The notes under the pieces: generated by a model
Databases searched by the model: none
The model's input: the letters and a program-made list of their open reading frames with translations, nothing else
Told to the model about the DNA's origin: nothing
Shown here: positions 1 to 64,000 of the stretch, piece after piece
Position numbering within the stretch: the first letter of the stretch is position 1
How the letters are laid out: each line of letters starts with the position of its first letter
Program-made: the position numbers and the translations under genes
NCBI RefSeq assembly: GCF_001432305.1
Contig: NZ_KQ483358.1
Location: forward strand, 3,537,134-3,601,133
Origin: Curvibacter sp. PAE-UM
GTDB lineage: Bacteria > Pseudomonadota > Gammaproteobacteria > Burkholderiales > Burkholderiaceae_C
DNA length: 64,000 nucleotides
Reading direction: 5' to 3'

Positions 1-91
1 GCATCAGGCTGGCCACGGCGGCCACGGCACCGGCGGTGCCTGCACCTGCAAAAAGGGTGCGTCGTGACAATTTCCCTTGGGATTGACTCAT
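1..91 (-). CDS. Formate dehydrogenase region TAT-signal protein (5' part only)
   Basis: The window edge cuts this gene after 30 codons. The visible N-terminus begins MSQSQGKLSRRTLFAGAGTA and has a twin-arginine SRRTLF motif followed by an Ala/Gly-rich hydrophobic stretch. This closely resembles the very small TAT-signal proteins that sit just before the large subunit of respiratory formate dehydrogenases. The start is supported by an AGGAG ribosome binding site about 8 nt upstream (minus strand). The nearby chaperone, ferredoxin and DUF3305/3306 genes fit the same pathway. That a respiratory formate dehydrogenase continues to the left of the window is an inference. Confidence 0.75.
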   Translation of the reverse strand, partial: MSQSQGKLSRRTLFAGAGTAGAVAAVASLM

Positions 92-521
92 GCTGGGTCT
101 CCTGAAAGGTTCCACTTAGGAACAGAACTACATAACGAAACTTGCTGGAATTTAGCAATGCCACGGTGTTTCAGCAAGCGAGGTCTCCCTTGGTGCGAGC
201 CGACCCTCGCCACGATGCGCACAGGGGAGATTTTTTAATTCGCACATCACTGATATAGCCATGCACTCCTGGCACTCGAACGAATTTGCAGCACACCGCA
301 TGAATCAAGGGCTTGTGTACTTGCTGCACCGCAATAATCATCTGGTGGCACGACAAGCTGACGACAGGTTTGCGACAACTTGTCGCAAGTCAAATCACAC
401 AGATAAGAATGGTTCGCAAGCCTGCCACACGGCGCGCTGTTGTTAGCGCATCAAAACCTTGATACCCGACAAAATCACTCAGCTGTGATCGATAGAATTG
501 CGCTACTTTCATCGCCTGACC
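92..521. other. Divergent intergenic region between TAT protein and two-component genes
   Basis: About 430 bp, richer in A+T than its surroundings, with no convincing gene; the short ORFs here have no recognisable product. It must hold the promoter for the leftward formate dehydrogenase genes and the one for the rightward response regulator. It contains the perfect palindrome at 370-388 and a -10-like TAGAAT at 493-498. I looked for a sigma-54 element (GG-N10-GC) on both strands and did not find one with correct spacing. Confidence 0.6.
370..388. promoter_or_regulatory. Palindromic operator, copy 1
   Basis: TTGCGACAA-C-TTGTCGCAA is a perfect inverted repeat with 9-bp arms around one central base. 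A second copy with the same 8-bp core arms lies at 7932-7950 in front of the DUF3305 operon. This copy is about 115 bp upstream of the probable start of the response-regulator transcript and about 280 bp upstream of the leftward TAT-protein gene. The adjacent Fis-type response regulator is the natural candidate to bind it, but that is inference. Confidence 0.7.
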
Positions 522-1919
522 GTGACCACAACGCCCCCCATTCCCGACGCAAACAAGCTGGCCGACGGCTGGCCCTACTGGTCCATCCTGGTCGTCGACG
601 ACGAGCCGGGCATGCGCAACTTTCTGGTCAAGACGCTGGCGCCGCGCTGCCAGACCGTGATGGAGGCGGGCAGTGCGGAAGAAGGCGCCGAGCTGCTGCG
701 CGGCAACCACGTCGACCTCATCATCCTGGACATCGCCCTGCCCGGCATGAACGGCGTGGCCTGGCTCAAGGAACTGCGCGAGCACGGCTACACCGGCCAG
801 GTGATCCTGATCACGGCCTTCGCCGACCTGGACACCGCCATCGAGGCGCTGCGCGCCGGCGCCTCGGACTTCATCCTCAAGCCCTTTCGCGTGCCGCAGA
901 TCCTCAACGCGGTGCGCCGCTGTTATGAGAGTGCCCGGTTGGCACGCGAGAACTTCGTGCTGCGCCACGCACTGTCGCGCAGCCAGTTCGCCGACAACGG
1001 CCTGGTGGGGCATACGCCGCAGATGACCGAACTCTCCGCCTCCGTACGCCGCATCGCCACGGTCAACAGCACCGTGCTGCTGCAGGGCGAATCGGGCACG
1101 GGCAAGGAGCTGGTGGCACGTGCCCTGCATGCCCTGAGCCCGCGCGCGCAAGGGCCCTTCGTGCCCGTCAACTGCGCCTCGGTCTCGCCCGAGCACATGG
1201 AGAGCGAGCTCTTCGGCCATGCCAAGGGCGCCTTTGCCGGCGCCACGCGCGCACGCGACGGCCTCTTCTATTACGCCCAGGGCGGCACGCTCTTCCTGGA
1301 CGAGGTGGCCGAGCTGCCGCTGCCGCTGCAAGCCACGCTGCTGCGCGCGCTGGAAGACCTGAAGATCCGCCCGGTCGGCAGCCAGCAGCTGGTGACGATG
1401 AACGTGCGCATCATCGCCGCCACCAACCGCTCGCTGCAGCAGGCCGTGGCCGAGGGGCGCTTCCGCAAGGACCTGTACTACCGCCTGCAGGTGGTAGAAC
1501 TGGCGCTCCCCGCCCTGCGCGAACACAAGGACGACATCCCCGACCTGGTACAGCACTTCATCGCCCGGCTCGCCCCCGTGCTGGGCGCCGCGCCGCTGCA
1601 GATCACACCGGCCGAGATGGACTACCTGATGCAGTACGACTGGCCCGGCAATGTGCGCGAGCTGCGCAACCTGATCGAACGCTCGCTGATCCTGGGCACG
1701 CTCAATGTCTCGGCGCTCTACACCATGGGCCAGCGCTCCGCTGCCGCGCCCGCCGACAGCGGCGCCGAGCGCGGCGTGACCGACCTGCACACGCTGGAGC
1801 AGCAGCACATCCGCGCGGTGCTCGATTCGGTGCACGGCGACAAGACGCAGGCCGCGCAGCTGCTGGGCATCTCGCGCCGCACGCTGGAGCGGCGCTGCGC
1901 CGAGTGGGCCCTGTCGTGA
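522..1919 (+). CDS. NtrC-family response regulator (receiver, AAA+, Fis-type HTH)
   Basis: A receiver domain (phospho-acceptor Asp near residue 70 in LIILDIALPG) is followed by a sigma-54-activator-type AAA+ domain with Walker A GESGTGKE (about residue 189) and Walker B FLDEV, then a C-terminal Fis-like helix-turn-helix. The loop that normally reads GAFTGA and touches sigma-54 reads GAFAGA here. I chose GTG 522 because a -10-like TAGAAT (493-498) overlaps the alternative TTG at 498. It overlaps the kinase gene by 4 bp, so the two are translationally coupled. It sits inside the formate dehydrogenase locus and probably controls it. What signal it answers is not visible. Confidence 0.9.
   Translation: MTTTPPIPDANKLADGWPYWSILVVDDEPGMRNFLVKTLAPRCQTVMEAGSAEEGAELLRGNHVDLIILDIALPGMNGVAWLKELREHGYTGQVILITAFADLDTAIEALRAGASDFILKPFRVPQILNAVRRCYESARLARENFVLRHALSRSQFADNGLVGHTPQMTELSASVRRIATVNSTVLLQGESGTGKELVARALHALSPRAQGPFVPVNCASVSPEHMESELFGHAKGAFAGATRARDGLFYYAQGGTLFLDEVAELPLPLQATLLRALEDLKIRPVGSQQLVTMNVRIIAATNRSLQQAVAEGRFRKDLYYRLQVVELALPALREHKDDIPDLVQHFIARLAPVLGAAPLQITPAEMDYLMQYDWPGNVRELRNLIERSLILGTLNVSALYTMGQRSAAAPADSGAERGVTDLHTLEQQHIRAVLDSVHGDKTQAAQLLGISRRTLERRCAEWALS
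1227..1244 (+). other. GAFAGA in place of the sigma-54 contact motif GAFTGA
   Basis: The codons GGC GCC TTT GCC GGC GCC give GAFAGA. The Thr of the GAFTGA loop, important for engaging sigma-54 in studied activators, is Ala here (residue 239 from the GTG start). The ATPase motifs around it look intact. Confidence 0.9.
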
Positions 1920-4024
1920 GATGGCTCGCCCGCTTGCCGGCCGCGCTGGCGCCGCGCTGGCTCACGCACTCCATCCGCAACAAGCTGCTGGCCATGGCGC
2001 TGCTGCCGCTGCTGGTGGTGCTGCCCCTGCTGGTCGGCGCGCTGCTGATCTGGGGCAATGCCGCCTACGACCGGCTGCTGATCACCAAGGTGCGCAGCGA
2101 CCTGGCGGTGGCACGCGGCTACTTCGAGCAGGTGTTGTCCGAGGTGGGCTCCGGCACGCACGCGGTGGCGGCCTCGCACGCGCTCTACCAGCCCTTGCAG
2201 CGGCGCGACCTGCCGGCCGTGCAGGCCCTGTTGGCACGCGAGAGCCGGCGCCTGGGCTTCGACTTCATCAACCTTTACCAGCTTGACGGCCGGCTCATCA
2301 CGGCCGACTGGCTGCCCTCGGCCACCCCGTCCACCGAGATGCGCACACCAGCGCATGGCGCAGGGGCCATCCACGCCCGCGTCAGCACCGACCAGGCCAA
2401 CCTGGCGCGGCTGGAGCCGGCCGAACTGCTGGCGCTGGCCCCGCATCTGGCGCCGCGCATCCACATCCCGCTGATCCCGACACGCAGCGCCATTCCCACC
2501 ACACGCAACGTGGAAGACCGCGCCCTGGTCATGCTGGCCACCACGCCCGTGCGCGGTGCCGACGGCAATATCGTGGCGCTGCTGCGCGGCGGCGTGCTGC
2601 TGAACCAGAACCTGCCCTTCATCGACCACATCAACCGCATCGTCTACCCCGAAGGCTCCCTGCCCTTCGGCAGCCACGGCACGGCGACGCTCTTCATGGA
2701 CGACGTGCGCATCACCACCAATGTGCGCCTGTTCCAGGACGAGCGCGCCATCGGCACGCGCGTTTCGCAAGCCGTGCGCGAGGCCGTGCTCACGCATGGC
2801 GAAACCTGGCTGGACCGCGCCTTCGTCGTCAACGACTGGTACGTCTCGGCCTACGAGCCGCTGCTGGACGCCGCCGGCGAGCGCACGGGCATGCTCTACG
2901 TGGGTTACCTGGAAGAGCCCTTCCGCTACGTGAAGTACGGCATGCTGGCGCTGATCGTCGGCATCTTCCTGGTGGTGATGGTGCTGGCCGCGCTGTTTTC
3001 GCTGCGCTGGGCGCGCAGCATCTTCCGCCCGCTGGAGCAGATGAACCTGACCATGCAGCGCGTGGAGGACGGCGACACCGGCGCACGCGTGGGCCTGGTC
3101 ACCGCGCGCGACGAGATCGGCGCGCTGGCCGGCCACCTGGACGAACTGCTGGACGTGATCGACGAGAAGACCCGCGCCCTGCAGCGCTGGGCCGAGGAGC
3201 TCGATGCCAAGGTGGTCGAGCGCACGCAGGAGCTGGCGCAGAGCAACGCCTCGCTGCAGCAGGCGCAGCAGCAGCTGGTCAAGTCGGAGAAGCTCGCCGC
3301 CATCGGCCAGCTCACCGCCAGCGTGGCGCACGAGATCAACAACCCCATCGCCGTGATCCAGGGCAACCTGGACCTGATGCGCGAGACCCTGGGCGCGCAG
3401 GCCACCCCGGTCAAGGCCGAACTCACCCTGCTGGACCAGCAGGTCGAACGCATGCGCCTGATCGTCACCCAGCTGCTGCAGTACGCACGGCCCACCGAAT
3501 ACGCGGGTTACGTGGAAGCGATGGACGTGAACCAGACGCTGGAGAACTCGCTGGTACTGGTGGCCCACCTGCTGGCGCGCACCCGCATCGACGTCGAGCG
3601 CGACCTGCTGGCCACGGCGCGCGCCGGCGTGAACCGCCAGGAACTGCAGCAGGTGGTGATCAACCTGATGATCAACGCCATCCAGGCCATGCCCGAGGGC
3701 GGACGCCTGCGCCTGCGCACGCGCAACCGGGAGGACGGCAAGACCGGCGTGCTGCTGGAGATCAGCGACAGCGGACCGGGTTTGAGCGAACGCGTCAAGG
3801 AGCGCCTGTTCCGCCCCTTCTTCACCACCAAGAACGACGGCAACGGCCTGGGCCTGTGGATCAGCGTGGGCCTGGTGGAACGCTACGGCGGCAGCATCGA
3901 AGGCCTGAACCGGCGCGAGCTCGGCGAGGCCGCCGATGGTGCGGTCTTCCGCGTCTGGCTGCTGACCGAGCCGCTGGTTCCGCAGGATGGTCCGACGGGC
4001 CCGATGGAAGCGCGGCGGGCCTGA
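1916..4024 (+). CDS. Membrane sensor histidine kinase
   Basis: A first membrane helix (about residues 21-45), a periplasmic sensor region of nearly 300 residues resembling Cache-type ligand domains, and a second helix (about 342-362) are followed by HAMP, a coiled-coil linker, a HisKA domain with the phospho-accepting His in AHEINNP (about residue 472), and an ATPase domain with N box NLMINA and G boxes DSGPG and GNGLGLW. GTG 1916 overlaps the stop of the response regulator (GTGA), so the pair forms one operon. It converges on the TorD-like gene with a 14-bp gap. Partner of the upstream regulator; its ligand is unknown, and formate or a redox carrier is only a guess from context. Confidence 0.92.
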   Translation: MRWLARLPAALAPRWLTHSIRNKLLAMALLPLLVVLPLLVGALLIWGNAAYDRLLITKVRSDLAVARGYFEQVLSEVGSGTHAVAASHALYQPLQRRDLPAVQALLARESRRLGFDFINLYQLDGRLITADWLPSATPSTEMRTPAHGAGAIHARVSTDQANLARLEPAELLALAPHLAPRIHIPLIPTRSAIPTTRNVEDRALVMLATTPVRGADGNIVALLRGGVLLNQNLPFIDHINRIVYPEGSLPFGSHGTATLFMDDVRITTNVRLFQDERAIGTRVSQAVREAVLTHGETWLDRAFVVNDWYVSAYEPLLDAAGERTGMLYVGYLEEPFRYVKYGMLALIVGIFLVVMVLAALFSLRWARSIFRPLEQMNLTMQRVEDGDTGARVGLVTARDEIGALAGHLDELLDVIDEKTRALQRWAEELDAKVVERTQELAQSNASLQQAQQQLVKSEKLAAIGQLTASVAHEINNPIAVIQGNLDLMRETLGAQATPVKAELTLLDQQVERMRLIVTQLLQYARPTEYAGYVEAMDVNQTLENSLVLVAHLLARTRIDVERDLLATARAGVNRQELQQVVINLMINAIQAMPEGGRLRLRTRNREDGKTGVLLEISDSGPGLSERVKERLFRPFFTTKNDGNGLGLWISVGLVERYGGSIEGLNRRELGEAADGAVFRVWLLTEPLVPQDGPTGPMEARRA

Positions 4025-4038
4025 ACGGGAAGCCGGCT

Positions 4039-4677
4039 TTACGCCAGCATGTCGAAGCCCTGCATCTCGACGCTGAGGAAGGCGCGCGTGAAACCGGCCA
4101 GCGCCGCGTAGAAACGTGCCGAGGGGTTGCCCTCGATCGCGTCGCACATGGGGTTGACCCAGGGCTGCAGGTGCGCCGCAAAAAACTCGCGCTGTTTCGT
4201 CAGGTTGGCCACGGCCACGTCGTCGCCGGCGATCAGGTAGCGCATCACCTCGCAGAGGTAGGCGATGTGGTCCTCGGTCTCGGGCATGGTCTCGTCGCGC
4301 GCCAGGCCCAGGGCGGCCAAGTCATCGCGCAGCTTGGCCAGGGGCTTCTCGTTGAGGAAACCGCTGAGGTAGTGCGAGCCGAAGAGGTAGACCTCGGGTT
4401 TGCCGACGCCGCCGAACAGGGCGTTGTATTCCCTTGTGACCGTCTGCAAGTCCAGATCGCGCGCCGCACCCACCAGGGCACGCCAGGGTTCCTCCAGGAA
4501 ACCACCCTCGGCCGGCGCTTCGGTGGCGGCCACCCGCAGTTGCTCCAGCAACTCTGCGCCCGGGGGGGCGTAATACAGCGCGGCCAGCAGGCCATAGACC
4601 TCGGCGCGGGCGGTCTCTTCGTCGAGCGTGCCGCCCTGGGCCAGCAGGGCGTCGTTGGATTCTGGTTGATTGCTCAT
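4039..4677 (-). CDS. TorD/DmsD-family molybdoenzyme chaperone
   Basis: 212 residues, all-alpha, with the family-typical blocks REYNALFGG and PEVYLFGSHYLSGFLNEKPL followed by the PETEDHIAYLCEVMRYL helix. TorD-family proteins hold molybdoenzymes or their TAT signals in an export-ready state and help cofactor insertion. It is the last gene of the DUF3305-DUF3306-ferredoxin operon, 7 bp downstream of the ferredoxin gene. The likely client is the formate dehydrogenase to the left of the window (inference), because FdsA itself is cytoplasmic and lacks a TAT signal. Confidence 0.88.
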   Translation of the reverse strand: MSNQPESNDALLAQGGTLDEETARAEVYGLLAALYYAPPGAELLEQLRVAATEAPAEGGFLEEPWRALVGAARDLDLQTVTREYNALFGGVGKPEVYLFGSHYLSGFLNEKPLAKLRDDLAALGLARDETMPETEDHIAYLCEVMRYLIAGDDVAVANLTKQREFFAAHLQPWVNPMCDAIEGNPSARFYAALAGFTRAFLSVEMQGFDMLA

Positions 4678-4684
4678 GGTCGGC

Positions 4685-6781
4685 TCAAAGGTCGGTGATC
4701 CTGGATTCGTTCGGGTTGCTGTAGATGTCGATCACGCGGCAGTCGCCGCACATCTTCAGCCGCTCCAGCGCTTCGCCCTGGAACATGGAATGGCCGGCCA
4801 GCTTGCCCAGCATGGCCTCGATGCCCTTGAGCGTGCCGAAGGGCTTGCCGCAGCGCACGCAGGCGTAGGGCTGCATCTCGTTGATCACCACGGCTTCCTT
4901 GCGCTGCGGCGTCAGACGCAGCTGCGGAATGAGCGACAGCGCCTTTTCCGGGCAGGTCTTGACGCACAGGCCGCATTGCACACAGTTCTTCTCGATGAAT
5001 TTCAGCTGCGGCGCGTTGGGGTTGTCCTGCAGCGCGCTGGCCGGGCAGGCGTTCACGCAGCTCAGGCACATCGTGCAGCTGTCCTTGTTGATGGCCAGCG
5101 CGCCCAGCGGGGAGCCCTGTGCCGGCAGCGGAATCAGCTCGGGTCTGGGTTCGGCCAGCGTGGCGTGCGTCAGCAGATGGTCCAGCGCCAGTTCCAGCGT
5201 CGCACGCTTGTCGGCCTGCACGGCAAAACCGGCGGGCTTGGCCACACCCTGCGCGGCCGCAAGCTGCAGGTCGGCGTCCAGCGCCGCCAGGTCGCGCGCA
5301 TCCCGCGCATGCAGGATGCGGAAGTGTTCGCCCTTGTAGCCCAGGCCGGTGAGGATGGCCTGCGCCACGTCCATCTGGGCGCGCACGGCCTCCAGGTACT
5401 GGGGCGCTTCCTCGCCCGCCATCAGCACCCAGACATTCGTCGCACCATAGGCCACGGCCGAGAGCCAGACATCCAGGCCCAGGGAGGCGGTGTGCCAGAC
5501 CGGCACGGGGATCACGCGCGCCGGCACGCCCAGCATGTCCGGGTCCACGCGTGCGGCGCGGCCCAGGTCACCGATCATCCGGGTCCCCGCCTGCTGGCTG
5601 TGCAGCAGCAGCGCGGGCTGTTTGCCGCCGGCGCGCAGGTAGGTGGAGAGCAGGGTCTTGAGCTTGACGCCCTGCTCGCCCGCACGCGGGTAGGCAAAGG
5701 TCAGCGCGCCGCTGGGGCAAACCGTGGTGCAGGCGCCGCAACCCACGCAGAGGTTGGGGCTCACCTTGATCTGCTGGTGTTCGTAGTCCGAACTGATGGC
5801 CGAGGCCGAGCAGACCTCGATGCAGGCGTTGCAGCCCACCTTCTCGTTGCGGCTGTGCGCGCAGAGCTTCTGCTTGTAGACAAAAAACTTGGGCTTCTCG
5901 AATTCGCCGACCAGACCGCGCAATTCGATGAGGGTGCGCTGGTTCTGGCCGTCCCACTGGAAATAACCCTGGGGCTTGGCGTGCTGGGTGAAGGCCGGCG
6001 TACTGCGCAGGTCCAGCACCAGGTCGTAGGTTTCGCTGTCGGCCTGCGGCTCGCGGGTGAAGTCGATGGCCCCGGCCACGCCGCAGGCCTTGACGCAGGC
6101 CCGGTGTGATTTGCACAGAGCGCTATCAATTTGATAGTCGAAGCCGATCGCGCCTTCCGGGCAGGCGTCGATGCAGGCATTGCAGCGTGTGCACAGGTCC
6201 AGGTCGATGGGGTTGTTGCGCTGCCACTTGAGTTCGAAGGCGCCCAGCCAGCCGGTGAGCGCCTCGATCCTGCCGGCCAGCACGGGATAACGGCGCTCCT
6301 GCAAACCGCCATCCGTCCCGGGGCCGGTGCTGAAGATGCTGACGTCCAGGGTGTCGGCCAGCAGCTCGGCGGCGCGCTCGGCGGCGTCCAGCGCGCCGAT
6401 GATGAGCAGGCGCCCGGCGCTCTTGTAGGTGACGGTGGGCACGGGCTCGGGGTCGGGCAGGCGCGCGGCGGCCAGCAACGCGGCCATCTTCGGGCCGGCC
6501 TTGGCCGCGTCCTTGCTCCAGCCCCCGGTCTCGCGGATGTTGACGAAACGGATCGGCACCGACTTGGCGCCCTCGGTCTGCTCGGAGATCTCGCCGAAGA
6601 GGCGGGCTTCCTGCGTGCAGGCCACCACCACGTCCTCGCCCTGTCCCAGCGCCTGCTGGAAGGCGCCGGCCTCGCGCCGGCACAGGGTGCTGTGCAGCGT
6701 CAGGTTTTCATTGAGGACCGCGCCCAGACCCTTGGGGTCCAATGGCATGGTCTTGTTGCAGTCGCAAATCAGGGTCGACAT
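4685..6781 (-). CDS. Multi-cluster 4Fe-4S ferredoxin-type protein of formate dehydrogenase locus
   Basis: 698 residues with many Cys motifs: CTRCNACIDACP, CKSHRACVKACG, CNACIEVC, CVGCGACTTVCP, CTMCLSCVNACP and CVQCGLCVKTCP, plus a C-terminal pair CVRC/CGDC that may form a further metal site. The N-terminus carries CDCNKTMPLD. No signal peptide, so it is cytoplasmic. Proteins of this type accompany respiratory formate dehydrogenases and are thought to help assembly or electron transfer. The start codon lies 74 bp inside the end of the DUF3306 gene. A short palindrome, CTATCAA-T-TTGATAG (6123-6137), lies within the coding sequence. Confidence 0.88.
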   Translation of the reverse strand: MSTLICDCNKTMPLDPKGLGAVLNENLTLHSTLCRREAGAFQQALGQGEDVVVACTQEARLFGEISEQTEGAKSVPIRFVNIRETGGWSKDAAKAGPKMAALLAAARLPDPEPVPTVTYKSAGRLLIIGALDAAERAAELLADTLDVSIFSTGPGTDGGLQERRYPVLAGRIEALTGWLGAFELKWQRNNPIDLDLCTRCNACIDACPEGAIGFDYQIDSALCKSHRACVKACGVAGAIDFTREPQADSETYDLVLDLRSTPAFTQHAKPQGYFQWDGQNQRTLIELRGLVGEFEKPKFFVYKQKLCAHSRNEKVGCNACIEVCSASAISSDYEHQQIKVSPNLCVGCGACTTVCPSGALTFAYPRAGEQGVKLKTLLSTYLRAGGKQPALLLHSQQAGTRMIGDLGRAARVDPDMLGVPARVIPVPVWHTASLGLDVWLSAVAYGATNVWVLMAGEEAPQYLEAVRAQMDVAQAILTGLGYKGEHFRILHARDARDLAALDADLQLAAAQGVAKPAGFAVQADKRATLELALDHLLTHATLAEPRPELIPLPAQGSPLGALAINKDSCTMCLSCVNACPASALQDNPNAPQLKFIEKNCVQCGLCVKTCPEKALSLIPQLRLTPQRKEAVVINEMQPYACVRCGKPFGTLKGIEAMLGKLAGHSMFQGEALERLKMCGDCRVIDIYSNPNESRITDL

Positions 6782-7331
6782 GGTCTTGATCGTTCAGTTG
6801 GGCCGTGGCGGCAGGAGGCGGCAAACCGGTGTTCGCTGCCACCGTGGGTGGATTATCAGTTTGCGCAGCAGGCGCCGGGCTAGGGGTCAGCCCTGCCCCG
6901 GGCTTCTTGTCTTGCTCTTCCTCGTCATCGAAGAGGTTCAGGAATTTCGCACTGGCCATCTGGCGCAGCATCGATTCCGGCAGCGGGTCGGGGATGGAGT
7001 AGTCGTCGATGTAGACGTCCATGCGATCCATCACATTGAAGTGCGGATCGGTGAAGAGCTGCTTCATGGCCGCGTTCCTGACCTCGGGGTCCACGTCGGC
7101 GGCGACGAAACGCCTGAAGTCGGACTGCGGCGTCAAGGCCTGCGCGTCCTGCAGCGTGGGCGGTGGCGGCTCGACCACGGGCGCGGCCTGCGGTGCAGCG
7201 GCCACGGGCTCACTGCGCGCGGACACTGGAGGCACCGGCGTCGCGACGGGCACAACCGGCTCTGCGATGGGCTTGCCCTCGCGCACCGCCTGCTTGCGCT
7301 GCGCCCAGCGGCCCAGGAAGCCGTCAGCCAT
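6708..7331 (-). CDS. DUF3306 domain protein
   Basis: 207 residues: a conserved start MADGFLGRWAQRKQAVREG, a Pro/Ala/Val-rich linker, a conserved core (QSDFRRFVAADVDPEVRNAA through MDVYIDDYSIPDPLPESM) and an acidic stretch before a low-complexity tail. It recurs next to DUF3305 in formate dehydrogenase loci; its biochemical role is not established. It overlaps DUF3305 by 8 bp and the ferredoxin gene by 74 bp. The tail encoded in the overlap is low complexity and probably not essential to the fold. Confidence 0.85.
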   Translation of the reverse strand: MADGFLGRWAQRKQAVREGKPIAEPVVPVATPVPPVSARSEPVAAAPQAAPVVEPPPPTLQDAQALTPQSDFRRFVAADVDPEVRNAAMKQLFTDPHFNVMDRMDVYIDDYSIPDPLPESMLRQMASAKFLNLFDDEEEQDKKPGAGLTPSPAPAAQTDNPPTVAANTGLPPPAATAQLNDQDHVDPDLRLQQDHAIGPQGSGRGPQ

Positions 7332-7884
7332 GCTCGCCCCCGCCGAATTTCTTCTCCGTGCTCACCGAGGCCGGGTTGCCGAAGCGGTCGGTCAGCGGCT
7401 TGAAGCTGTCAGGCCGCTTGCGCTTCTTGGGTTCGATCTTGTAGTGCTCGTCGGCAAAGGCCTGGAACCAGGCCACCACCTCGGGCGGCGCCGGCACCTG
7501 CTCCACCGTCTCCTGCGCGTCGAGCCAGCGGCCGGCATCGTGGTAACTCACCGACACGGCGGCCGGGCGGGGAATCGGTTCGTCGGACACCGTGGCTTCC
7601 TCGTCCATGCGCCAGAGCACGAACCAGCAGGGTGCCGGCGTGGTGGCGTTGAGGTAATAGCCCTCCGCATCGTCGCGGAAGAGTTCCACCGTGAAGTTCG
7701 GGTGCAACCAGTGCTCGCCGCTCTCATCCTGGCGCAGCCGGCGCGGTTCGGTGCCGAAGGCGGGCTCGTTCATCACCACGTCGGCCAGCTCCCAACGCCA
7801 GGTCTGCCAGCGGCTCATGGCGCCGGCTATGCGCACCTTGCGCATGATGACGGCGACTTGAAGAGTAGGCTGTTTCGTGTTCAT
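7324..7884 (-). CDS. DUF3305 domain protein
   Basis: 186 residues beginning MNTKQPTLQVAVIMRKVRI; the block MSRWQTWRWELADV is typical of the family. I chose ATG 7884 because upstream in-frame codons run into the operator at 7932-7950 and the conserved domain starts at this Met. First gene of a four-gene operon (DUF3305, DUF3306, ferredoxin, TorD chaperone). A minus-strand hexamer TACAGT ends 10 nt before the ATG and would give a very short leader. Function unknown, but always near formate dehydrogenases in the cases I know. Confidence 0.85.
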   Translation of the reverse strand: MNTKQPTLQVAVIMRKVRIAGAMSRWQTWRWELADVVMNEPAFGTEPRRLRQDESGEHWLHPNFTVELFRDDAEGYYLNATTPAPCWFVLWRMDEEATVSDEPIPRPAAVSVSYHDAGRWLDAQETVEQVPAPPEVVAWFQAFADEHYKIEPKKRKRPDSFKPLTDRFGNPASVSTEKKFGGGEHG

Positions 7885-7931
7885 GACAGCCGCCACTGTA
7901 GCGGATAGGAAAGACCCTGCATAAGAGTCCG

Positions 7932-7950
7932 TTGCGACAATTTGTCGCAC
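7932..7950. promoter_or_regulatory. Palindromic operator, copy 2
   Basis: TTGCGACAA-T-TTGTCGCAC; the inner 8-bp arms TGCGACAA/TTGTCGCA are perfectly inverted and identical to those of the site at 370-388. The centre is 57 bp upstream of the DUF3305 start codon and about 40 bp upstream of a -10-like hexamer (minus strand), a fitting place for an activator. Confidence 0.7.
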
Positions 7951-7977
7951 GCCCTGCTCATCCGCGCCAGGAAGTAA

Positions 7978-8007
7978 AAGGGCCTTGCGGCATGCCGCAA
8001 GGCCCTT
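7978..8007 (-). terminator. Intrinsic terminator after fdsA
   Basis: A 30-bp perfect palindrome with 15-bp arms (AAGGGCCTTGCGGCA and its complement), followed on the minus strand by TTTTACTT. It lies 36 bp after the fdsA stop and before the operator of the DUF3305 operon, so the two operons are separate transcription units. Confidence 0.8.
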
Positions 8008-8043
8008 GTCTTGTCCCGCCGGAAGCGGGCATCACAGGACCGC

Positions 8044-10932
8044 TCAGCCCAGCATGGCCTGCGCCGCACCAAAGCCCTGCGTCTTGGCCGGCGTGCCGCC
8101 GCGGCGGATGGCCACCGCGCAGTACTTGAACTCCGGGATCTTGCCGAAAGGATCGAGCGCGGCGTTGGTGATCAGGTTGGCCGCCGCCTCGTAGTAGGCG
8201 AAGGGGATGAAAACGGCGCCGCGGGGCGTGCCGTCGTCACGGCGCAGGTGGATGGCCACCTGGCCGCGGCGCGAGGCCACGGTCACCACGTCGCCGGGCG
8301 ACAGGCCCAGCTCGGTCATGTCGTCACCGCACATGGAGGCGGTGGCGATGGGCTCGATGGCGTCGAGCACGCCCGAACGGCGCGTCATGCTGCCGGTGTG
8401 CCAGTGTTCGAGCTGGCGGCCGGTGATGAGCACGAAGGGGAACTCGGCATCGGGGCGCTCGTTGGCCGGGATGATGTCGGCCGGCACCAGCTTGACCTTG
8501 CCGTCGGCCGTGGGGAAGTCCTCGATGAAGACGGTGGGCTGGCCCGGGTCTTCGGCACTCAGGCAGGGATAGGTCACGCTGGATTCCTTCTCCAGGCGCT
8601 CCCAGGTGATGCCCGAGATGACGGCGTGCATGGCCTGGCGCATCTCTTCGTAGACCGCGGCCACACCGGCGTGCTCACCCGGGTAGTTCCAGTCCTGGCC
8701 CATGCGCTTGGCAATCTGCTGGATGATCCAGAGATCCGGCTTGGCTTCGCCCGGCGGTGTGACGGCCTGCTTGCCCATCTGCACCATGCGGTCGGTGTTG
8801 CTCACCGTACCGGTCTTCTCGGGCCAGGCGGTGGCGGGCAGGATCACGTCGGCCAGCCAGGCGGTCTCGGTCATGAAGATGTCCTGCACCACCAGGTGCT
8901 TGAGTTCGGCCAGCGCGTGGCGGGCATGGTTCAGGTCCGGGTCGCTCATGGCGGGGTTCTCGCCCTCCACGTACATGCCATGGATCTTGTGCGGATCGCT
9001 GTCGTCGACCAGGGCCTTGTGCATGATCTCCACCACGGTGTAGCCGGGGCGGTTGTCGAGCTTGGTGTTCCAGAACTTCTCGAACCACTGGTGCACTTCC
9101 TTGTTGTCCACGCGCTGGTAGTTCGGGAACATCATGGGGATCAGGCCGGCGTCGCTGGCGCCCTGCACATTGTTCTGGCCGCGCAGCGGGTGCAGGCCGG
9201 AGCCGGGCTTGCCGATCTGGCCGGTCACCGCGCACAGGGCGATCAGGCAACGTGCGTTGTCGGTGCCGTGCACGTGCTGGCTCACGCCCATGCCCCACAG
9301 GATCATGGAGGCCTTGGAGGTGGCGAACTCGCGCGCCACTTCGCGCAGCTTTTGCGCCGGGATGCCGCAGATGGGCTCCATGGCCTCGGGGCTGTAGCCC
9401 TGTACGTTTTTCTTCAGGGCTTCAAAGTTGCTGGCGCGCTTCTTCACGAAGTCCTGGTCCACCAGGCCTTCTTCGATCACCGTGTAGATCATGGCATTGA
9501 GCATGGCCACGTCGGTGTCAGGCTTGAACTGCAGGGTGCGCCAGGCGTGTTTGCCGATGTCGGTGATGCGCGGGTCGGCCAGCACGATCTTGGCACCGGC
9601 CTTGGCGGCGTTTTTCATCCAGGTGGCCGCTACCGGGTGGTTGGCCGTGGGGTTGGAGCCGATCACGAAGATGAGACCGGAATGCTCCACGTCATTGACC
9701 TGGTTGGACACGGCACCCGAGCCCACGCCTTCGAGCAGGGCCGCCACGCTGGAGGCGTGGCACAGGCGGGTGCAATGGTCCACGTTGTTGCTGCCGAAAC
9801 CCGTGCGCACCAGCTTCTGGAACAGGTAGGCCTCTTCGTTGCTGCCCTTGGCCGAGCCGAAACCGGCCAGGGCCTTGAGGCCGTACTTGTCGCGCAGGGC
9901 CTTGAGGCCGCCGCCGGCCAGGTCCAGCGCCTCGTCCCACGTGGCTTCGCGGAACATGGTACCGATGATGGACGGGTCCTCGCTCATCTGGCGGTTCAGC
10001 TCGTCGATGGCCTCCGGATCCTTGGGCACGCCGGCCTTGCGGATCAGGGGCTTGGTCAGGCGCTGCGGGTTGTGCGCGTAGTCGAAACCGAAACGGCCCT
10101 TGACGCACAGGCGGTTGTGGTTGGCCGGGCCGTCGCGCCCGTCCACGCTGATGATCTTGTTGTCCTTGACGTTGTAGGTGATCAGGCAACCGACACCGCA
10201 GAAGGGGCAGACCGAGTCGACCTTCTTGTCGACCTGCTGCGAACCGATGCGTGTCTTGGGCATGAGGGCGCCCGTGGGGCAGGCCTGCACGCACTCACCG
10301 CAGGCGACACAGGTGCTGTCACCCATGGGGTCGTTCAGGTCGAACACGATCTCGCTACTGGACCCGCGCATGGCGTAGCCGATCACGTCGTTCACCTGCT
10401 CTTCACGGCAGGCGCGCACGCAGCGGTTGCACTGGATGCAGGCATCGAGGTTCACGGCCATGGCCGGATGCGAGATGTCGGCCTTGGGCTGCTCGCGGCG
10501 CAGGGCCTTGAGTGCGGGGCGCACGGTCACACCCACCTGGTCGGCCCACTGCGACAGCTCGCCATGTTGCAGCGACTCGTCCTGCTCGTCCCACTTGTAG
10601 CCGGTATCGGGCATGTCGGACAGCAGCATTTCCAGCACCATCTTCTGGCTCTTGACGGCGCGTTCGCTCTTGCTCTGCACTTCCATGCCGGCGGTGGCGC
10701 TGCGGCAGCAGCTGGGGGCCAGGGTGCGTTCGCCCTTGACCTCGACCACACAGGCGCGGCAGTTGCCGTCGGCGCGCATGCCTTCCTTGTAGCAAAGGTG
10801 CGGGATCTCCATGCCCATGCGCTTGGCAACGGTCAGGATGGTTTCACCGGCGTAGGCCTGGGCCTTCTTGCCGTCGAGCGTGAACTCGACGACCTGGGGG
10901 GTGACTTCGTTGAGCTTGGCGGGTGCGTTCAT
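8044..10932 (-). CDS. fdsA: NAD-dependent formate dehydrogenase, molybdopterin alpha subunit
   Basis: 962 residues. An N-terminal ferredoxin-like part (Cys in HLCYKEGMRADGNCRACVVE and SCCR) is followed by 4Fe-4S motifs CIQCNRCVRAC and CVACGECVQACP, then CPFCGVGC opening the bis-MGD domain. HCTRLCHASSV holds the active-site Cys that ligates the metal; there is no selenocysteine codon. It oxidises formate to CO2 in the cytoplasm and passes electrons to the FdsGB diaphorase. ATG 10932 overlaps the fdsGB stop (ATGA). Length fits known FdsA. The usual fdsC/fdhD and fdsD genes do not follow; a terminator does. Confidence 0.96.
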   Translation of the reverse strand: MNAPAKLNEVTPQVVEFTLDGKKAQAYAGETILTVAKRMGMEIPHLCYKEGMRADGNCRACVVEVKGERTLAPSCCRSATAGMEVQSKSERAVKSQKMVLEMLLSDMPDTGYKWDEQDESLQHGELSQWADQVGVTVRPALKALRREQPKADISHPAMAVNLDACIQCNRCVRACREEQVNDVIGYAMRGSSSEIVFDLNDPMGDSTCVACGECVQACPTGALMPKTRIGSQQVDKKVDSVCPFCGVGCLITYNVKDNKIISVDGRDGPANHNRLCVKGRFGFDYAHNPQRLTKPLIRKAGVPKDPEAIDELNRQMSEDPSIIGTMFREATWDEALDLAGGGLKALRDKYGLKALAGFGSAKGSNEEAYLFQKLVRTGFGSNNVDHCTRLCHASSVAALLEGVGSGAVSNQVNDVEHSGLIFVIGSNPTANHPVAATWMKNAAKAGAKIVLADPRITDIGKHAWRTLQFKPDTDVAMLNAMIYTVIEEGLVDQDFVKKRASNFEALKKNVQGYSPEAMEPICGIPAQKLREVAREFATSKASMILWGMGVSQHVHGTDNARCLIALCAVTGQIGKPGSGLHPLRGQNNVQGASDAGLIPMMFPNYQRVDNKEVHQWFEKFWNTKLDNRPGYTVVEIMHKALVDDSDPHKIHGMYVEGENPAMSDPDLNHARHALAELKHLVVQDIFMTETAWLADVILPATAWPEKTGTVSNTDRMVQMGKQAVTPPGEAKPDLWIIQQIAKRMGQDWNYPGEHAGVAAVYEEMRQAMHAVISGITWERLEKESSVTYPCLSAEDPGQPTVFIEDFPTADGKVKLVPADIIPANERPDAEFPFVLITGRQLEHWHTGSMTRRSGVLDAIEPIATASMCGDDMTELGLSPGDVVTVASRRGQVAIHLRRDDGTPRGAVFIPFAYYEAAANLITNAALDPFGKIPEFKYCAVAIRRGGTPAKTQGFGAAQAMLG

Positions 10933-12746
10933 GCTTGGGCTCCCAGTTCTTGCGGGAAGTATTTCTGGACACAGCGGATGGGGTTGGGCGCGGCCTGGCC
11001 CAGGCCGCAGATGGAGGCGTCGGCCATGACCTGGCACAGGTCTTCCAGCGTCTCGTTGTCCCACTGCTTGGCTTCCATCAGCTTGACGGCCTTGGCCGTG
11101 CCCACGCGGCAGGGCGTGCACTGGCCGCAGCTCTCGTCGGCGAAGAAACGCATCATGTTCACGGCGGCTTCGCGCGCCGTGTCCTTCTGGCTCAGCACGA
11201 TGACCGCCGCAGAACCGATGAAACAGCCGTAGGGCTGCAGGGTGTCGAAGTCCAGCGGGATGTCGCCCATGCTGGCCGGCAGGATGCCGCCTGAGGCGCC
11301 ACCCGGCAGGTAGGCATACAGCTCATGGCCATCGAGCATGCCGCCGCAATACTGGTCGACCAGTTCGCGGATGGTGATGCCGGCCGGCGCCAGCTTGACG
11401 CCCGGGTGCTTGACCCGGCCGCTGACGCTGAAGGAGCGTAGGCCCTTGCGGCCGTTGGCGCCGAAGCTGGAGAACCAGCTCGGGCCCTTCTGCACGATGT
11501 CGCGCACCCAGTAGAGCGTCTCGAAGTTGTGCTCCAGCGTGGGCCGGCCGAACAGGCCGACCTGGGCGATGTAGGGCGGGCGCATGCGGGGCTCGCCACG
11601 CTTGCCCTCGATGCTCTCGATCATGGCGGACTCTTCGCCGCAGATGTAGGCGCCGGCACCGCGGCGCAGCTCGATCAGCGGCAGCGGGCAGGGCGGGTTG
11701 GCCTGCAGGGCGGCCAGCTCGGCCTCCAGCAGGGCGCGCGCGCCGTGGTACTCGTCACGCAGGTAGATGTAGCAGGCGCCCACGCCCACGGCGTAGGCGG
11801 CGACCAGTAGGCCTTCGAGGAAACGGTGCGGGTCGCGCTCCAGGTAGGTGCGGTCCTTGAAGGTGCCGGGTTCGCCTTCGTCGATGTTCACGGCCATCAG
11901 CTTGGGCGCAGGCTGGTCACGCACGATGCGCCATTTGCGCCCGGCCGGGAAACCGGCGCCGCCCAGGCCGCGCAGGCCCGAGTCTTCCATGGCCTTGATG
12001 ACGGCTTCCACGTCCTGCCGGCCAGCGAGCAGGTCGGCCGCCAACTGGTAGCCGCCCTTGGCCTTGTAGGCCTCAAAACCCACGAAGTCGGGCGAGACCT
12101 GCTGCTGGCTGGGTGCGGGGGAGATGGACTTGAGGGCCAGCGCTGCCGGCTCGAAAGCCGCCTTGCCGCTGGACTTGGGGTGCGTGCTGGCACCGGCCTT
12201 CACGGCCTTGGCCACGCTCTCGGGCGTGGCGCGCAGCACCGGGTTCTGGTGCACCACGGCCACCGGGGCCTGCTCGCAGCGGCCCACGCAAGGCGCGTGG
12301 AGTACGCGCACATCACCGCCCAGGGTGGTCTGCAGCTTGCTCATCAGGCTCTGGGCACCATGCATCTCGCAGCTCAGGCCGTCGCAGACGCGCACGGTCA
12401 GGCCGGGGGCTTTTTCGTCGCCCCTCACCACCTCGAAGTGGTGATAGAAGGTGGCCACTTCATAGACCTCGGCCATGGGGATGTTCATTTCCTTGGCCAG
12501 CGCCACCAGGTGGCGGTCGTGCAGGCAGCGGTAGGCGTCGTTGAGCTTGTGCAGGTGCTCGATCAGCAGGTCACGGCGGTGGCCGTTGGCCGGCCTGGCG
12601 CCGATCAGGGTGATGACTTCGGCCAGCGACTTGTCGTCGGCCTGGCGGCCCTTGAGCTTGCTCTTGCGGCGGATGCGTTCGCGCAGGTCGTCGACGGTGG
12701 CGACGGCCACGGCCTGGACTTCGCCTTTGCGGCCTGGATGGTTCAT
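10929..12746 (-). CDS. fdsB: Formate dehydrogenase diaphorase, FdsG-FdsB fusion
   Basis: 605 residues combining two subunits normally encoded separately. Residues about 1-165 match FdsG/NuoE (thioredoxin-like fold; Cys in CDGLSC and CVGRC for a 2Fe-2S cluster). After a Ser/Pro/Gln-rich linker, the rest matches FdsB/NuoF: GLRGLGGAGFPAGRKW and EGEPGTFKDR (FMN/NADH sites), GAGAYICGEE, and SCGQCTPC with SICGLG for a 4Fe-4S cluster. It transfers electrons from FdsA to NAD+. First gene of the fds operon, coupled to fdsA by an ATGA overlap. There is no sign of a broken reading frame, so the fusion looks genuine. Confidence 0.93.
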   Translation of the reverse strand: MNHPGRKGEVQAVAVATVDDLRERIRRKSKLKGRQADDKSLAEVITLIGARPANGHRRDLLIEHLHKLNDAYRCLHDRHLVALAKEMNIPMAEVYEVATFYHHFEVVRGDEKAPGLTVRVCDGLSCEMHGAQSLMSKLQTTLGGDVRVLHAPCVGRCEQAPVAVVHQNPVLRATPESVAKAVKAGASTHPKSSGKAAFEPAALALKSISPAPSQQQVSPDFVGFEAYKAKGGYQLAADLLAGRQDVEAVIKAMEDSGLRGLGGAGFPAGRKWRIVRDQPAPKLMAVNIDEGEPGTFKDRTYLERDPHRFLEGLLVAAYAVGVGACYIYLRDEYHGARALLEAELAALQANPPCPLPLIELRRGAGAYICGEESAMIESIEGKRGEPRMRPPYIAQVGLFGRPTLEHNFETLYWVRDIVQKGPSWFSSFGANGRKGLRSFSVSGRVKHPGVKLAPAGITIRELVDQYCGGMLDGHELYAYLPGGASGGILPASMGDIPLDFDTLQPYGCFIGSAAVIVLSQKDTAREAAVNMMRFFADESCGQCTPCRVGTAKAVKLMEAKQWDNETLEDLCQVMADASICGLGQAAPNPIRCVQKYFPQELGAQA

Positions 12747-12814
12747 GGGGTTGTCCCTCGGTTCATAACTGTGGGCGCAGTGTCCGCCCGGCCCCTGCCG
12801 CGGTCAAATTGCAT

Positions 12815-12865
12815 GGAGACATGTTGTCATTCAAAATATAAATGATGCAGCGCAGCAAATTGCAT
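12815..12865 (-). promoter_or_regulatory. Candidate LysR-type site in the fds promoter region
   Basis: The 162-bp gap between the LysR gene and fdsGB is locally A+T-rich and carries the 10-mer CAAATTGCAT twice as a direct repeat (12815-12824 and 12856-12865; 41 bp apart, about four helical turns). The distal copy is part of an imperfect inverted repeat ATGCA...TGCAT. This is a plausible binding region for the adjacent LysR regulator. No good -35/-10 pair was obvious. Confidence 0.45.
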
Positions 12866-12908
12866 ATGCGGTGATCAGGGCCGCCTCAAAGCGACCGCCC
12901 GAACTGTT

Positions 12909-13862
12909 TCAGGCGTGCAAGAGGCCGCTGTGCGCGGCCGCATGGCGCAACCAGGCCGCATCCTGCGCCAGGGTCAGGGCGGCTTCCAGCGGGCGCGAAT
13001 GCCGCTCCGCCGTCTGGAACATGAAGCCGATGGAAGTGCGCACTTCGGGGCTGCTCAGAGGCTGCGCCTCCAGTTCGCGGTAGGCGCGCACCGCCCCCAC
13101 CAGCGCGCCGGGCATGACGGCGCAGACCGAGCCGCCCACGGCACTGAGCGCCAGGGTCAGCAGGGAATTGGTTTCCAGCACCGGCTGGACCCTGACGCCG
13201 GCCTCGGCGAAAGCGCCGTCCACGATGTGGCGGTTGTACATCTCGGAGGTCATCAGGCACAGGGGCAGCGCGGCCGCCTCCTGCCAGGGCATGGGTGAAC
13301 CAAAACGCATGCCCTGTGCGTTCGGCTCCGGTGGCAACGCGGCCTTGCGCACCAGGAAATAGTGCTCGGTGTACTGCAGCAGGGTCTGCAGCGCTCCGGC
13401 ACCGGGGCGCACGCGCTCGATGAAACCCAGGCCCAGGTCCAGCGTGAGCTCCTCCAGCCCGGCCTCGATCTCCTGCGAACTCATGGAGCGCACCACCGGC
13501 CGGATGCCCGGGTGGCGCGCCTGCAGCATGGCGGCAAAACGCGCCGCCACCGGCTCGGCCGAAGGCACGACGCCGATGCCCAGACGCCCCTGCGGCTGGC
13601 CGCCCACGCTGCTCAGGTCCTGCTTGAGCAGCGTTTCCTCGCGCAGCATGCGACGCGCGCTTTCCAGCAGGCGCTCCCCCTCGGGCGTGAAACCGACGAA
13701 GGTGCGGCCGCGCTTCACGATGGACGAACCGAATTCTTCTTCCAGCGCGCGCAGGGCGTTGGACAGCGCGGGCTGCGTCACGAAGCAGGACTGGGCCGCG
13801 CGGGCGAAATGCTTGTGCTCGTCGAGAGCGACGAGGTAGCGCATGGAGACGAGGAGGTTCAT
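12909..13862 (-). CDS. fdsR: LysR-family regulator, probable FdsR
   Basis: 317 residues: an N-terminal winged HTH (RYLVALDEHKHFARAAQSCFVTQPALSNALRALEEEFG) and a periplasmic-binding-like effector domain. It is directly upstream of, and in line with, the fdsGB-fdsA operon, as is the LysR gene fdsR in related formate oxidisers, so control of fds by formate is likely (inference from position). The sequence alone does not separate it from other LysR proteins. Confidence 0.75.
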   Translation of the reverse strand: MNLLVSMRYLVALDEHKHFARAAQSCFVTQPALSNALRALEEEFGSSIVKRGRTFVGFTPEGERLLESARRMLREETLLKQDLSSVGGQPQGRLGIGVVPSAEPVAARFAAMLQARHPGIRPVVRSMSSQEIEAGLEELTLDLGLGFIERVRPGAGALQTLLQYTEHYFLVRKAALPPEPNAQGMRFGSPMPWQEAAALPLCLMTSEMYNRHIVDGAFAEAGVRVQPVLETNSLLTLALSAVGGSVCAVMPGALVGAVRAYRELEAQPLSSPEVRTSIGFMFQTAERHSRPLEAALTLAQDAAWLRHAAAHSGLLHA

Positions 13863-13945
13863 GCACGCATCCTACAAGACCGGGGTATGAAATCGGGAGC
13901 ATGTCTTGCCGCTTGGGGTATGGCTGTCTCTTGCTTCGCTTTTGT

Positions 13946-14395
13946 AACCCCCCACTCATCCCCCCGCCCTTCTCTACCCCCGCCGGGGTAGAGAAGGGAG
14001 CCTGGATTTGGCTTCTGGTGTTCTGGACAGGCTTCTACAGTACGTGACGCCGCCACCGTGGATGGTGGGCCGAGATTTCTGGCCTCCGGTCGTAGCAAAC
14101 GGTGAGACTTGGGTGTGCCAACGACAGCGGCCGCTGCGCGGCCGGCTGTGGGCGAGACCGGAGAAGTGCGGCACGTTATTGAGCGCCTATCTCGTCACTG
14201 GCCGGCGCAGCCGCCAGCCGTGGAATGCAGATACGTACGAGTTCTCTACGACCGTAGGCGCACCAGTCTGGGAAAGTAGAAGCAGTGGTGCCCTCACACG
14301 CCGTAGAAGCGTAGCCGGTGCAAAGAAACCAAATCAAGGCTCCCCTCTTTGCCCCCGGCGGGGGGCAGAGAGGGGCTGGAGGTGAGTGGGGGGTT
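13946..14395. mobile_element. 450-bp intergenic element with 66-67-bp inverted-repeat ends
   Basis: The left end (13946-14011) and right end (14329-14395) are imperfect inverted copies. Both start with AACCCCCCACTC, both contain an internal hairpin (arms CCCTTCTCTACCCC/GGGGTAGAGAAGGG at 13967-13998, and CCCCTCTTTGCCCCC/GGGGGGCAGAGAGGGG at about 14342-14375), and both finish with GGATTTGG or its near-complement. The 317 bp inside holds further short inverted repeats and no convincing gene; a 125-codon ORF across it has no recognisable features. It fills the space between the LysR gene and apbC. This looks like a non-autonomous element or a pair of inverted REP-type units. Confidence 0.6.
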
Positions 14396-14470
14396 GTTAA
14401 ATGCCCCGCAAGGGAAACGCTGCAGGATTAAACGCCTATCAGCGCCAAGCAAGAAAAGCGATCAAACCGC

Positions 14471-15562
14471 TCAGGTTTCCTTCGAGATCTTGATACTCGG
14501 AAACTTGTTCGAAAAGTCCCTGTTCTTGGCAGCTATCGCCAAGGCCACCTGCCGCGCCACGGCCTTGTAGATGCCAGCCACCTCACCGTCCGGGTCAGCC
14601 ACCACCGTGGGTTTGCCGTTGTCGGCCTGCACGCGGATCTGCATGTTCAGCGGCAGCGCACCCAGGTAGGCCATGCCGTACTCGGCCGCCATCTTCTTGC
14701 CGCCGTCCACGCCGAAGATGTGCTCGACGTGGCCGCAGTTGCTGCAGATGTGCACCGCCATGTTCTCGACCAGGCCGAGGATGGGCACGCCCACTTTCTC
14801 GAACATCTTGATGCCCTTCTTGGCGTCGATCAGCGCGATGTCCTGCGGGGTGGTGACGATCACTGCGCCCGTCATGGGCACGCGCTGCGAGAGCGTGAGC
14901 TGGATGTCGCCGGTGCCCGGCGGCATGTCGACGATCAGGTAATCCAGGTCTTTCCAGTTGGTCTGGCGCAGCAGCTGCTCCAGCGCCTGGGTGGCCATGG
15001 GGCCGCGCCAGATCATGGCTTCGTCCTGCGCGACCAGGAAGCCGATGGACATGACCTGCACGCCGTAGTTCTCCAGCGGCTCCATGGTCTGGCCGTCCTC
15101 GCTCTCGGGGCGTCCGTCGATGCCCATCATCATGGGCTGGCTGGGGCCGTAGATGTCGGCATCCAGGATGCCCACGCTGGCGCCTTCGGCTGCCAGGGCC
15201 AGGGCCAGGTTGACGGCCGTGGTGCTCTTGCCCACGCCGCCCTTGCCCGAAGCCACGGCCACGATGTTCTTCACCTTGGGCAGCAGCGCCACGCCACGCT
15301 GCACGGCGTGCGCCACGATCTTGACGTTGATGTTGACCGAGACGTTGTTGACGCCAGCCACGCCCTTGGCAGCGGCAATCAGTGCCTTGCGGAAACCGGG
15401 GATCTGGCTCTTGGCCGGGTAACCCAGCTCGATGTCGAAGGCAACGTCGCCGTCCTGCACAGTCAGGTTCTTGACGGCCTTGCTGGAAACGAAATCCTTG
15501 CCCGTGTTCGGGTCCACCACGGTCTTGAGGGCCTCAAGCACCGTCTGTTCTGTCACTGCCAT
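14471..15562 (-). CDS. apbC: Fe-S cluster carrier ATPase ApbC/Mrp
   Basis: 363 residues: an N-terminal MIP18-like domain (about 1-90), then a P-loop ATPase with the deviant Walker A GKGGVGKST and ADIYGPSQPMM, ending with CSNCGHVEHIFG, whose CxxC pair bridges a 4Fe-4S cluster in the dimer. It delivers Fe-S clusters to apoproteins in the cytoplasm. Start ATG 15562 has an AGGAG site 12 nt upstream; the longer ORF upstream is antisense to the patatin gene and is rejected. Confidence 0.95.
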   Translation of the reverse strand: MAVTEQTVLEALKTVVDPNTGKDFVSSKAVKNLTVQDGDVAFDIELGYPAKSQIPGFRKALIAAAKGVAGVNNVSVNINVKIVAHAVQRGVALLPKVKNIVAVASGKGGVGKSTTAVNLALALAAEGASVGILDADIYGPSQPMMMGIDGRPESEDGQTMEPLENYGVQVMSIGFLVAQDEAMIWRGPMATQALEQLLRQTNWKDLDYLIVDMPPGTGDIQLTLSQRVPMTGAVIVTTPQDIALIDAKKGIKMFEKVGVPILGLVENMAVHICSNCGHVEHIFGVDGGKKMAAEYGMAYLGALPLNMQIRVQADNGKPTVVADPDGEVAGIYKAVARQVALAIAAKNRDFSNKFPSIKISKET

Positions 15563-15661
15563 TTGGGGTTTACTCCTGAAGTGCGCATAGTCTAGCTGTG
15601 GCATCGATAACCCCGCCGCCGTGGGCAAATTGCACACCCCCGGGGTTTCCCGCACTGCTAC

Positions 15662-15694
15662 GGGAGTACTCCCTGCACTCAAGCACCACATAAT
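15662..15694 (+). promoter_or_regulatory. Promoter region of the patatin gene (leaderless arrangement)
   Basis: A -10-like CATAAT at 15689-15694 is exactly 6 nt before the ATG at 15701, and there is no Shine-Dalgarno sequence, so transcription would begin at or next to the start codon. A perfect 12-bp palindrome GGGAGTACTCCC (15662-15673) lies where the -35 region is expected and may be an operator. Confidence 0.45.
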
Positions 15695-15700
15695 GACCGC

Positions 15701-16975
15701 ATGGCTAGCACGGTCACCCCCGACACGAACCCGCCCCGCATCGGTCTGCTGCTGACCGGCGGCGGCGCACGCGCCGCCTACCAGGTGGGCGTGCTGCAGG
15801 CGCTGGCCCAACTGCGCCGCGCCCGCGTTCCCGGCGCGCCGGCCTCCAGCCCCTTCTCCATCATCACCGGCACCTCGGCCGGCGCCATCAACGCCGCCTC
15901 GCTCGCCTGCGGCGCCGACGACTTCGACCTGGCCGTGCAGCGCATCGTCTCGGTCTGGGAGAACTTCGAGGCCAGCCAGGTCTACGAGGCCGACCTGCTG
16001 AGCGTGCTGCGCAGCGGCGCGCGCTGGATGAGCCTGCTCTCGCTGGGCTGGCTCATCGCACGCTGGCGCCGCATCAAGCCGCGTTCGCTGCTGGACAACA
16101 GCCCGCTGGAAGAACTGCTGCGCACCATGGTGCCGCTGGAACGCCTGCCCGGCCTGATCGCCCAGGGCCACCTGCAGGCGCTGGCCATCACGGCCTCCAG
16201 CTACAGCTCGGGCCACCACGTCACCTTCTTCGAAGGCGGCGAGGAGTTGCAGCCCTGGGTGCGCTCGCAGCGACTGGCGGTGCGCGACCGCATCACGCAC
16301 GAGCACCTGCTGGCCTCCTCCGCCATCCCCTTCGTCTTCCCGGCCAAGGCCCTGTCCATCAACGGCGGCACCGAATACTTCGGCGACGGCTCGATGCGCC
16401 AGACCGCGCCGGTGGCACCCGCCATCCACCTGGGGTCCGAGCGCATCCTGGTGGTGGGCGCCGGCCGCATGAGCGAGCCGCGCGACACCCTCCAGCGCGC
16501 CGCCCCAGGAACCTACCCCTCGCTGGCACAGATCGCCGGTCACGCCATGTCCAGCATCTTCCTGGACGCGCTGGCGGTGGACATCGAGCGCATCCGGCGC
16601 ATCAACCAGACCCTCAACCTGATCCCGCGCGAGGCCCGCCAGGCCAGCGCCTTGAAGCCGGTGGAGCTGCTGGTGATCTCGCCTTCCGAGCGGCTGGACC
16701 AGATCGCCGCCAGGCATGCCGACGCGCTGCCGCACGCCGTGCGCAGCCTGCTGGGCGGGCTGGGGGTGTCCTCGAAGAAGGCCGACATCAAGGGCGGCGC
16801 CCTGACCAGCTACCTGCTGTTCGAAGCCGCCTACACGCGTGAACTCATGGCCCTGGGCCACGCCGACACCCTGCACCAGGAAGACGAGGTCTGCCGCTTC
16901 TTCGGCTGGGACCAGGTGCCGCCCCCGCCCGCCGCGCCGCGGGAAGAACGCCGGCGCGACCCGCTGCGGGTCTAG
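15701..16975 (+). CDS. Patatin-like phospholipase
   Basis: 424 residues with the patatin hallmarks in order: the oxyanion-hole [11 protein letters not shown], the nucleophile elbow GTSAG (Ser about residue 59), and the catalytic Asp in FGDGSMRQ (about residue 229). These enzymes cleave acyl groups from glycerophospholipids with a Ser-Asp dyad. No signal peptide, so probably cytoplasmic or peripheral to the inner membrane. It stands between apbC (divergent) and metG (same direction, own promoter). Substrate not deducible. Confidence 0.9.
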
Positions 16976-16997
16976 GGACCCTTTCCCGCCGGGCGAC

Positions 16998-17003
16998 TAA
17001 AAT
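16998..17003 (+). promoter_or_regulatory. -10 element of metG
   Basis: TAAAAT within CTAAAATTGCGGG, 25 nt before the metG ATG, a layout common for housekeeping promoters in this group. The -35 region is poor. Confidence 0.45.
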
Positions 17004-17028
17004 TGCGGGTTCCCTCCGGAAGAACCCC

Positions 17029-19095
17029 ATGCCCCGCAAACTCTTCGTCACCACCGCCCTGCCCTACGCCAACGGCAACTTCCACATCGGCCACATCATG
17101 GAGTACATCCAGGCCGATATCTGGGTGCGGCTGCAGCGCATGCTGGGCCATGAGGTGAACTTCGTCGGGGCCGACGACACCCACGGCGCGCCCATCATGA
17201 TCGCCGCCGAAAAGGCCGGCAAGACACCGCAGCAGTTCGTGGCCGACATCGCCGCCGGCCGCGCGCAGTACCTCAACGGCTTTCACATCCAGTTCGACAA
17301 CTGGAGCTCGACCGACAGCCCCGAGAACCACCAGCTGGCACAGCAGATCTACCTGGACCTCAAGGCCAACGGCCTGATCGCCAGCCAGGTGGTCGAGCAG
17401 TTCTTCGACCCTGAAAAGAACATGTTCCTGCCGGACCGTTTCATCAAGGGTGAGTGCCCCAAGTGCGGTGCGAAGGACCAGTACGGCGACAACTGCGAGG
17501 TCTGCGGCGCCGTCTACGCCCCCACTGATCTGAAGAACCCCTACTCGGCCCTGTCGGGCGCCAAGCCGGTGCTCAAAAGCTCCGAGCACTTCTTCTTCAA
17601 GCTGTCTGATCCGCGCTGCGTGGCCTTCCTCGAAGAGTGGACGCAGGACGGCCGGCTGCAGCCCGAAGTGGCCAACAAGGTCAGGGAATGGTTCACCGTG
17701 CGCACCAACCCGGACGGCAGCACCAGCGAAGGCCTGGGCGACTGGGACATCTCGCGCGACGCGCCCTACTTCGGCATCGAAATCCCCGGCGCGCCGGGCA
17801 AATACTTCTACGTGTGGCTGGACGCGCCCGTGGGCTACCTCGCCTCGCTCAAGAACCTGCTGGACAAACGCGGCCAGAGTTACGAGGCCTACATGGCCGA
17901 CCCGGCGCTGGAGCAGTACCACTTCATCGGCAAGGACATCGTCACCTTCCACACCCTGTTCTGGCCCGCCATGCTGAAGTTCAGCGGCCGCAAGACGCCG
18001 GACAAGGTCTTCGTTCACGGCTTCCTCACCGTGAACAACGGCGAGAAGATGAGCAAGAGCCGCGGCACCGGCCTGGACCCGCTCAAGTACCTGGCCCTGG
18101 GCATGAACCCCGAGTGGCTGCGTTATTACCTGGCCGCCAAGCTCAGCGGGCGCAATGAAGACATCGACTTCAACGCCGATGACTTCATGGCGCGCGCCAA
18201 CAGCGACCTCGTGGGCAAGTACATCAACATCGCCTCGCGCGCAGCCGGTTTCCTGAGCAAACGTTTCGGCGGCAAGCTGGGCAGCGACATCTCGGGTGAC
18301 GGTGACGCCCTGCTGCAGCACCTGCGCGACGGCGCCGCCAACCTGGCCGAGCTGTATGCCGAGCGTGAATACGGCAAGGCCCTGCGCGAGATCATGCTGC
18401 TGGCCGACCGCGTCAACGCCTACGTGGACCAGAACAAACCCTGGGAGCTGGCCAAGCAGGAGGGCATGGACAGCCACCTGCACGATGTCTGCACCGTCTG
18501 CATCGAAGCCTTCCGCCTGCTGACGATTTACCTCAAGCCGGTGCTGCCGGCGCTGGCCACGCAGGTCGAGGCCTTCCTCCAGGTCCAGCCCCTGATGTGG
18601 AGCGACGCGTCGCGCACGCTGGGCGCCGGCCACGTCATCGGCGAGTACAAGCACCTGATGCAGCGAGTGGACATCAAGCAGCTGGAAGCGCTGTTTGAAG
18701 CACCCGCCGCACCCGAGCCCGAGAAAGTGCTGCCCGGCGGGGAAGAGCTCGCACCGACGATCAGCATCGACGACTTCGCCAAGATCGACCTGCGCATCGC
18801 CAAGATCGTCAACTGCGAGCCGGTCGAAGGCTCCACCAAGCTGCTGCGCCTCACGCTGGACGTGGGCGAAGGCAAAACCCGCAACGTCTTCTCCGGCATT
18901 GCTTCCGCCTACAAACCCGAAGACCTGGTGGGCAAGCTCACCGTGATGGTGGCCAACCTGGCCCCGCGCAAGATGAAGTTTGGCATCAGCGAAGGCATGG
19001 TGCTCGCCGCCAGCCACGCCGATGAGAAAGCCGAACCCGGCATCTACGTGCTCAACCCCTGGCCGGGCGCGCAGCCGGGCATGCGGGTGCGCTAA
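17029..19095 (+). CDS. metG: Methionine-tRNA ligase
   Basis: 688 residues: a class I synthetase with HIGH in [14 protein letters not shown] near the N-terminus, a zinc finger with CPKC and CEVC pairs, KMSKSRGT in the catalytic core, the anticodon-binding helical domain, and a C-terminal Trbp111-like tRNA-binding domain beginning at [14 protein letters not shown]. It charges initiator and elongator tRNA-Met in the cytoplasm. Full length with no anomalies. Confidence 0.98.
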
Positions 19096-19226
19096 GGCAC
19101 TTCGTTCGCTGAACTGGGCTAGAGGGGGTGGTTATCTCCGCGCGCCGACAGTGATACCGTACACCGTGAACTCCTGCCTCAAAGGTCGCGGCATGGCAAC
19201 GCACTTGTCAGTTTGGTGGCCTGAGG

Positions 19227-19254
19227 AAAAAGGCAAAACCTGACGCTTTTGCCT
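19227..19254 (-). terminator. Intrinsic terminator after the 19284-20159 gene
   Basis: AGGCAAAA (19231-19238) and TTTTGCCT (19247-19254) form a stem with an 8-nt loop. On the minus strand the stem is followed by TTTTTCC. It lies 30 bp after the stop of the unknown membrane-anchored gene. The rest of 19096-19283 shows no gene. Confidence 0.65.
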
Positions 19255-19283
19255 GACCTGTTTGTATTTTATTTTTGCCATGT

Positions 19284-20159
19284 TCACTTCCCATTTAGTT
19301 GTAAGAGCTGTTGTCTTGTTGGAAGCGAACGAGGTGGTTTCAGCACAACCATGATGAAGCCCTGTGTGCTTGCGTTTACCAAGCGTGGAGGCCCAGCAGG
19401 GCAAGGTATTCCAGCAGCCCACGCCATCTTGACTTGCGGTCCTGTTGCGCGATAGAAGTCCGTTCGCTCTGCGAGAATTTCTTTGGTTTTCAAGTCAATG
19501 ATTCTCAACCTGCCGCCGCCAATCCAGCGCTTACGAAGTTCAGGGGTAGTAAGGTCTTCGGTGGTGTAACCGTAACGACTGTGCAGACTGTTGACGGAGA
19601 ACTGGTTGGCCGTTAGCAACGGTTCGTCCAGATGTTCTCCATATGGATATTTGTCTCGCACTTTCATACCTGAATCCACCCATATTTTTCTACGAAATGG
19701 AGGGCCATCACCTTGCCCGAAAATCGGCTGCTGCTCGATAAACCAGTACCCTTTTCCATGAAGCCCCAGCTCTAATGCACTTGTGTCTCGATCACCAAAC
19801 GCTAACGCCCACGGCTCCACCATCCCATACTGATCCGCCCATTGAAAATCTCCATCAGGGTTGCGTGCCTTCATCTGGAACACCCCCTGAACGTCGTCCA
19901 CAGTCCGGTAAATCTTGTCGCCACTATGCTTGGCACAAAGCTCTTTTAGGTATGCGACATCCTCTTCATAGGTGCTTTGAGCACGCTTGTCTCTGAAATG
20001 CACATACCCGTACAAAGCAGGAGGACCGCCAAAGAAAACAAGTGCGGCCATGACAGCGGCTTGCGGGCGCTTTGATCTCCACAGTAGCCAAGTGCAAATC
20101 AGCAATCCGATTAGGCCGGACAGCAATGCGTAGACGAATAGCGGTATCAGTGCTTTCAT
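19284..20159 (-). CDS. Unknown protein with two N-terminal membrane helices
   Basis: 291 residues from ATG 20159, which has GGGAG upstream. Two hydrophobic helices (about residues 3-25 and 34-51, the second followed by YGYVHFRDKR) anchor a hydrophilic domain of about 230 residues. That domain is rich in charged and aromatic residues (WALAFGDRDTSALELG, GYWFIEQQPIF, SRYGYTTEDLTTPELRKRW). I recognise no domain. Its A+T content is higher than that of metG and the cyclase on either side, and it has its own terminator and a long palindrome just upstream, which suggests it was acquired. The annotated end may include a few poorly conserved residues. Confidence 0.65.
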   Translation of the reverse strand: MKALIPLFVYALLSGLIGLLICTWLLWRSKRPQAAVMAALVFFGGPPALYGYVHFRDKRAQSTYEEDVAYLKELCAKHSGDKIYRTVDDVQGVFQMKARNPDGDFQWADQYGMVEPWALAFGDRDTSALELGLHGKGYWFIEQQPIFGQGDGPPFRRKIWVDSGMKVRDKYPYGEHLDEPLLTANQFSVNSLHSRYGYTTEDLTTPELRKRWIGGGRLRIIDLKTKEILAERTDFYRATGPQVKMAWAAGIPCPAGPPRLVNASTQGFIMVVLKPPRSLPTRQQLLQLNGK

Positions 20160-20253
20160 AAATGCTCCCAGCTGCCATTTTGACGCCGCTAGCCACACCG
20201 CCGTGAAGGCAAACCAGACATGCGGGCAGGTTAACAAACCCGTCGGTCAAAGC

Positions 20254-20393
20254 AAAACTTGCGAAGAAACCGTAGCGAGCAGCCCTCAGGCAAGGCGGAC
20301 GGAGCGCAGGAACCGGAACGTACTTCCTGTACGTGAGGATTCCGAGCACCGCCCAACGCAGCATCAGGGCTGCGCAGTAGGTTTATTCGCAAG
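20254..20393. repeat. About 140-bp imperfect palindrome (intergenic repeat)
   Basis: The segment runs from ACTTGCGAAGAAACC (20254) to GGTTTATTCGCAAGT (20393), which are inverted copies with one mismatch. Inside, GCAGCCCT pairs with AGGGCTGC, and GTAC arms flank a short central loop near 20326. The whole unit can fold into one long hairpin. It abuts the stop codon of the diguanylate cyclase gene (minus strand), so it may act as a transcript 3' end as well as being a dispersed repeat. Confidence 0.6.
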
Positions 20394-20395
20394 TT

Positions 20396-21556
20396 TCAGG
20401 CGGGGCAGGGGGCGACGATGTAATGCGCCCGCCCATTGCTCTTGACCCGGTACAGCGCCTCGTCGGCGCAACGCACCAGGCTCTCGGCCACCAGGTCCTG
20501 CACGGCCACCACGGTGGCCACGCCGATGCTCACCGTCAGGTATTCCGCCACGGGTGAGTCCTCGTGCGCAATGCAGGCCCGGGCGATCTCGTCCATGCAG
20601 CGCTGCGCCACCGTCATGGCCGCTTCGGCATCGGCCCCGGGCAGCAGCAGGGCGAACTCCTCGCCACCGTAGCGCGCCACCAGTTCACCCGAGCGCTGGG
20701 CGCAGTCGTAGAGGATGCCGGCCACCTGGCGCAGGCAGGCGTCACCGGCCAGATGCCCGTAGCGGTCGTTGTAGCGCTTGAAGTGGTCGATATCGAGCAG
20801 CAGCAGGGAAATCGGCTGACTGCTGCGCATGCTGCGCTGCCACTCCGAAAAAAGGTGCTGGTCGAACTGGCGGCGATTGGCCAGGCCGGTCAGGCCGTCG
20901 GTGGCCGACAGCAGCTCCAGCTGCTGGTTGCTGCGCTCCAGCGCCATGCTCTTTTGCACCAGCTCGGTCACGTCCAGGCGCGCCATCACCAGGCAACCCG
21001 AGGGCGTGCTGATTTCGTACAGGTGCATCCAGCGCCCGTCGGAGCGCGAACGCAGGAGCGGCCGGTTGAGTTGGCCACGGCCGGCCAGGCGCTCGCGCAA
21101 CCAGTCTTCCTCGCGGCCCAGGGCCTCGGGGATGGCGCCGTTCTCCAGCGCACGGCGGATCATGGATTCGAAAGTCTGGCCGATCAGCTCGCCACCATAG
21201 CGGTAGGGCGCCATCTCGGCCGCCGAGGGGTTGAAGAGCACCAGCCGGTCATGCTGGTCATAGATGGCCACGCCCAGGGGCAGCGCCTCGATGGCTTCCT
21301 GCAGGCACTGGTGGCTCATTTCCAGGGATTGGCGCTCGTATTCGTCGTTGAGCACATGGCGCACGACCGCGCGGCCCAGCAGCAGCAGGCCCGACACCAG
21401 CACCCCGCCCAGCACGGCCGCCAGGGCGGTCGGCAGGCCGGATGGGGCCAGCAGGACCAGGCCGCCGCTCAGGCCGATCGCCACCAGGAGCACAAACACG
21501 CCCAGCACCGTCAGCCAGCGATGGCTCTTCATGCCTACGAAATCTGCCAGATGCAT
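20396..21556 (-). CDS. Membrane diguanylate cyclase with PAS domain
   Basis: 386 residues: two membrane helices (about 15-60), a PAS domain (EAIEALPLGVAIYDQHDRLVLFNPSAAEM), and a GGDEF domain with active-site motif GGEEF and SATDGLTGLANRR before it. It makes cyclic di-GMP from GTP at the inner membrane. The inhibitory I-site position reads RSGE instead of RxxD, so product inhibition may be weakened. The start is uncertain: Met 21556 or the Met eight codons on (21532). A strong hairpin lies 50-100 bp upstream (21612-21660). Confidence 0.9.
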   Translation of the reverse strand: MHLADFVGMKSHRWLTVLGVFVLLVAIGLSGGLVLLAPSGLPTALAAVLGGVLVSGLLLLGRAVVRHVLNDEYERQSLEMSHQCLQEAIEALPLGVAIYDQHDRLVLFNPSAAEMAPYRYGGELIGQTFESMIRRALENGAIPEALGREEDWLRERLAGRGQLNRPLLRSRSDGRWMHLYEISTPSGCLVMARLDVTELVQKSMALERSNQQLELLSATDGLTGLANRRQFDQHLFSEWQRSMRSSQPISLLLLDIDHFKRYNDRYGHLAGDACLRQVAGILYDCAQRSGELVARYGGEEFALLLPGADAEAAMTVAQRCMDEIARACIAHEDSPVAEYLTVSIGVATVVAVQDLVAESLVRCADEALYRVKSNGRAHYIVAPCPA

Positions 21557-21611
21557 CAACGGAGAACCTGATGGAATGGAGGAGTCGAGCGGGCCTGCCT
21601 GCCTGAGCAGG

Positions 21612-21660
21612 CAGAAAAAAGGGGGCACACCGGCGCTCCTCTTGCCGGTGTGCCCCTTTT
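21612..21660. terminator. Bidirectional terminator-like hairpin upstream of the diguanylate cyclase
   Basis: GGGGCACACCGGC and GCCGGTGTGCCCC form a 13-bp stem. It is flanked by AAAAAA on the left and TTTT on the right, so it could terminate in either direction. It lies in the gap between two divergent genes, where no gene reads through, and on the minus strand would be in the leader of the cyclase mRNA. A second small hairpin (CTGCCTG/CAGGCAG) follows toward the gene. Confidence 0.55.
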
Positions 21661-21793
21661 CCCTTTTGCCTGATGGCTGTGACAGCAGCCCCTGAACTTT
21701 AGGCAAGCCGCCGTGATCTGCCTATCCCCCAAAAGGGTCATAGGGCAACACATTCCATCCCGCCAGGCGAAAGGGCGGAGCGGATGCTGCCGC

Positions 21794-21799
21794 TAAACT
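21794..21799 (+). promoter_or_regulatory. -10-like hexamer 6 nt before the YoaK-type gene
   Basis: TAAACT followed by GGACAC and the ATG at 21806. No Shine-Dalgarno sequence is present, consistent with a leaderless transcript. Confidence 0.4.
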
Positions 21800-21805
21800 G
21801 GACAC

Positions 21806-22579
21806 ATGCCCAGCCCCCGGCCGCCCTCCCACCCCCACTGGTGGACCGATGTCCACCGTTCCCCGCTCGCCAACCTGCGGCTGGGCATCTGCCTGAGTTT
21901 CATCGCCGGGGCCACCAACGCCGGCGGTTTCCTGGCCGTGGGCCAGTACACCTCGCACATGACGGGGCTGCTGTCGGCGGTGGCCGACCACCTGGTGCTG
22001 GGCCAGTTCGCCCTGGTGGCGGCCAGCCTGGCGGCCATCGCCGCCTTCGTGGGCGGCGCCATGACCACCGCCCTGATGGTCAACTGGGGCCAAAGGCGCC
22101 AGCTGCGCAGCGCCTTTGCCCGGCCGCTGGCCCTGGAGACCGCGCTGTTGCTGGTGTTCGGCCTGTTCGGGGCGGCCATCAACCTGCACGCCGAGCTGTT
22201 CGCGCCGCTGACCGTGCTGCTGCTCTGTTACATCATGGGCCTGCAGAACGCGGTGATCACCAAGGTCTCCAACGCCGAGATCCGCACCACCCACGTGACC
22301 GGCCTGGTGACCGACATCGGCATCGAACTGGGCAAGCTGATCTATTTCAACCGCTCGCCCGCCCCGGTCAAGGTGCAGGCGAACCGGCGCAAGCTGCGCA
22401 TCCACCTTTCGCTGGTCGCCGCCTTCTTTGCCGGCGGCGTGCTGGGCGCGCTGGGCTTCAAGCTCTGGGGTTACGTCACCACCGTGCCGCTGGCGGTGTT
22501 GCTCGGCCTGCTGGTTTCGGGCCCGCTGCTGTATGACCTGCGCAACGGCCGGCTGGCGCCGCCCGCGACACCCGGCTAA
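21806..22579 (+). CDS. YoaK/DUF1275 family membrane protein
   Basis: 257 residues with about six hydrophobic segments. Typical DUF1275 blocks are SFIAGATNAGGFLAVGQYTSHMTG near the N-terminus and YIMGLQNAVITKVSNAEIRTTHVTG mid-protein. Integral inner-membrane protein of unknown, possibly transport-related, function. It is followed after 43 bp by the SulP transporter gene, which has its own -10-like element. Confidence 0.88.
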   Translation: MPSPRPPSHPHWWTDVHRSPLANLRLGICLSFIAGATNAGGFLAVGQYTSHMTGLLSAVADHLVLGQFALVAASLAAIAAFVGGAMTTALMVNWGQRRQLRSAFARPLALETALLLVFGLFGAAINLHAELFAPLTVLLLCYIMGLQNAVITKVSNAEIRTTHVTGLVTDIGIELGKLIYFNRSPAPVKVQANRRKLRIHLSLVAAFFAGGVLGALGFKLWGYVTTVPLAVLLGLLVSGPLLYDLRNGRLAPPATPG

Positions 22580-22622
22580 GAAAACGGCGAGGACCGACAG
22601 GCCAGGCGTACACTGATTCGCC

Positions 22623-24305
22623 ATGCCCGCTGCCGAATCCGCCCGCACACTGGCCGCTTTCCGCCCCAAGCTGCTGGACACGCTGCCCGGCTACACGCGG
22701 GCCCACTTCAGCCGGGACCTGGGCGCCGGCCTCACGGTCGGGGTGGTGGCCCTGCCGCTGGCCATGGCCTTTGCCATCGCCTCCGGCCTCAAGCCCGAGG
22801 CCGGGCTGTTCACCGCCATCATTGCCGGCTTCCTGATCTCCGCCCTGGGCGGCAGCCGCGTCCAGATCGGCGGGCCGGCCGGCGCCTTCATCGTCATCGT
22901 CTACGGCATCCTGGAGCGCTACGGCCTGGCCAACCTGATCATCGCCACCGCCATGTCGGGCGTGCTGCTCTTCCTCATGGGCCTGTTCCGCCTGGGCACG
23001 CTGATCCGCTTCATCCCCATCGCCGTAGTGATCGGTTTCACCAACGGCATCGCCGTGCTCATCATGCTGTCGCAGGTCCGGGATTTCCTGGGCCTGGAAC
23101 TGGCCAGCATGCCGGCCAGCTTCTTCGCCATGCTGCAGGCCCTGGGCGGTGCGCTGCACACCCTGAACCCGGCGGCCCTGGCCCTGGCGCTGGGCACGCT
23201 GGCCCTGCTGATCGCCTGGCAGCAGGCCATGCCGCGCCTGGGCCCGCAAAAACTGCCTTTCTCGGGCAAGCTCAGCGTCGTGCCCGGCACCATCGTGGCG
23301 CTGGCGGCAGCCACCGCCGCCAGCCTGCTGCTGGACCTGCCGGTGGAGACCATAGGCAGCCGCTTCGGCGGCATCCCGGCCAGCCTGCCGGCCTTTGTCT
23401 GGCCCGAATTCAGCTGGAGCACCGTGCGCTTCCTGCTGATGCCGGCGCTCACGCTGGCCCTGCTGGGCGCCATCGAATCCCTGCTGTGCGCACGCATCGC
23501 CGACGGCCTGACCGAAGACCGCCACGACCCCAACCAGGAACTGATGGCCCAGGGTATCGCCAACTTCGTCACGCCCTTCTTCGGCGGCATGCCCGCCACC
23601 GGCACCATCGCGCGCACCGTCACCAACGCCAAAAGCGGCGCCTTCAGCCCGGTGGCGGGCATGGTGCACGCGCTGACCCTGCTGGCGGTCGTGCTGGTGG
23701 CCGCCCCGCTGGCCCGGCACATCCCCCTGGCGGCCCTGGCCGCCATCCTGGTCTACGTGGCCTGGAACATGGGCGAATGGCGCGAATTCGTGCAGTTGCG
23801 CCAGTACCGCCTGCCCTACCGCATCACCCTGCTGGCCGTTTTTGGCCTGACCGTGATCGTGGACCTGACGGTGGCCGTGGAGGTGGGCCTGATCGCCGCC
23901 TGCCTGACCTTCATCTACCGCATCTCCAGCCTGACCCGCGCCGAGGCCGTCAGCGCGCAGGACCAGCCCCTGCTGGCCGGCCAGGACGGGCAGGTGCGGG
24001 CCTGGCGGCTCTACGGCGCCCTTTTCTTCGGCGCCGTCAAGCTGGTGGAGGACATGGAGCAGCAGTTGCCCGCCCGGGCCCTGGTGCTGGACCTCAAGAA
24101 CCTGATCTACGTGGATTCCTCGGGCGCCGACACCCTGCTGGACCTGGCACGCGGCTGCCAGAAACACGGCGTGCGCCTGATCCTCTGCGGCCTGCAGCAC
24201 CAGCCGCTGGACATCGCCCGGCGCAGCGGCCTGCTGGCTGCGCTGCCGGCGTCCGATGTCTGTCCAGACCTGAGCCGGGGGCTCGCGGCAGCTTCAGCGT
24301 CCTGA
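22623..24305 (+). CDS. SulP-family anion transporter with STAS domain
   Basis: 560 residues: the SLC26/SulP membrane core (signature GLKPEAGLFTAIIAGFLISA, then GGPAGAFIVIVYGIL) and a C-terminal cytoplasmic STAS domain (about residues 440-550; LDLKNLIYVDSSGADTLLDL). The family carries sulfate, bicarbonate or dicarboxylates with protons or sodium; the substrate cannot be read from sequence. No carbonic anhydrase or sulfate-assimilation genes are adjacent. It starts at ATG 22623 with a -10-like TACACT 8 nt before it. Confidence 0.92.
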   Translation: MPAAESARTLAAFRPKLLDTLPGYTRAHFSRDLGAGLTVGVVALPLAMAFAIASGLKPEAGLFTAIIAGFLISALGGSRVQIGGPAGAFIVIVYGILERYGLANLIIATAMSGVLLFLMGLFRLGTLIRFIPIAVVIGFTNGIAVLIMLSQVRDFLGLELASMPASFFAMLQALGGALHTLNPAALALALGTLALLIAWQQAMPRLGPQKLPFSGKLSVVPGTIVALAAATAASLLLDLPVETIGSRFGGIPASLPAFVWPEFSWSTVRFLLMPALTLALLGAIESLLCARIADGLTEDRHDPNQELMAQGIANFVTPFFGGMPATGTIARTVTNAKSGAFSPVAGMVHALTLLAVVLVAAPLARHIPLAALAAILVYVAWNMGEWREFVQLRQYRLPYRITLLAVFGLTVIVDLTVAVEVGLIAACLTFIYRISSLTRAEAVSAQDQPLLAGQDGQVRAWRLYGALFFGAVKLVEDMEQQLPARALVLDLKNLIYVDSSGADTLLDLARGCQKHGVRLILCGLQHQPLDIARRSGLLAALPASDVCPDLSRGLAAASAS

Positions 24306-24331
24306 ACCCGGGGGCGCCGGCTCCGAGTGGC

Positions 24332-24337
24332 TAAAAT
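24332..24337 (+). promoter_or_regulatory. -10 element before the DUF3460 gene
   Basis: TAAAAT in GGCTAAAATGGCC, 45 nt before the ATG at 24383, leaving room for a leader with a GAAGG ribosome binding site. Confidence 0.45.
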
Positions 24338-24382
24338 GGCCGGTTCCTGTTGCGTTCCGGTCCCACCAGAAGGTTTAGCCCC

Positions 24383-24592
24383 ATGCATCTCTTCCGCCGC
24401 CCTGACTACCAGTCCGACGCCACCTTGTTTCTGAACCAGCTCAAGACCGAGAAGCCCGACCTGGAAGCCCGCCAGCGCCAGGGCCGCGAACTGCTGTGGG
24501 ACACGTCCGTGGACCGCCAGGCGCAGGAGGGCTACCGGTCCGCCCGCGTGCAGCAGCAGCCCTACGTCTACCAGACCAGCGGCACCAAGTGA
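24383..24592 (+). CDS. DUF3460 small protein
   Basis: 69 residues, MHLFRRPDYQSDATLFLNQL to YVYQTSGTK, a close fit to the DUF3460 family of short betaproteobacterial proteins, commonly found just before scpA. Hydrophilic, no signal or membrane segment. GAAGG lies upstream of the ATG. Probably co-transcribed with scpA 31 bp downstream. Function unknown. Confidence 0.88.
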   Translation: MHLFRRPDYQSDATLFLNQLKTEKPDLEARQRQGRELLWDTSVDRQAQEGYRSARVQQQPYVYQTSGTK

Positions 24593-24623
24593 TCGCCGGG
24601 CCACGCCCGCCACAAGACACGCG

Positions 24624-25481
24624 ATGAGCGACTCCCACGACAGCGCCGGCCGGCAAGCCGCCGAGGCCCCGCACGCCGCGGCCATGCCCCAGGTGGTGGA
24701 CCACGTGGCCGTGGCACGCCTGTATGGCGAGCCGCTGTTCACGATGCCGCAGGACCTGTACATCCCGCCGGATGCGCTGGAGGTCTTTCTCGAAGCCTTC
24801 GAAGGCCCGCTGGACCTGCTGCTCTACCTGATCCGCAAGCAGAACTTCAACATCCTCGACATCCCCATGGCGGCGGTCACGCGCCAGTACCTGACCTACG
24901 TGGACCAGGTCCGCGACCGCAATCTGGAACTGGCGGCCGAATACCTGCTGATGGCGGCCATGCTGATCGAGATCAAGTCGCGCATGCTGCTGCCGCCCAA
25001 GAAGGCGGCCGAAGGCGAGGAGGCCGAAGACCCGCGCGCCGAACTCGTGCGCCGCCTGCTGGAATACGAGCAGATCAAGCTGGTTGCCGCCGGCCTGGGC
25101 AACCACCCGCAGTACGGCCGCGACTTCCTGAAGGCGCAGGTCTATATCGAGCAGTCGCTGCAACCGCGTTTTCCCGACGTCCACGTGGTGGACCTGCAGG
25201 AAGCCTGGGCCGACATCCTCAAGCGCGCCCGGCTCGTGCAGCACCACAAGATCTCGCGCGAGGAGCTCTCGGTGCGCGAGCACATGAGCATCGTGCTGCG
25301 CCAGCTGCAGGGCCAGAAGTTCGTCGAATTCGAGAACCTGTTCGACCCCGCCAAGGGCGTGCCCGTGCTGGTGGTGACCTTCATCGCCCTGCTGGAGCTG
25401 GCCAAGGAAAGCCTGATCGACATCACCCAGGCCGAGGTCTTCGCCCCCATCTACGTGCGGCTGGCGTATTCGCCCGCCTGA
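24624..25481 (+). CDS. scpA: Segregation and condensation protein A
   Basis: 285 residues: the N-terminal kleisin segment (EAFEGPLDLLLYLIRKQNFNILDIPMAAVT) that binds the SMC neck, the helical block YLLMAAMLIEIKSRMLLP, and the C-terminal winged-helix that binds the SMC cap. ScpA bridges SMC dimers in chromosome condensation. The expected partner scpB is not adjacent. It is followed after 28 bp by nadB. Confidence 0.95.
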   Translation: MSDSHDSAGRQAAEAPHAAAMPQVVDHVAVARLYGEPLFTMPQDLYIPPDALEVFLEAFEGPLDLLLYLIRKQNFNILDIPMAAVTRQYLTYVDQVRDRNLELAAEYLLMAAMLIEIKSRMLLPPKKAAEGEEAEDPRAELVRRLLEYEQIKLVAAGLGNHPQYGRDFLKAQVYIEQSLQPRFPDVHVVDLQEAWADILKRARLVQHHKISREELSVREHMSIVLRQLQGQKFVEFENLFDPAKGVPVLVVTFIALLELAKESLIDITQAEVFAPIYVRLAYSPA

Positions 25482-25509
25482 TATCCCCTTTCACCCCCTC
25501 TGAACACCC

Positions 25510-27102
25510 GTGTCGCCGGCCTCCCACTCCTTTGACGTCCTCATCGTCGGCAGCGGCCTGGCGGGCCTGAGCGCCGCCCTGCACCTGGCGGCCACGCACC
25601 GCGTGGCGGTGATCACCAAACGCGAACTCAACGACGGCTCCAGCCGCTGGGCCCAGGGTGGCATCGCCGCCGTCATGGGCGAAGGCGACACGCTGGCCTC
25701 GCACGTGCAGGACACCCTGGTGGCCGGCGCCGGCCTGTGCGACCCGGCGGCCACGCGCTTCGTCGTGGAAAACGCCCCCGAGAGCATCCGCTGGCTGCAA
25801 GGCCTGGGCGTGCCCTTCTCGCAGGAGCACGGCCACCTGCACCTCACGCGCGAGGGTGGCCACAGCGAACGCCGCATCGTGCACGTGACCGACGCCACCG
25901 GCGCGGCCGTGCAGGACACGCTGATGGCCCGGGTGCGCGCCACCCCCAACATCACCCTGTTCGAACACCACATGCTGGTGGACCTGATCACCGCGCCCAA
26001 GCTCGGCCTGAGCGGCCAGCGCTGCCTGGGCCTGTACGCGCTGAACGAGGCCACCGACGTGGTGGACACCTTCAGCGCGCCGCACACCATCCTGGCCACG
26101 GGCGGCGCGGGCAAGGTCTACGTCTACACCACCAACCCCGACACCGCCACCGGCGACGGCATTGCCGCGGCCTGGCGCGCCGGCTGCCGCGTGGGCAATA
26201 TGGAATTCATCCAGTTCCATCCCACCTGCCTGTACCACCCGCAGGCCAAGTCCTTCCTCATCAGCGAAGCGGTTCGCGGTGAAGGCGGCAAACTCCTGCT
26301 GCCGGCATCGGCGGGAGGCACCCGCTTCATGCCCGCGCATGACGCGCGCGAGGAGCTCGCCCCGCGCGACGTGGTGGCCCGAGCGATCGACTTCGAGATG
26401 AAAAAGCACGGCCTGGACTGTGTCTACCTCGACATCTCGCACCAGCCCAAGGAATTCCTGCTGGAGCATTTCCCCAACATCTACGCGCGCTGCCTGGAAC
26501 TGGGCATCGACATGGCGAAACAACCCATCCCCGTGGTGCCGGCCGCGCACTACACCTGCGGCGGCGTGGTGACGGACCTGGACGGCCGCACCGATCTGCC
26601 CGGCCTGTACGCCGTGGGCGAGACCGCCTACACCGGCCTGCACGGCGCCAACCGCCTGGCCAGCAACTCGCTGGTGGAGTGCATGGTCTACGCGCGTGCC
26701 GCGGCCCAGGCCATCAGCCAGGAACAAGCCGCCGCCGTGCCCCCCCTGCCGGCCTGGGACGACAGCCGCGTGACCGACGCCGACGAGGCCGTGGTGATCT
26801 CGCACAACTGGGACGAGCTGCGCCGTTTCATGTGGGACTACGTGGGCATAGTACGCACCAACAAGCGCCTGGAGCGCGCCGCCCACCGCATCGAGCTGCT
26901 GCGCTCGGAGATCCAGGAGTACTACGCCAGCTTCCACGTCACGCGCGACCTGCTGGAACTGCGCAACCTGGTCCAGGTTGCCGACCTGATCGTGCGCAGC
27001 GCACAATCGCGCCATGAGAGCCGCGGCCTGCATTTCAGCCGCGATTACCCGCAGACCGACGCCACTGCCCAACCCACCATCCTGGTGCCGCCCGCGCACT
27101 GA
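25510..27102 (+). CDS. nadB: L-aspartate oxidase
   Basis: 530 residues, GTG start. FAD-binding [14 protein letters not shown] at the N-terminus, the substrate-site block [10 protein letters not shown] and capping domain, and [12 protein letters not shown] typical of NadB. It oxidises aspartate to iminoaspartate, the first step of de novo NAD synthesis. nadA and nadC are not nearby. The end of the gene carries the ribosome binding site of panD (GAGGAG at the stop). Confidence 0.96.
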
Positions 27103-27115
27103 GGAGATTGCCGCC

Positions 27116-27541
27116 ATGTACCGTACCCTGCTCAAATCCAAGATCCACCGCGCCACCGTCACCGACTGCGAGCTGCACTACGAAGGCTCCTGCGCCATCG
27201 ACGAGAACCTGCTGGAAGCCGCCAACATGATGGAGAACGAACAGGTTCACATCTGGAACATCAACAACGGCGAACGTTTCATCACCTACGCCATCCGCGG
27301 CGAACGCGGCTCGGGCATCATCTCCGTCAACGGCTCCGCCCCGCGCCCCGCCGCCGTGGGCGACCTGCTGATCATCGCGGCCTTCGCCCAGGTGCCGGAA
27401 GCACAGTGCAAGGGCTTCGAACCCAAGCTGGTCTTCGTCAATGACCAGAACCGCATCAAGGAAGAACGCAGCCACATCCCGGTGCAGGAAGCCTCGCATG
27501 TACCTGTGCACGCCGATCACCACGGCGGCGACAGCGCCTGA
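27116..27541 (+). CDS. panD: Aspartate 1-decarboxylase
   Basis: 141 residues. The self-cleavage site is Gly-Ser in YEGSCAID, which yields the pyruvoyl cofactor. It makes beta-alanine for pantothenate. The C-terminus has a His-rich tail ([12 protein letters not shown]) longer than usual. It starts 13 bp after nadB, with GAGGAG upstream. Next to panB and panC apart from the inserted bioB. Confidence 0.96.
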
Positions 27542-27556
27542 AGCAAGGAGTCCGAC

Positions 27557-28579
27557 ATGAGCATGACCACCGAACAAACCATCACCCTGCACCGCCCCAA
27601 GGCGGCCGCGCCCACGGCATCCAAGGCCGAACGCTGGAGCGTGGACGCCATCGAGGCCCTCTTCAAGCTGCCCTTCCCCGAGCTGCTGTTCCGCGCGCAG
27701 ACCGTGCACCGCGAGCACTTCGACCCGACGCAGGTCGAATTCGCCACCCTGCTGTCCGTCAAGACCGGCGGCTGCTCCGAAGACTGCGGCTACTGCCCGC
27801 AATCGGCCTCTTTCGAGACCGGCGTGAAAGCCTCCAAGCTCATGGAGCTGGAGGAAGTGCTGTTCGCCGCCCAGCGCGCCAAGGACGCCGGCGCCACACG
27901 CTTCTGCATGGGCGCGGCCTGGCGCGAGCCCAAGGACCGCGACATCGAAAAGGTGGCCGAGCTGGTGCGCGGCGTGAAGGACCTGGGCCTGGAGACCTGC
28001 GCCACCCTGGGCATGCTCAACGAAGGCCACGCCGAGCAGTTGGCCGAGGCCGGCCTGGACTTCTACAACCACAACCTGGACACCGCGCCTGATTTCTACG
28101 GCGACATCATCACCACACGCGTCTACCAGGACCGCCTGGACACGCTGGCGCGCGTGCGCGGCGCCGGTGTCAAGGTCTGCTCCGGCGGCATCGTCGGCAT
28201 GGGCGAGAACCACCGCCAGCGCGCCGGCCTGATCGCCGAGCTGGCCAACCTCAACCCCTATCCCGAATCCGTGCCCATCAACAACCTGGTGCGCGTGGAA
28301 GGCACGCCCCTGGCGAACCAGGCCCCGCTCGATCCCTTCGAGTTCGTGCGCATGATCGCCGTGGCCCGCATCACCATGCCCAAGGCACGCGTGCGCCTGT
28401 CGGCCGGCCGCCAGCAGATGGGCGAGGCCATCCAGGCACTTTGTTTCCTGGCCGGCGCCAATTCCATCTTCTACGGCGACAAGCTGCTGGTGACCGGCAA
28501 TCCGGACACCGAGGCCGACGTGCAGCTGCTGCAGCGCCTGGGCATGAGCCCGGCCCAGCAGCCGCCCGGCAAGACCTGA
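27557..28579 (+). CDS. bioB: Biotin synthase
   Basis: 340 residues: a radical SAM TIM barrel with [11 protein letters not shown] for the 4Fe-4S cluster, [12 protein letters not shown] for the 2Fe-2S/substrate region, and the Arg-containing [12 protein letters not shown] strand. It inserts sulfur into dethiobiotin. AAGGAG is upstream of the ATG. Other biotin genes are not in the window; it lies between panD and panB. Confidence 0.97.
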
Positions 28580-28607
28580 CCCCACCCCGCGACTTCTGGA
28601 GACCACC

Positions 28608-29498
28608 GTGAGCGACCCGACCTCCACCCCCAACAGCGGCGCCTCCCCCTACGGCACCCTGCCGCCGGCCTCGGCGCCGGCCACACGCAAGCCCATCAGC
28701 CTGCCGCGCCTGCTGGAAATGCATGCGCGCGGCGAGAAGATCACCATGCTCACGGCCTACGACGCCACCTTCGCGGCCACGGCCGACGCGGCCGGCGTGG
28801 AGTGCATCCTGATCGGCGACTCGCTGGGCATGGTCTGCCAGGGCCTGAGCAGCACCGTGGGCGTGTCGCTGGAGACCATGCGCTACCACGTGGAGAGCGT
28901 CACGCGCGGCGTGCGCCGTGTGCAGGGCACGGCCTGGATCATCGGCGACATGCCCTACGGCACCTTCCATGAATCGAAGGAACAGGCCTTCCGCAACGCC
29001 GCCGTGCTCATGCAGGCCGGCGCCCACATGGTCAAGATCGAAGGCGGCGGCTGGACGGCCGAGATCGTGCGCTTCCTGGTGGAACGCGGCATTCCCGTCT
29101 GCGCCCACCTGGGCCTGACACCGCAGACCGTGCACGCCCTGGGCGGTTACCGTGTGCAGGGCCGCGGCGACGAAGCCGCCGCCACGCTCAAGCGCCACGC
29201 GCTGGAGTTGCAGGACGCCGGCGCCAGCCTGCTGGTGCTGGAGATGGTGCCTGCGGCCCTCTCGGCCGACATCACGAAGGCCATGCCCCACTGCGCCACC
29301 ATCGGCATCGGCGCCGGTGTGGACTGCGCGGGCCAGGTGCTGGTGCTGCACGACATGCTGGGCATGAACCTGGGCAAGATGGCCAAGTTCGTGCACAACT
29401 TCATGGCCGATGCCGGCAGTGTGCGCGGCGCCATGGAGGCCTATGTCAAAGCTGTGAAGGAAGGCACCTTCCCCGTGAACGCACAACACGCCTGGTGA
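28608..29498 (+). CDS. panB: 3-methyl-2-oxobutanoate hydroxymethyltransferase
   Basis: 296 residues, GTG start with GGAG upstream. TIM-barrel blocks [30 protein letters not shown] and VMIEGGGW-like [13 protein letters not shown] are all present, with metal ligands in GDSLG and KIEGG. It makes ketopantoate from ketoisovalerate using methylene-THF. The N-terminal extension of about 25 Ala/Pro/Ser-rich residues is probably disordered. panC follows 10 bp later. Confidence 0.96.
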
Positions 29499-29508
29499 AG
29501 ACGCAGCG

Positions 29509-30348
29509 ATGAAAGTCATCCACACCATCACTGAGCTGCGCGCGCACCTCGCCAATTTCAAGCGCCCGGCCTTCGTGCCCACCATGGGCAACCTGCACGA
29601 GGGCCACATCGCCCTGGTCAAGCAGGCCAAGCCCCTGGGCGATGTCACGGTGGTCAGCATCTTCGTGAACCGCCTGCAGTTCCTGCCGCACGAGGACTTC
29701 GGCACCTACCCGCGCACGCTGGAGGCCGATTGCGCCAAGCTCGAAGCCGCCGGCTGCGACGTGGTCTTCGCCCCCAGCGAGGCCGAGCTCTACCCCGAGC
29801 CGCAGGGCTACAAGGTGACACCGCCCACGGAACTCGCCGACATCCTGGAAGGCCACTTCCGCCCCGGCTTCTTCACCGGCGTGTGCACCGTGGTGCTCAA
29901 GCTCTTCAACATCGTGCAGCCGCGCGTGGCCCTGTTCGGCGCCAAGGACTACCAGCAGCAGATGGTGATCCGCCGCATGGTGGCCCAGCTGGCCCTGCCC
30001 ATCGAGATCGTGACCGGGGCGACGCTGCGCGCCGAGGACGGCCTGGCCCTGTCCTCGCGCAACGGCTACCTGAGCGCATCGGAACGCGCCGAGGCCGTGC
30101 AGCTCTCGCGCACCCTCAAGAGCATGATCGCGATGCTGCGCGCGGGCGAACACAACATCGCCGCCATCGAACAGCATGCCATGCACACCCTGGCCGACCG
30201 CCACTGGAAACCCGACTACCTGACCGTGCGCCGCCGCCACGACCTGCAGCCACCGCAGGCCAGCGATCTGGTTCACCCCGACACCCTCGTCGTCCTAGGC
30301 GCCGCCCGCCTGGGCACCACCCGGCTCATTGACAATTTCGAGGTGTGA
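29509..30348 (+). CDS. panC: Pantothenate synthetase
   Basis: 279 residues: the nucleotidyl-transferase fold with [27 protein letters not shown] and [11 protein letters not shown]. It joins pantoate and beta-alanine with ATP. Last gene of the vitamin cluster. The [13 protein letters not shown] block carries Arg and Leu where many homologues have Pro and Gly, probably a lineage feature rather than a defect. Confidence 0.95.
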
Positions 30349-30441
30349 GCATCGAGCTTTCGGCACAGGATGTGTGAAAGCCGGGATGCAAGCGTGCGGC
30401 TTGTCCTGTTCGAAAAAACGGCTTTGAGTTTGCCTCGTCCC

Positions 30442-30447
30442 TATAAT
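30442..30447 (+). promoter_or_regulatory. Consensus -10 of the EF-hand/M23 gene
   Basis: A perfect TATAAT in CCTATAATCGCC, 27 nt before ATG 30475; the -35 is weak. It argues that the start at 30475, not the upstream in-frame ATG at 30370, is used. Confidence 0.5.
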
Positions 30448-30474
30448 CGCCGGCACTACGGCAAGGGATATGGC

Positions 30475-31686
30475 ATGCATCGTCTCGAAGGTTCTTTGAT
30501 GGTCTTCGGCAACAGTCATGCCGAGGCTACACGCGCCCCTGGGCGAAGCCAGGGTTCATCTCCCTGGTTCTTGCACATCTTCCTGTGCGCCATCCTTTTA
30601 CTTGCGTTCGCCGTGTCTGCGCCACTGAATGTGCAGGCGCAGACAAGATCTGCCGAAGAGGATAAAGCCGCCGGTCCAGGCAATCGCGGCCGGATCGGAA
30701 TGAAACAAATGAAACGCGCCTCCAGGGACTTCGACCATATCGATGAGGATAACGACGGAAAAATCAGCCTGGGTGAGTGGCGGCGGCGTGGCAACTTTGA
30801 ATCGCTCGACAAAGATGGGGATGGCTACCTCTCGGAAGATGAAATGAGCCGCATCTATTTTGCGGGGCGACGAGGCAAGCTACTGCAACCCATTGTGCCG
30901 GGCGCGACGCCTGAAATGGACAGTTCCGTACAAACCGACCGGGTTGCAGTGTCAAAGCTGGACAGCGAAACCTATTGCAGCGTTACACGCGAACCGAGAT
31001 GCGGCGTGGTGGCATCAGCCGATCGGGGGCTTCGGGAGACAGGAATCGGCCCCATGTTCCCGAAACATGCCAACTGCCTCGGCATTGATGATTACTATGC
31101 GATGAGTTACTCGCACAAGCGGAACAGTGCCACCGTGGTTCACGGTGGAATGGACATCCCTGCACCGCAGGGAACCCCGATCCTCGCAGTCGCCGCTGGT
31201 ACGGTCGTTGGTAAATTCCCAGGCAAGAATTCTCAGCGCGGCATCGAAATCGTCCTGCGCCACAGCCCCGAAGACACGGGCCGCCCCTTCTGGATATACA
31301 CCCAATACGCACACCTGTCTGAAATGCCGGTTCATGTGGTTGGGCAGCGCGTGCGAAGAGGCGAGGTCATTGGATTGACTGGCAGCACCGGTATCGATGC
31401 GTCTTCAAAAGCCGAAAGCACACATAGAAGACCAGCGATCCACTTTGCGGCCTGGTTCAGCCTTCGACGCGAATTCGCCGAAGAAGATGGTGTGATCATC
31501 CCCGTCGAAAGCCAATGGATGGATCCCAACGCCATGTACCGCAATGGCCTTCCCTATGATTCAAGATCGCTGAGCGCATTGCCCGAAGGAGAAAAATTCG
31601 TCTCCATACCGGTCATGTTCATTGACGGGACGACGCAACCGGCTGATACAAAATTGATATGGCCCTACACCTGTGCGCGACAATGA
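30475..31686 (+). CDS. Secreted EF-hand plus M23 (LytM-like) protein, probably non-catalytic
   Basis: 403 residues. The N-terminus has a hydrophobic signal segment (WFLHIFLCAILLLAFAVSA) ending at VQAQ. Two EF-hand loops follow (DEDNDGKISLGE, about residue 89, and DKDGDGYLSEDE), then an M23 domain. Zinc ligands His223 and Asp227 (HGGMD), His280 (YAHLS) and His323 are present, but the first His of the usual HLHF motif is Ala (PAIHF, Ala321). In LytM-type enzymes that His is catalytic, so this may be a binding or regulatory protein. Base composition is lower in G+C than in the panC and ald genes around it. Confidence 0.82.
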   Translation: MHRLEGSLMVFGNSHAEATRAPGRSQGSSPWFLHIFLCAILLLAFAVSAPLNVQAQTRSAEEDKAAGPGNRGRIGMKQMKRASRDFDHIDEDNDGKISLGEWRRRGNFESLDKDGDGYLSEDEMSRIYFAGRRGKLLQPIVPGATPEMDSSVQTDRVAVSKLDSETYCSVTREPRCGVVASADRGLRETGIGPMFPKHANCLGIDDYYAMSYSHKRNSATVVHGGMDIPAPQGTPILAVAAGTVVGKFPGKNSQRGIEIVLRHSPEDTGRPFWIYTQYAHLSEMPVHVVGQRVRRGEVIGLTGSTGIDASSKAESTHRRPAIHFAAWFSLRREFAEEDGVIIPVESQWMDPNAMYRNGLPYDSRSLSALPEGEKFVSIPVMFIDGTTQPADTKLIWPYTCARQ

Positions 31687-31750
31687 TCCTGCTGACTTGC
31701 ATCAAACACAGTTGCTTCGAGCGCGTATCGAAAAGCAAATAAGCCGCATC

Positions 31751-32866
31751 ATGCAGATCGGCGTCCCAAAAGAAATCAAGAACCACGAATACCGCGTCGG
31801 CCTGACGCCGGCCAGCGTGCGCGAGCTGTGCGCGCACGGGCACAGCGTGCTGGTGCAGAGCGGCGCCGGGGCGGCCATCGGCCTCGCCGACGCGGACTAC
31901 CGCGCCGCCGGCGCCACGCTGGCCCCCGACGCCGCCACGGTGTTTGCGCAGGCGGAGATGATCGTCAAGGTCAAGGAGCCGCAGCCTTCCGAAGTGGCCC
32001 TGCTGCGCCCGGAGCAGATCCTCTACACCTACCTGCACCTGGCGCCGGACCCGGCGCTGGCTGCCGCCCTCATCAAGACCGGCGCGATCTGCATCGCCTA
32101 CGAGACCATCACCGGCCCGGGCCACACCCTGCCCCTGCTGGCCCCCATGAGCGAGGTGGCCGGACGCATGGCGGTGCAAGTCGGCGCCCACTGGCTGGAG
32201 AAGTCGCAGGGCGGCATGGGCGTGCTGCTGGGCGGCGTGCCGGGCGTGGCGGCGGCGCACGTGGTGATCCTCGGGGCCGGCACGGTGGGCGCCAACGCCG
32301 TGCAGATCGCCGTGGGTATGGGCGCGCGTGTCACCGTGCTCAACCGCAGCGTGGACAAGCTGCGCGCGCTGGACCACCAGTACGGCAACCGCATCCACAC
32401 CCTGCTGGCCAGCACGCACAACATCGAACAGGCCGTGCTGGACGCCGACCTCGTCATCGGCAGCGCGCTGGTGGCTGGTGCATCCGCACCGAAGCTGGTG
32501 AGTCGGGCGCTGGTGAGCCGCATGAAAAAGGGCTCGGTGGTCGTGGACGTGGCCATCGACCAGGGCGGCTGCTTCGAGACCTCACACCCCACCACACACG
32601 CCGAGCCGACCTACCTGGTGGACGGCGTGGTGCACTACTGCGTGGCGAATATGCCGGGCAATGTGGCGCGCACCTCCACCTTCGCGCTCAACAACGCCAC
32701 GCTGCCGCATGCGCTGGCCCTGGCGAAGCAGGGCTGGCAGCAGGCCATGCGGGCCGACCCGCACCTGCGCCACGGCCTGAACGTGGCCCGGGGCCAGCTC
32801 ACGCACGCCGCCGTGGCCCAGGCGTTGGGCCTGGCCTGCGTGCCGGCCGAACAGTTGCTGGGCTGA
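31751..32866 (+). CDS. ald: Alanine dehydrogenase
   Basis: 371 residues starting [20 protein letters not shown]. It has the Rossmann motif GAGTVGANA, catalytic-site blocks KVKEPQ and the His in LHLAPD, and [23 protein letters not shown]-dependent interconversion of alanine and pyruvate plus ammonia. The 64-bp upstream gap has the sequence CTGACTTGCATCAA, one perfect half of an FNR-type box with a poor other half. Confidence 0.95.
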
Positions 32867-32875
32867 GCCCCCTCC

Positions 32876-33853
32876 TCAGGGCTTGCCGCCGGCAGCAGCT
32901 TCCTGCAGGAACGTGCGCACCGGAACCAGCGTGGCCGCCGGGTCTTCCTCCTGCGGCACGTGGCCTAGTTGCTCGAACATCACCAGCTTGGCGCCAGCGA
33001 TGTCGGCCGCAAAACGCTGCGCATAGGCCGGCGGGATCAGCCGGTCCTGCCCGCCCCAGAGGATGAGCGTGGGCAGCTTCAGGGTCTTGATGTCCCGCTC
33101 GCGCCCCGAGTCCATCTGGGCCAGGCGCTGTTGCAGCGCCGCGCCCAGCGCCTGCCGGTTGCCCGTGCGTCGCGCCATGTCGGTGTACAGGGCGACCAGC
33201 TCGGGTTGGACGCGCGAGGGATCGCCATAGACATTGCGTATCGAATGCGCCATCAGACCCGGCGGCAGGATGTTGGCCATGATGCTGCGCAGCGCCGGTG
33301 TGCCGGCGATGCGGAAACCCAGCGGCACCGACCGGGATGCGATGGGGTAACCCGCCGAGTCCACCAGAATCAGTCGGTCCACGCGTTGCGGGTGGGCATG
33401 GGCCACCGTCCAGGCCACATCGCCGCCCAGGGAATTGCCGCCGATGACAAAACGCTGCACGCCCAGCTTGTCCATCAGCGCGCCGACGAAACGCACGTAG
33501 ACGTCCCGCGTGTAGTCGTTGTTGGCGTTCGGCCCGGTCAGGCCGAAACCCGGCAGGTCGAAGCGGATCACACGACGCGTCTTCTTCAACTCGCTGGCCC
33601 AACCCTCCCAGGTGTGCAGGCTCGCCGAAGTGCCGTGCACCAGCACGATGGGCAGCGGGTCTGCACGCGGGCCTTCGTCGCGCACATGCACCTGCAGGCT
33701 GTCCACATCGATGAACTGCGAAGGCGGCGGGGCCCAGCGGGCCTTGAGTTGCTCCACAGGAATATCCGGCGCCCAGGACCAGGCGATGAAGGCCCCCACC
33801 AGCAGGGCGAAGGCCAGGACGATGTAAGCCAGGATGCGCAGGATGAGTTTCAT
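32876..33853 (-). CDS. Membrane-anchored alpha/beta hydrolase
   Basis: 325 residues: an N-terminal hydrophobic anchor or signal (ILRILAYIVLAFALLVGAFIAW), then an alpha/beta fold with the oxyanion loop LVHGTSASLHTW, the nucleophile elbow GNSLGG, an acidic residue near WGGQDRLIPP, and the catalytic His in LGHVPQEEDP. Substrate unknown. It converges on ald with a 9-bp gap and is downstream of the DUF488 pair. Confidence 0.88.
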   Translation of the reverse strand: MKLILRILAYIVLAFALLVGAFIAWSWAPDIPVEQLKARWAPPPSQFIDVDSLQVHVRDEGPRADPLPIVLVHGTSASLHTWEGWASELKKTRRVIRFDLPGFGLTGPNANNDYTRDVYVRFVGALMDKLGVQRFVIGGNSLGGDVAWTVAHAHPQRVDRLILVDSAGYPIASRSVPLGFRIAGTPALRSIMANILPPGLMAHSIRNVYGDPSRVQPELVALYTDMARRTGNRQALGAALQQRLAQMDSGRERDIKTLKLPTLILWGGQDRLIPPAYAQRFAADIAGAKLVMFEQLGHVPQEEDPAATLVPVRTFLQEAAAGGKP

Positions 33854-33911
33854 GGGGAGTGTCGAGGTAGTGGGCTGGGGGCAGTCTAGCCCCCGCGCGC
33901 CCTCCCCGCTG

Positions 33912-34103
33912 TCAAGCACCGGACAGGTTCTTGAAGATATGCCGCGCCAGCGCCCGCCAGAAATCAGCCCCCGAGTGCTCGCTGGCCAGGCGCGACACAT
34001 CCCCATAGCCCTTGTGCAGGATGATGCCGATGATCAGCACCAGCAGCGCGATGGCCACGATCTGCAGCACGGTCTTGAAGATCGCGTCGGCGCGTGCGCT
34101 CAT
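33912..34103 (-). CDS. Small single-helix membrane protein
   Basis: 63 residues with one long hydrophobic helix (VLQIVAIALLVLIIGIIL) and a basic-aromatic C-terminus (DFWRALARHIFKNLSG). Its ATG overlaps the stop of the DUF488 gene (ATGA at 34100-34103), which supports it as a real second gene in that operon. Not recognised beyond that. Confidence 0.65.
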   Translation of the reverse strand: MSARADAIFKTVLQIVAIALLVLIIGIILHKGYGDVSRLASEHSGADFWRALARHIFKNLSGA

Positions 34104-34489
34104 GGTGCCACCCGCGCGCCGTGTTCAGCCAGCAGCTCGCGCAGCACCGAGCGGTGGCAGTGCGCCTCGTCCTCGCAATAACAGCCCACCGAGAAATGGC
34201 TCTGCTGCGAGAGCGTGGCCAGCAGGCTCAGCGCGTGGCTGGCCTCGGGTGCGGCCATCTCCTTGCGGTAACGCTGGGTGAAGGCCTTCCACTGCGCAGG
34301 GGTCTCGGCCTCCTGCCCCAGCTTCATGGTCTCCACGCTGGGTGCCAGATTGGGGAACCAGACGTCGTACCAGTTCTGGCGCGCGAACTCGGCCTTGGGC
34401 ACACCCCGTGGCGGGCGGCGCACCGTGCCGATGCGTGTGCCTTCATCGGGCAAGCGCGGGTTGCCTAGGCGGACGATGTGGACGGTCAT
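34100..34489 (-). CDS. DUF488 family protein
   Basis: 129 residues with the DUF488 signature: IGTVRRPPRGVP near the N-terminus and GCYCEDEAHCHRSVLRELL at the C-terminus, where the Cys and His residues are conserved. Start ATG 34489 has AGGAG upstream. Function not established. It is the first gene after the cassette region, reading away from it. Confidence 0.88.
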   Translation of the reverse strand: MTVHIVRLGNPRLPDEGTRIGTVRRPPRGVPKAEFARQNWYDVWFPNLAPSVETMKLGQEAETPAQWKAFTQRYRKEMAAPEASHALSLLATLSQQSHFSVGCYCEDEAHCHRSVLRELLAEHGARVAP

Positions 34490-34756
34490 GACTTGGCTCC
34501 TTCCATGATTCCTTGCAACAGGTACAGCGCAGGCATTCGATCAACCGCAGGATGGAGTTGCAGTGAGTCGTCGTGCAGACCTTCGTCGCGCCGGCAAGCC
34601 TGGGGACCCTCGACATGCACAAAGCGAGAAGGCGGCCCTGGCTACTGCAGATGTTCAGCAGCCGCTTGTATTGATTGGCGCACCGGTGACGCAGATTCCA
34701 TGTCGGCACGGGACTACACAGATCCCACCTCAGATGCCGGATATACGACTGCAGGC
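34490..34756. other. Stretch without a convincing gene
   Basis: About 270 bp between the DUF488 gene and the degenerate attC-like site. Short ORFs exist on both strands (for example 34563-34799 +, 78 codons) but have no ribosome binding site worth noting and unremarkable composition. It may be a decayed cassette. Confidence 0.4.
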
Positions 34757-34831
34757 GCTTTACCCAATGGTCCCCACTCGATCAGTTTCTTGCGCTTGAG
34801 GGGGAGTCCATATATGAAAGGTTAGGTGTCA
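34757..34831 (-). repeat. attC-like site 2 (degenerate on one side)
   Basis: On the minus strand the site begins with TGACACCTAAC (34831 to 34821), the exact 11-base complement of the start of the upstream cassette (GTTAGGTGTCA at 35287 to 35277), as expected for the two core sites of one cassette. An imperfect stem (TGGACTCCCC against GGGGACCA) follows. The far core reads GTAAAGC instead of GTTRRRY, one mismatch. Confidence 0.55.
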
Positions 34832-34837
34832 TTGCCC

Positions 34838-35275
34838 CTATCGCGAATGCGGCTGCAAGTAATATGTGCGCCGAATAGTCTCAACCTCCATGCACGCAAT
34901 CGCATGAAACGAATTTAAGCCAGTCCCTTGGGCCATTTTTTCGCCAGCGTACGTGCAATGAGCATCTCTGAACTGAATCCAAGCACGCTGTGCTCTGACG
35001 AGATTCTGTTCTTCATGCAATTGACCATGCGACTTCAACTGCTTCCTTGCGGCGCTATAAACAACGTTCAATTGATCGTCCGCAAGCTTATAGAACTCGC
35101 TTGCGCACTGAACAGCTGTAGCCTCGGGACACACCCTAACCGGAATCGGTGCGTCTCGAATGTCACGCAACAACTCCGGTGGGAAAGCGAGCGGCTCTCC
35201 GGCCGCCAACACACCGGCACTGAGACTGACCGATATCAAGAACACTGCGGCTCGCAAAACGTCGGAAACTGACAT
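34838..35275 (-). CDS. LprI-type (DUF1311) periplasmic protein in an integron-like cassette
   Basis: 145 residues: a signal peptide (LRAAVFLISVSLSAGVLAAG) and a DUF1311/LprI-like domain with helix pattern KLADDQLNVVYSAARKQLK and RAQRAWIQFRDAHCTYAG, with four Cys in the mature part. The family includes lysozyme inhibitors. The ATG is 12 nt inside the cassette core GTTAGGTGTCA, the usual cassette layout (core site, short leader, gene, attC). The gene is lower in G+C than the chromosome around it. Confidence 0.75.
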   Translation of the reverse strand: MSVSDVLRAAVFLISVSLSAGVLAAGEPLAFPPELLRDIRDAPIPVRVCPEATAVQCASEFYKLADDQLNVVYSAARKQLKSHGQLHEEQNLVRAQRAWIQFRDAHCTYAGEKMAQGTGLNSFHAIACMEVETIRRTYYLQPHSR

Positions 35276-35279
35276 GTGA

Positions 35280-35356
35280 CACCTAACGTCGGAGCGCACT
35301 GGACGCCGCAAGCGCGAAGCGCTGGAGGCGGTCCGCGTGCCGCGAAATGTTAGAGC
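35280..35356 (-). repeat. attC-like site 1
   Basis: On the minus strand: GCTCTAAC, then two imperfectly complementary arms (GCACGCGGACCGCC and GGCGTCCAGTGCGC, with unpaired bases), an internal hairpin AGCGC/GCGCT, and GTTAGGTG. The outer 7-mers match the inverse core RYYYAAC and core GTTRRRY of integron attC sites. Length 77 bp, within the known range. It lies exactly between the two small genes. Confidence 0.65.
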
Positions 35357-35422
35357 GCATTGCCGATAGCAACATCGCCAGGCTGGAGGGAAACAATTCA
35401 ACTAAAGGGACCCACATAGCCG

Positions 35423-35677
35423 TCATTTGGACGCTCCTGGAACGAAGCCACCCCAACCGGTTTGAACAATTGAAAACTCAATTGTTCTCGTTTGATCTGG
35501 CAATACAACATCGGCAACCAACATCCAGTTTTTTCCAGAGATCTCCGGCCGATTCACAACGCGAATGGAATATGTGTGTCCGTCAGGCCCCTGAAAAGTC
35601 GGCAACGTTGCGACCATGTGCGCCAGCGCCTTTGCGGCGATTTCACCGACGGCTATGAGTTCTTCTTCGGGAGTCAT
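35423..35677 (-). CDS. Unknown 84-residue cassette protein
   Basis: 84 residues, MTPEEELIAVGEIAAKALAH onward, mixed alpha/beta by eye, no signal or membrane segment. It lies in a cassette-like unit: on the minus strand the core GTTAGAG (35694 to 35688) is followed by GGCATTGTC and the ATG, so AGAGGG of the core can serve as ribosome binding site. attC-like site 1 follows the gene. No recognised family. Confidence 0.6.
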   Translation of the reverse strand: MTPEEELIAVGEIAAKALAHMVATLPTFQGPDGHTYSIRVVNRPEISGKNWMLVADVVLPDQTRTIEFSIVQTGWGGFVPGASK

Positions 35678-35687
35678 GACAATGCCC

Positions 35688-35694
35688 TCTAACT
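35688..35694 (-). repeat. Cassette core site GTTAGAG
   Basis: GTTAGAG on the minus strand, complementary to the CTCTAAC that opens attC-like site 1 at 35355-35349. It marks the left (5') boundary of the cassette carrying the 84-residue protein. No second arm of an attC or a recognisable attI lies directly upstream. Confidence 0.5.
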
Positions 35695-35713
35695 AGATAT
35701 AGACCGCAAAAGT

Positions 35714-35860
35714 GCGGAATAACATGGCCGAGTGTTCATCGTGTGCGCATCCCCTGATGCAGCTAAGTGCTTGTTTTGCAAGAGCATTATCCATGCGGGC
35801 AGGCAGCCGGCAAGCCATTAACAAACCGTGAAACCCGGCAAAACCGCGGAATAACATGGC
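35714..35860. repeat. 15-bp direct repeat pair beside the cassettes
   Basis: GCGGAATAACATGGC occurs at 35714-35728 and 35846-35860, 132 bp apart; each is preceded by a related G+C stem (CCGCAAAAGTGCGG, CCGGCAAAACCGCGG). The whole stretch 35695-35991 holds no convincing gene. It may be the attachment side of the array or the remains of an insertion. Confidence 0.5.
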
Positions 35861-35991
35861 AGCGCCACGGAGCCTGCGGCGTCAGCGGCACTGCAAGTTC
35901 TTGATTTCATTCGGTGTTTTCGTGGATCTGCTGCTGCGGGCGCATGAACAGATCCGACCAACCCCGCAAGCAGGCTAAAAGGAATGCAGCT

Positions 35992-36642
35992 TCAGCTGCG
36001 TTGCAGCAGATGCGCGTGCACCGCACCGGCCTTCAGATGCCGGTACAGCGTTAGCCCCAGCGGCGCCAGCTGCTCTTCGTTCCAGGCACTCGGCGCTTCA
36101 AGATAGATGTAGCCCTCTGGCGCCAAGGCGCGCGCGGCAGCCTGCAAGGCCGGCTCGAACAGGTTCGCGTCAAAGGGCGGATCGAGGAAGACCAGGTCGG
36201 CACTGGCGGCCGGCCAAGCCTTCAGCGCCGCGATGCCTTCGCCGCGCTGCACCTGCACGGCGCCCGCCTGCAGTTGCTCCTTGCTCTTGCGGAGTTGCGC
36301 CACCAGGGTGCTGTCCTGCTCCACCAGCGTCACTTCCTTGGCACCGCGCGAGGCGGCTTCGAAACCGAGAGCGCCGGTGCCGGCGAAGACGTCCAAGCAG
36401 CGCCAGCCCGTGAGGTCCTGGCCCAACCAGTTGAAGAGGGTTTCTCGCACGCGGTCGGGTGTGGGGCGCAGGCCGGGTTTGTCGGCCACGGGCAGCTTGC
36501 TGCGTTTCCACTGGCCACCGATGATGCGCACCTCGCCGGCAGGTTGGCCCGTGAGCGGGCGACCCGCGGTTTTTTTCGCGGCTGGGGATTTGGCAGTCGC
36601 AGCGCGAGCGGAAGGCGCGGCAGTCTTGGAGGCGGCCCGCAT
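35992..36642 (-). CDS. rsmD: 16S rRNA (guanine(966)-N2)-methyltransferase
   Basis: 216 residues: an Ala/Lys-rich N-terminal tail of about 35 residues, then the RsmD core with RIIGGQWKRSKL, RPTPDRVRETLFNWL, the SAM motif DVFAGTGALGFEAASRG, and the catalytic DPPF. It methylates G966 of 16S rRNA. Its ATG overlaps the stop of the antitoxin gene (TGATG), so its translation is tied to the toxin-antitoxin operon. Confidence 0.95.
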   Translation of the reverse strand: MRAASKTAAPSARAATAKSPAAKKTAGRPLTGQPAGEVRIIGGQWKRSKLPVADKPGLRPTPDRVRETLFNWLGQDLTGWRCLDVFAGTGALGFEAASRGAKEVTLVEQDSTLVAQLRKSKEQLQAGAVQVQRGEGIAALKAWPAASADLVFLDPPFDANLFEPALQAAARALAPEGYIYLEAPSAWNEEQLAPLGLTLYRHLKAGAVHAHLLQRS

Positions 36643-36941
36643 CAGGAATGCGCCGTTTCTGCGTGCAGCTTGATACCGAGCGCCGACATGACTTTAAGGA
36701 TGGTGGCAAAGCTGGGATTGCCCTCGCCGGAGAGTGCCTTGTACAGGCTCTCGCGGCCCAGACCGGTGTCGTGCGCCAGTTGCGTCATGCCTTTGGCACG
36801 GGCGATGGTGCCCAGGGCCTTGGCGATGAAAGCCGCGTCATCGCCAGCCTCGTCCAGACAGGCCTGCAGATAGTCGACCATGTCTTCGTCGGTCTTGAGG
36901 TGTTCGGCGCTGTCCCATTTGCGCAGTTTGAGGCTGGCCAT
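36642..36941 (-). CDS. HigA-like antitoxin (addiction module antidote)
   Basis: 99 residues: an N-terminal segment SAEHLKTDEDMVDYLQACLDE and a C-terminal HTH (GMTQLAHDTGLGRESLYKALSGEGNPSFATILKVMSALG). This matches the antidote partner of small RelE/ParE-like addiction modules. Second gene of the module, 12 bp after the toxin gene, and coupled to rsmD by a one-base stop/start overlap. Expected to bind toxin and repress its own promoter. Confidence 0.88.
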   Translation of the reverse strand: MASLKLRKWDSAEHLKTDEDMVDYLQACLDEAGDDAAFIAKALGTIARAKGMTQLAHDTGLGRESLYKALSGEGNPSFATILKVMSALGIKLHAETAHS

Positions 36942-36953
36942 GAATCGATGCTC

Positions 36954-37244
36954 CTAAAGTTGCCGCGCCAGTGCCAGCGCGGTCTTGATGTCAGCGGCCT
37001 GCGTGGACTTGTCGCCACCGGCCAGCAGGATCACCAGCTCCACACCGCGCTGGGTGAAATACACGCGGTAACCCGGTCCATGGTGTATGCGCATTTCCGA
37101 GACTCCTTCGCCCACGGGCGCGCAATCGCCGAAGTTGCCGTCTTCGGCCCGGTCGATGCGCACCTGCACCCGGCGCGCGGCCTGCCGGTCCTTCAGGCCG
37201 GCGAACCACGCATCGAAGACCTCGGTGGTGTGGATGGTCTTCAC
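36954..37244 (-). CDS. RelE/ParE-superfamily toxin (HigB-like)
   Basis: 96 residues: FDAWFAGLKDRQAARRVQVRIDRAEDGNFGD, then VGEGVSEMRIHHGPGYRVYFTQRG and a KxTQ..DI-like tail (GGDKSTQAADIKTALALA). These are the hallmarks of the addiction-module killer family in the RelE/ParE superfamily, which cut ribosome-bound mRNA or poison gyrase. Toxin first, antitoxin second, as in higBA. Confidence 0.88.
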   Translation of the reverse strand: MKTIHTTEVFDAWFAGLKDRQAARRVQVRIDRAEDGNFGDCAPVGEGVSEMRIHHGPGYRVYFTQRGVELVILLAGGDKSTQAADIKTALALARQL

Positions 37245-37254
37245 GGAACAGGAT

Positions 37255-37272
37255 TGTATATTTTGGGATACA
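37255..37272 (-). promoter_or_regulatory. Candidate autoregulatory operator of the toxin-antitoxin pair
   Basis: TGTAT-N8-ATACA inverted repeat in the 43-bp gap between the M16 gene and the toxin. On the minus strand TATACAAT at its edge can serve as a -10 for the module. Confidence 0.5.
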
Positions 37273-37287
37273 CACCGTCAAGGCCGT

Positions 37288-38625
37288 TCAAGGCTGACCG
37301 CCGACCACCACCGTCACCATCCGGTCCGGCTGCAGCTTGCGCGCGAAGGCCGCGCGGATGTCGGCCACCGTCACCTTGGCCACCTGCTGGGTCCAGGTGT
37401 CCAGGTAATCGAGCGGCAGGCCGTGGGCGGCGATGTTGGCCACGTTGTCCAGCAGCTTGCGGTTGTTGTCGATGCGCAGGGCGAAGCCGCCCACCAGGTT
37501 GTCCTTGGCGGCTTTCAGCTCGGCTTCTGTGGGGCCGTCGGCCACGAAACGGCGCAGCACCTCGCGCGCCACCTGCACGGCCTGCGCGGCCTGGTCGGGC
37601 CGCGTCTGCAGGCCGATGGTGAAGGCGCCGGCGTGCAGGCCGGGAGCGAAGTAGCTGTAGACGCTGTAGCTCAGACCGCGCTTCTCCCGCACCTCTTCCG
37701 TGAGGCGCGAGACGAAGCCGCCGCCCCCCAGGATGTAGTTGCCCACGGTCAGGGTGAAGAAATCCGGGTCGTCGCGTTTGAAGCCGGGCTGGCCGATCAG
37801 CACATGGGCCTGCGCAGAATCGAAGGGGATGTGCTTTTCCACCGCGGCGCTCAGCGGCTGCACCTCGGCCACCGGGGGCAGCGCTTCGCAGGCAGCCGCG
37901 GGCAGGCGCGCGAGCAACTGCGTAACCAGTGCGTCGGCCTGCGCGCGCGTGACGGCGCCCACGATGCTCACCCTGGCGCGGCAGGGCTTGAGGTAACGCG
38001 CGTGCCAGGCCTGCATATCGGCCACGCTGATGCGCGCCAGGGTCTGCTCGTTGGTGTCGTGGCCATAGGGATGGTTGCCGTACACGGCCTGGTTGAAGGT
38101 GCGGCCGGCGATGGTGGCCGGGCGGGTGTTGGCTTCGCGCAGTGCGGCCACCGTGCGCTCGCGCTCACGCGTCCACACGGCTTCGGGGTAGGCGGGTTCG
38201 GCCAGCTGGCGTGCCGCCAGGGCGGCAGCGCGGGCCAGCAGGTCGGGGTAGGTCAGCGAGCGCAGGGAGAAGCTCACGCGGTCGCCGCCATCGCTGCCGC
38301 CGAAGGACGCGCCGAGGTCGGCCCAGGCCTCGCCCAGGGCGTTCTCGTCCAGCGCCGGATCATTTCCTTTCGCGCGGATGCCCTTGCTCATCAAGCCCAC
38401 GCTCGCCCCCGTCAGGCCGGCCTGGGCGGCCGGGTCGCGGCGGCCGCCGGCGTCGAACTCGATGCGCACGTCCACCATGGGCACGGTCGGGCTCTCCACC
38501 AGCCAGACGCCGGCGCCGCTGGCCTGGGTCCAGTGCTGGATGGGGATGCCGGCCTGGGCCAGACCGGCCAGACCGAAGAGCAAGGCACAAGCTACGTTTT
38601 TGATAGCAATCATCTTGACTTTCAT
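37288..38625 (-). CDS. M16-family peptidase homologue, non-catalytic partner
   Basis: 445 residues with a signal peptide (NVACALLFGLAGLAQA). Both M16 folds are recognisable (VDVRIEFDAGGRRDP, ARVSIVGAVT, REKRGLSYSVYSYF), but the HxxEH zinc motif is absent, as is usual for the second member of bacterial M16 pairs. It lies 9 bp downstream of the catalytic M16 gene and probably forms a heterodimer in the periplasm. The signal region contains a GCTATCAAAAACGTAGC motif (38607 to 38591). Confidence 0.88.
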   Translation of the reverse strand: MKVKMIAIKNVACALLFGLAGLAQAGIPIQHWTQASGAGVWLVESPTVPMVDVRIEFDAGGRRDPAAQAGLTGASVGLMSKGIRAKGNDPALDENALGEAWADLGASFGGSDGGDRVSFSLRSLTYPDLLARAAALAARQLAEPAYPEAVWTRERERTVAALREANTRPATIAGRTFNQAVYGNHPYGHDTNEQTLARISVADMQAWHARYLKPCRARVSIVGAVTRAQADALVTQLLARLPAAACEALPPVAEVQPLSAAVEKHIPFDSAQAHVLIGQPGFKRDDPDFFTLTVGNYILGGGGFVSRLTEEVREKRGLSYSVYSYFAPGLHAGAFTIGLQTRPDQAAQAVQVAREVLRRFVADGPTEAELKAAKDNLVGGFALRIDNNRKLLDNVANIAAHGLPLDYLDTWTQQVAKVTVADIRAAFARKLQPDRMVTVVVGGQP

Positions 38626-38634
38626 GGCCGTCCT

Positions 38635-40020
38635 TTAATGGCGGCTGCCGGCGGCTGGCTGGCGGCGCGGACGGTTGGGGTCGGGTGGCTGCGGCAGCAG
38701 ATGCGCCACGGTGAGTTGGTCCTCACCGAAATAACGGGCGGCCACGGACTGCACCTGGGCTGCGGTGACACCGCGCAGGCGCGCCAGCAGCTGGTCGTTG
38801 GTGTCCAGCGGAAGGCCCAGCACCCAGTAGGTGCCGATCTCGCGCGCCTGGTTGAAGAGCGAGTCGCGTTTGTAGACCTCGCTGGCGATCCACTGGGTCT
38901 TCACGCGCTCCAGCTCGGCCGCGCTGATGCCTTCACGGGCCACGCGCGCCACCTGCTCGCGCAATGCGGCTTCCACCTGGGCGGCCGTCTTGCCCGGGGC
39001 GGGCACACCGTCGAGCACGAACATCTGCGGGCCACGGCCCAGCAGGCCGTTGCTGGCGCCCGCGCTGTCGGCCACGCGGTCGCTGCCCTGGGTGAGTGCG
39101 CGCTCCAGGCGCGCGCCGCTGTAACCGTCGAGCACGGCGGCCAGCACGGTGAGGGCCAGGGCATCGTCGTTGGCCGGGTCGCTCTCGCTCAGCGAGCGCA
39201 GGCCCGGCACCTTGAAGGCCAGGCTCACATAGGCCTGGTCGGCCGGCGCCTTCACCGCCACGCGGCGCAGGCCGGCCTGCAGCGGCTCGGTGCGCGGCTT
39301 GCGTGCGGGCACGGCACGCGGTGCGATGCGGCCATAGTGCTTGTCCGCCAGGCGCTTGACCTGGGCGGCGTCCACGTCGCCCACCACCACCACCACGGCG
39401 TTGGCCGGCACGTACCACTTGCGGTAGAACTCGCGTGCGTCGTCGGGGGTCATGCTCTCCAGATCACTCATCCAGCCCACGATGGGTCGGCGGTAGGGCG
39501 AGGCCGTGTAGGCCGTGGCGTTGAGCGTTTCATACAGCAGGGCGCGCGGGTTGTCTTCGGTGCGCATGCGGCGCTCTTCCTTGACCACCTCGATTTCCTT
39601 CTTGAACTCGGCATCGGCCCAGCGGTTGTTGGCAAAACGGTCGGCCTCCAGCTTCATCACGTCTTCCAGGCGGGTGGCCGGGATCTGCTGGAAATAACCG
39701 GTGTAGTCCGTGCTGGTGAAGGCGTTCTCTCGCCCGCCCAGCGCCGCCACACGGCGCGAGAACTCGCCGGCCTTGAGCGTGCGCGTGCCCTTGAACAGCA
39801 TGTGCTCCAGCACGTGGGCCACACCGCTGCTGCCGTCCACCTCGTCCATGGAGCCCACCCGCAACCAGACCATGTGCACGGCTGTAGGGGCGCGCCGGTC
39901 GGGCTGGACGATGAGCGTCATGCCGTTTTCGAGGGTGTATTGCTGGGCACGTGGCTGCGCCAGGACCGGGGCCGCCAGCAGGGCAAAGAAGGCCAGAAGG
40001 AGGGGGGTGTAGCGTTTCAT
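38635..40020 (-). CDS. M16-family zinc peptidase, catalytic
   Basis: 461 residues, signal peptide PLLLAFFALLAAPVLAQ, and zinc site HVLEH (HxxEH) in SGVAHVLEHMLFKGT with a downstream Glu (EVVKEERRMR). The second fold carries KVPGLRSLSESDPAND. Periplasmic peptidase, paired with the inactive homologue. It is divergent from ftsY with a 29-bp gap; on the minus strand TAGAAT lies 11 nt before the ATG. Confidence 0.92.
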   Translation of the reverse strand: MKRYTPLLLAFFALLAAPVLAQPRAQQYTLENGMTLIVQPDRRAPTAVHMVWLRVGSMDEVDGSSGVAHVLEHMLFKGTRTLKAGEFSRRVAALGGRENAFTSTDYTGYFQQIPATRLEDVMKLEADRFANNRWADAEFKKEIEVVKEERRMRTEDNPRALLYETLNATAYTASPYRRPIVGWMSDLESMTPDDAREFYRKWYVPANAVVVVVGDVDAAQVKRLADKHYGRIAPRAVPARKPRTEPLQAGLRRVAVKAPADQAYVSLAFKVPGLRSLSESDPANDDALALTVLAAVLDGYSGARLERALTQGSDRVADSAGASNGLLGRGPQMFVLDGVPAPGKTAAQVEAALREQVARVAREGISAAELERVKTQWIASEVYKRDSLFNQAREIGTYWVLGLPLDTNDQLLARLRGVTAAQVQSVAARYFGEDQLTVAHLLPQPPDPNRPRRQPAAGSRH

Positions 40021-40049
40021 AGAATGCTCTGATTCTAAGAACGCCCCAT

Positions 40050-41009
<960 letters not shown>

Positions 41010-41173
41010 GCATTTCTTCACGCTTGGCGCACGTACGCAGCGCCAGCTGACGCAGAACGGCCTGTCCATGCCTCAATGAGGGGTGGCAAACCTTGTAGGA
41101 TGGAGACGCGAGGCCGAAAATTTTCAAGCCATCTCCTATTGATCGCCCCGCGCAGGAGTTTGTCACCGACCGG

Positions 41174-43441
41174 ATGTCCTGGCAGCCGACGCTGACCTTC
41201 CTGCACTACGCGATTGTCACGATCCTCTCGGGCAGTCTTTGCTTCGGGGCGGTCATCTTCATCCTGCTGCCGCAGTACAGCACCCTGGCCTGGGGTCAGC
41301 TGGTGATGTCCGCGGTGGCGCTGGTGGGGGCCTGGCTGCTGGGGCGCAAGCAGTACCAGGCCGCCGTGATCTGGATGGCCAGCGGCGTGTGGGCCACGAT
41401 CACCGGCATCGCCCTGTTCCACGACGGCGTGCGCACGCCGATCTACTTCGCCCACCCCATCGTGGTCATCTTCCTGGGCTGGGTGGTCAGCACGCGCGCC
41501 GCCATCATCACGGTCGTGCTGACCTCGGCCACCACCATCGGCTTCATCATGGCCGACACCCTGGGCTGGCGGCCGGTCTCGGCGCCAACGCCGGCCCTCC
41601 TGCACGGCATCGTGCAGGTCTTCGTGCTCCTGCTCTCCGCGGCCCTGGTCATCTATCTGGTACAGGCCTACCGCGAGCGGCTGGAGCAGATGCAACGTGC
41701 CAGCGGCGAGATCGCGCGCGCCAACGAGGTGCTGCGGCAGTCCGAGCTGAAGTTCGCCACGGCCTTTGCCTCCAGCCCGGTGGCAGCCTCCATCGTGACG
41801 GTCGAGGATGGGCAGATCCTCGCCGTCAACGACAATTTCCAGCGTGATTTCGGCTGGACCCGGACCGAGATGGAAGGGCACCGGGTGGAAGAGGCCGGGC
41901 TCTGGCTGGACCTGCAGTTGCGCCAGCAGTGGGCCGAGTTGCTGCGCCGGCAGGGCCGCACGCTGAACTTCGAGACCATGTGGCGACACAAGAACGGTGC
42001 GCTGCGCAACGTCAGCATCGCGGGCGAGATCATCGATCTCGATGGCGTGGCCTGCGTGCTGGCCTACACCACGGACATCACGGCACGCAAGGCCGCCGAG
42101 GAGCAGATCCAGCGCCTGGCCTTCTTCGATCCGCTGACCAGCCTGCCCAACCGGCGCCTGCTGATGGACCGCCTGGAGCAGGCCATGACCGCCTGCACCC
42201 GCCACCAGCGCCAGGGCGCGCTGCTTTTCATCGACCTGGACAACTTCAAGACCCTCAACGACAGCTACGGTCACGACAAGGGCGACCTGCTGCTGCAGCA
42301 GGTGGGCGCGCGCCTGGTCGAGGGCGTGCGCGACGGCGACACCGTGGCACGGCTGGGCGGTGACGAGTTCGTGGTGATGCTGGAAGACCTCAGCGGCAAT
42401 GCGATGGAAGCGGCCACCCAGGCCGAAACCGTGGGCCGCAAGATCATGTCTGCACTCAATGAGAGCTACGACATCCAGCCGCTCAGCGTCCACAGCACGC
42501 CCAGCATCGGCATCACGCTGTTCGGCGCGCAGCACGAGAACATCGAGGAGCCGATCAAGCGCGCCGACCTCGCCATGTACCAGGCCAAGTCGGCCGGCCG
42601 CAACACCATCCGCTTCTACGACCCGCGCATGCAGGCCATGGTGGCAGCACGCGCAGCGCTGGAGCGCGACCTGCGCCTGGCCCTGCAGCTGGAGCAGTTC
42701 GTGCTGCACTACCAGCCCCAGGTGCAGCGTGGCGGCCTGGTCTCGGGGGTGGAAGCGCTGCTGCGCTGGCATCAGCCAGAGCGCGGGCTGGTGCCGCCGG
42801 GTGAGTTCATTGCGCTGGCCGAAGAAACCGGTCTCATCGTCCCGCTGGGGGAACACATCCTGGACCTGGCCTGCGAACAGCTGGCACGCTGGGCTGTGCA
42901 GCCGGGCATGGCCCACCTGACGCTGTCGGTCAACGTAAGCCCGCGTCAGTTCCAGCAGGACAACTTCGTGCAGCAGGTGCTGGACGCGCTGGCGCGCACC
43001 AGCGCACCGCCGCAACGCCTCAAGCTCGAAATCACCGAGAACCTGCTGATCACCAATGTGGACGAGGTGATCGCGAAGATGACGTTGCTCAAGGCGCGCG
43101 GCGTCGGTTTTTCGCTGGACGATTTCGGCACCGGCTATTCCTCGCTGTCCTACCTCAAGCGCCTGCCGCTGGACCAGCTCAAGATCGACCAGGGTTTCGT
43201 GCGCGACATCCTGGTCGATGCGAACGACGCGGCCATCGCACGCATGGTGATCGTGCTGGCCGAAAGCCTGGGACTGGAGGTGATGGCCGAAGGGGTGGAG
43301 ACGATCGAACAGCAGCAGGCCCTGCAGGCCCAGGGCTGCCACGCCTACCAGGGTTATCTGTACAGCCGCCCGCTGCCGCTGCAGGACTTCGAGCAGCTGG
43401 CGCAGCGACCGGGCTGGCCGGTCATCACGCCGGCCGCCTGA
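41174..43441 (+). CDS. Membrane GGDEF-EAL protein with PAS domain
   Basis: 755 residues: five to six membrane helices in the first 170 residues (an unnamed sensory module), a PAS domain (about 190-310), GGDEF (GGDEF intact, with an RxxD inhibitory site RDGD five residues before it), and EAL (EALLRW, ENLLI, DDFGTGYSS and the loop-6 region intact). Both cyclase and phosphodiesterase residues look complete. A -10-like TAGGAT lies at 41095-41100. It converges on selD with a 6-bp gap. Confidence 0.93.
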   Translation: MSWQPTLTFLHYAIVTILSGSLCFGAVIFILLPQYSTLAWGQLVMSAVALVGAWLLGRKQYQAAVIWMASGVWATITGIALFHDGVRTPIYFAHPIVVIFLGWVVSTRAAIITVVLTSATTIGFIMADTLGWRPVSAPTPALLHGIVQVFVLLLSAALVIYLVQAYRERLEQMQRASGEIARANEVLRQSELKFATAFASSPVAASIVTVEDGQILAVNDNFQRDFGWTRTEMEGHRVEEAGLWLDLQLRQQWAELLRRQGRTLNFETMWRHKNGALRNVSIAGEIIDLDGVACVLAYTTDITARKAAEEQIQRLAFFDPLTSLPNRRLLMDRLEQAMTACTRHQRQGALLFIDLDNFKTLNDSYGHDKGDLLLQQVGARLVEGVRDGDTVARLGGDEFVVMLEDLSGNAMEAATQAETVGRKIMSALNESYDIQPLSVHSTPSIGITLFGAQHENIEEPIKRADLAMYQAKSAGRNTIRFYDPRMQAMVAARAALERDLRLALQLEQFVLHYQPQVQRGGLVSGVEALLRWHQPERGLVPPGEFIALAEETGLIVPLGEHILDLACEQLARWAVQPGMAHLTLSVNVSPRQFQQDNFVQQVLDALARTSAPPQRLKLEITENLLITNVDEVIAKMTLLKARGVGFSLDDFGTGYSSLSYLKRLPLDQLKIDQGFVRDILVDANDAAIARMVIVLAESLGLEVMAEGVETIEQQQALQAQGCHAYQGYLYSRPLPLQDFEQLAQRPGWPVITPAA

Positions 43442-43447
43442 TCCGCG

Positions 43448-44512
43448 TCAGCGAACCACCAGGCGCCCCGGCGCCTCGCCCGTGATCTCGCCGATCTCGG
43501 CCGCGGCCTCGAAGCCATGCTGGCGGAAGATGGCCAGCACCTGCGCTACCGTCTCTGGCGTGCAGCTCACCAGCAGGCCGCCGCTGGTCTGCGGGTCGGT
43601 CAGCAGGGCCTGGTCCACCTCTGCAAAACCGGGCGGCAGCGTGACCGAGCTGCCATAACCGGCCCAGTTGCGGCCCGAAGCGCCGGTGACCATGCCCTGG
43701 GTCGCCAGCTCGCGCACACCATTCAGCAGCGGCACACGCGCCCAGTCGATCTTGACCGTGCAGTGGGCGCCGCGCGCCAGCTCCAGGCCGTGGCCGGCCA
43801 GGCCGAAACCGGTGACGTCGGTCAGGGCGTGCACGCCGGCCAGCTCGGCCAGCTCGGGGCCCGGGGTGTTGAGTTTGGTGGTGGTGGCGATCATCTGCGC
43901 GTAACCGGCAGCGTCCAGCGCCTCCTTCTTCAGCGCGGCCGAGAGCACGCCCACGCCCAGCGGCTTGCCAAGGATGAGGCGATCGCCCACGCGCGCATCG
44001 GCATTGCGCTTGACGCGTTTCGGGTGCACCAGGCCCATGGCCACCAGGCCGTAGATGGGCTCCACGGAATCGATGGTATGGCCGCCGGCGATCGGGATGC
44101 CGGCTGCGCGGCACACCGCCTGGCCGCCGGCCAGGATCTTGCCGATGGTGTCGGTGGACAGCACGCTGATGGGCATGCCCACCAGGGCCAGCGCCATGAT
44201 GGGCTTGCCGCCCATGGCGTACACATCCGAGATGGCGTTGGTGGCGGCGATGCGGCCAAAGTCGTAGGGGTCGTCGACGATGGGCATGAAGAAGTCGGTG
44301 GTGGCGATCAGCGCCTGCTCGTCATTGATCTGGTAGACGGCCGCGTCGTCGGCGGTCTCGATGCCCACCAGCAGTTCGGCCGGCACCGGCATGCCGCTGC
44401 CGCTCTTGAGGATTTCGGAGAGCACGCCGGGGGCGATCTTGCAGCCGCAACCGCCGCCGTGCGAGAGCGAGGTCAGGCGGGGTTCGGGCTTGGGAAGGGT
44501 CATGTTGTTCAT
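43448..44512 (-). CDS. selD: Selenophosphate synthase (SelD/SenC)
   Basis: 354 residues: GGGCGCKIAPG holds the catalytic Cys and Lys, and the AIRS-type ATP site has DDAAVY, TTDFFMPIVDDPYDFGRIAA and SDVYAMGG. It makes selenophosphate from selenide and ATP. ATG 44512 overlaps the senB stop (ATGA), a coupling seen in selenoneine gene sets, where the SelD homologue is called SenC. It could also supply selenoprotein or selenouridine synthesis. Confidence 0.95.
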   Translation of the reverse strand: MNNMTLPKPEPRLTSLSHGGGCGCKIAPGVLSEILKSGSGMPVPAELLVGIETADDAAVYQINDEQALIATTDFFMPIVDDPYDFGRIAATNAISDVYAMGGKPIMALALVGMPISVLSTDTIGKILAGGQAVCRAAGIPIAGGHTIDSVEPIYGLVAMGLVHPKRVKRNADARVGDRLILGKPLGVGVLSAALKKEALDAAGYAQMIATTTKLNTPGPELAELAGVHALTDVTGFGLAGHGLELARGAHCTVKIDWARVPLLNGVRELATQGMVTGASGRNWAGYGSSVTLPPGFAEVDQALLTDPQTSGGLLVSCTPETVAQVLAIFRQHGFEAAAEIGEITGEAPGRLVVR

Positions 44513-45483
44513 GTGAGATCCTGGAGCAGCGCCAGCAGGGCTGCACGTTCGGCAGCCGGCGCAAACAGCGGCGCGCGAAGGCGACATTTTGCCTGCAAGC
44601 CGGCGATCCTGCTCGACGCCTGCCCCATGTCCGCACGACACGCCTGCAGCAGTTCCGCAAGCGCCGCCGCATCCCCCCAGGGGAAATAAGCCGGGTAGTC
44701 GGCGCCCAGCATGCCCACGTTGCCCGGAATGCGCGAGGCCAGCACCGGCGTGCCACTGCAGACAGCCTCCATCAGCACATGCGCGCCACCCTCCATGCGG
44801 CTGGCGTGGATCAGCAGATGGGCACGCTGGATGTGCCGGCGGGTGGCCTCGTGCGCCAGGCCGCCGAGCCAGCGGTAATGGGGGCAGGCGGCCATGGTCG
44901 CGCGCGCCTGTTGTCCCAGCACCGGATCGAGCGCCTCGCCGATGTGGTCGATGTGGATGTCGTGCCGCTCGCGCAGCAGGCGCGCCGCCTCGAACAGGGT
45001 CTGCGGCGACTTCTCCTCGCGCAGATGGCCCACCATGACGGCGCGCAGGTGGCGACCGGTCTTCTCCAGCGGCCGGCGCGCCGTGGTGGACTGGAAGATC
45101 ACGCGCGTCTTGCCGCGGTACCCGGCAGGCAAGGCCTGCGGCCCCTGGTCCTGCAGCACGACCAGCCGCTGCGCCAGTGCCAGCGAGCGCCGCGCGGACA
45201 CCTCTTCATGGATGTCGCGGTAGAGGTCGGTGCCCGTCAGCACCACGGCCAGGCCGCGGCCCGGCTGCGCCTGTGCCCAGGCCGCGATGGACGCCGCGCT
45301 GCGGCGTGCGTGCAGTGCCAGCAGGGCGACGGCCCCGGGGTGCTCATCGGGCTGCCATGCCTTGACGATCCGGGTGCGGTAGTGGCCGGCCAGCAGGCGC
45401 GACCAGCGCCAGGCGGTCTGCCAGTTGCCATTGTTGGCATCGGCCAGCGCCGGGCTGACGATGATGACCAGCGGCAGTGTCAT
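44509..45483 (-). CDS. senB: Selenosugar synthase SenB (glycosyltransferase-like)
   Basis: 324 residues from ATG 45483. It matches the distinctive SelD-associated glycosyltransferase family: NWQTAWRWSRLL, ALLALHARRSAASI, VVLTGTDLYRDI, MVGHLREEKSP, and the C-terminal SRMEGGAHVLMEAV / LASRIPGNVGMLG. In selenoneine biosynthesis SenB joins selenophosphate-derived selenium to a UDP-sugar. It lies between egtD and selD. Longer upstream ORF extension rejected as antisense to egtD. Confidence 0.9.
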   Translation of the reverse strand: MTLPLVIIVSPALADANNGNWQTAWRWSRLLAGHYRTRIVKAWQPDEHPGAVALLALHARRSAASIAAWAQAQPGRGLAVVLTGTDLYRDIHEEVSARRSLALAQRLVVLQDQGPQALPAGYRGKTRVIFQSTTARRPLEKTGRHLRAVMVGHLREEKSPQTLFEAARLLRERHDIHIDHIGEALDPVLGQQARATMAACPHYRWLGGLAHEATRRHIQRAHLLIHASRMEGGAHVLMEAVCSGTPVLASRIPGNVGMLGADYPAYFPWGDAAALAELLQACRADMGQASSRIAGLQAKCRLRAPLFAPAAERAALLALLQDLT

Positions 45484-45544
45484 GGTCCAGGCCACCCGCC
45501 GGGCCGCCCCAGGAGGCAGCGTACGCAGTGCGCGTGGGGGAGCT

Positions 45545-46510
45545 TCATCCTTGCGCCCAGTACATGGCAAACCAGCCGCGCTCGTCCGTCCAGGCCTGCA
45601 CGCGCGCAAAACCGGCCGCGGCCAGCAGGGCCTGGAAATCGGCCAGGGCGTATTTGCAGGAGTTCTCGGTGTGGATGCGCTCGCCCTGCGCAAAACGGCG
45701 TTCGCCGCCGGGCCAGCGCACGGTGATTTCGCGCCGGGCCTGCAGGTGCATCTCGATGCGCGAGGCCGCCGCGTTGAAAAAAGCCACGTGCGACCAGTCG
45801 TGCACGGCAAAGTCGCTGCCCAGCACGCGGTTGATGTGCAGCAGCAGGTTCTTGTTGAAGGCGGCCGTCACGCCCAGCGCGTCGTCGTAGGCTGCTTGCA
45901 GCACGTCCGTCGGCTTGACCAGGTCCACCCCGATCAGCAGGCCGCCACCCTGCGCCTGCGCGCGCACCTGGCGCAGGAAGACCAGCGCCTCCTCGGGGGT
46001 GAAATTGCCGATGCTCGAGCCCGGATAGAACAGCAGGCGCGGGCCCTCGCCCACCTCGGGTGGCAGCGCCAGCTGCGAGGAAAAATCCAGCCCCACGCCC
46101 AGCATGTCCAGCGCGGGGAACTGGCGCTGCAGGCACTGCAAGGCGTTGTTCAGGTAGTCCACCGAAATGTCCACCGCCACGTAACGCGCCGGCTGCAGCA
46201 GGCCGAACAGGCGCGCCGCCTTCTCGCAGTTGCCGGCGCCCAGGTCCACCAGGGTGGCGCCCTTGGGCACCTCAGCGGCGATGGCCGCCCCATGCGCGAC
46301 CAGCAAAGCGGCCTCGGTGCGCGTGGGGTAGTACTCGGGCAGCTCGGTGATGGCGTCGAACAGGCGCGAACCCAGCGGATCGTAAAGATACTTGGGCGAG
46401 GTCCGCGCCGGCGTGGCCAGCAGGCCCCCGGCCAGCTCCTGGCGCAGCGCCGCGCGGTCTTCGTGGTAGAGCTGGATGAAACGCGGCTGGCGCAGCCCGG
46501 TGAGTGACAT
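45545..46510 (-). CDS. egtD: L-histidine N-alpha-methyltransferase EgtD
   Basis: 321 residues starting MSLTGLRQPRFIQLYHED. The SAM motif is LVDLGAGNCEKAARLF, with YYPTRTEAALL, FYPGSSIGNFTPEEA and HTENSCKYAL typical of EgtD. It makes hercynine (trimethyl-histidine), precursor of ergothioneine and selenoneine. On the minus strand TATATT lies 6 nt before ATG 46510, suggesting a leaderless transcript for egtD-senB-selD. No EgtB/SenA homologue is in the window. Confidence 0.93.
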   Translation of the reverse strand: MSLTGLRQPRFIQLYHEDRAALRQELAGGLLATPARTSPKYLYDPLGSRLFDAITELPEYYPTRTEAALLVAHGAAIAAEVPKGATLVDLGAGNCEKAARLFGLLQPARYVAVDISVDYLNNALQCLQRQFPALDMLGVGLDFSSQLALPPEVGEGPRLLFYPGSSIGNFTPEEALVFLRQVRAQAQGGGLLIGVDLVKPTDVLQAAYDDALGVTAAFNKNLLLHINRVLGSDFAVHDWSHVAFFNAAASRIEMHLQARREITVRWPGGERRFAQGERIHTENSCKYALADFQALLAAAGFARVQAWTDERGWFAMYWAQG

Positions 46511-46516
46511 GCGGCC

Positions 46517-46522
46517 AATATA
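46517..46522 (-). promoter_or_regulatory. egtD: -10-like hexamer 6 nt before egtD
   Basis: TATATT then GGCCGC then ATG on the minus strand, with no Shine-Dalgarno sequence: a leaderless arrangement. Confidence 0.4.
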
Positions 46523-46615
46523 GCAGCCGCCCCGTCCCGCAACAGGCGCCCCGGGCATTGTGGTTTCCACGGCTGGCGGCCCTGGTCATCCTGGCGCACA
46601 ATGCCCGGTCAAGAT

Positions 46616-46642
46616 GTTTACACTAGCAATCAAAGTGTAGAC
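46616..46642 (+). promoter_or_regulatory. Inverted repeat in the egtD/Bug divergent promoter
   Basis: GTTTACACT-N9-AGTGTAGAC, arms matching at 8 of 9 positions. It overlaps a candidate promoter for the Bug gene (TTTACA, 17 bp, GACAAT), so a repressor bound here would block it. The cognate regulator is not in the window. Confidence 0.5.
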
Positions 46643-46696
46643 AATTCGAGCCTGGTGAACCTGAACCACGCACTGCATTCATAAAAGGAGACCTTC

Positions 46697-47662
46697 ATGA
46701 AACGTCGTACCCTGCTGGGCGCCAGCCCCCTGTTGCTGGCCCCGACCCTGCTGCACGCACAAAGCTACCCCGTCAAACCGATCCGCTACATCGTGCCCGT
46801 GGCCGCCGGCGGCGGCAGCGACATGGTGGGCCGCACCGTGACCGAGCGCTGGGGCAAGGCACTGGGCCAGACTTTCGTGGTCGACAACCAGGGCGGCGGC
46901 GGCGGTGTCATCGCCAGCCAGAACACGGCCAAGGCCGCACCCGACGGCTACACCCTGATGCAGGGTTATGTGGCCACGCACGGCACCAGCCCGGCCACGC
47001 GCAAGCTGCCCTACGACCCGATCAAGGACTTCACGCCCATCGGCATGATCGGCGGCACGCCCAATGTGCTGGTGGTCAATGCGGCCATTCCCGCCAAGGA
47101 CGTGAAGGAGTTCGTGGCCTACCTGCGCGCCAACCTGGGCAAGGTCAGCTACGGCTCGGCCGGCGCGGGCTCGCTCACCCACCTGACCATGGAGCTGTTC
47201 AAGCAGCAGATCGACTCCTTCATGGTGCACATCCCCTACCGCGGCGTGGCCCCGGCCTTCACCGACCTGATCGGCGGCCAGACCCAGGCCATGTTCCCCG
47301 GGCTGGCGGCGGCGCTGCCGCACATCCGCTCGGGCCGTGTGCGCGCCCTGGCCGTGACCGGCGCGCAGCGCCATCCGCAACTCAAGGACACCCCCACGCT
47401 GGACGAACTGGGCTACAAGGGTTTCGACGCCATGCAGTGGTATGGCGTGGTGGGCCCGGCCCAGATGCCGGCGGCCATCGTCAAGCAGCTCAACGACACG
47501 CTCAACGCCGTGCTCAAGGCACCGGACATGCGCGAGAAGCTCTCGATCGAGGCCATCGAGCCCATGCCCATGAGCGCGGACGCCTTCGGCAAGTTCATGC
47601 GCGAGGACATCGCACGCTGGACCCGGCTGGCCAAGGACCGCAACATCCAGCTCGACAGCTAA
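46697..47662 (+). CDS. Bug/TctC-family extracytoplasmic solute-binding protein
   Basis: 321 residues: an Arg-Arg signal (MKRRTLLGASPLLLAPTLLHA), then the Bug fold with PIRYIVPVAAGGGSDMVGR, VVDNQGGGGGVIA, YDPIKDFTPI and the ligand-loop PYRGVAPAFTDLIGGQ. A periplasmic receptor for carboxylates, usually an orphan without its own permease, as here. AAGGAG precedes the ATG. It is separated from the MmgE/PrpD gene by a terminator, but the two probably share a substrate. Confidence 0.92.
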   Translation: MKRRTLLGASPLLLAPTLLHAQSYPVKPIRYIVPVAAGGGSDMVGRTVTERWGKALGQTFVVDNQGGGGGVIASQNTAKAAPDGYTLMQGYVATHGTSPATRKLPYDPIKDFTPIGMIGGTPNVLVVNAAIPAKDVKEFVAYLRANLGKVSYGSAGAGSLTHLTMELFKQQIDSFMVHIPYRGVAPAFTDLIGGQTQAMFPGLAAALPHIRSGRVRALAVTGAQRHPQLKDTPTLDELGYKGFDAMQWYGVVGPAQMPAAIVKQLNDTLNAVLKAPDMREKLSIEAIEPMPMSADAFGKFMREDIARWTRLAKDRNIQLDS

Positions 47663-47676
47663 ACTTCAATCCGACC

Positions 47677-47707
47677 GCGACCCGGCAGCCGCCGGGTCGC
47701 TCCTTTT
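47677..47707 (+). terminator. Intrinsic terminator after the Bug gene
   Basis: GCGACCCGGC and GCCGGGTCGC (10-bp perfect stem, 4-nt loop AGCC), followed by TCCTTTTTT. It sits only 24 bp before the MmgE/PrpD start, so it may allow partial read-through. Confidence 0.8.
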
Positions 47708-47730
47708 TTCATAGCAAACGAAGATTTCCC

Positions 47731-49101
47731 ATGGCCCGCAATACCCAGGTCACCGCCGACCACAACGCCCCCGCCGTCACCCAGACCCTGGCCCGTTTTG
47801 TGGCCACGCATCCTTCACGCGGCTGGAGCGACGCGGTGGACCACGAAGCCCACCGCACTTTCATGAACTGGCTGGGTTGCGCCGTGGGCGCTGCGCAGCA
47901 CGAGTCCGCGCACGCCGCGCTCGGGGCTGTCGCCATGCTGCAACCGGCGCAGCAGGCCAGCGTGCTGGGTCGCGCCGACAAGGTGGACATGGCCAGCGCC
48001 GCGCTGGTCAACGGCATCACCTCGCACACCTTCGACTTCGACGACACGCACCTGAAGACCATCATCCACCCGGCCGGCCCCGTGGCCTCGGCCGTGCTGG
48101 CGCTGGCCGAGCACAAGGGTCTGAGCGGCCGCGCCGTGATCGACGCGCTGGTGCTGGGCATCGACGTCTCCTGCCGCGTGGGCAACACCATGTACCCCGA
48201 GCACTACGACCGCGGCTGGCACATCACCGGCTCCACCGGCATGCTGGGCGCGGCCGCGGGCTGCGCGCGCCTGCTGGGCCTGGACGAACAGAAGACCGCC
48301 ATGGCGCTGGGCATCGCCGCCTCGCAGCCCATCGGCATGCGCGAGCAGTTCGGCACCATGACCAAACCCTTCCATCCGGGTGGTGCGGCACGTGCCGGCC
48401 TGATGTCGGCGCTGCTGGCCAGCCAGGGCTTCACGGCCAGCCCCAAGGCGCTGGAAGCCCCGCGCGGCATGATCCAGACCATCTCCACCAAATACGCCTG
48501 GAACGAGATCACGGATGAGCTGGGCCAACGCTTCGAGATCTCCTTCAACAGCTACAAGCCCTTTGCCTGCGGCATCGTGATCCACCCCAGCATCGACGCC
48601 TGCAGCCAGCTGCGCGCGCAGGGCGTGAAGGCAGACGATGTGGAGCGCATCGAGCTCAAGGTGCACTCGCTGGTGCTCGAGCTCACGGGCAAGAAGGAAC
48701 CGGCCGACGGCCTGCAGGGCAAGTTCAGCGTCTACCACGGCTGCGCCTGCGGCCTGATCTTCGGCAAGGCCGGTGAAGACCAGTACGCCGACGACATCGT
48801 CAACCGCCCCGACATGGTGGCGCTGCGCCGCAAGGTGGTGGCCACGGTGGACGACAGCATCGACGAGGCCAGCGCCGACGTGACCGCCGCGCTCAAAGAC
48901 GGCCGCCGCGTGCATGTGTTCGTCAAGCACGCCATCGGCTCGCTGGAAAACCCCATGACCGACACCATGCTGGAGACCAAGTTCCACGACCTGAGCGACC
49001 CGGTCATCAGCAAGGCCAAGACCAGCGAACTGATCGCCGCCTGCTGGAAGCTGGGCAGCATCGGTGACGTGCGCCAGCTCACGGCCCTCGCCCGGCCTTG
49101 A
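47731..49101 (+). CDS. MmgE/PrpD family protein
   Basis: 456 residues: NWLGCAVGAAQHES, NGITSHTFDFDDTHLKTIIHP (substrate site), ITGSTGMLGAAAGCARLLGL, GTMTKPFHPGGAARAGL and SYKPFACGIVIHPSIDA are all typical of the 2-methylcitrate dehydratase / cis-aconitate decarboxylase superfamily. These enzymes dehydrate or decarboxylate tricarboxylates. Pairing with a Bug receptor suggests catabolism of an imported carboxylate. Exact substrate unknown. Confidence 0.92.
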   Translation: MARNTQVTADHNAPAVTQTLARFVATHPSRGWSDAVDHEAHRTFMNWLGCAVGAAQHESAHAALGAVAMLQPAQQASVLGRADKVDMASAALVNGITSHTFDFDDTHLKTIIHPAGPVASAVLALAEHKGLSGRAVIDALVLGIDVSCRVGNTMYPEHYDRGWHITGSTGMLGAAAGCARLLGLDEQKTAMALGIAASQPIGMREQFGTMTKPFHPGGAARAGLMSALLASQGFTASPKALEAPRGMIQTISTKYAWNEITDELGQRFEISFNSYKPFACGIVIHPSIDACSQLRAQGVKADDVERIELKVHSLVLELTGKKEPADGLQGKFSVYHGCACGLIFGKAGEDQYADDIVNRPDMVALRRKVVATVDDSIDEASADVTAALKDGRRVHVFVKHAIGSLENPMTDTMLETKFHDLSDPVISKAKTSELIAACWKLGSIGDVRQLTALARP

Positions 49102-49111
49102 TCGCCCAAAC

Positions 49112-49125
49112 TTGATCTGCATCAA
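49112..49125 (+). promoter_or_regulatory. FNR/ANR-type binding site
   Basis: TTGAT-CTGC-ATCAA, a perfect match to the FNR-family consensus TTGAT-N4-ATCAA. Its centre is about 61 bp upstream of the start of transcription predicted from the promoter at 49144-49172, the classic class I activation position. Confidence 0.75.
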
Positions 49126-49143
49126 ATCCAGGCCCGGCCTGGT

Positions 49144-49172
49144 TTGACAGTCCCGGGGGGCCTGCTTATAAG
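49144..49172 (+). promoter_or_regulatory. Sigma-70 promoter of the envelope transport operon
   Basis: TTGACA (49144-49149), a 17-bp spacer, and TATAAG (49167-49172): one of the best promoter matches in the window. Predicted start about 49179, giving a leader of about 20 nt that carries AAGG before the ATG at 49199. Confidence 0.75.
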
Positions 49173-49174
49173 AG

Positions 49175-49195
49175 AGCCTTGCACACTGCAAGGCT
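49175..49195 (+). promoter_or_regulatory. Palindromic operator over the transcription start
   Basis: Arms AGCCTTGCA and TGCAAGGCT are perfect inverted repeats around a 3-nt CAC centre. The palindrome spans the predicted start (about -4 to +17), where a bound repressor would block initiation. The right arm also contains the ribosome binding site AAGG. Confidence 0.6.
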
Positions 49196-49198
49196 GTC

Positions 49199-49885
49199 AT
49201 GTCACTGATCGAAGCGAGCGCGGTCTCCAAAATCTACCGCTCCGGCGATGTCGAGTTCTACGCGCTGCGTGATATCTCGCTCACCATCGACGTGCGCGAA
49301 TTCGTCGCCTTCGTCGGTCCGTCCGGCAGCGGCAAGTCCACCCTGCTCAACCTGATCGGCTGTCTCGACCACCCCAGCAGCGGCCGGCTGACCGTGATGG
49401 GAACGGACGTGGCGGCGCTGGACCGCAAGGCGTCCGCCCACTTTCGCGGCGAGAACCTGGGTTTCGTGTTCCAGGAGTTCAACCTGGTGCCCGTGCTGTC
49501 GGCCTACGAGAACGTCGAGTACCCGCTGCTGATGGTGCGCGGCTGGGCGCCTGAAAAACGGCACGCGCAGGTCATGAAGCTGCTGGACGCGGTGGGCATG
49601 GCGGCACAGGCCCACAAGCGGCCCGACCAGCTCTCCGGTGGCCAGAAGCAGCGCGTCGCGGTGGCGCGGGCCCTGGTGTCCGAACCCAAGCTGGTGCTGG
49701 CCGACGAGCCCACGGCCAACCTCGACCATGAAACCGCCCACAAGGTGATCGCCCTCATGAAACAGATGCGCGACGACTACGGCACCACCTTCGTGTTTTC
49801 CACCCACGACCCCAAGATCATGCAGGCGGCCGAACGCACGCTGATGCTGGAAGACGGACGCCTGGTCAAGGAGGTACAAGCATGA
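49199..49885 (+). CDS. ABC transporter ATPase, LolD/MacB type
   Basis: 228 residues: Walker [11 protein letters not shown]-loop [20 protein letters not shown], signature LSGGQKQR, Walker [13 protein letters not shown], and H-loop STHDP. The LolD/MacB/FtsE subgroup energises FtsX-type permeases that work on substrates already in the outer leaflet or periplasm. It overlaps the permease gene (ATGA). First gene of a four-gene operon. Confidence 0.95.
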
Positions 49886-51126
49886 TCGCCGTTCTTCGCC
49901 TCTCGGCGCGCAACCTGATGCGCTACCACCGCCGCACCTGGCTCACCGCTGGCCTGATCACGCTGGGCGTGCTCGCCATGCTGCTCTTCGTCTCGGCGGC
50001 CGGCTCCTTCAAGCAGGTCATGATCGGCCAGATCACCGACAGCCTGCTGGGCCACCTGCAGGTGCACCGCAGGGGCTACGTGGCCTCAGTGGACAACCTG
50101 CCGCTCAACCTCAACCTCTCGCCGCAGCTGATCGCCAAGGTCAAGGCCGAACTCGATGGCGAGCCCGCCGTTGCCGCCTATTCGGTGCGCCTGAAGCTGG
50201 GCGCCATGTTCAGCAACTTCAACGAGACCACCAGCATCCGCCTCAACGGCATCGACCCGGTGGCCGAGGACGCCGCCGCGCCGGGCCTGCGCACCCGCAT
50301 CATCGAAGGCGGTCGCGAAGGCCCCCTGCTGGCGCCCGGCGAACTGCTGATCCCCGAGCTGCTGGCGCGCGGCATGAAGGTCAAGGTCGGCGACTCGGTG
50401 GTGCTGGTGGCGACCAACCGCGAGGGTTCGGTCAACGGCAAGAACTTCAAGGTGCGCGGCGTGCTCGAACCCGTGACCGGCCCGGGCGGGCGCGACGCCT
50501 ACCTGCACACGGACGACGCGCGCGAGCTGCTGCGCATGGACGAGGCCGAGGCCATGGAAATCGTGGTCCGGCTCAAGGACCTGGGCAAGCTCGACAAGGT
50601 CACGGCCTCGCTGGGTGCCCGGCTGGAGCAGTTGACCAATCCGCAGGGCCGGCCCGTGCTGGAGCTGCACGACTGGAAGGGGCTCTCGCCCTTTGCCAAC
50701 ATCGCCAGCATGATCGACCTCATGACCCTGTTCATCCGCGTGATGCTGGTGGCCATCGTGCTGACCAGCGTCATGAACGTGATGCTGATGGCCGTGTACG
50801 AGCGCATCCGCGAGATCGGCACCCTGGCGGCCATCGGCACGCCGCCGAGCCGCATCCTCGGCCTCTACGTGGGTGAAGGCCTGCTGCTGGGCCTGCTGGG
50901 CGCCATCGTCGGCGTGGCCCTGAGCGCGGCCGTGGTGGGCCTGCTGAACCTCTACCCCCTGCAGTTCCCCTTCGGCCGGCAGATGATCACCCTGCACCCC
51001 ACGCTCTCGGCAGGCGAGATGCTCTCCGTCGCCCTGCTGGTGGTGGGCATGGCCGTCATCGCCAGCCTGCAGCCGGCCTGGCGCGCCTCGCGCATGGACC
51101 CGATCCAGGCACTGCGCCATGTTTGA
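49882..51126 (+). CDS. FtsX/MacB-type ABC permease
   Basis: 414 residues: one N-terminal membrane helix (about 22-45), a large periplasmic domain (about 50-270), then three C-terminal helices with the FtsX signature around MNVMLMAVYERIREIGTLAAIGTPPSRIL. Such permeases act as mechanotransmitters or extrude lipoproteins. Partner of the upstream ATPase. The periplasmic domain is of the MacB kind, but no MacA-like adaptor follows; a LolA-like protein does. Confidence 0.93.
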   Translation: MIAVLRLSARNLMRYHRRTWLTAGLITLGVLAMLLFVSAAGSFKQVMIGQITDSLLGHLQVHRRGYVASVDNLPLNLNLSPQLIAKVKAELDGEPAVAAYSVRLKLGAMFSNFNETTSIRLNGIDPVAEDAAAPGLRTRIIEGGREGPLLAPGELLIPELLARGMKVKVGDSVVLVATNREGSVNGKNFKVRGVLEPVTGPGGRDAYLHTDDARELLRMDEAEAMEIVVRLKDLGKLDKVTASLGARLEQLTNPQGRPVLELHDWKGLSPFANIASMIDLMTLFIRVMLVAIVLTSVMNVMLMAVYERIREIGTLAAIGTPPSRILGLYVGEGLLLGLLGAIVGVALSAAVVGLLNLYPLQFPFGRQMITLHPTLSAGEMLSVALLVVGMAVIASLQPAWRASRMDPIQALRHV

Positions 51127-51136
51127 AAGTCCCCGC

Positions 51137-51871
51137 ATGAAACTGAAGAACATCCTCGCCCTGGCCTGCCTCTGCCTGCCCGCCGCCGTGCTGGCCCTCG
51201 ACGGCAAAGCCCTGCTCGAAAAGGTCGACCGTAATCTCGAACCCGAGGCCTACGAGATGACGCGCAAGCTCATCAACGAGGAGCCCGACGGCAAGCGCAA
51301 GGAGTTCATCCTCTACTCGGTCAAGAAGGGCCGCGACAAGGTGGCCGCCCTGTTCCTGGCGCCGGCCAGCGACAAGGGCCGCAGCACGCTGCGCCAGGGC
51401 GACAATATGTGGCTCTACATCCCCAACGTGGGCAAGCCGGTGCGCATCACCAGCCTGCAGTCGGTGACCGGCGGCGTCTTCAACAACGCCGACATCCTGC
51501 GCGTGGACTATTCCGAGGAATACGACGTCACCAGCGCCAGCGAAGAAGGCGCCAACTACCTGCTCGACCTCAAGGCCAAGACCGGCGCCGTGGCCTACGA
51601 CCGCCTGAAACTCACGGTGGACAAAAAGACCGTGCTGCCCACCCGCATCGAAGCCTACGCCGCCAGCGGCATGCTGGTGAAGACCCTGCACTTCAAGGAC
51701 GTCAAGGACTTCGGCGGCGGCATCCGCCGCCCGGCCACGGTGGAGACCGACAGCCCGCTGTACAAGGGCTACAAGTCCGTCATGCTCTACGCGGCCGTGA
51801 AGAAACGCAACGTGGCCGACGAAGTCTTCACGCTGAACTTCATGTCGCGCCTGGACGAGTTGCGCAAGTGA
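51137..51871 (+). CDS. LolA-like outer membrane lipoprotein-sorting protein
   Basis: 244 residues from ATG 51137: a signal peptide (LKNILALACLCLPAAVLA) and a LolA/LppX-like barrel with REPDGKRKEFILYSVKK-type strands (EEPDGKRKEFILYSVKKG), DNMWLYIPNVGKPVRI and ATVETDSPLYKGYKSVM. An in-frame ATG at 51119 overlaps the permease, but the signal peptide favours 51137. Likely a periplasmic carrier of lipid or lipoprotein between permease and outer-membrane partner (inference). Confidence 0.88.
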   Translation: MKLKNILALACLCLPAAVLALDGKALLEKVDRNLEPEAYEMTRKLINEEPDGKRKEFILYSVKKGRDKVAALFLAPASDKGRSTLRQGDNMWLYIPNVGKPVRITSLQSVTGGVFNNADILRVDYSEEYDVTSASEEGANYLLDLKAKTGAVAYDRLKLTVDKKTVLPTRIEAYAASGMLVKTLHFKDVKDFGGGIRRPATVETDSPLYKGYKSVMLYAAVKKRNVADEVFTLNFMSRLDELRK

Positions 51872-53151
51872 GCCGCAGCGCCGTCACGGCCTGCCTGCTG
51901 GCCGCCGCCGTGGCCAGCGCCCATGCCGCCGGCTACAGCTTCGATCTCTCGGAAATCGAGCGTTCCCCCTGGGAGTTGAATGGCTTCGTCGAAGCCAAGG
52001 CCGAGCACTTCAACCTGCGGCCCGGCAGCGCGCTGTACCCGCTGAACTTTCCCGGCACCGCCCCGCGCAGCGAACTGGACCGCCAGAGCGCCGGCTACGA
52101 ACTCGCCGGCAAATACCAGCGCGACACCCTCACGCTGTACGGGCGGCTGGCGGGCACCGCCGCGCATGACGCGCTGGCGACCAGCAGCAACTCCACCTGG
52201 CTCGAAGCCGGCCTGCGCCTGAGCCCGGCCACCGGCCTGTCCTTCGATGCCGGCAAGCAACTGCAGCGCTGGGGCAAGGGCTACGCCTGGAACCCGGTGG
52301 GTTTCTTCGAGCGCCCCAAGGACCCGAGCGACCCCACGCTGTCGCGCGAAGGTTATGTGATGGCCAGCGCCGACTGGGTCAAGAGCCTGCCGGGGACGCT
52401 GGCGACGGTGGGCTTCATGCCCGTGCTGATGCCGGTCAACCGCGACCTCAACAGCGACTACGGCACGCCGGACAAGCTCAATGCCGGCGCCAAACTCTAT
52501 CTGCTGTGGGCCGACACCGACATCGACCTGCTGTGGGCCGGCGAAGGCAGCCGCCCCGAGCGCATCGGCCTGGACTTCTCGCGCAACCTCGGCAGCCAGC
52601 TGGAACTGCACGGTGAATGGGCACGCAGCATCAGTACCACGCAGCGCGTGGTGAACACCGACGGCAGCGTCGGCACGCGGAACGGCCATGCCGACAGCTG
52701 GCTGCTGGGCCTGCGCTACCTGACAGAGAACGAAGCCACCTGGATCCTGGAGTTCTATCGCAATGGCTCGGGTTATGCCCAGGACGAGCTTCGCTCCTTC
52801 TATCAACTGGTCGGCGAGGCCTTTGCACCCGGCGGCACACCCGCCGAACAGACGCTGGCCCGCTCACTGGCGCAATCCGGTTATGCGCGCCCCACGGCAG
52901 GCAGCCACTATGTCTATCTGCGCGTCAGCGTCAAGGACCCCTTCGACTGGCTGTACGTCACACCGGCGCTGACCATCATTGCCAATGCGAACGACCGCAG
53001 CTGGCAGGCAGCGCCCGAACTCAGCTACACCGGCTGGCAGAACGTCGAACTGCGCGTGCGCGCCATCCTGCTGGACGGCGCTGCCGGCACCGAGTTCGGC
53101 GAGAAGGCCACGGGGCGGCGCCTCGAGCTGCTCGCCCGGCTCTATTTCTGA
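51868..53151 (+). CDS. Outer-membrane beta-barrel partner of the ABC system
   Basis: 427 residues, GTG start overlapping the previous stop (GTGA). Signal peptide (VTACLLAAAVASAHA), then alternating strands rich in aromatics (WELNGFVEAKAEHFNLR, LTLYGRLAGTAAH) and a C-terminal Phe (LELLARLYF) expected for Bam-inserted barrels. No named family recognised. Its place at the end of an ATPase-permease-LolA-like operon implies export to, or through, the outer membrane. Confidence 0.8.
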   Translation: MSRSAVTACLLAAAVASAHAAGYSFDLSEIERSPWELNGFVEAKAEHFNLRPGSALYPLNFPGTAPRSELDRQSAGYELAGKYQRDTLTLYGRLAGTAAHDALATSSNSTWLEAGLRLSPATGLSFDAGKQLQRWGKGYAWNPVGFFERPKDPSDPTLSREGYVMASADWVKSLPGTLATVGFMPVLMPVNRDLNSDYGTPDKLNAGAKLYLLWADTDIDLLWAGEGSRPERIGLDFSRNLGSQLELHGEWARSISTTQRVVNTDGSVGTRNGHADSWLLGLRYLTENEATWILEFYRNGSGYAQDELRSFYQLVGEAFAPGGTPAEQTLARSLAQSGYARPTAGSHYVYLRVSVKDPFDWLYVTPALTIIANANDRSWQAAPELSYTGWQNVELRVRAILLDGAAGTEFGEKATGRRLELLARLYF

Positions 53152-53204
53152 GACCTGCGCCTGGTACTGCGACCCGGCTCACGCAGCAGGTGGAGATGCC
53201 GGGG

Positions 53205-53846
53205 TCAGCCCCCGAGCGCTGCCATCGAATACGCCAGGTTCTCGCGCGCCCGGCTTTCGATTTCTTCACGTATCGATGGCGTGTTGTAGATCGGCTGGCG
53301 CGCCAGGAACTCCTTGAGGATCTCGCGGCGCTTGCGCCGGAACAGGAAACCCGGCACCCATGCGTACTCGGCACGCACCTGCTCCTCGTATTCGAGGAAA
53401 CGGGGCTTGGGCGCGCCCAGGATGGACAGGTCGATATCGACCAGCAGTTGCTGGTCGCCCCCTGTGGGGAGAACTGCATGACGGGTGGCCATGATGTGCC
53501 CGGCGATGCGGGCGATGGCTGCAGCGCCAACCCCTGCCGCCTTCAGATCAGCCTGCGCCCACGCCGCACTGCGGGCTTCGTTGTCCTTGCCCCGCACGTC
53601 GTACACCGCGTCGTGGAACCAGAGCGCCAGTTCCACTTCCGCCGGCTGCTCTGCCAGTTGACGGTACCCGTCGAACAGCGCAAGACACTCACCGAGATGC
53701 TGGAGCGTGTGGTACCGGCGCTGTGGCTCAGCCCAGGCGGCCAGCAGGCGATCCATCAGGACCATGCCATCACCGGCAGCACCCAGTGTTGACCAGCAGC
53801 GGGTCCAGGACGCCTGCAAGCTGCTTCGATTTGACAGTTCCTGCAT
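53205..53846 (-). CDS. Predicted HD-superfamily metal-dependent hydrolase
   Basis: 213 residues. The block RRYHTLQHLGECLALF, then LALWFHDAVYD (HD motif), ARIAGHIMATRH and DIDLSILG match the small HD-type phosphohydrolase family. ATG 53846 has GGAG upstream. Substrate unknown. It follows VF530 and ProQ on the same strand. It converges on the outer-membrane protein gene with a 53-bp gap. Confidence 0.85.
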   Translation of the reverse strand: MQELSNRSSLQASWTRCWSTLGAAGDGMVLMDRLLAAWAEPQRRYHTLQHLGECLALFDGYRQLAEQPAEVELALWFHDAVYDVRGKDNEARSAAWAQADLKAAGVGAAAIARIAGHIMATRHAVLPTGGDQQLLVDIDLSILGAPKPRFLEYEEQVRAEYAWVPGFLFRRKRREILKEFLARQPIYNTPSIREEIESRARENLAYSMAALGG

Positions 53847-53870
53847 GGGGCTCAACTCCGGGCCGGCAGC

Positions 53871-54119
53871 TTACTGTGCGCGCCGCTGCTCGCGCAGCAT
53901 GAAGAGGTACAGGCCCTCCACCTTCTCGCGCGCCCAGGGCGTCTTGCGCAGGAACTTCAGGCTGGAGCCGATGCTGGGGTCCACGCTGAAGCAGCGCACC
54001 GGGATGCGCTCGGCCAGGCCGGACCAGCCGTAATGCGCCACCAGCGCCGTGACGATGGCCTCCAGCGTCAGGCCGTGCAGCGGGTTGCGCGGCTGGGCGG
54101 GAGGGGCAGGCGTGGACAC
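53871..54119 (-). CDS. VF530/DUF2132 family DNA-binding-like protein
   Basis: 82 residues, GTG start. [21 protein letters not shown] and [28 protein letters not shown] are diagnostic of the VF530 family, whose fold resembles SAP-type nucleic-acid-binding domains. It starts 17 bp downstream of proQ and is probably co-transcribed. Cellular role unknown. Confidence 0.88.
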
Positions 54120-54136
54120 GGGCAGCCCGTCGGGGT

Positions 54137-54850
54137 TCAGGTCGCGGCAGCGCTGGCCTGGGCGCGCCGTTTGCAGGCCAGCGCCGACTTGATGACGTCG
54201 CGCTCCTGCACGCCATACATCTCGGCGAACTCACGCGGGTTCTTGCCGCTGGCCTCGAAGGCCTTGTTCAGGGCCTCCTGGCGGGCGATCCTCCCCGTGC
54301 TTTCGCTCAGCGCTTCGTCCAGCACGGCGGCGATCGCTTCGTCGGCGGGCTGCACGCGTTCCCGATAGTCCTGGGGGCTCAGGCCCGAAGCTTCGAAGGC
54401 GGCGGACAGCTGGGCGCGCAGCTTCGGGGACAGATCGTCCTGGGTGCGGGCCTGGCGACGGCGGTGCAGCTCCACCACGGCCTGGTACACATGCTCGGGC
54501 GCCACCTCTTCCACGGCCACGCCGTCCAGGTCATGCCGGGCCTTGGCCGCGGCCACGCATTGCAGGTAAGGCGTGGAGCGCGCGTGCACGGCCAGCGCGG
54601 CCTTCAGGCTGTCGCGCTGGAACACCTCGGGGTGCCGCGCCAGCAGGTCCTGGAAGATGCCGCGCTTGAGCGGCAGGAACTCGGCCCCGAAGAGATGGGG
54701 ATACAAGCCGAAGAGCTGCTCCAGCACGGGCAGCGCCGACTGCTTGCGCTCGGCCAGCTTGGCCTTGCCCTCGGGTTTGGCGGCGGGGGAGGCAGAAGCG
54801 GCGGGCGTTTCGGCCGGGACTGCGGTAGACAGGGAAGGGCTGGTCGTCAT
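54137..54850 (-). CDS. proQ: ProQ/FinO-domain RNA chaperone
   Basis: 237 residues from ATG 54850: a low-complexity Ala/Ser/Pro tail (about 1-35), then the FinO fold ([46 protein letters not shown]), and a Gln/Arg/Ala-rich C-terminal extension that includes the helical repeat around [24 protein letters not shown]. It binds structured small RNAs and mRNA 3' ends. The C-terminal extension differs from the Tudor-like domain of E. coli ProQ. Confidence 0.88.
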
Positions 54851-54914
54851 GGGTTTCAATTTTCGAGGAAGCCCCGATTGTCCGTCACCCGGGCGGACCC
54901 CGCGCATCCCCCAT

Positions 54915-54920
54915 TAGACT
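54915..54920 (+). promoter_or_regulatory. ureD: -10-like hexamer 6 nt before ureD
   Basis: TAGACT then TGCGGC then ATG at 54927, no Shine-Dalgarno sequence: leaderless arrangement. Confidence 0.4.
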
Positions 54921-54926
54921 TGCGGC

Positions 54927-55757
54927 ATGACCTGGCACGCCTCGCTGCAACTCGATGTCACCCGCGACGGCGCGCGCAGCGTGGCGCACTACCGCCATGA
55001 GGGCCCGCTGCGCATCCTGCAAAGCCTCTACCCCGAAGGCGACAGCATCTGCCACAACGTGCTGGTGCACCCGCCCGGCGGCCTGGTGGGCGGCGACACG
55101 CTGGACATCCGGCTCACGGTCGGCTCCGGCGCGCACGGCCTGGTCACCACCCCCGGCGCCACACGCTTCTACCGCAGCAACGGTGAGGTTGCGCGCCAGC
55201 TGGTGCATGCGCGCCTGGAAACCGGTGCACGCCTGGAATGGCTGCCGCTGGAGGCGCTGGCCTACAACCAGTGCCGCGCCGAGAACCGGGCCGTGTTCGA
55301 ACTGGCGCCCGGCGCCGAGCTCATGGGCTGGGACGTGACCGCCCTGGGCCTGCCGGCGGCGGACCTGCCTTTCACCGAGGGCACGTTCGCGCAACACCTG
55401 GAGGTACCGGGCGTCTGGCTGGAGCAGGGCCGCATCGCCGCCAGCGACGCGCGCCTGATGGACGGCCCGCTGGGCCTGGCCGGCCAGCGCTGCATGGCCA
55501 CGCTGTTTTTCGTGGCGGGCGAACCCATCACGCGCACGCGGCGCGAAGCCGCGCTGGAGGTGGTGCGCGAACTGATCGACGCGCACGCCCTGCGCGCCAC
55601 CGCCGGCGCCACCAGCCCGCACCCCCAGGTGCTGGTGGTGCGCGTGCTGGCCCCGCTGGTGGAGCCGGCCATGGGACTGCTCAAGCCCTTGCGCGCCGCC
55701 TGGCGCCAGCAACTCTGGCAGCTGGAAGCCGTGCCGCCACGCATCTGGGCGATGTAA
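54927..55757 (+). CDS. ureD: Urease accessory protein UreD
   Basis: 276 residues with UreD blocks LYPEGDSICHNVLVHPPGGLVGGD, GLVTTPGATRFYRSNG, EWLPLEALAYNQCRAENRAVFEL and GWDVTALG. UreD scaffolds nickel delivery to urease with UreF and UreG. It is alone here: the next gene is a convergent LysR regulator 12 bp away, and no ureABC, E, F or G follow. Either the rest of urease lies elsewhere or this is a remnant; the reading frame is intact. Confidence 0.93.
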   Translation: MTWHASLQLDVTRDGARSVAHYRHEGPLRILQSLYPEGDSICHNVLVHPPGGLVGGDTLDIRLTVGSGAHGLVTTPGATRFYRSNGEVARQLVHARLETGARLEWLPLEALAYNQCRAENRAVFELAPGAELMGWDVTALGLPAADLPFTEGTFAQHLEVPGVWLEQGRIAASDARLMDGPLGLAGQRCMATLFFVAGEPITRTRREAALEVVRELIDAHALRATAGATSPHPQVLVVRVLAPLVEPAMGLLKPLRAAWRQQLWQLEAVPPRIWAM

Positions 55758-55769
55758 AGAACTGAAGGA

Positions 55770-56666
55770 CTAAATGCGTCCGGCCTGCGCAAAGGCCGTG
55801 CCCAGGAACTCCACCATGGCGCGCACCTTGTGCGACAGGTGGTGCCGGCTGGGGTAGACCACGCTGATGTCCAGTTCCGGCCCCGCGTACTGCGGCAGGA
55901 TTTCCACCAGACGGCCGGCCTTGAGGTCCTCACCCACCAGGAAGCTGGGCTGGAACACGATGCCCTGGTCGGCCAGCGCGGCGGCGCGGCAGGTGTCACC
56001 ACTGTTGCTGCGCAGGCGTGGGTGCACCTCGATGCTGCGCGCGCCCTGCGGACCGCTGAAGTGCCACTGCTCGCCGGTGGCCAGATAGGTGTAGGCGATC
56101 ACGTCGTGGCTGGCGATGTCGTCCAGGTCCTGGATGGGCGCCGCCTGCTGCAGGTAACGCGGCGAGGCGCACAGCACCAGGCGTGTGCCGCTGATGCGCC
56201 GCGCGATCAGCGAGGAACTGGCCAGCTGGCCGATGCGCACGGCCAGATCGTAGCCCTCCTCGATCAGGTCCACCACGCGGTCGTTGAGGTTCACCTCCAG
56301 CTCCACGCGCGGGTGGATGCGCAGGAACTCGCCCCACAGCGGCGCCAGGTGGCGGATGCCGAAGGTCAGCGGCGCGGTGACCTTGAGCAGGCCCTGCGCC
56401 TGCACGGCCGTGGCGCTGACGGCGGCATTGGCATCGTGCAGCTCACCGAGGATCTGCACACAACGCTGCAGGTAGTCGGCCCCGGCGTCGCTCAGCGAGA
56501 GGCGGCGGGTGGTGCGCTGCATCAGCCGCACGCCCAGGCGCGCCTCCAGTTCGCTGACGTTGCGCGAGACCATGGCCTTGGACATGCCCAGCTTGTCGGC
56601 CGCCTTCACGAAGCTGCCCTGCTGCGCCACCGCCACGAAGGATTCGATCTCTTTGAACTGGTCCAT
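55770..56666 (-). CDS. LysR-family regulator
   Basis: 298 residues: HTH ESFVAVAQQGSFVKAADKLGMSKAMVSRNVSELEARLGVRL, then TTRRLSLSDAGADYL and an effector domain of the CrgA/DsdC-like subgroup (TAPLTFGIRHLAP). Divergent from the YpfH-type esterase and the dioxygenase-like gene, which are its likely targets. The 137-bp gap contains ATTGAC-N6-GTCAAT. Confidence 0.9.
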   Translation of the reverse strand: MDQFKEIESFVAVAQQGSFVKAADKLGMSKAMVSRNVSELEARLGVRLMQRTTRRLSLSDAGADYLQRCVQILGELHDANAAVSATAVQAQGLLKVTAPLTFGIRHLAPLWGEFLRIHPRVELEVNLNDRVVDLIEEGYDLAVRIGQLASSSLIARRISGTRLVLCASPRYLQQAAPIQDLDDIASHDVIAYTYLATGEQWHFSGPQGARSIEVHPRLRSNSGDTCRAAALADQGIVFQPSFLVGEDLKAGRLVEILPQYAGPELDISVVYPSRHHLSHKVRAMVEFLGTAFAQAGRI

Positions 56667-56706
56667 GCCGCTTTCTCGCCTGTTCTTGAGCCGATTGTTT
56701 CATTTT

Positions 56707-56724
56707 ATTGACCAATGAGTCAAT
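56707..56724. promoter_or_regulatory. Inverted repeat in the LysR/esterase divergent promoter
   Basis: ATTGAC-CAATGA-GTCAAT, perfect 6-bp arms, in an A+T-rich 137-bp gap; a plausible site for the adjacent LysR protein. Confidence 0.5.
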
Positions 56725-56803
56725 CAACAGGCTATTTATCAAATGGGAACAGTCCAATAAAGTACATCCAGCGCCACATCAAGCGGTGCAGACAGGAAAC
56801 CCC

Positions 56804-57496
56804 ATGAACCAGCCCCAGGCCCTCATCCTCCAGCAGCCCAGCCCCAAGGCAGCGCAACTCATCCTGCTGTTCCACGGCGTGGGTTCGAACGCGCAGTCCC
56901 TGGCCGACCTGGGCCAGGCCTATGCCCAGGCCTTCCCGCAGGCCATGGTGGTTGCAGTGGACGCACCCCATCCCAGCGAAATCGCCCCGGGCGGGCGGCA
57001 ATGGTTTTCGGTGACGGGCGTGACGGAAGAGAACCGCGTGGAACGCGTGGACGCCGTCCTGCCCGCTTTTGAATTTGCCGTGCGCCACTGGCAGGAACGC
57101 TCGGGCGTGGGCACCGCGGGCACCGCCCTGGTGGGCTTCTCGCAGGGCGCCATCATGGCGCTGGCAGCGGCGCTGCGCCCGGAGCCGGTGGCTGCCCGTG
57201 TGATCGCCATCGGCGGGCGTTTTGCGCGCCTGCCCGAGGCACCCCTGCACGAAGGCAGCACCCTGCACCTGCTGCACGGCAAGGCCGATGCGGTGATGCC
57301 CTACAGCCACGCCATCGATGGCGCCATGCGCCTGAAGGCGCTGGGCACGGACTTCACGGCCGACGTGCTGCCATTCATCGGCCACGAACTGCACCCCGAT
57401 CTGGTGGAGCTGGCGGTAGAGAAACTGCAGCAGCACGTGCCGGCACGGCTGTGGCTCCAGCCCGGTGAGGACAACTCTGCCAAGGACAACTCATGA
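56804..57496 (+). CDS. YpfH-type alpha/beta hydrolase (esterase)
   Basis: 230 residues from ATG 56804 (AGGA upstream). LFHGVGSNAQSLADLG, the nucleophile elbow GFSQGA, and catalytic Asp and His in HGKADAVMPYSHA and FIGHELHPDLV match the YpfH/phospholipase-carboxylesterase family. Cytoplasmic. It overlaps the next gene by 4 bp and is probably under the divergent LysR gene. Confidence 0.9.
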   Translation: MNQPQALILQQPSPKAAQLILLFHGVGSNAQSLADLGQAYAQAFPQAMVVAVDAPHPSEIAPGGRQWFSVTGVTEENRVERVDAVLPAFEFAVRHWQERSGVGTAGTALVGFSQGAIMALAAALRPEPVAARVIAIGGRFARLPEAPLHEGSTLHLLHGKADAVMPYSHAIDGAMRLKALGTDFTADVLPFIGHELHPDLVELAVEKLQQHVPARLWLQPGEDNSAKDNS

Positions 57497-58323
57497 ACAA
57501 GACCCTGCCCAGCCTCTTTGTCTCGCACGGCGCCCCGCTCTTCGCGGTGGACGCCGGCAGCACCGGCCCGGCCCTGCGCGCCTGGGCCCAGGCGCACGGC
57601 AAGCCCAGCGCCATCGTGGTGATGTCGCCGCACTGGATGGCGCGCACACCCACGGTGATGGGCACGCCCGCGCCGCAGACCTGGCACGACTTCGGCGGTT
57701 TCCCGCCCGAGCTCTACCAGCTGCAATACCCCGCACCGGGCCAGCCCGCGCTGGCGCAAGAAGTCGTGGACCTGCTGCAGGCCGCCGGCATCGAGGCCGG
57801 CCTGGACAGCCGCCGGCCCTTCGACCACGGCACCTGGGTGCCGCTGATGCACCTCTACCCCGAGGCCGACATCCCCGTGCTGCAGCTCGCCCTGCCCGCC
57901 AGCGCGGGACCGGCCGAGGTCTACGCGCTCGGCCGCGCGTTGCGCCCCCTGCGCGAGCGCGGCGTGCTGCTCATGGGCACGGGCAGCATGACGCACAACC
58001 TCGGCGAGTTCTTTGGCGGCCAGACCGAGGCCGCGCCCTATGTCATCGAATTCAGCCGCTGGGTGGAAGACAAGGTCGCGAAGGGCGACACCGCGGCCCT
58101 GCTGGACTACCGCCAGCAGGCCCCGCACGCCCAGCGCGCGCACCCGACCGAAGACCACTTCCTGCCGCTGTTCTTCGCGTTGGGCGCGGCCGCCGATGGC
58201 GCGCGGCCCGACTACCTCAGCCGCGAGGTCATGTACGGCATGCTGGCCATGGATGCGTTTGCACTAGGGCCTGTTCACACTCATTTCTCAAGTGCGAACG
58301 GGGTGCCAACGGCGCCAATCTAG
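57493..58323 (+). CDS. DODA-type dioxygenase (YgiD-like) with element-derived C-terminus
   Basis: 276 residues. SLFVSHGAPLFAVD, MSPHWM, RPFDHGTWVPLMHLYPEADIPV and GTGSMTHNLGEF carry the conserved zinc and catalytic residues of the class III extradiol dioxygenase YgiD family (4,5-DOPA dioxygenase activity known for some). The native protein probably ends near MDAFAL. From codon 259 on, the last 18 residues (GPVHTHFSSANGVPTAPI) are read from the 267-bp inserted element, which also provides the stop. All catalytic residues lie upstream, so the enzyme may still work. Confidence 0.88.
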   Translation: MNKTLPSLFVSHGAPLFAVDAGSTGPALRAWAQAHGKPSAIVVMSPHWMARTPTVMGTPAPQTWHDFGGFPPELYQLQYPAPGQPALAQEVVDLLQAAGIEAGLDSRRPFDHGTWVPLMHLYPEADIPVLQLALPASAGPAEVYALGRALRPLRERGVLLMGTGSMTHNLGEFFGGQTEAAPYVIEFSRWVEDKVAKGDTAALLDYRQQAPHAQRAHPTEDHFLPLFFALGAAADGARPDYLSREVMYGMLAMDAFALGPVHTHFSSANGVPTAPI

Positions 58324-58533
58324 GCGTACGACGAAGCCCAGACTGGCCGTCTGGGTGAGGAGTGCAACAACGAGTGGCGCCGCTGGCACCCCGTTCCCTT
58401 CGGGGGGGGGCCAAAATGGCCATGCGGGGTGTTGCGCAGACTTGCCGGGGGCCTACCCCGGCTGCGTCCACGCGCCTACCGCATGACCTTTTTGATCCGC
58501 AACGCATCTTGAGAAATGAGTGTGAACAGGCCC
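58267..58533. mobile_element. 267-bp MITE-like element with perfect 26-bp inverted ends
   Basis: The left end (58267-58292, GGGCCTGTTCACACTCATTT...) is repeated in perfect inverted form at 58508-58533. The dinucleotide TA flanks both sides (58265-58266 and 58534-58535), a probable target duplication. Inside there is no transposase, only nested inverted repeats (GGGTGCCAACGGCGCC against GGCGCCGCTGGCACCCC). The ends and TA target resemble IS5- or IS630-type elements, but the family is a guess. It interrupts the 3' end of the dioxygenase gene. Confidence 0.82.
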
Positions 58534-58576
58534 TAAAGTCCTGATACCCCTACGCTTCACCACCACCCGGCCCACC

Positions 58577-59347
58577 ATGCCTGTCCTCTTGCGCCTGTCC
58601 TCGCTTTTCCGCCTGCGCACCGTGCTGTTCGGCACCGCCCTTGGGCTGACGCTGTCCGCCGCGGCGGCCGCGCCCAAATTCGAGGACAGCTTGGCACAGC
58701 GCATGCAGGCCTGCACGGCCTGCCACGGTGAGCAGGGCCGCGCCGGGCCCGACGGCTACTACCCGCGCATCGCCGGCAAGCCGGCCGGCTACCTCTACCA
58801 GCAGCTGCTGCACTTCCGGGACGGCCACCGCAACTACCGCCTGATGACGCAGCTGGTGGAGCCGCTGAGCGAGCGCTACCTGCGCGACATCGCCGAACAC
58901 TTTGCCGCGCTGGACCTGCCCTACCCGGCACCCGGCCCGGTGGACCTCACGCCGCAGGACCGCCAGCGCGGTGAGCAGTTGGCCCTGCGCGGCGACCCGG
59001 CGCACCAGCTGCCGGCCTGCGTGCAGTGCCACGGCAGCGCGCTCACCGGCGTGTTGCCCGCCACGCCCGGCCTGCTGGGCCTGCCGCGCGACTATCTGAA
59101 CTCGCAACTCGGCGCCTGGCGCAACGGCTTGCGCCGCACCCAGGCGCCCGACTGCATGGCCACCATCACGCAACGCCTGAGCATCGGCGATGTGTCGGCC
59201 GTGAGCGGCTGGCTGGCCAGCCAAGCCCTGCCCGCCAATACCAAGCCCGCGCGTGCCCTGGCCAAGCCGCTGCCGCTGGACTGCGGCGCGGCACATGGCA
59301 ACAGCGCCGACGCCAGCGCCGCCAAGGTGCCGGGAGGCCAGCGATGA
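58577..59347 (+). CDS. Periplasmic diheme cytochrome c
   Basis: 256 residues: a signal peptide (VLFGTALGLTLSAAAAA) and two class I cytochrome domains with heme sites CTACH (about residue 46) and CVQCH (about residue 144). Distal ligands are probably Met residues in each half (for example in LMTQLVEPLS). It overlaps the next cytochrome gene by 4 bp. The MITE lies 43 bp upstream, so the original promoter may have been displaced. Confidence 0.9.
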   Translation: MPVLLRLSSLFRLRTVLFGTALGLTLSAAAAAPKFEDSLAQRMQACTACHGEQGRAGPDGYYPRIAGKPAGYLYQQLLHFRDGHRNYRLMTQLVEPLSERYLRDIAEHFAALDLPYPAPGPVDLTPQDRQRGEQLALRGDPAHQLPACVQCHGSALTGVLPATPGLLGLPRDYLNSQLGAWRNGLRRTQAPDCMATITQRLSIGDVSAVSGWLASQALPANTKPARALAKPLPLDCGAAHGNSADASAAKVPGGQR

Positions 59348-60660
59348 GCACCCCGCATCACGACGCGCGCCGCAGGCAACAAGACTGGCTGCGCCCCGTG
59401 CTGGCGCTGGGCCTGCTGCTTGCGGCCCTGCTCGCCTGGCTGCTGTGGCCGGCCGCGCCGATAGCCGTGACCAGCAGCTCCGCCCCGGCGGCAGATGCCG
59501 ACACCATCGAACGCGGCCGCTACCTGGCCACGCTGGGCAACTGCCAGCACTGCCACACCGCGCGCGGCGGTGCCCCCTTTGCCGGTGGGCGCGCCATCAC
59601 CACGCCCTTCGGCACGGTCTACAGCAGCAACCTCACGCCCAGCCCCGCGGGCCTGGGCGGCTGGCGTAGCGACGACTTCTGGCGCGCACTGCACCACGGC
59701 CAGTCGCGCGACGGGCGCTGGCTGTCGCCGGCCTTTCCGTACAACAACACCACGCACATCACGCGGGCCGACAGCGACGCGCTCTACGCCTTCCTGCACC
59801 AGCTCCAACCGGTGGATGCGCCCGCGCCCGCGCACCAGCTGCGCTGGCCCTTCAACACGCAAGCCGCGCTCAAGGTCTGGCGCACGCTGTACTTCGAGGA
59901 AGGCCAAGCGGAAGTCGCGGCCACCGACTTGCCGGCCCAGGCCATGGAACTGCAGCGCGGCGCCTACCTGGTGCGCGGCCTCGGGCACTGCAGCGCCTGC
60001 CACGCGCCGCGCAACGCGCTGGGCGCCAGCGGCCTGGACCTGGCCGGCGGCCTGATCCCCTCACAGAACTGGTATGCCCCCTCGCTCACCAACCCGCTCG
60101 AGGCCGGCGTGCAGGACTGGCCCGTGGAAGACATCGTGGCGCTGTTGCGCGACGGCCGCAGCGGCACGGCGGTGGTGACCGGCCCCATGGCCGAGGTGGT
60201 GCAGCACAGCACGCAGCACTGGCAAGCTGCCGACTTACGCGCCATGGCGCTGTACCTCCAGCAGCTGCCGCGTACCGAGACGCCACGCGCTGCTGCCCCG
60301 GCCGCGACACCAGCGCCGCTTGGCGCCAGGCTGTACGAGAAACATTGCGCCCAATGCCACGGCGAACAAGGCCAGGGCATCCGCGGGCGGGACGGCCAGT
60401 GGGCCTACCCGCCGCTGGCGGGCAACCGCGCCGTGACCCTGGCCTCACCGGCCAACCTGGTGCAGATGGTCCTCAACGGCGGCTTTGCGCCAGCCACCAC
60501 GGCGCACCCGCGCCCCTTCGGCATGCCGCCTTTTGTGCTGGCGCTCAGCGACCGCGAGGTGGCCACACTGCTGACGTACCTGCGCACGCAGTGGGGCCAC
60601 CAGGCCCCGCCGGTGAGCGAGCTGGATGTGCAGCGCCTGCGCGAGAGCGCGGCGCGTTGA
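59344..60660 (+). CDS. Membrane-anchored triheme cytochrome c
   Basis: 438 residues: an N-terminal anchor (VLALGLLLAALLAWLLW), then three cytochrome domains with CQHCH, CSACH and CAQCH. FGTVYSSNLTPSPAGLGGW and GRWLSPAFPYNNTTHIT resemble the cytochrome subunits of membrane alcohol, gluconate and aldehyde dehydrogenases. The matching dehydrogenase subunits are not adjacent, so the electron donor is unknown. ATG overlaps the upstream stop. Confidence 0.92.
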   Translation: MSTPHHDARRRQQDWLRPVLALGLLLAALLAWLLWPAAPIAVTSSSAPAADADTIERGRYLATLGNCQHCHTARGGAPFAGGRAITTPFGTVYSSNLTPSPAGLGGWRSDDFWRALHHGQSRDGRWLSPAFPYNNTTHITRADSDALYAFLHQLQPVDAPAPAHQLRWPFNTQAALKVWRTLYFEEGQAEVAATDLPAQAMELQRGAYLVRGLGHCSACHAPRNALGASGLDLAGGLIPSQNWYAPSLTNPLEAGVQDWPVEDIVALLRDGRSGTAVVTGPMAEVVQHSTQHWQAADLRAMALYLQQLPRTETPRAAAPAATPAPLGARLYEKHCAQCHGEQGQGIRGRDGQWAYPPLAGNRAVTLASPANLVQMVLNGGFAPATTAHPRPFGMPPFVLALSDREVATLLTYLRTQWGHQAPPVSELDVQRLRESAAR

Positions 60661-60688
60661 ACGCAGAGGGTGGACCGCCGGGCCGGGC

Positions 60689-60829
60689 TCAGCCCAGGTA
60701 CTTGAACAGGCCGTAGGCGGCCAGCACGCCGGCGAGCACCAGCATCAGGGTCTTGACCAGACGGGTGGGCACCAGTGCACCGATGACGCTGGCGATGAGG
60801 ATGGCAGCGAAGATGTAAGTCGTTTTCAT
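60689..60829 (-). CDS. 46-residue hydrophobic protein
   Basis: MKTTYIFAAILIASVIGALV then PTRLVKTLMLVLAGVLAAYGLFKYLG: two hydrophobic segments around a PTRLVK turn. An intact frame with normal codon use, convergent with the cytochrome gene and divergent from the phospholipase D gene. No clear ribosome binding site was identified. Function unknown. Confidence 0.6.
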   Translation of the reverse strand: MKTTYIFAAILIASVIGALVPTRLVKTLMLVLAGVLAAYGLFKYLG

Positions 60830-60892
60830 GCCCCGATGTTAAGGCCTCGCCGGGCGCGCTGGATCGCCATCGCCACGAACCCCGATGCCCCC

Positions 60893-60898
60893 TAAGAT
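60893..60898 (+). promoter_or_regulatory. -10-like hexamer 6 nt before the phospholipase D gene
   Basis: TAAGAT then GGCGGC then ATG at 60905, no Shine-Dalgarno sequence: leaderless arrangement. Confidence 0.4.
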
Positions 60899-60904
60899 GG
60901 CGGC

Positions 60905-62536
60905 ATGTTGCCGCTTCAGCATCAGGAACCTCCGGGGCACGCATCCCGCAGGCGCCACCGCGCTGCCCCTCTGCTGTACGCGCTCGTCAGCTGCTGTCTG
61001 CTCCTGGGCGCCTGCAGCACGCCACGGCTGGACGTCCCGCGTCCGGCATCGTCGGCCTGGTCCGCGCCGGCAGCCACGCCCCTGGGCCAGGCCTATGCAA
61101 CCCAGCTGGCTCGGCATGAGGGGCAGTCCGGCCTGCACGCCCTGTCCAGCGGCATGGACGCGCTGGGTGCGCGCGCGGCCCTGGCCGAAGCCGCGCAACA
61201 CACGCTGGACCTGCAGTACTACATCCTGCGCAAGGACACGACGACGCAGCTGCTGATCGCCAGGGTGTTGCGCGCGGCACAGCGTGGCGTGCGCGTGCGC
61301 CTGCTGGTCGACGACCTGGACGCCGCCGGCAAGGATCTGGATCTGGCCGCGCTCGCCGGTTTTGCCAACGTCGAGGTGCGCGTCTTCAACCCCTTCTCGA
61401 GCCGCGGTTCGTTCGGGGTGTCGCAGCTGCTCGAATTCATCGGCAACGGGCAGCGGCTCAACCGCCGCATGCACAACAAACTCTGGGTGGCCGACAACGC
61501 GATGGCCGTGATCGGCGGGCGCAACCTCGGCGACGAATACTTCGACGCCAGCGGCCAGCTCAACTTCAGCGACCTCGACATGCTGGTGGCCGGCCCCGCG
61601 GTGACCGAGATCTCGCGCGGCTTCGACGCCTACTGGAACAGCGAGTGGGCGGTGCCGATCCAGGCCTTCGTCGCCCAGGCGCCGCCGCCCGAAGCACTGG
61701 CCCGCTTCGAGCAGGACCTGCAGGCCCGGGTGGCGGGGTTCCGCGACACCGATTACGCACGGGCGCTGCGCGAAGGTGGCATCGGGTCCACCCTGCGCGC
61801 GGGGCGCATTCCCCTCATCATGGCGCCGGCCTCGGTCTTCGCCGACCCGCCGCACAAGGTCGTTGCTGGGAGTGAGGCCTCCGGCACCAACCCGGTGTTC
61901 GCCGAGCGCATCCGCCCCCTGGTGACCCAGGCCCGCGGCGAACTGATCCTCATCTCGCCCTACTTCATCCCCAGCGAGCAGGGCATGCTGGCGTTTGAAA
62001 AACTGGTGCAGCGTGGCGTGCGCGTGCGTGTGCTGACCAACTCCCTGGCCTCGGCCGATGTGGTCCCGCTGGCGCACGCCGGCTATGCCCGTCACCGCGA
62101 ACGCCTGCTAGCTGCCGGCGTGGAACTCCACGAGATGCGTCCCGAGCAACTGGAGACCCTGCGCAACCGGCTGGGCGGCACCTCGGCCGCCTACCTGCAC
62201 ACCAAGGCCATCGTGATCGACCGGCAGCACGTGGTGGTGGGGTCCATGAACCTCGACCCGCGATCGCGCCAGTCCAACACCGAGGTCGGCCTGCTGGCCG
62301 AGAGCCAGGAACTCGGGGAGATCATCGGCCGGCTCTTCGACGACGCAATTCGTCCGGCGCGCGCCTTCCGCGTCAGCCTGGTGGACACAGAAGGAGAAGG
62401 GCTGCCCCGGCAACTGCGCTGGACGACCGAGGAGCAGGGCGTCCCCGTGCGCTACGAAGAGGAACCGCTGGTCGGTTTCTGGCGCCGCCTGTTCTCACGT
62501 CTGCTGGGCATGGTGGCGCCGGAAGATTTGCTGTAG
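60905..62536 (+). CDS. Phospholipase D-family lipoprotein (cardiolipin synthase-like)
   Basis: 543 residues: a lipoprotein signal (SCCLLLGACS, lipid-modified Cys) and two HKD motifs, HNKLWVADN and HTKAIVIDR, with GGRNLGDEYF and GSMNLDPRS following them. This matches ClsC/YmdC-type cardiolipin synthases, which join phospholipid head groups. Predicted periplasmic, membrane-anchored. No YmdB-like partner nearby. Confidence 0.92.
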   Translation: MLPLQHQEPPGHASRRRHRAAPLLYALVSCCLLLGACSTPRLDVPRPASSAWSAPAATPLGQAYATQLARHEGQSGLHALSSGMDALGARAALAEAAQHTLDLQYYILRKDTTTQLLIARVLRAAQRGVRVRLLVDDLDAAGKDLDLAALAGFANVEVRVFNPFSSRGSFGVSQLLEFIGNGQRLNRRMHNKLWVADNAMAVIGGRNLGDEYFDASGQLNFSDLDMLVAGPAVTEISRGFDAYWNSEWAVPIQAFVAQAPPPEALARFEQDLQARVAGFRDTDYARALREGGIGSTLRAGRIPLIMAPASVFADPPHKVVAGSEASGTNPVFAERIRPLVTQARGELILISPYFIPSEQGMLAFEKLVQRGVRVRVLTNSLASADVVPLAHAGYARHRERLLAAGVELHEMRPEQLETLRNRLGGTSAAYLHTKAIVIDRQHVVVGSMNLDPRSRQSNTEVGLLAESQELGEIIGRLFDDAIRPARAFRVSLVDTEGEGLPRQLRWTTEEQGVPVRYEEEPLVGFWRRLFSRLLGMVAPEDLL

Positions 62537-62565
62537 AGCAGCAGCGCCGCAAGGTCTCGCCAGCC

Positions 62566-63975
62566 TCAGCCCTGCACTTCGAACAGCGTGCCCAGGCCGC
62601 CGGCATGGTGCTCCAGCACATGGCAATGGATCAGCCAGTGACCCGGGTTGTCGGCCACGAAGGCCACCTCCACCCGGTCGCCCGGGGCCAGCAGCACCGT
62701 GTCGCGCCAGGGGCGTTCGGCCAGCGCCTGGCCGTTGCGTGACAACACGCGGAAGTGGTGGCCGTGCAGGTGCATGGGGTGCCACCAGGCGGTGTTGTTC
62801 TCGAAACCCAGGCGCACGCTGCCGCCCCGCGGCACGCGGAACTCGGCCGCATGTTCGGCATGCGCCCTGTCGTGACTCATGTGGGCCTGGCCATTGATGG
62901 TCCAGGCCGGGGCCGCTTCGCGCGCGCCGCCCAGCAGGCGCAGGCGCCGCGCCTCGCGGTCGGCCGTCGATTCCTGCGGCCAGCCATCGCGGCTCATGGC
63001 GCCGCCGCCCAGCTGCAGGGTGTGCACCAGCGCATTGGCCAGATCCGGCTCGGGCAGGGGCTCGCGCTGCGCGGGCAAGGGCGCTGCACGCGCAGCGCTG
63101 TCCTTGCCTTTCACCTCCAGCGTGGCCAGCGTGCGTTCGCCGCGGCCGTAGCTGTCTTTCAGCTGGAAGCGGCCGGCGCGCGTGGCGTCGATGATGAAAT
63201 CCGTGCGCATGCCCGGGCCCAGCAGCAGCTCGCCTTCCCAGGGCACGGCTGCGGCTGCGGGCATGCCGTCGCGCGCGATCAGCCAGGCCGGCAGGCCTTC
63301 GAGACTGAGCGCAAAGATGCGCGCATTGGCCGCATTGATCAGGCGCAGGCGGATGCGCTGGCCGCTCTGCAGCGCCTGCACCAGGCCCACCTGCCCGTTC
63401 ACCGTGAGCTGCTGGCCCAGGCGGCCGGCATGCGCCACGTCGTGGAAGTTGTAGAAGTTCTCGGCTATGCGACCCTGCGCATCGAGCCGCCAGTCGTCGA
63501 GCAGCCAGACCAGGTCCAGGTCCACCGGCGGTGGCGCATCGTCCTCCACGATCAGCGCACCGGCCAGGCCGCGGTCCACCTGCTCGGGCGTGCCCAGATG
63601 CGGGTGGTACCAGTAGGTGCCGGCGTCGGGCAGCGCGAAGCGGTAGGGAAAGCGTTCCCCCGGCGCCACCGGTGCCTGCGTGAGACCGGGCACACCGTCC
63701 ATGGCGTTGGGCAGACGGATGCCGTGCCAGTGGATGGTGCTGGGGTCGGGCAGCTGGTTGTGCAGCGTCAGGTCCAGCACCGCGCCGCGTTTGAAGCGCA
63801 GCACCGGGCCCGGCACCTGGCCTTCGTAGGCCCAGACCGGGAGCGCGGGCTGGCCAGCGGCGGCGAGCGTGACGGGGGCGGCGCTCAGGGTGCGGGGCGT
63901 GGCAGACCTGGCAAAAAGCGGTGCCGTCAACGCGGGGGCGCAGGCCAGGGTCTGCAGCAGATCACGGCGTTTCAT
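62566..63975 (-). CDS. Multicopper oxidase
   Basis: 469 residues: an Arg-Arg TAT-type signal (MKRRDLLQTLACAPALTAPL), then three cupredoxin domains with all four copper-ligand motifs: HWHG, WYHPH, HPMHLHGH and HCHVLEHH (type 1 Cys in HCH). It oxidises Cu(I), phenolics or metal ions in the periplasm. There is no Met-rich loop of the CueO kind, so copper detoxification is not assured. ATG 63975 has AGGAG upstream; the longer reading to 63999 is less likely. Confidence 0.94.
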   Translation of the reverse strand: MKRRDLLQTLACAPALTAPLFARSATPRTLSAAPVTLAAAGQPALPVWAYEGQVPGPVLRFKRGAVLDLTLHNQLPDPSTIHWHGIRLPNAMDGVPGLTQAPVAPGERFPYRFALPDAGTYWYHPHLGTPEQVDRGLAGALIVEDDAPPPVDLDLVWLLDDWRLDAQGRIAENFYNFHDVAHAGRLGQQLTVNGQVGLVQALQSGQRIRLRLINAANARIFALSLEGLPAWLIARDGMPAAAAVPWEGELLLGPGMRTDFIIDATRAGRFQLKDSYGRGERTLATLEVKGKDSAARAAPLPAQREPLPEPDLANALVHTLQLGGGAMSRDGWPQESTADREARRLRLLGGAREAAPAWTINGQAHMSHDRAHAEHAAEFRVPRGGSVRLGFENNTAWWHPMHLHGHHFRVLSRNGQALAERPWRDTVLLAPGDRVEVAFVADNPGHWLIHCHVLEHHAGGLGTLFEVQG

Positions 63976-64000
63976 GATGGTTCGCTCCTGTCGATCCACC

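Follow-up and report, generated by a model that had tools for sequence, protein, structure and literature searches.

The window (the whole 64-kb stretch of DNA that was analysed) opens on the 5' end of a gene for a small TAT-type protein that heads a formate dehydrogenase (fdh) operon. The structural genes of that operon follow just left of the window: by NCBIfam they encode an FDH alpha-like protein, which scores below the curated cut-off, and FDH3 beta, which scores above it. Back to back with this operon stands a two-component pair, an NtrC-type response regulator (RR) and its partner histidine kinase, and next comes a leftward accessory operon (7884 to 4039) with genes for DUF3305, DUF3306, ferredoxin and TorD-type proteins. 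Two palindromes, here called operators A and B, are the subject of what follows: operator A lies between the leftward TAT-type gene and the rightward RR-kinase pair, and operator B lies upstream of the accessory operon.

1..91, minus strand: 5' end of the small TAT-type protein gene, head of the fdh operon; runs on beyond the window (ORF reading)
349..365, no strand: degenerate second dyad, a weak candidate, 22 bp from operator A, with 6 mismatches and the left half CGACAA retained
370..388, no strand: operator A, 19 bp palindrome (17-mer at 371-387) in the divergent TAT/fdh - RR promoter region; exact match
522..1919, plus strand: NtrC-type response regulator, RR (Pfam, loop, HTH, co-occurrence)
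1904..4024, plus strand: partner histidine kinase with single Cache (sCache_3) sensor, HAMP, HisKA and HATPase domains (Pfam)
4039..4677, minus strand: TorD/NarJ-type chaperone (Pfam PF02613)
4685..6781, minus strand: polyferredoxin-like 4Fe-4S protein (Pfam)
6708..7331, minus strand: DUF3306 protein (Pfam PF11748)
7324..7884, minus strand: DUF3305 protein, first gene of the accessory operon (Pfam PF11749, E 5.5e-52)
7895..7900, minus strand: putative -10 element (TACAGT) of the DUF3305 operon; operator B stands 32 nt upstream of it
7933..7949, no strand: operator B, 17 bp palindrome in front of the accessory operon; exact match

The start of RR is taken to be the GTG at 522 (a TTG at 498 is open too). 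Beside the accessory operon, at 8044-13862, are NAD-linked FDH-like genes (a NuoE/F-like fusion and a molybdopterin subunit) and a LysR gene; ahead of these soluble NAD-linked FDH-like genes the window scan, at a tolerance of 3 mismatches, turns up no operator. A perfect 30-base inverted repeat at 7978-8007, in the gap that separates operator B from the end of the soluble FDH alpha-like gene, is possibly a terminator, though it is missing from the terminator-scan list. Neither that scan nor a scan for the sigma-70 promoter consensus finds anything at either operator.

Both operators contain an exact copy of TGCGACAA-N-TTGTCGCA, an 8-1-8 inverted repeat, at 371-387 and at 7933-7949. Bases 370 and 388 pair as well, extending operator A to 19 bp; their counterparts at operator B, 7932 and 7950, are T and C and do not pair, so that the palindrome common to both sites is 17 bp. 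An earlier, sequence-only reading of this DNA had described a perfect inverted repeat in both promoters and nowhere else in the 64 kb. Both statements stand, with the proviso that the repeat is 19 bp long only at the first site: no third match turns up in the window even at 3 mismatches. At that tolerance 4 of 100 shuffled windows also yield two or more matches, and the evidential weight accordingly falls on the exactness of the two copies. The same is true of the whole genome (3,632,663 bases), whose search the earlier reading had proposed as a check: of the 9 sites found at a tolerance of 3 mismatches, 2 are the exact ones at these two loci, none has 1-2 mismatches, and 7 have 3. These last are background, since the pattern read backward, as a control, yields 39 sites at the same tolerance. 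Nor does the genome contain a third exact copy of the 13-base core CGACAANTTGTCG.

The earlier reading had also proposed looking for the 17-mer at orthologous loci, and there an exact or near match to it is the rule. Two sets of loci, partly overlapping in their contigs, were compiled. The named set comprises 80 loci with RR orthologs (from Hylemonella, Curvibacter, Rhodoferax, Hydrogenophaga, Azohydromonas and their kin), or 77 after removal of three (L019, L082, L084) with an unreadable upstream region or start. In 69 of the 77 the 300 bp ahead of the RR start contain a site with up to 3 mismatches, an exact one in 29 cases, as against 2 of 3850 shuffled RR upstream regions. Eight of the 77 have no site within 300 bp (L040, L055, L061, L069, L071, L074, L079, L083); in three of these (L055, L074, L083) one with 1-3 mismatches is found ~1.1 kb upstream of RR. 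A similar gap of ~1.1 kb separates operator and RR in G036/G160, and in another genome (L140:7895-9075, G129) two ORFs that by eye are of the Hsp20 type stand between them.

The second set was drawn from 399 genomes of the family. These contain 17 exact copies of the site in 16 genomes, as against 2 genomes with the backward-read pattern. Of the 17 copies, 12 precede RR by no more than 300 bp, one precedes it by 1.2 kb with other ORFs intervening, and 4 precede DUF3305 by no more than 300 bp. RR, scored as present at E <= 1e-150 so that weaker orthologs count as absent, is found in 73 of the 399 genomes, DUF3305 in 186. All 16 site-bearing genomes are among the 73, and the exact site occurs in none of the 127 genomes that have DUF3305 without RR. 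Fisher's test of site against RR gives p 4e-13 overall and 3e-8 within the DUF3305-bearing genomes, kinship being ignored in both. Two members of the window's own genus (G298, G358) lack RR, DUF3305 and the site together. It is because every site-bearing genome carries RR, and no genome with DUF3305 alone has the site, that RR becomes the best candidate for the protein that binds it. The sequence-only reading had predicted one regulator joining both promoters, with RR as the candidate, and this pattern of occurrence, in which the exact site tracks RR (16/73) and not DUF3305 (0/127), speaks for that prediction. A chance origin of the pair of sites, also considered, is ruled out by the scans of the window's own genome and of the 399.

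How regularly is the operator shared by the two halves of the locus? RR loci were recovered for 68 of the 73 genomes, as 69 rows (G075 appears twice), and DUF3305 promoters are readable in 46 rows. Among the 46 family genomes in which both promoters can be read, 43 carry a site (up to 3 mismatches) in at least one of them: 26 on the RR/TAT side only, 9 on both sides and 8 on the DUF3305 side only. The 3 with a site at neither promoter are G172, G014 and G063, the latter two having a site with 4 mismatches. Sharing, as claimed in the earlier reading, is thus the state of affairs in the window and fails as the usual one (9/46). In fifteen of the 69 RR rows a search allowing 3 mismatches finds no site as far as 1.4 kb upstream, and 8 of these have one on the DUF3305 side; since these 8 genomes have no RR-side site, the operator has in effect moved.

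The Fis-type response regulator between the sites, to which the earlier reading had pointed, does carry a Fis-type HTH (HTH_8, PF02954, 1.5e-10). It is no plain receiver/HTH protein: between receiver (PF00072, 6e-29) and HTH it has a sigma54-activator AAA+ domain (PF00158, 1.7e-65), and this combination makes it NtrC-type. Its sigma-54 contact loop reads GAFAGA where GAFTGA is expected. The HTH_8 helix reads SRRTLERR; its recognition helix, RRTLER, compares with RRTLQR in RegA, and RR is alone in having RRTL(E/Q)R among the 7 Fis-type HTH stretches of its own genome. When these 7 are compared with one RegA HTH, RR comes out on top with a score of 66, the next scoring 58. The core (R/K)(R/K)TL(E/Q)R is retained in 68 of 69 ortholog rows, the end of the remaining row being unreadable. 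(A technical note: one of the 7 rows of the HTH comparison, L305, is on the wrong strand and was not used; the helix of that gene is known from L118.)

Relatives with an intact loop, in which we include GAFTGA, DAFTGA and GAYTGA, mostly have a -24/-12 promoter (TGGCAYG-N4-YTGCT type) directed toward TAT-fdh at ~70-180 bp from the operator; it is found in 16 of the 20 intact-loop family rows with a usable operator. A second dyad (up to 4 mismatches), 21-24 bp from the first, is present in 18 of 35 intact-loop rows (a count made without a shuffled control) and is clearest in L022, L025, L027, L067, L070 and L091. Dyads and putative -24/-12 promoter together constitute the usual layout of a sigma-54 enhancer. 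Elsewhere in the family the loop has been anything but constant: it is altered in 47 of the 69 rows, some of which lack the entire loop, and its state changes at least 11 times on a quickly made 69-row tree without bootstrap, a count of changes that cannot separate gain from loss. All 12 window-clade rows have the GAFAGA loop. The sister clade (L014-L016, L079) keeps GAFTGA and has no -24/-12 promoter at the usual place, though L016 has a score-14 match elsewhere.

Loop and promoter do not change in step. The -24/-12 promoter is absent from 22 of 38 altered-loop rows as against 4 of 20 intact-loop rows (Fisher p 0.011), and a good one persists despite an altered loop in the other 16 of the 38. 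A rule that an altered loop entails loss of the -24/-12 promoter was accordingly set aside as weak: six independent tree pairs give, on average, 1.0 for it, 1.7 against and 3.3 equal. At eleven loci (L044, L046, L047, L053, L056-L058, L081, L060, L062, L063) the loop has been replaced, by SAVKGA, SAVQGA, PGSHGS or PGGHGS, and 10 of the 11 (not L053) have a TAT-fdh-side -24/-12 match with a score of 13-15; some clades with shortened loops also keep good -24/-12 promoters. A hidden close paralogue that might serve these promoters in altered-loop genomes was sought in 11 genomes and rejected: the next-best matches to RR reach at most 43% identity over most of their length, or 51% where just part of the AAA+ domain is aligned. 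Loci L005-L100 contain no second RR copy, and among the 73 RR-bearing genomes G075 alone has a second RR gene; its two orthologs (C1:1900283, C1:4331782) both have altered loops and both have an upstream site with 1 mismatch.

The other operator stands in a different setting. Within the window clade, operator B is present with up to 2 mismatches in all 8 readable named loci besides the window, CTATCCGCTACAGT of the DUF3305 core promoter is kept in most members, and no good -35 is found. Relative to that core promoter the operator occupies about -45 to -61 (in L008 and L013 it stands ~14 bp farther upstream). A core promoter closely resembling it (CTATCCTGTACAGT; TTATGC..GGG.TTT.CCTATCCTGTACAGTG) precedes DUF3305 in the sister clade. 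What is directly seen is that there it lacks the operator, and it is this close similarity of promoters with and without an operator that suggests a gain of operator B in the window's clade. Among family genomes, 17 of 32 with an altered loop and 0 of 14 with an intact one have a DUF3305-side site (within 320 bp, up to 3 mismatches; Fisher p 5e-4); 3 of the 17 have 3 mismatches, and the sites are distributed over the window's genus, G057, g106 (Tepidicella-type), g12, g58, g94 and g98. The corresponding numbers for the named set, which overlaps the family set, are 12/23 and 0/17. As a rule, "DUF3305 operator only with altered loop" nevertheless loses its significance once kinship is taken into account: the DUF3305-side site changes 7 times on the tree, and six independent well-supported pairs give 1.3 in agreement, 0 in disagreement and 4.7 equal, too few of them informative.

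The palindrome itself has the look of something familiar. The half sites of RegA-type boxes are paired as GCGNC-GNCGC, with which, by eye, the GCGAC-N5-GTCGC of the operator agrees, and the site looks like a RegA-type box. A RegR box, GNGRCRTTNNGNCGC, quoted in an excerpt of PMC5506826 (according to which that paper's own RegA recognises a different motif), is matched by operator B with one misfit and by operator A with two, also by eye. The remark in the sequence-only reading that it knew of no described operator of this sequence for formate dehydrogenase control is therefore not supported as worded, so far as that excerpt goes: the sequence resembles the known RegA/RegR/PrrA redox box.

A wider set of 399 genomes of the order, 387 of them from other families, contains the exact 17-mer in 32 genomes, the window's own included, and the backward-read pattern in 1. 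One place each was read in 29 of the 31 non-family genomes (G562, G705 and extra sites being left out). By tblastn these 29 loci have no DUF3305 or FDH matches near the 17-mer, and the RR and its kinase find only low-identity receiver or kinase matches. Next to the 17-mer are RegB-like kinases (L236, 6.5e-79; L255, 2.3e-73; both below the curated cut-off of the RegB model) and nitrous oxide reductase, NosZ (L232, L252; above cut-off); nos genes are under RegR control in the portion of PMC4064962 that deals with them. The neighbours in L227-L255 also include genes that by eye are PCu(A)C-like and YcnI-like, with up to 3 sites per genome. In sum, these gene neighbourhoods suggest that the L227-L255 families have a RegA regulon with copper and denitrification genes. 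The RegB model, run on ten other-family genomes, finds a near full-length match in every one, always short of the cut-off, and in 4 of the 10 the 17-mer lies beside the RegB-like kinase. Because the 17-mer stands at regB-like and nosZ genes in other families, it does not by itself mean formate control.

Taken as a whole, the palindrome is probably best explained as the operator of the RR encoded between the two sites. The Cache-domain kinase would phosphorylate RR, and a dimer of RR would bind operators A and B through its Fis-type HTH, co-ordinating the enzyme genes (TAT-fdh) with the accessory genes (DUF3305-DUF3306-ferredoxin-chaperone). Since operator A sits in the divergent TAT-fdh / RR promoter, the arrangement would be partly autoregulatory. 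That the signal is formate is guesswork based on the neighbouring genes. The older state, still seen in relatives, would have been a sigma-54 enhancer, its dyads often paired at a spacing of 22-23 bp and lying some 70-180 bp from the -24/-12 promoter that serves TAT-fdh. Within the clade of the window this old enhancer most likely became a sigma-70-type control site, with RR working at sigma-70-type promoters and activating the DUF3305 promoter from about -53. Here we infer the binding by RR, the direction of regulation, the sigma factor, the signal and the direction of evolution alike. The 16 of 38 altered-loop rows with a good -24/-12 promoter are left unexplained by a sigma-70 reading.

Might another protein own the site? 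Since the exact 17-mer also stands at other genes elsewhere, another Fis-type regulator could bind it, and the obvious one is a RegA homologue acting at a RegA/RoxR/PrrA-type redox box, with redox control overlaid on the fdh locus. The close fit to the RegR box and the RegB-like and NosZ neighbours in other families, where RegA was found in 3 of 3 site-bearing genomes searched, are what such a regulator would lead one to expect. Nearer home, however, RegA is hard to find: the window's own genome has no match at E <= 1e-15, and the RegB model matches only kinase domains there (best 4.6e-21), on which grounds RegA was rejected as the binder in that genome. Of the 16 site-bearing family genomes just one (G258, 2.3e-43) has a strong full-length RegA match, and that of G186 is near full-length but weak (3.6e-17, 33%), while three family genomes that carry both RegA and DUF3305 (G003, G010, G018) have no site. 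We give control by RegA at this locus a slim chance.

The two other alternatives leave RR in possession of the operator and differ about what it does there. RR might still depend on sigma-54 in the window clade, the GAFAGA loop keeping some contact and the -24/-12 promoter being too degenerate for the scan. The own genome does have rpoN, Walker A is conserved as GESG[TS]GKE in 85 of 87 orthologs, and clades with far worse loops retain good -24/-12 promoters, so that changes in loop sequence and in sigma use need not go hand in hand. Against this, the best -24/-12 score near operator A is 11 (shuffle p 0.54 for that region of the window), and nine named window-clade loci with a readable region do no better than their shuffles (p 0.46-0.78); ahead of DUF3305 the best scores in the clade are 11-12, without a shuffle control. 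We regard continued dependence on sigma-54 as unlikely. (An IHF-like match at 303..315, WATCAANNNNTTR, is a weak candidate for an IHF site near operator A; the strict pattern recurs at 67-68 bp from operator A in 4 of the 9 named window-clade loci and in 16 rows table-wide.) About equally doubtful is the idea that RR represses transcription from operator B, and perhaps from its own promoter as well, until the signal lifts the repression. Loci of the Tepidicella type lend themselves to repression, their DUF3305 operator lying ~10 nt upstream of TACAGT, where it would overlap a -35. Operator B of the window clade, at about -45 to -61, is instead in the usual place for an activator, upstream of a promoter that has no good -35 and shares its core with the sister clade. 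Activation of sigma-70-type promoters by RR is the simplest reading of the locus by analogy with known proteins.

A larger scheme can be sketched, tentatively, and with rather more doubt than we attach to the operator assignment: RR would have taken over a RegA-type box in the absence of RegA and repeatedly shed its coupling to sigma-54, by anything from point changes to deletion of the entire loop. Freed in this way to recruit sigma-70-type promoters, it would have allowed the operator to arise before DUF3305 several times, in altered-loop lineages only, with operator and recognition helix held fixed.

Operons of this kind have been described before. The account of dmsD/torD-linked fdhGHI operons with DUF3305/DUF3306 in the relevant part of PMC4464133 covers gene content of the same sort and the chaperones, and contains no operator. 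Titles and abstract openings of the literature on formate dehydrogenase with two-component systems, sigma-54, TAT or DUF3305 yielded no description that we recognised of this operator or regulator, and nothing on the topic was recognised among the matches listed for the half-site strings. Judging from sequence, then, the site is real, conserved and linked to the regulator, and with fair confidence it can be taken as the operator through which RR and its kinase act. The assignment provides a predicted operator, together with two predicted target operons, for a two-component system that we have not found described.

RR shares with the NtrC family of bacterial enhancer-binding proteins its receiver, AAA+ domain and Fis-type HTH; most of its GAFTGA relatives also resemble that family in having a -24/-12 promoter close to the operator, and about half of those relatives have a second dyad. 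RR differs in the GAFAGA loop and the -24/-12 promoter not found in the window, and its relatives extend to complete deletions of the loop. NtrC-type proteins without a normal sigma-54 loop are themselves known: the NtrC proteins of Caulobacter and Rhodobacter capsulatus and VspR of Vibrio lack GAFTGA and are reported, in the section of PMC10274813 concerned with them, to act on sigma-70 promoters. Those are other proteins with other targets; at the present locus the loop varies, by at least 11 changes, while the operator is mostly kept. One orthologous locus thus offers a natural series in which the sigma-54 loop is intact, altered by point changes or deleted while the operator stays largely the same, and in which a change of sigma-factor partner can be tested gene by gene. 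With RegA, PrrA, ActR, RegR and RoxR, finally, RR has in common a very similar operator and a similar recognition helix. RegA itself consists of receiver and HTH without AAA+ and is absent from searches of the window's own genome, and the partner here is a Cache kinase, not RegB. The type of box is already known; what may be new is its apparent owner at this locus and, possibly, the way in which ownership evolved, and a RegA-like box in Comamonadaceae-type genomes need not signal redox control by RegA.
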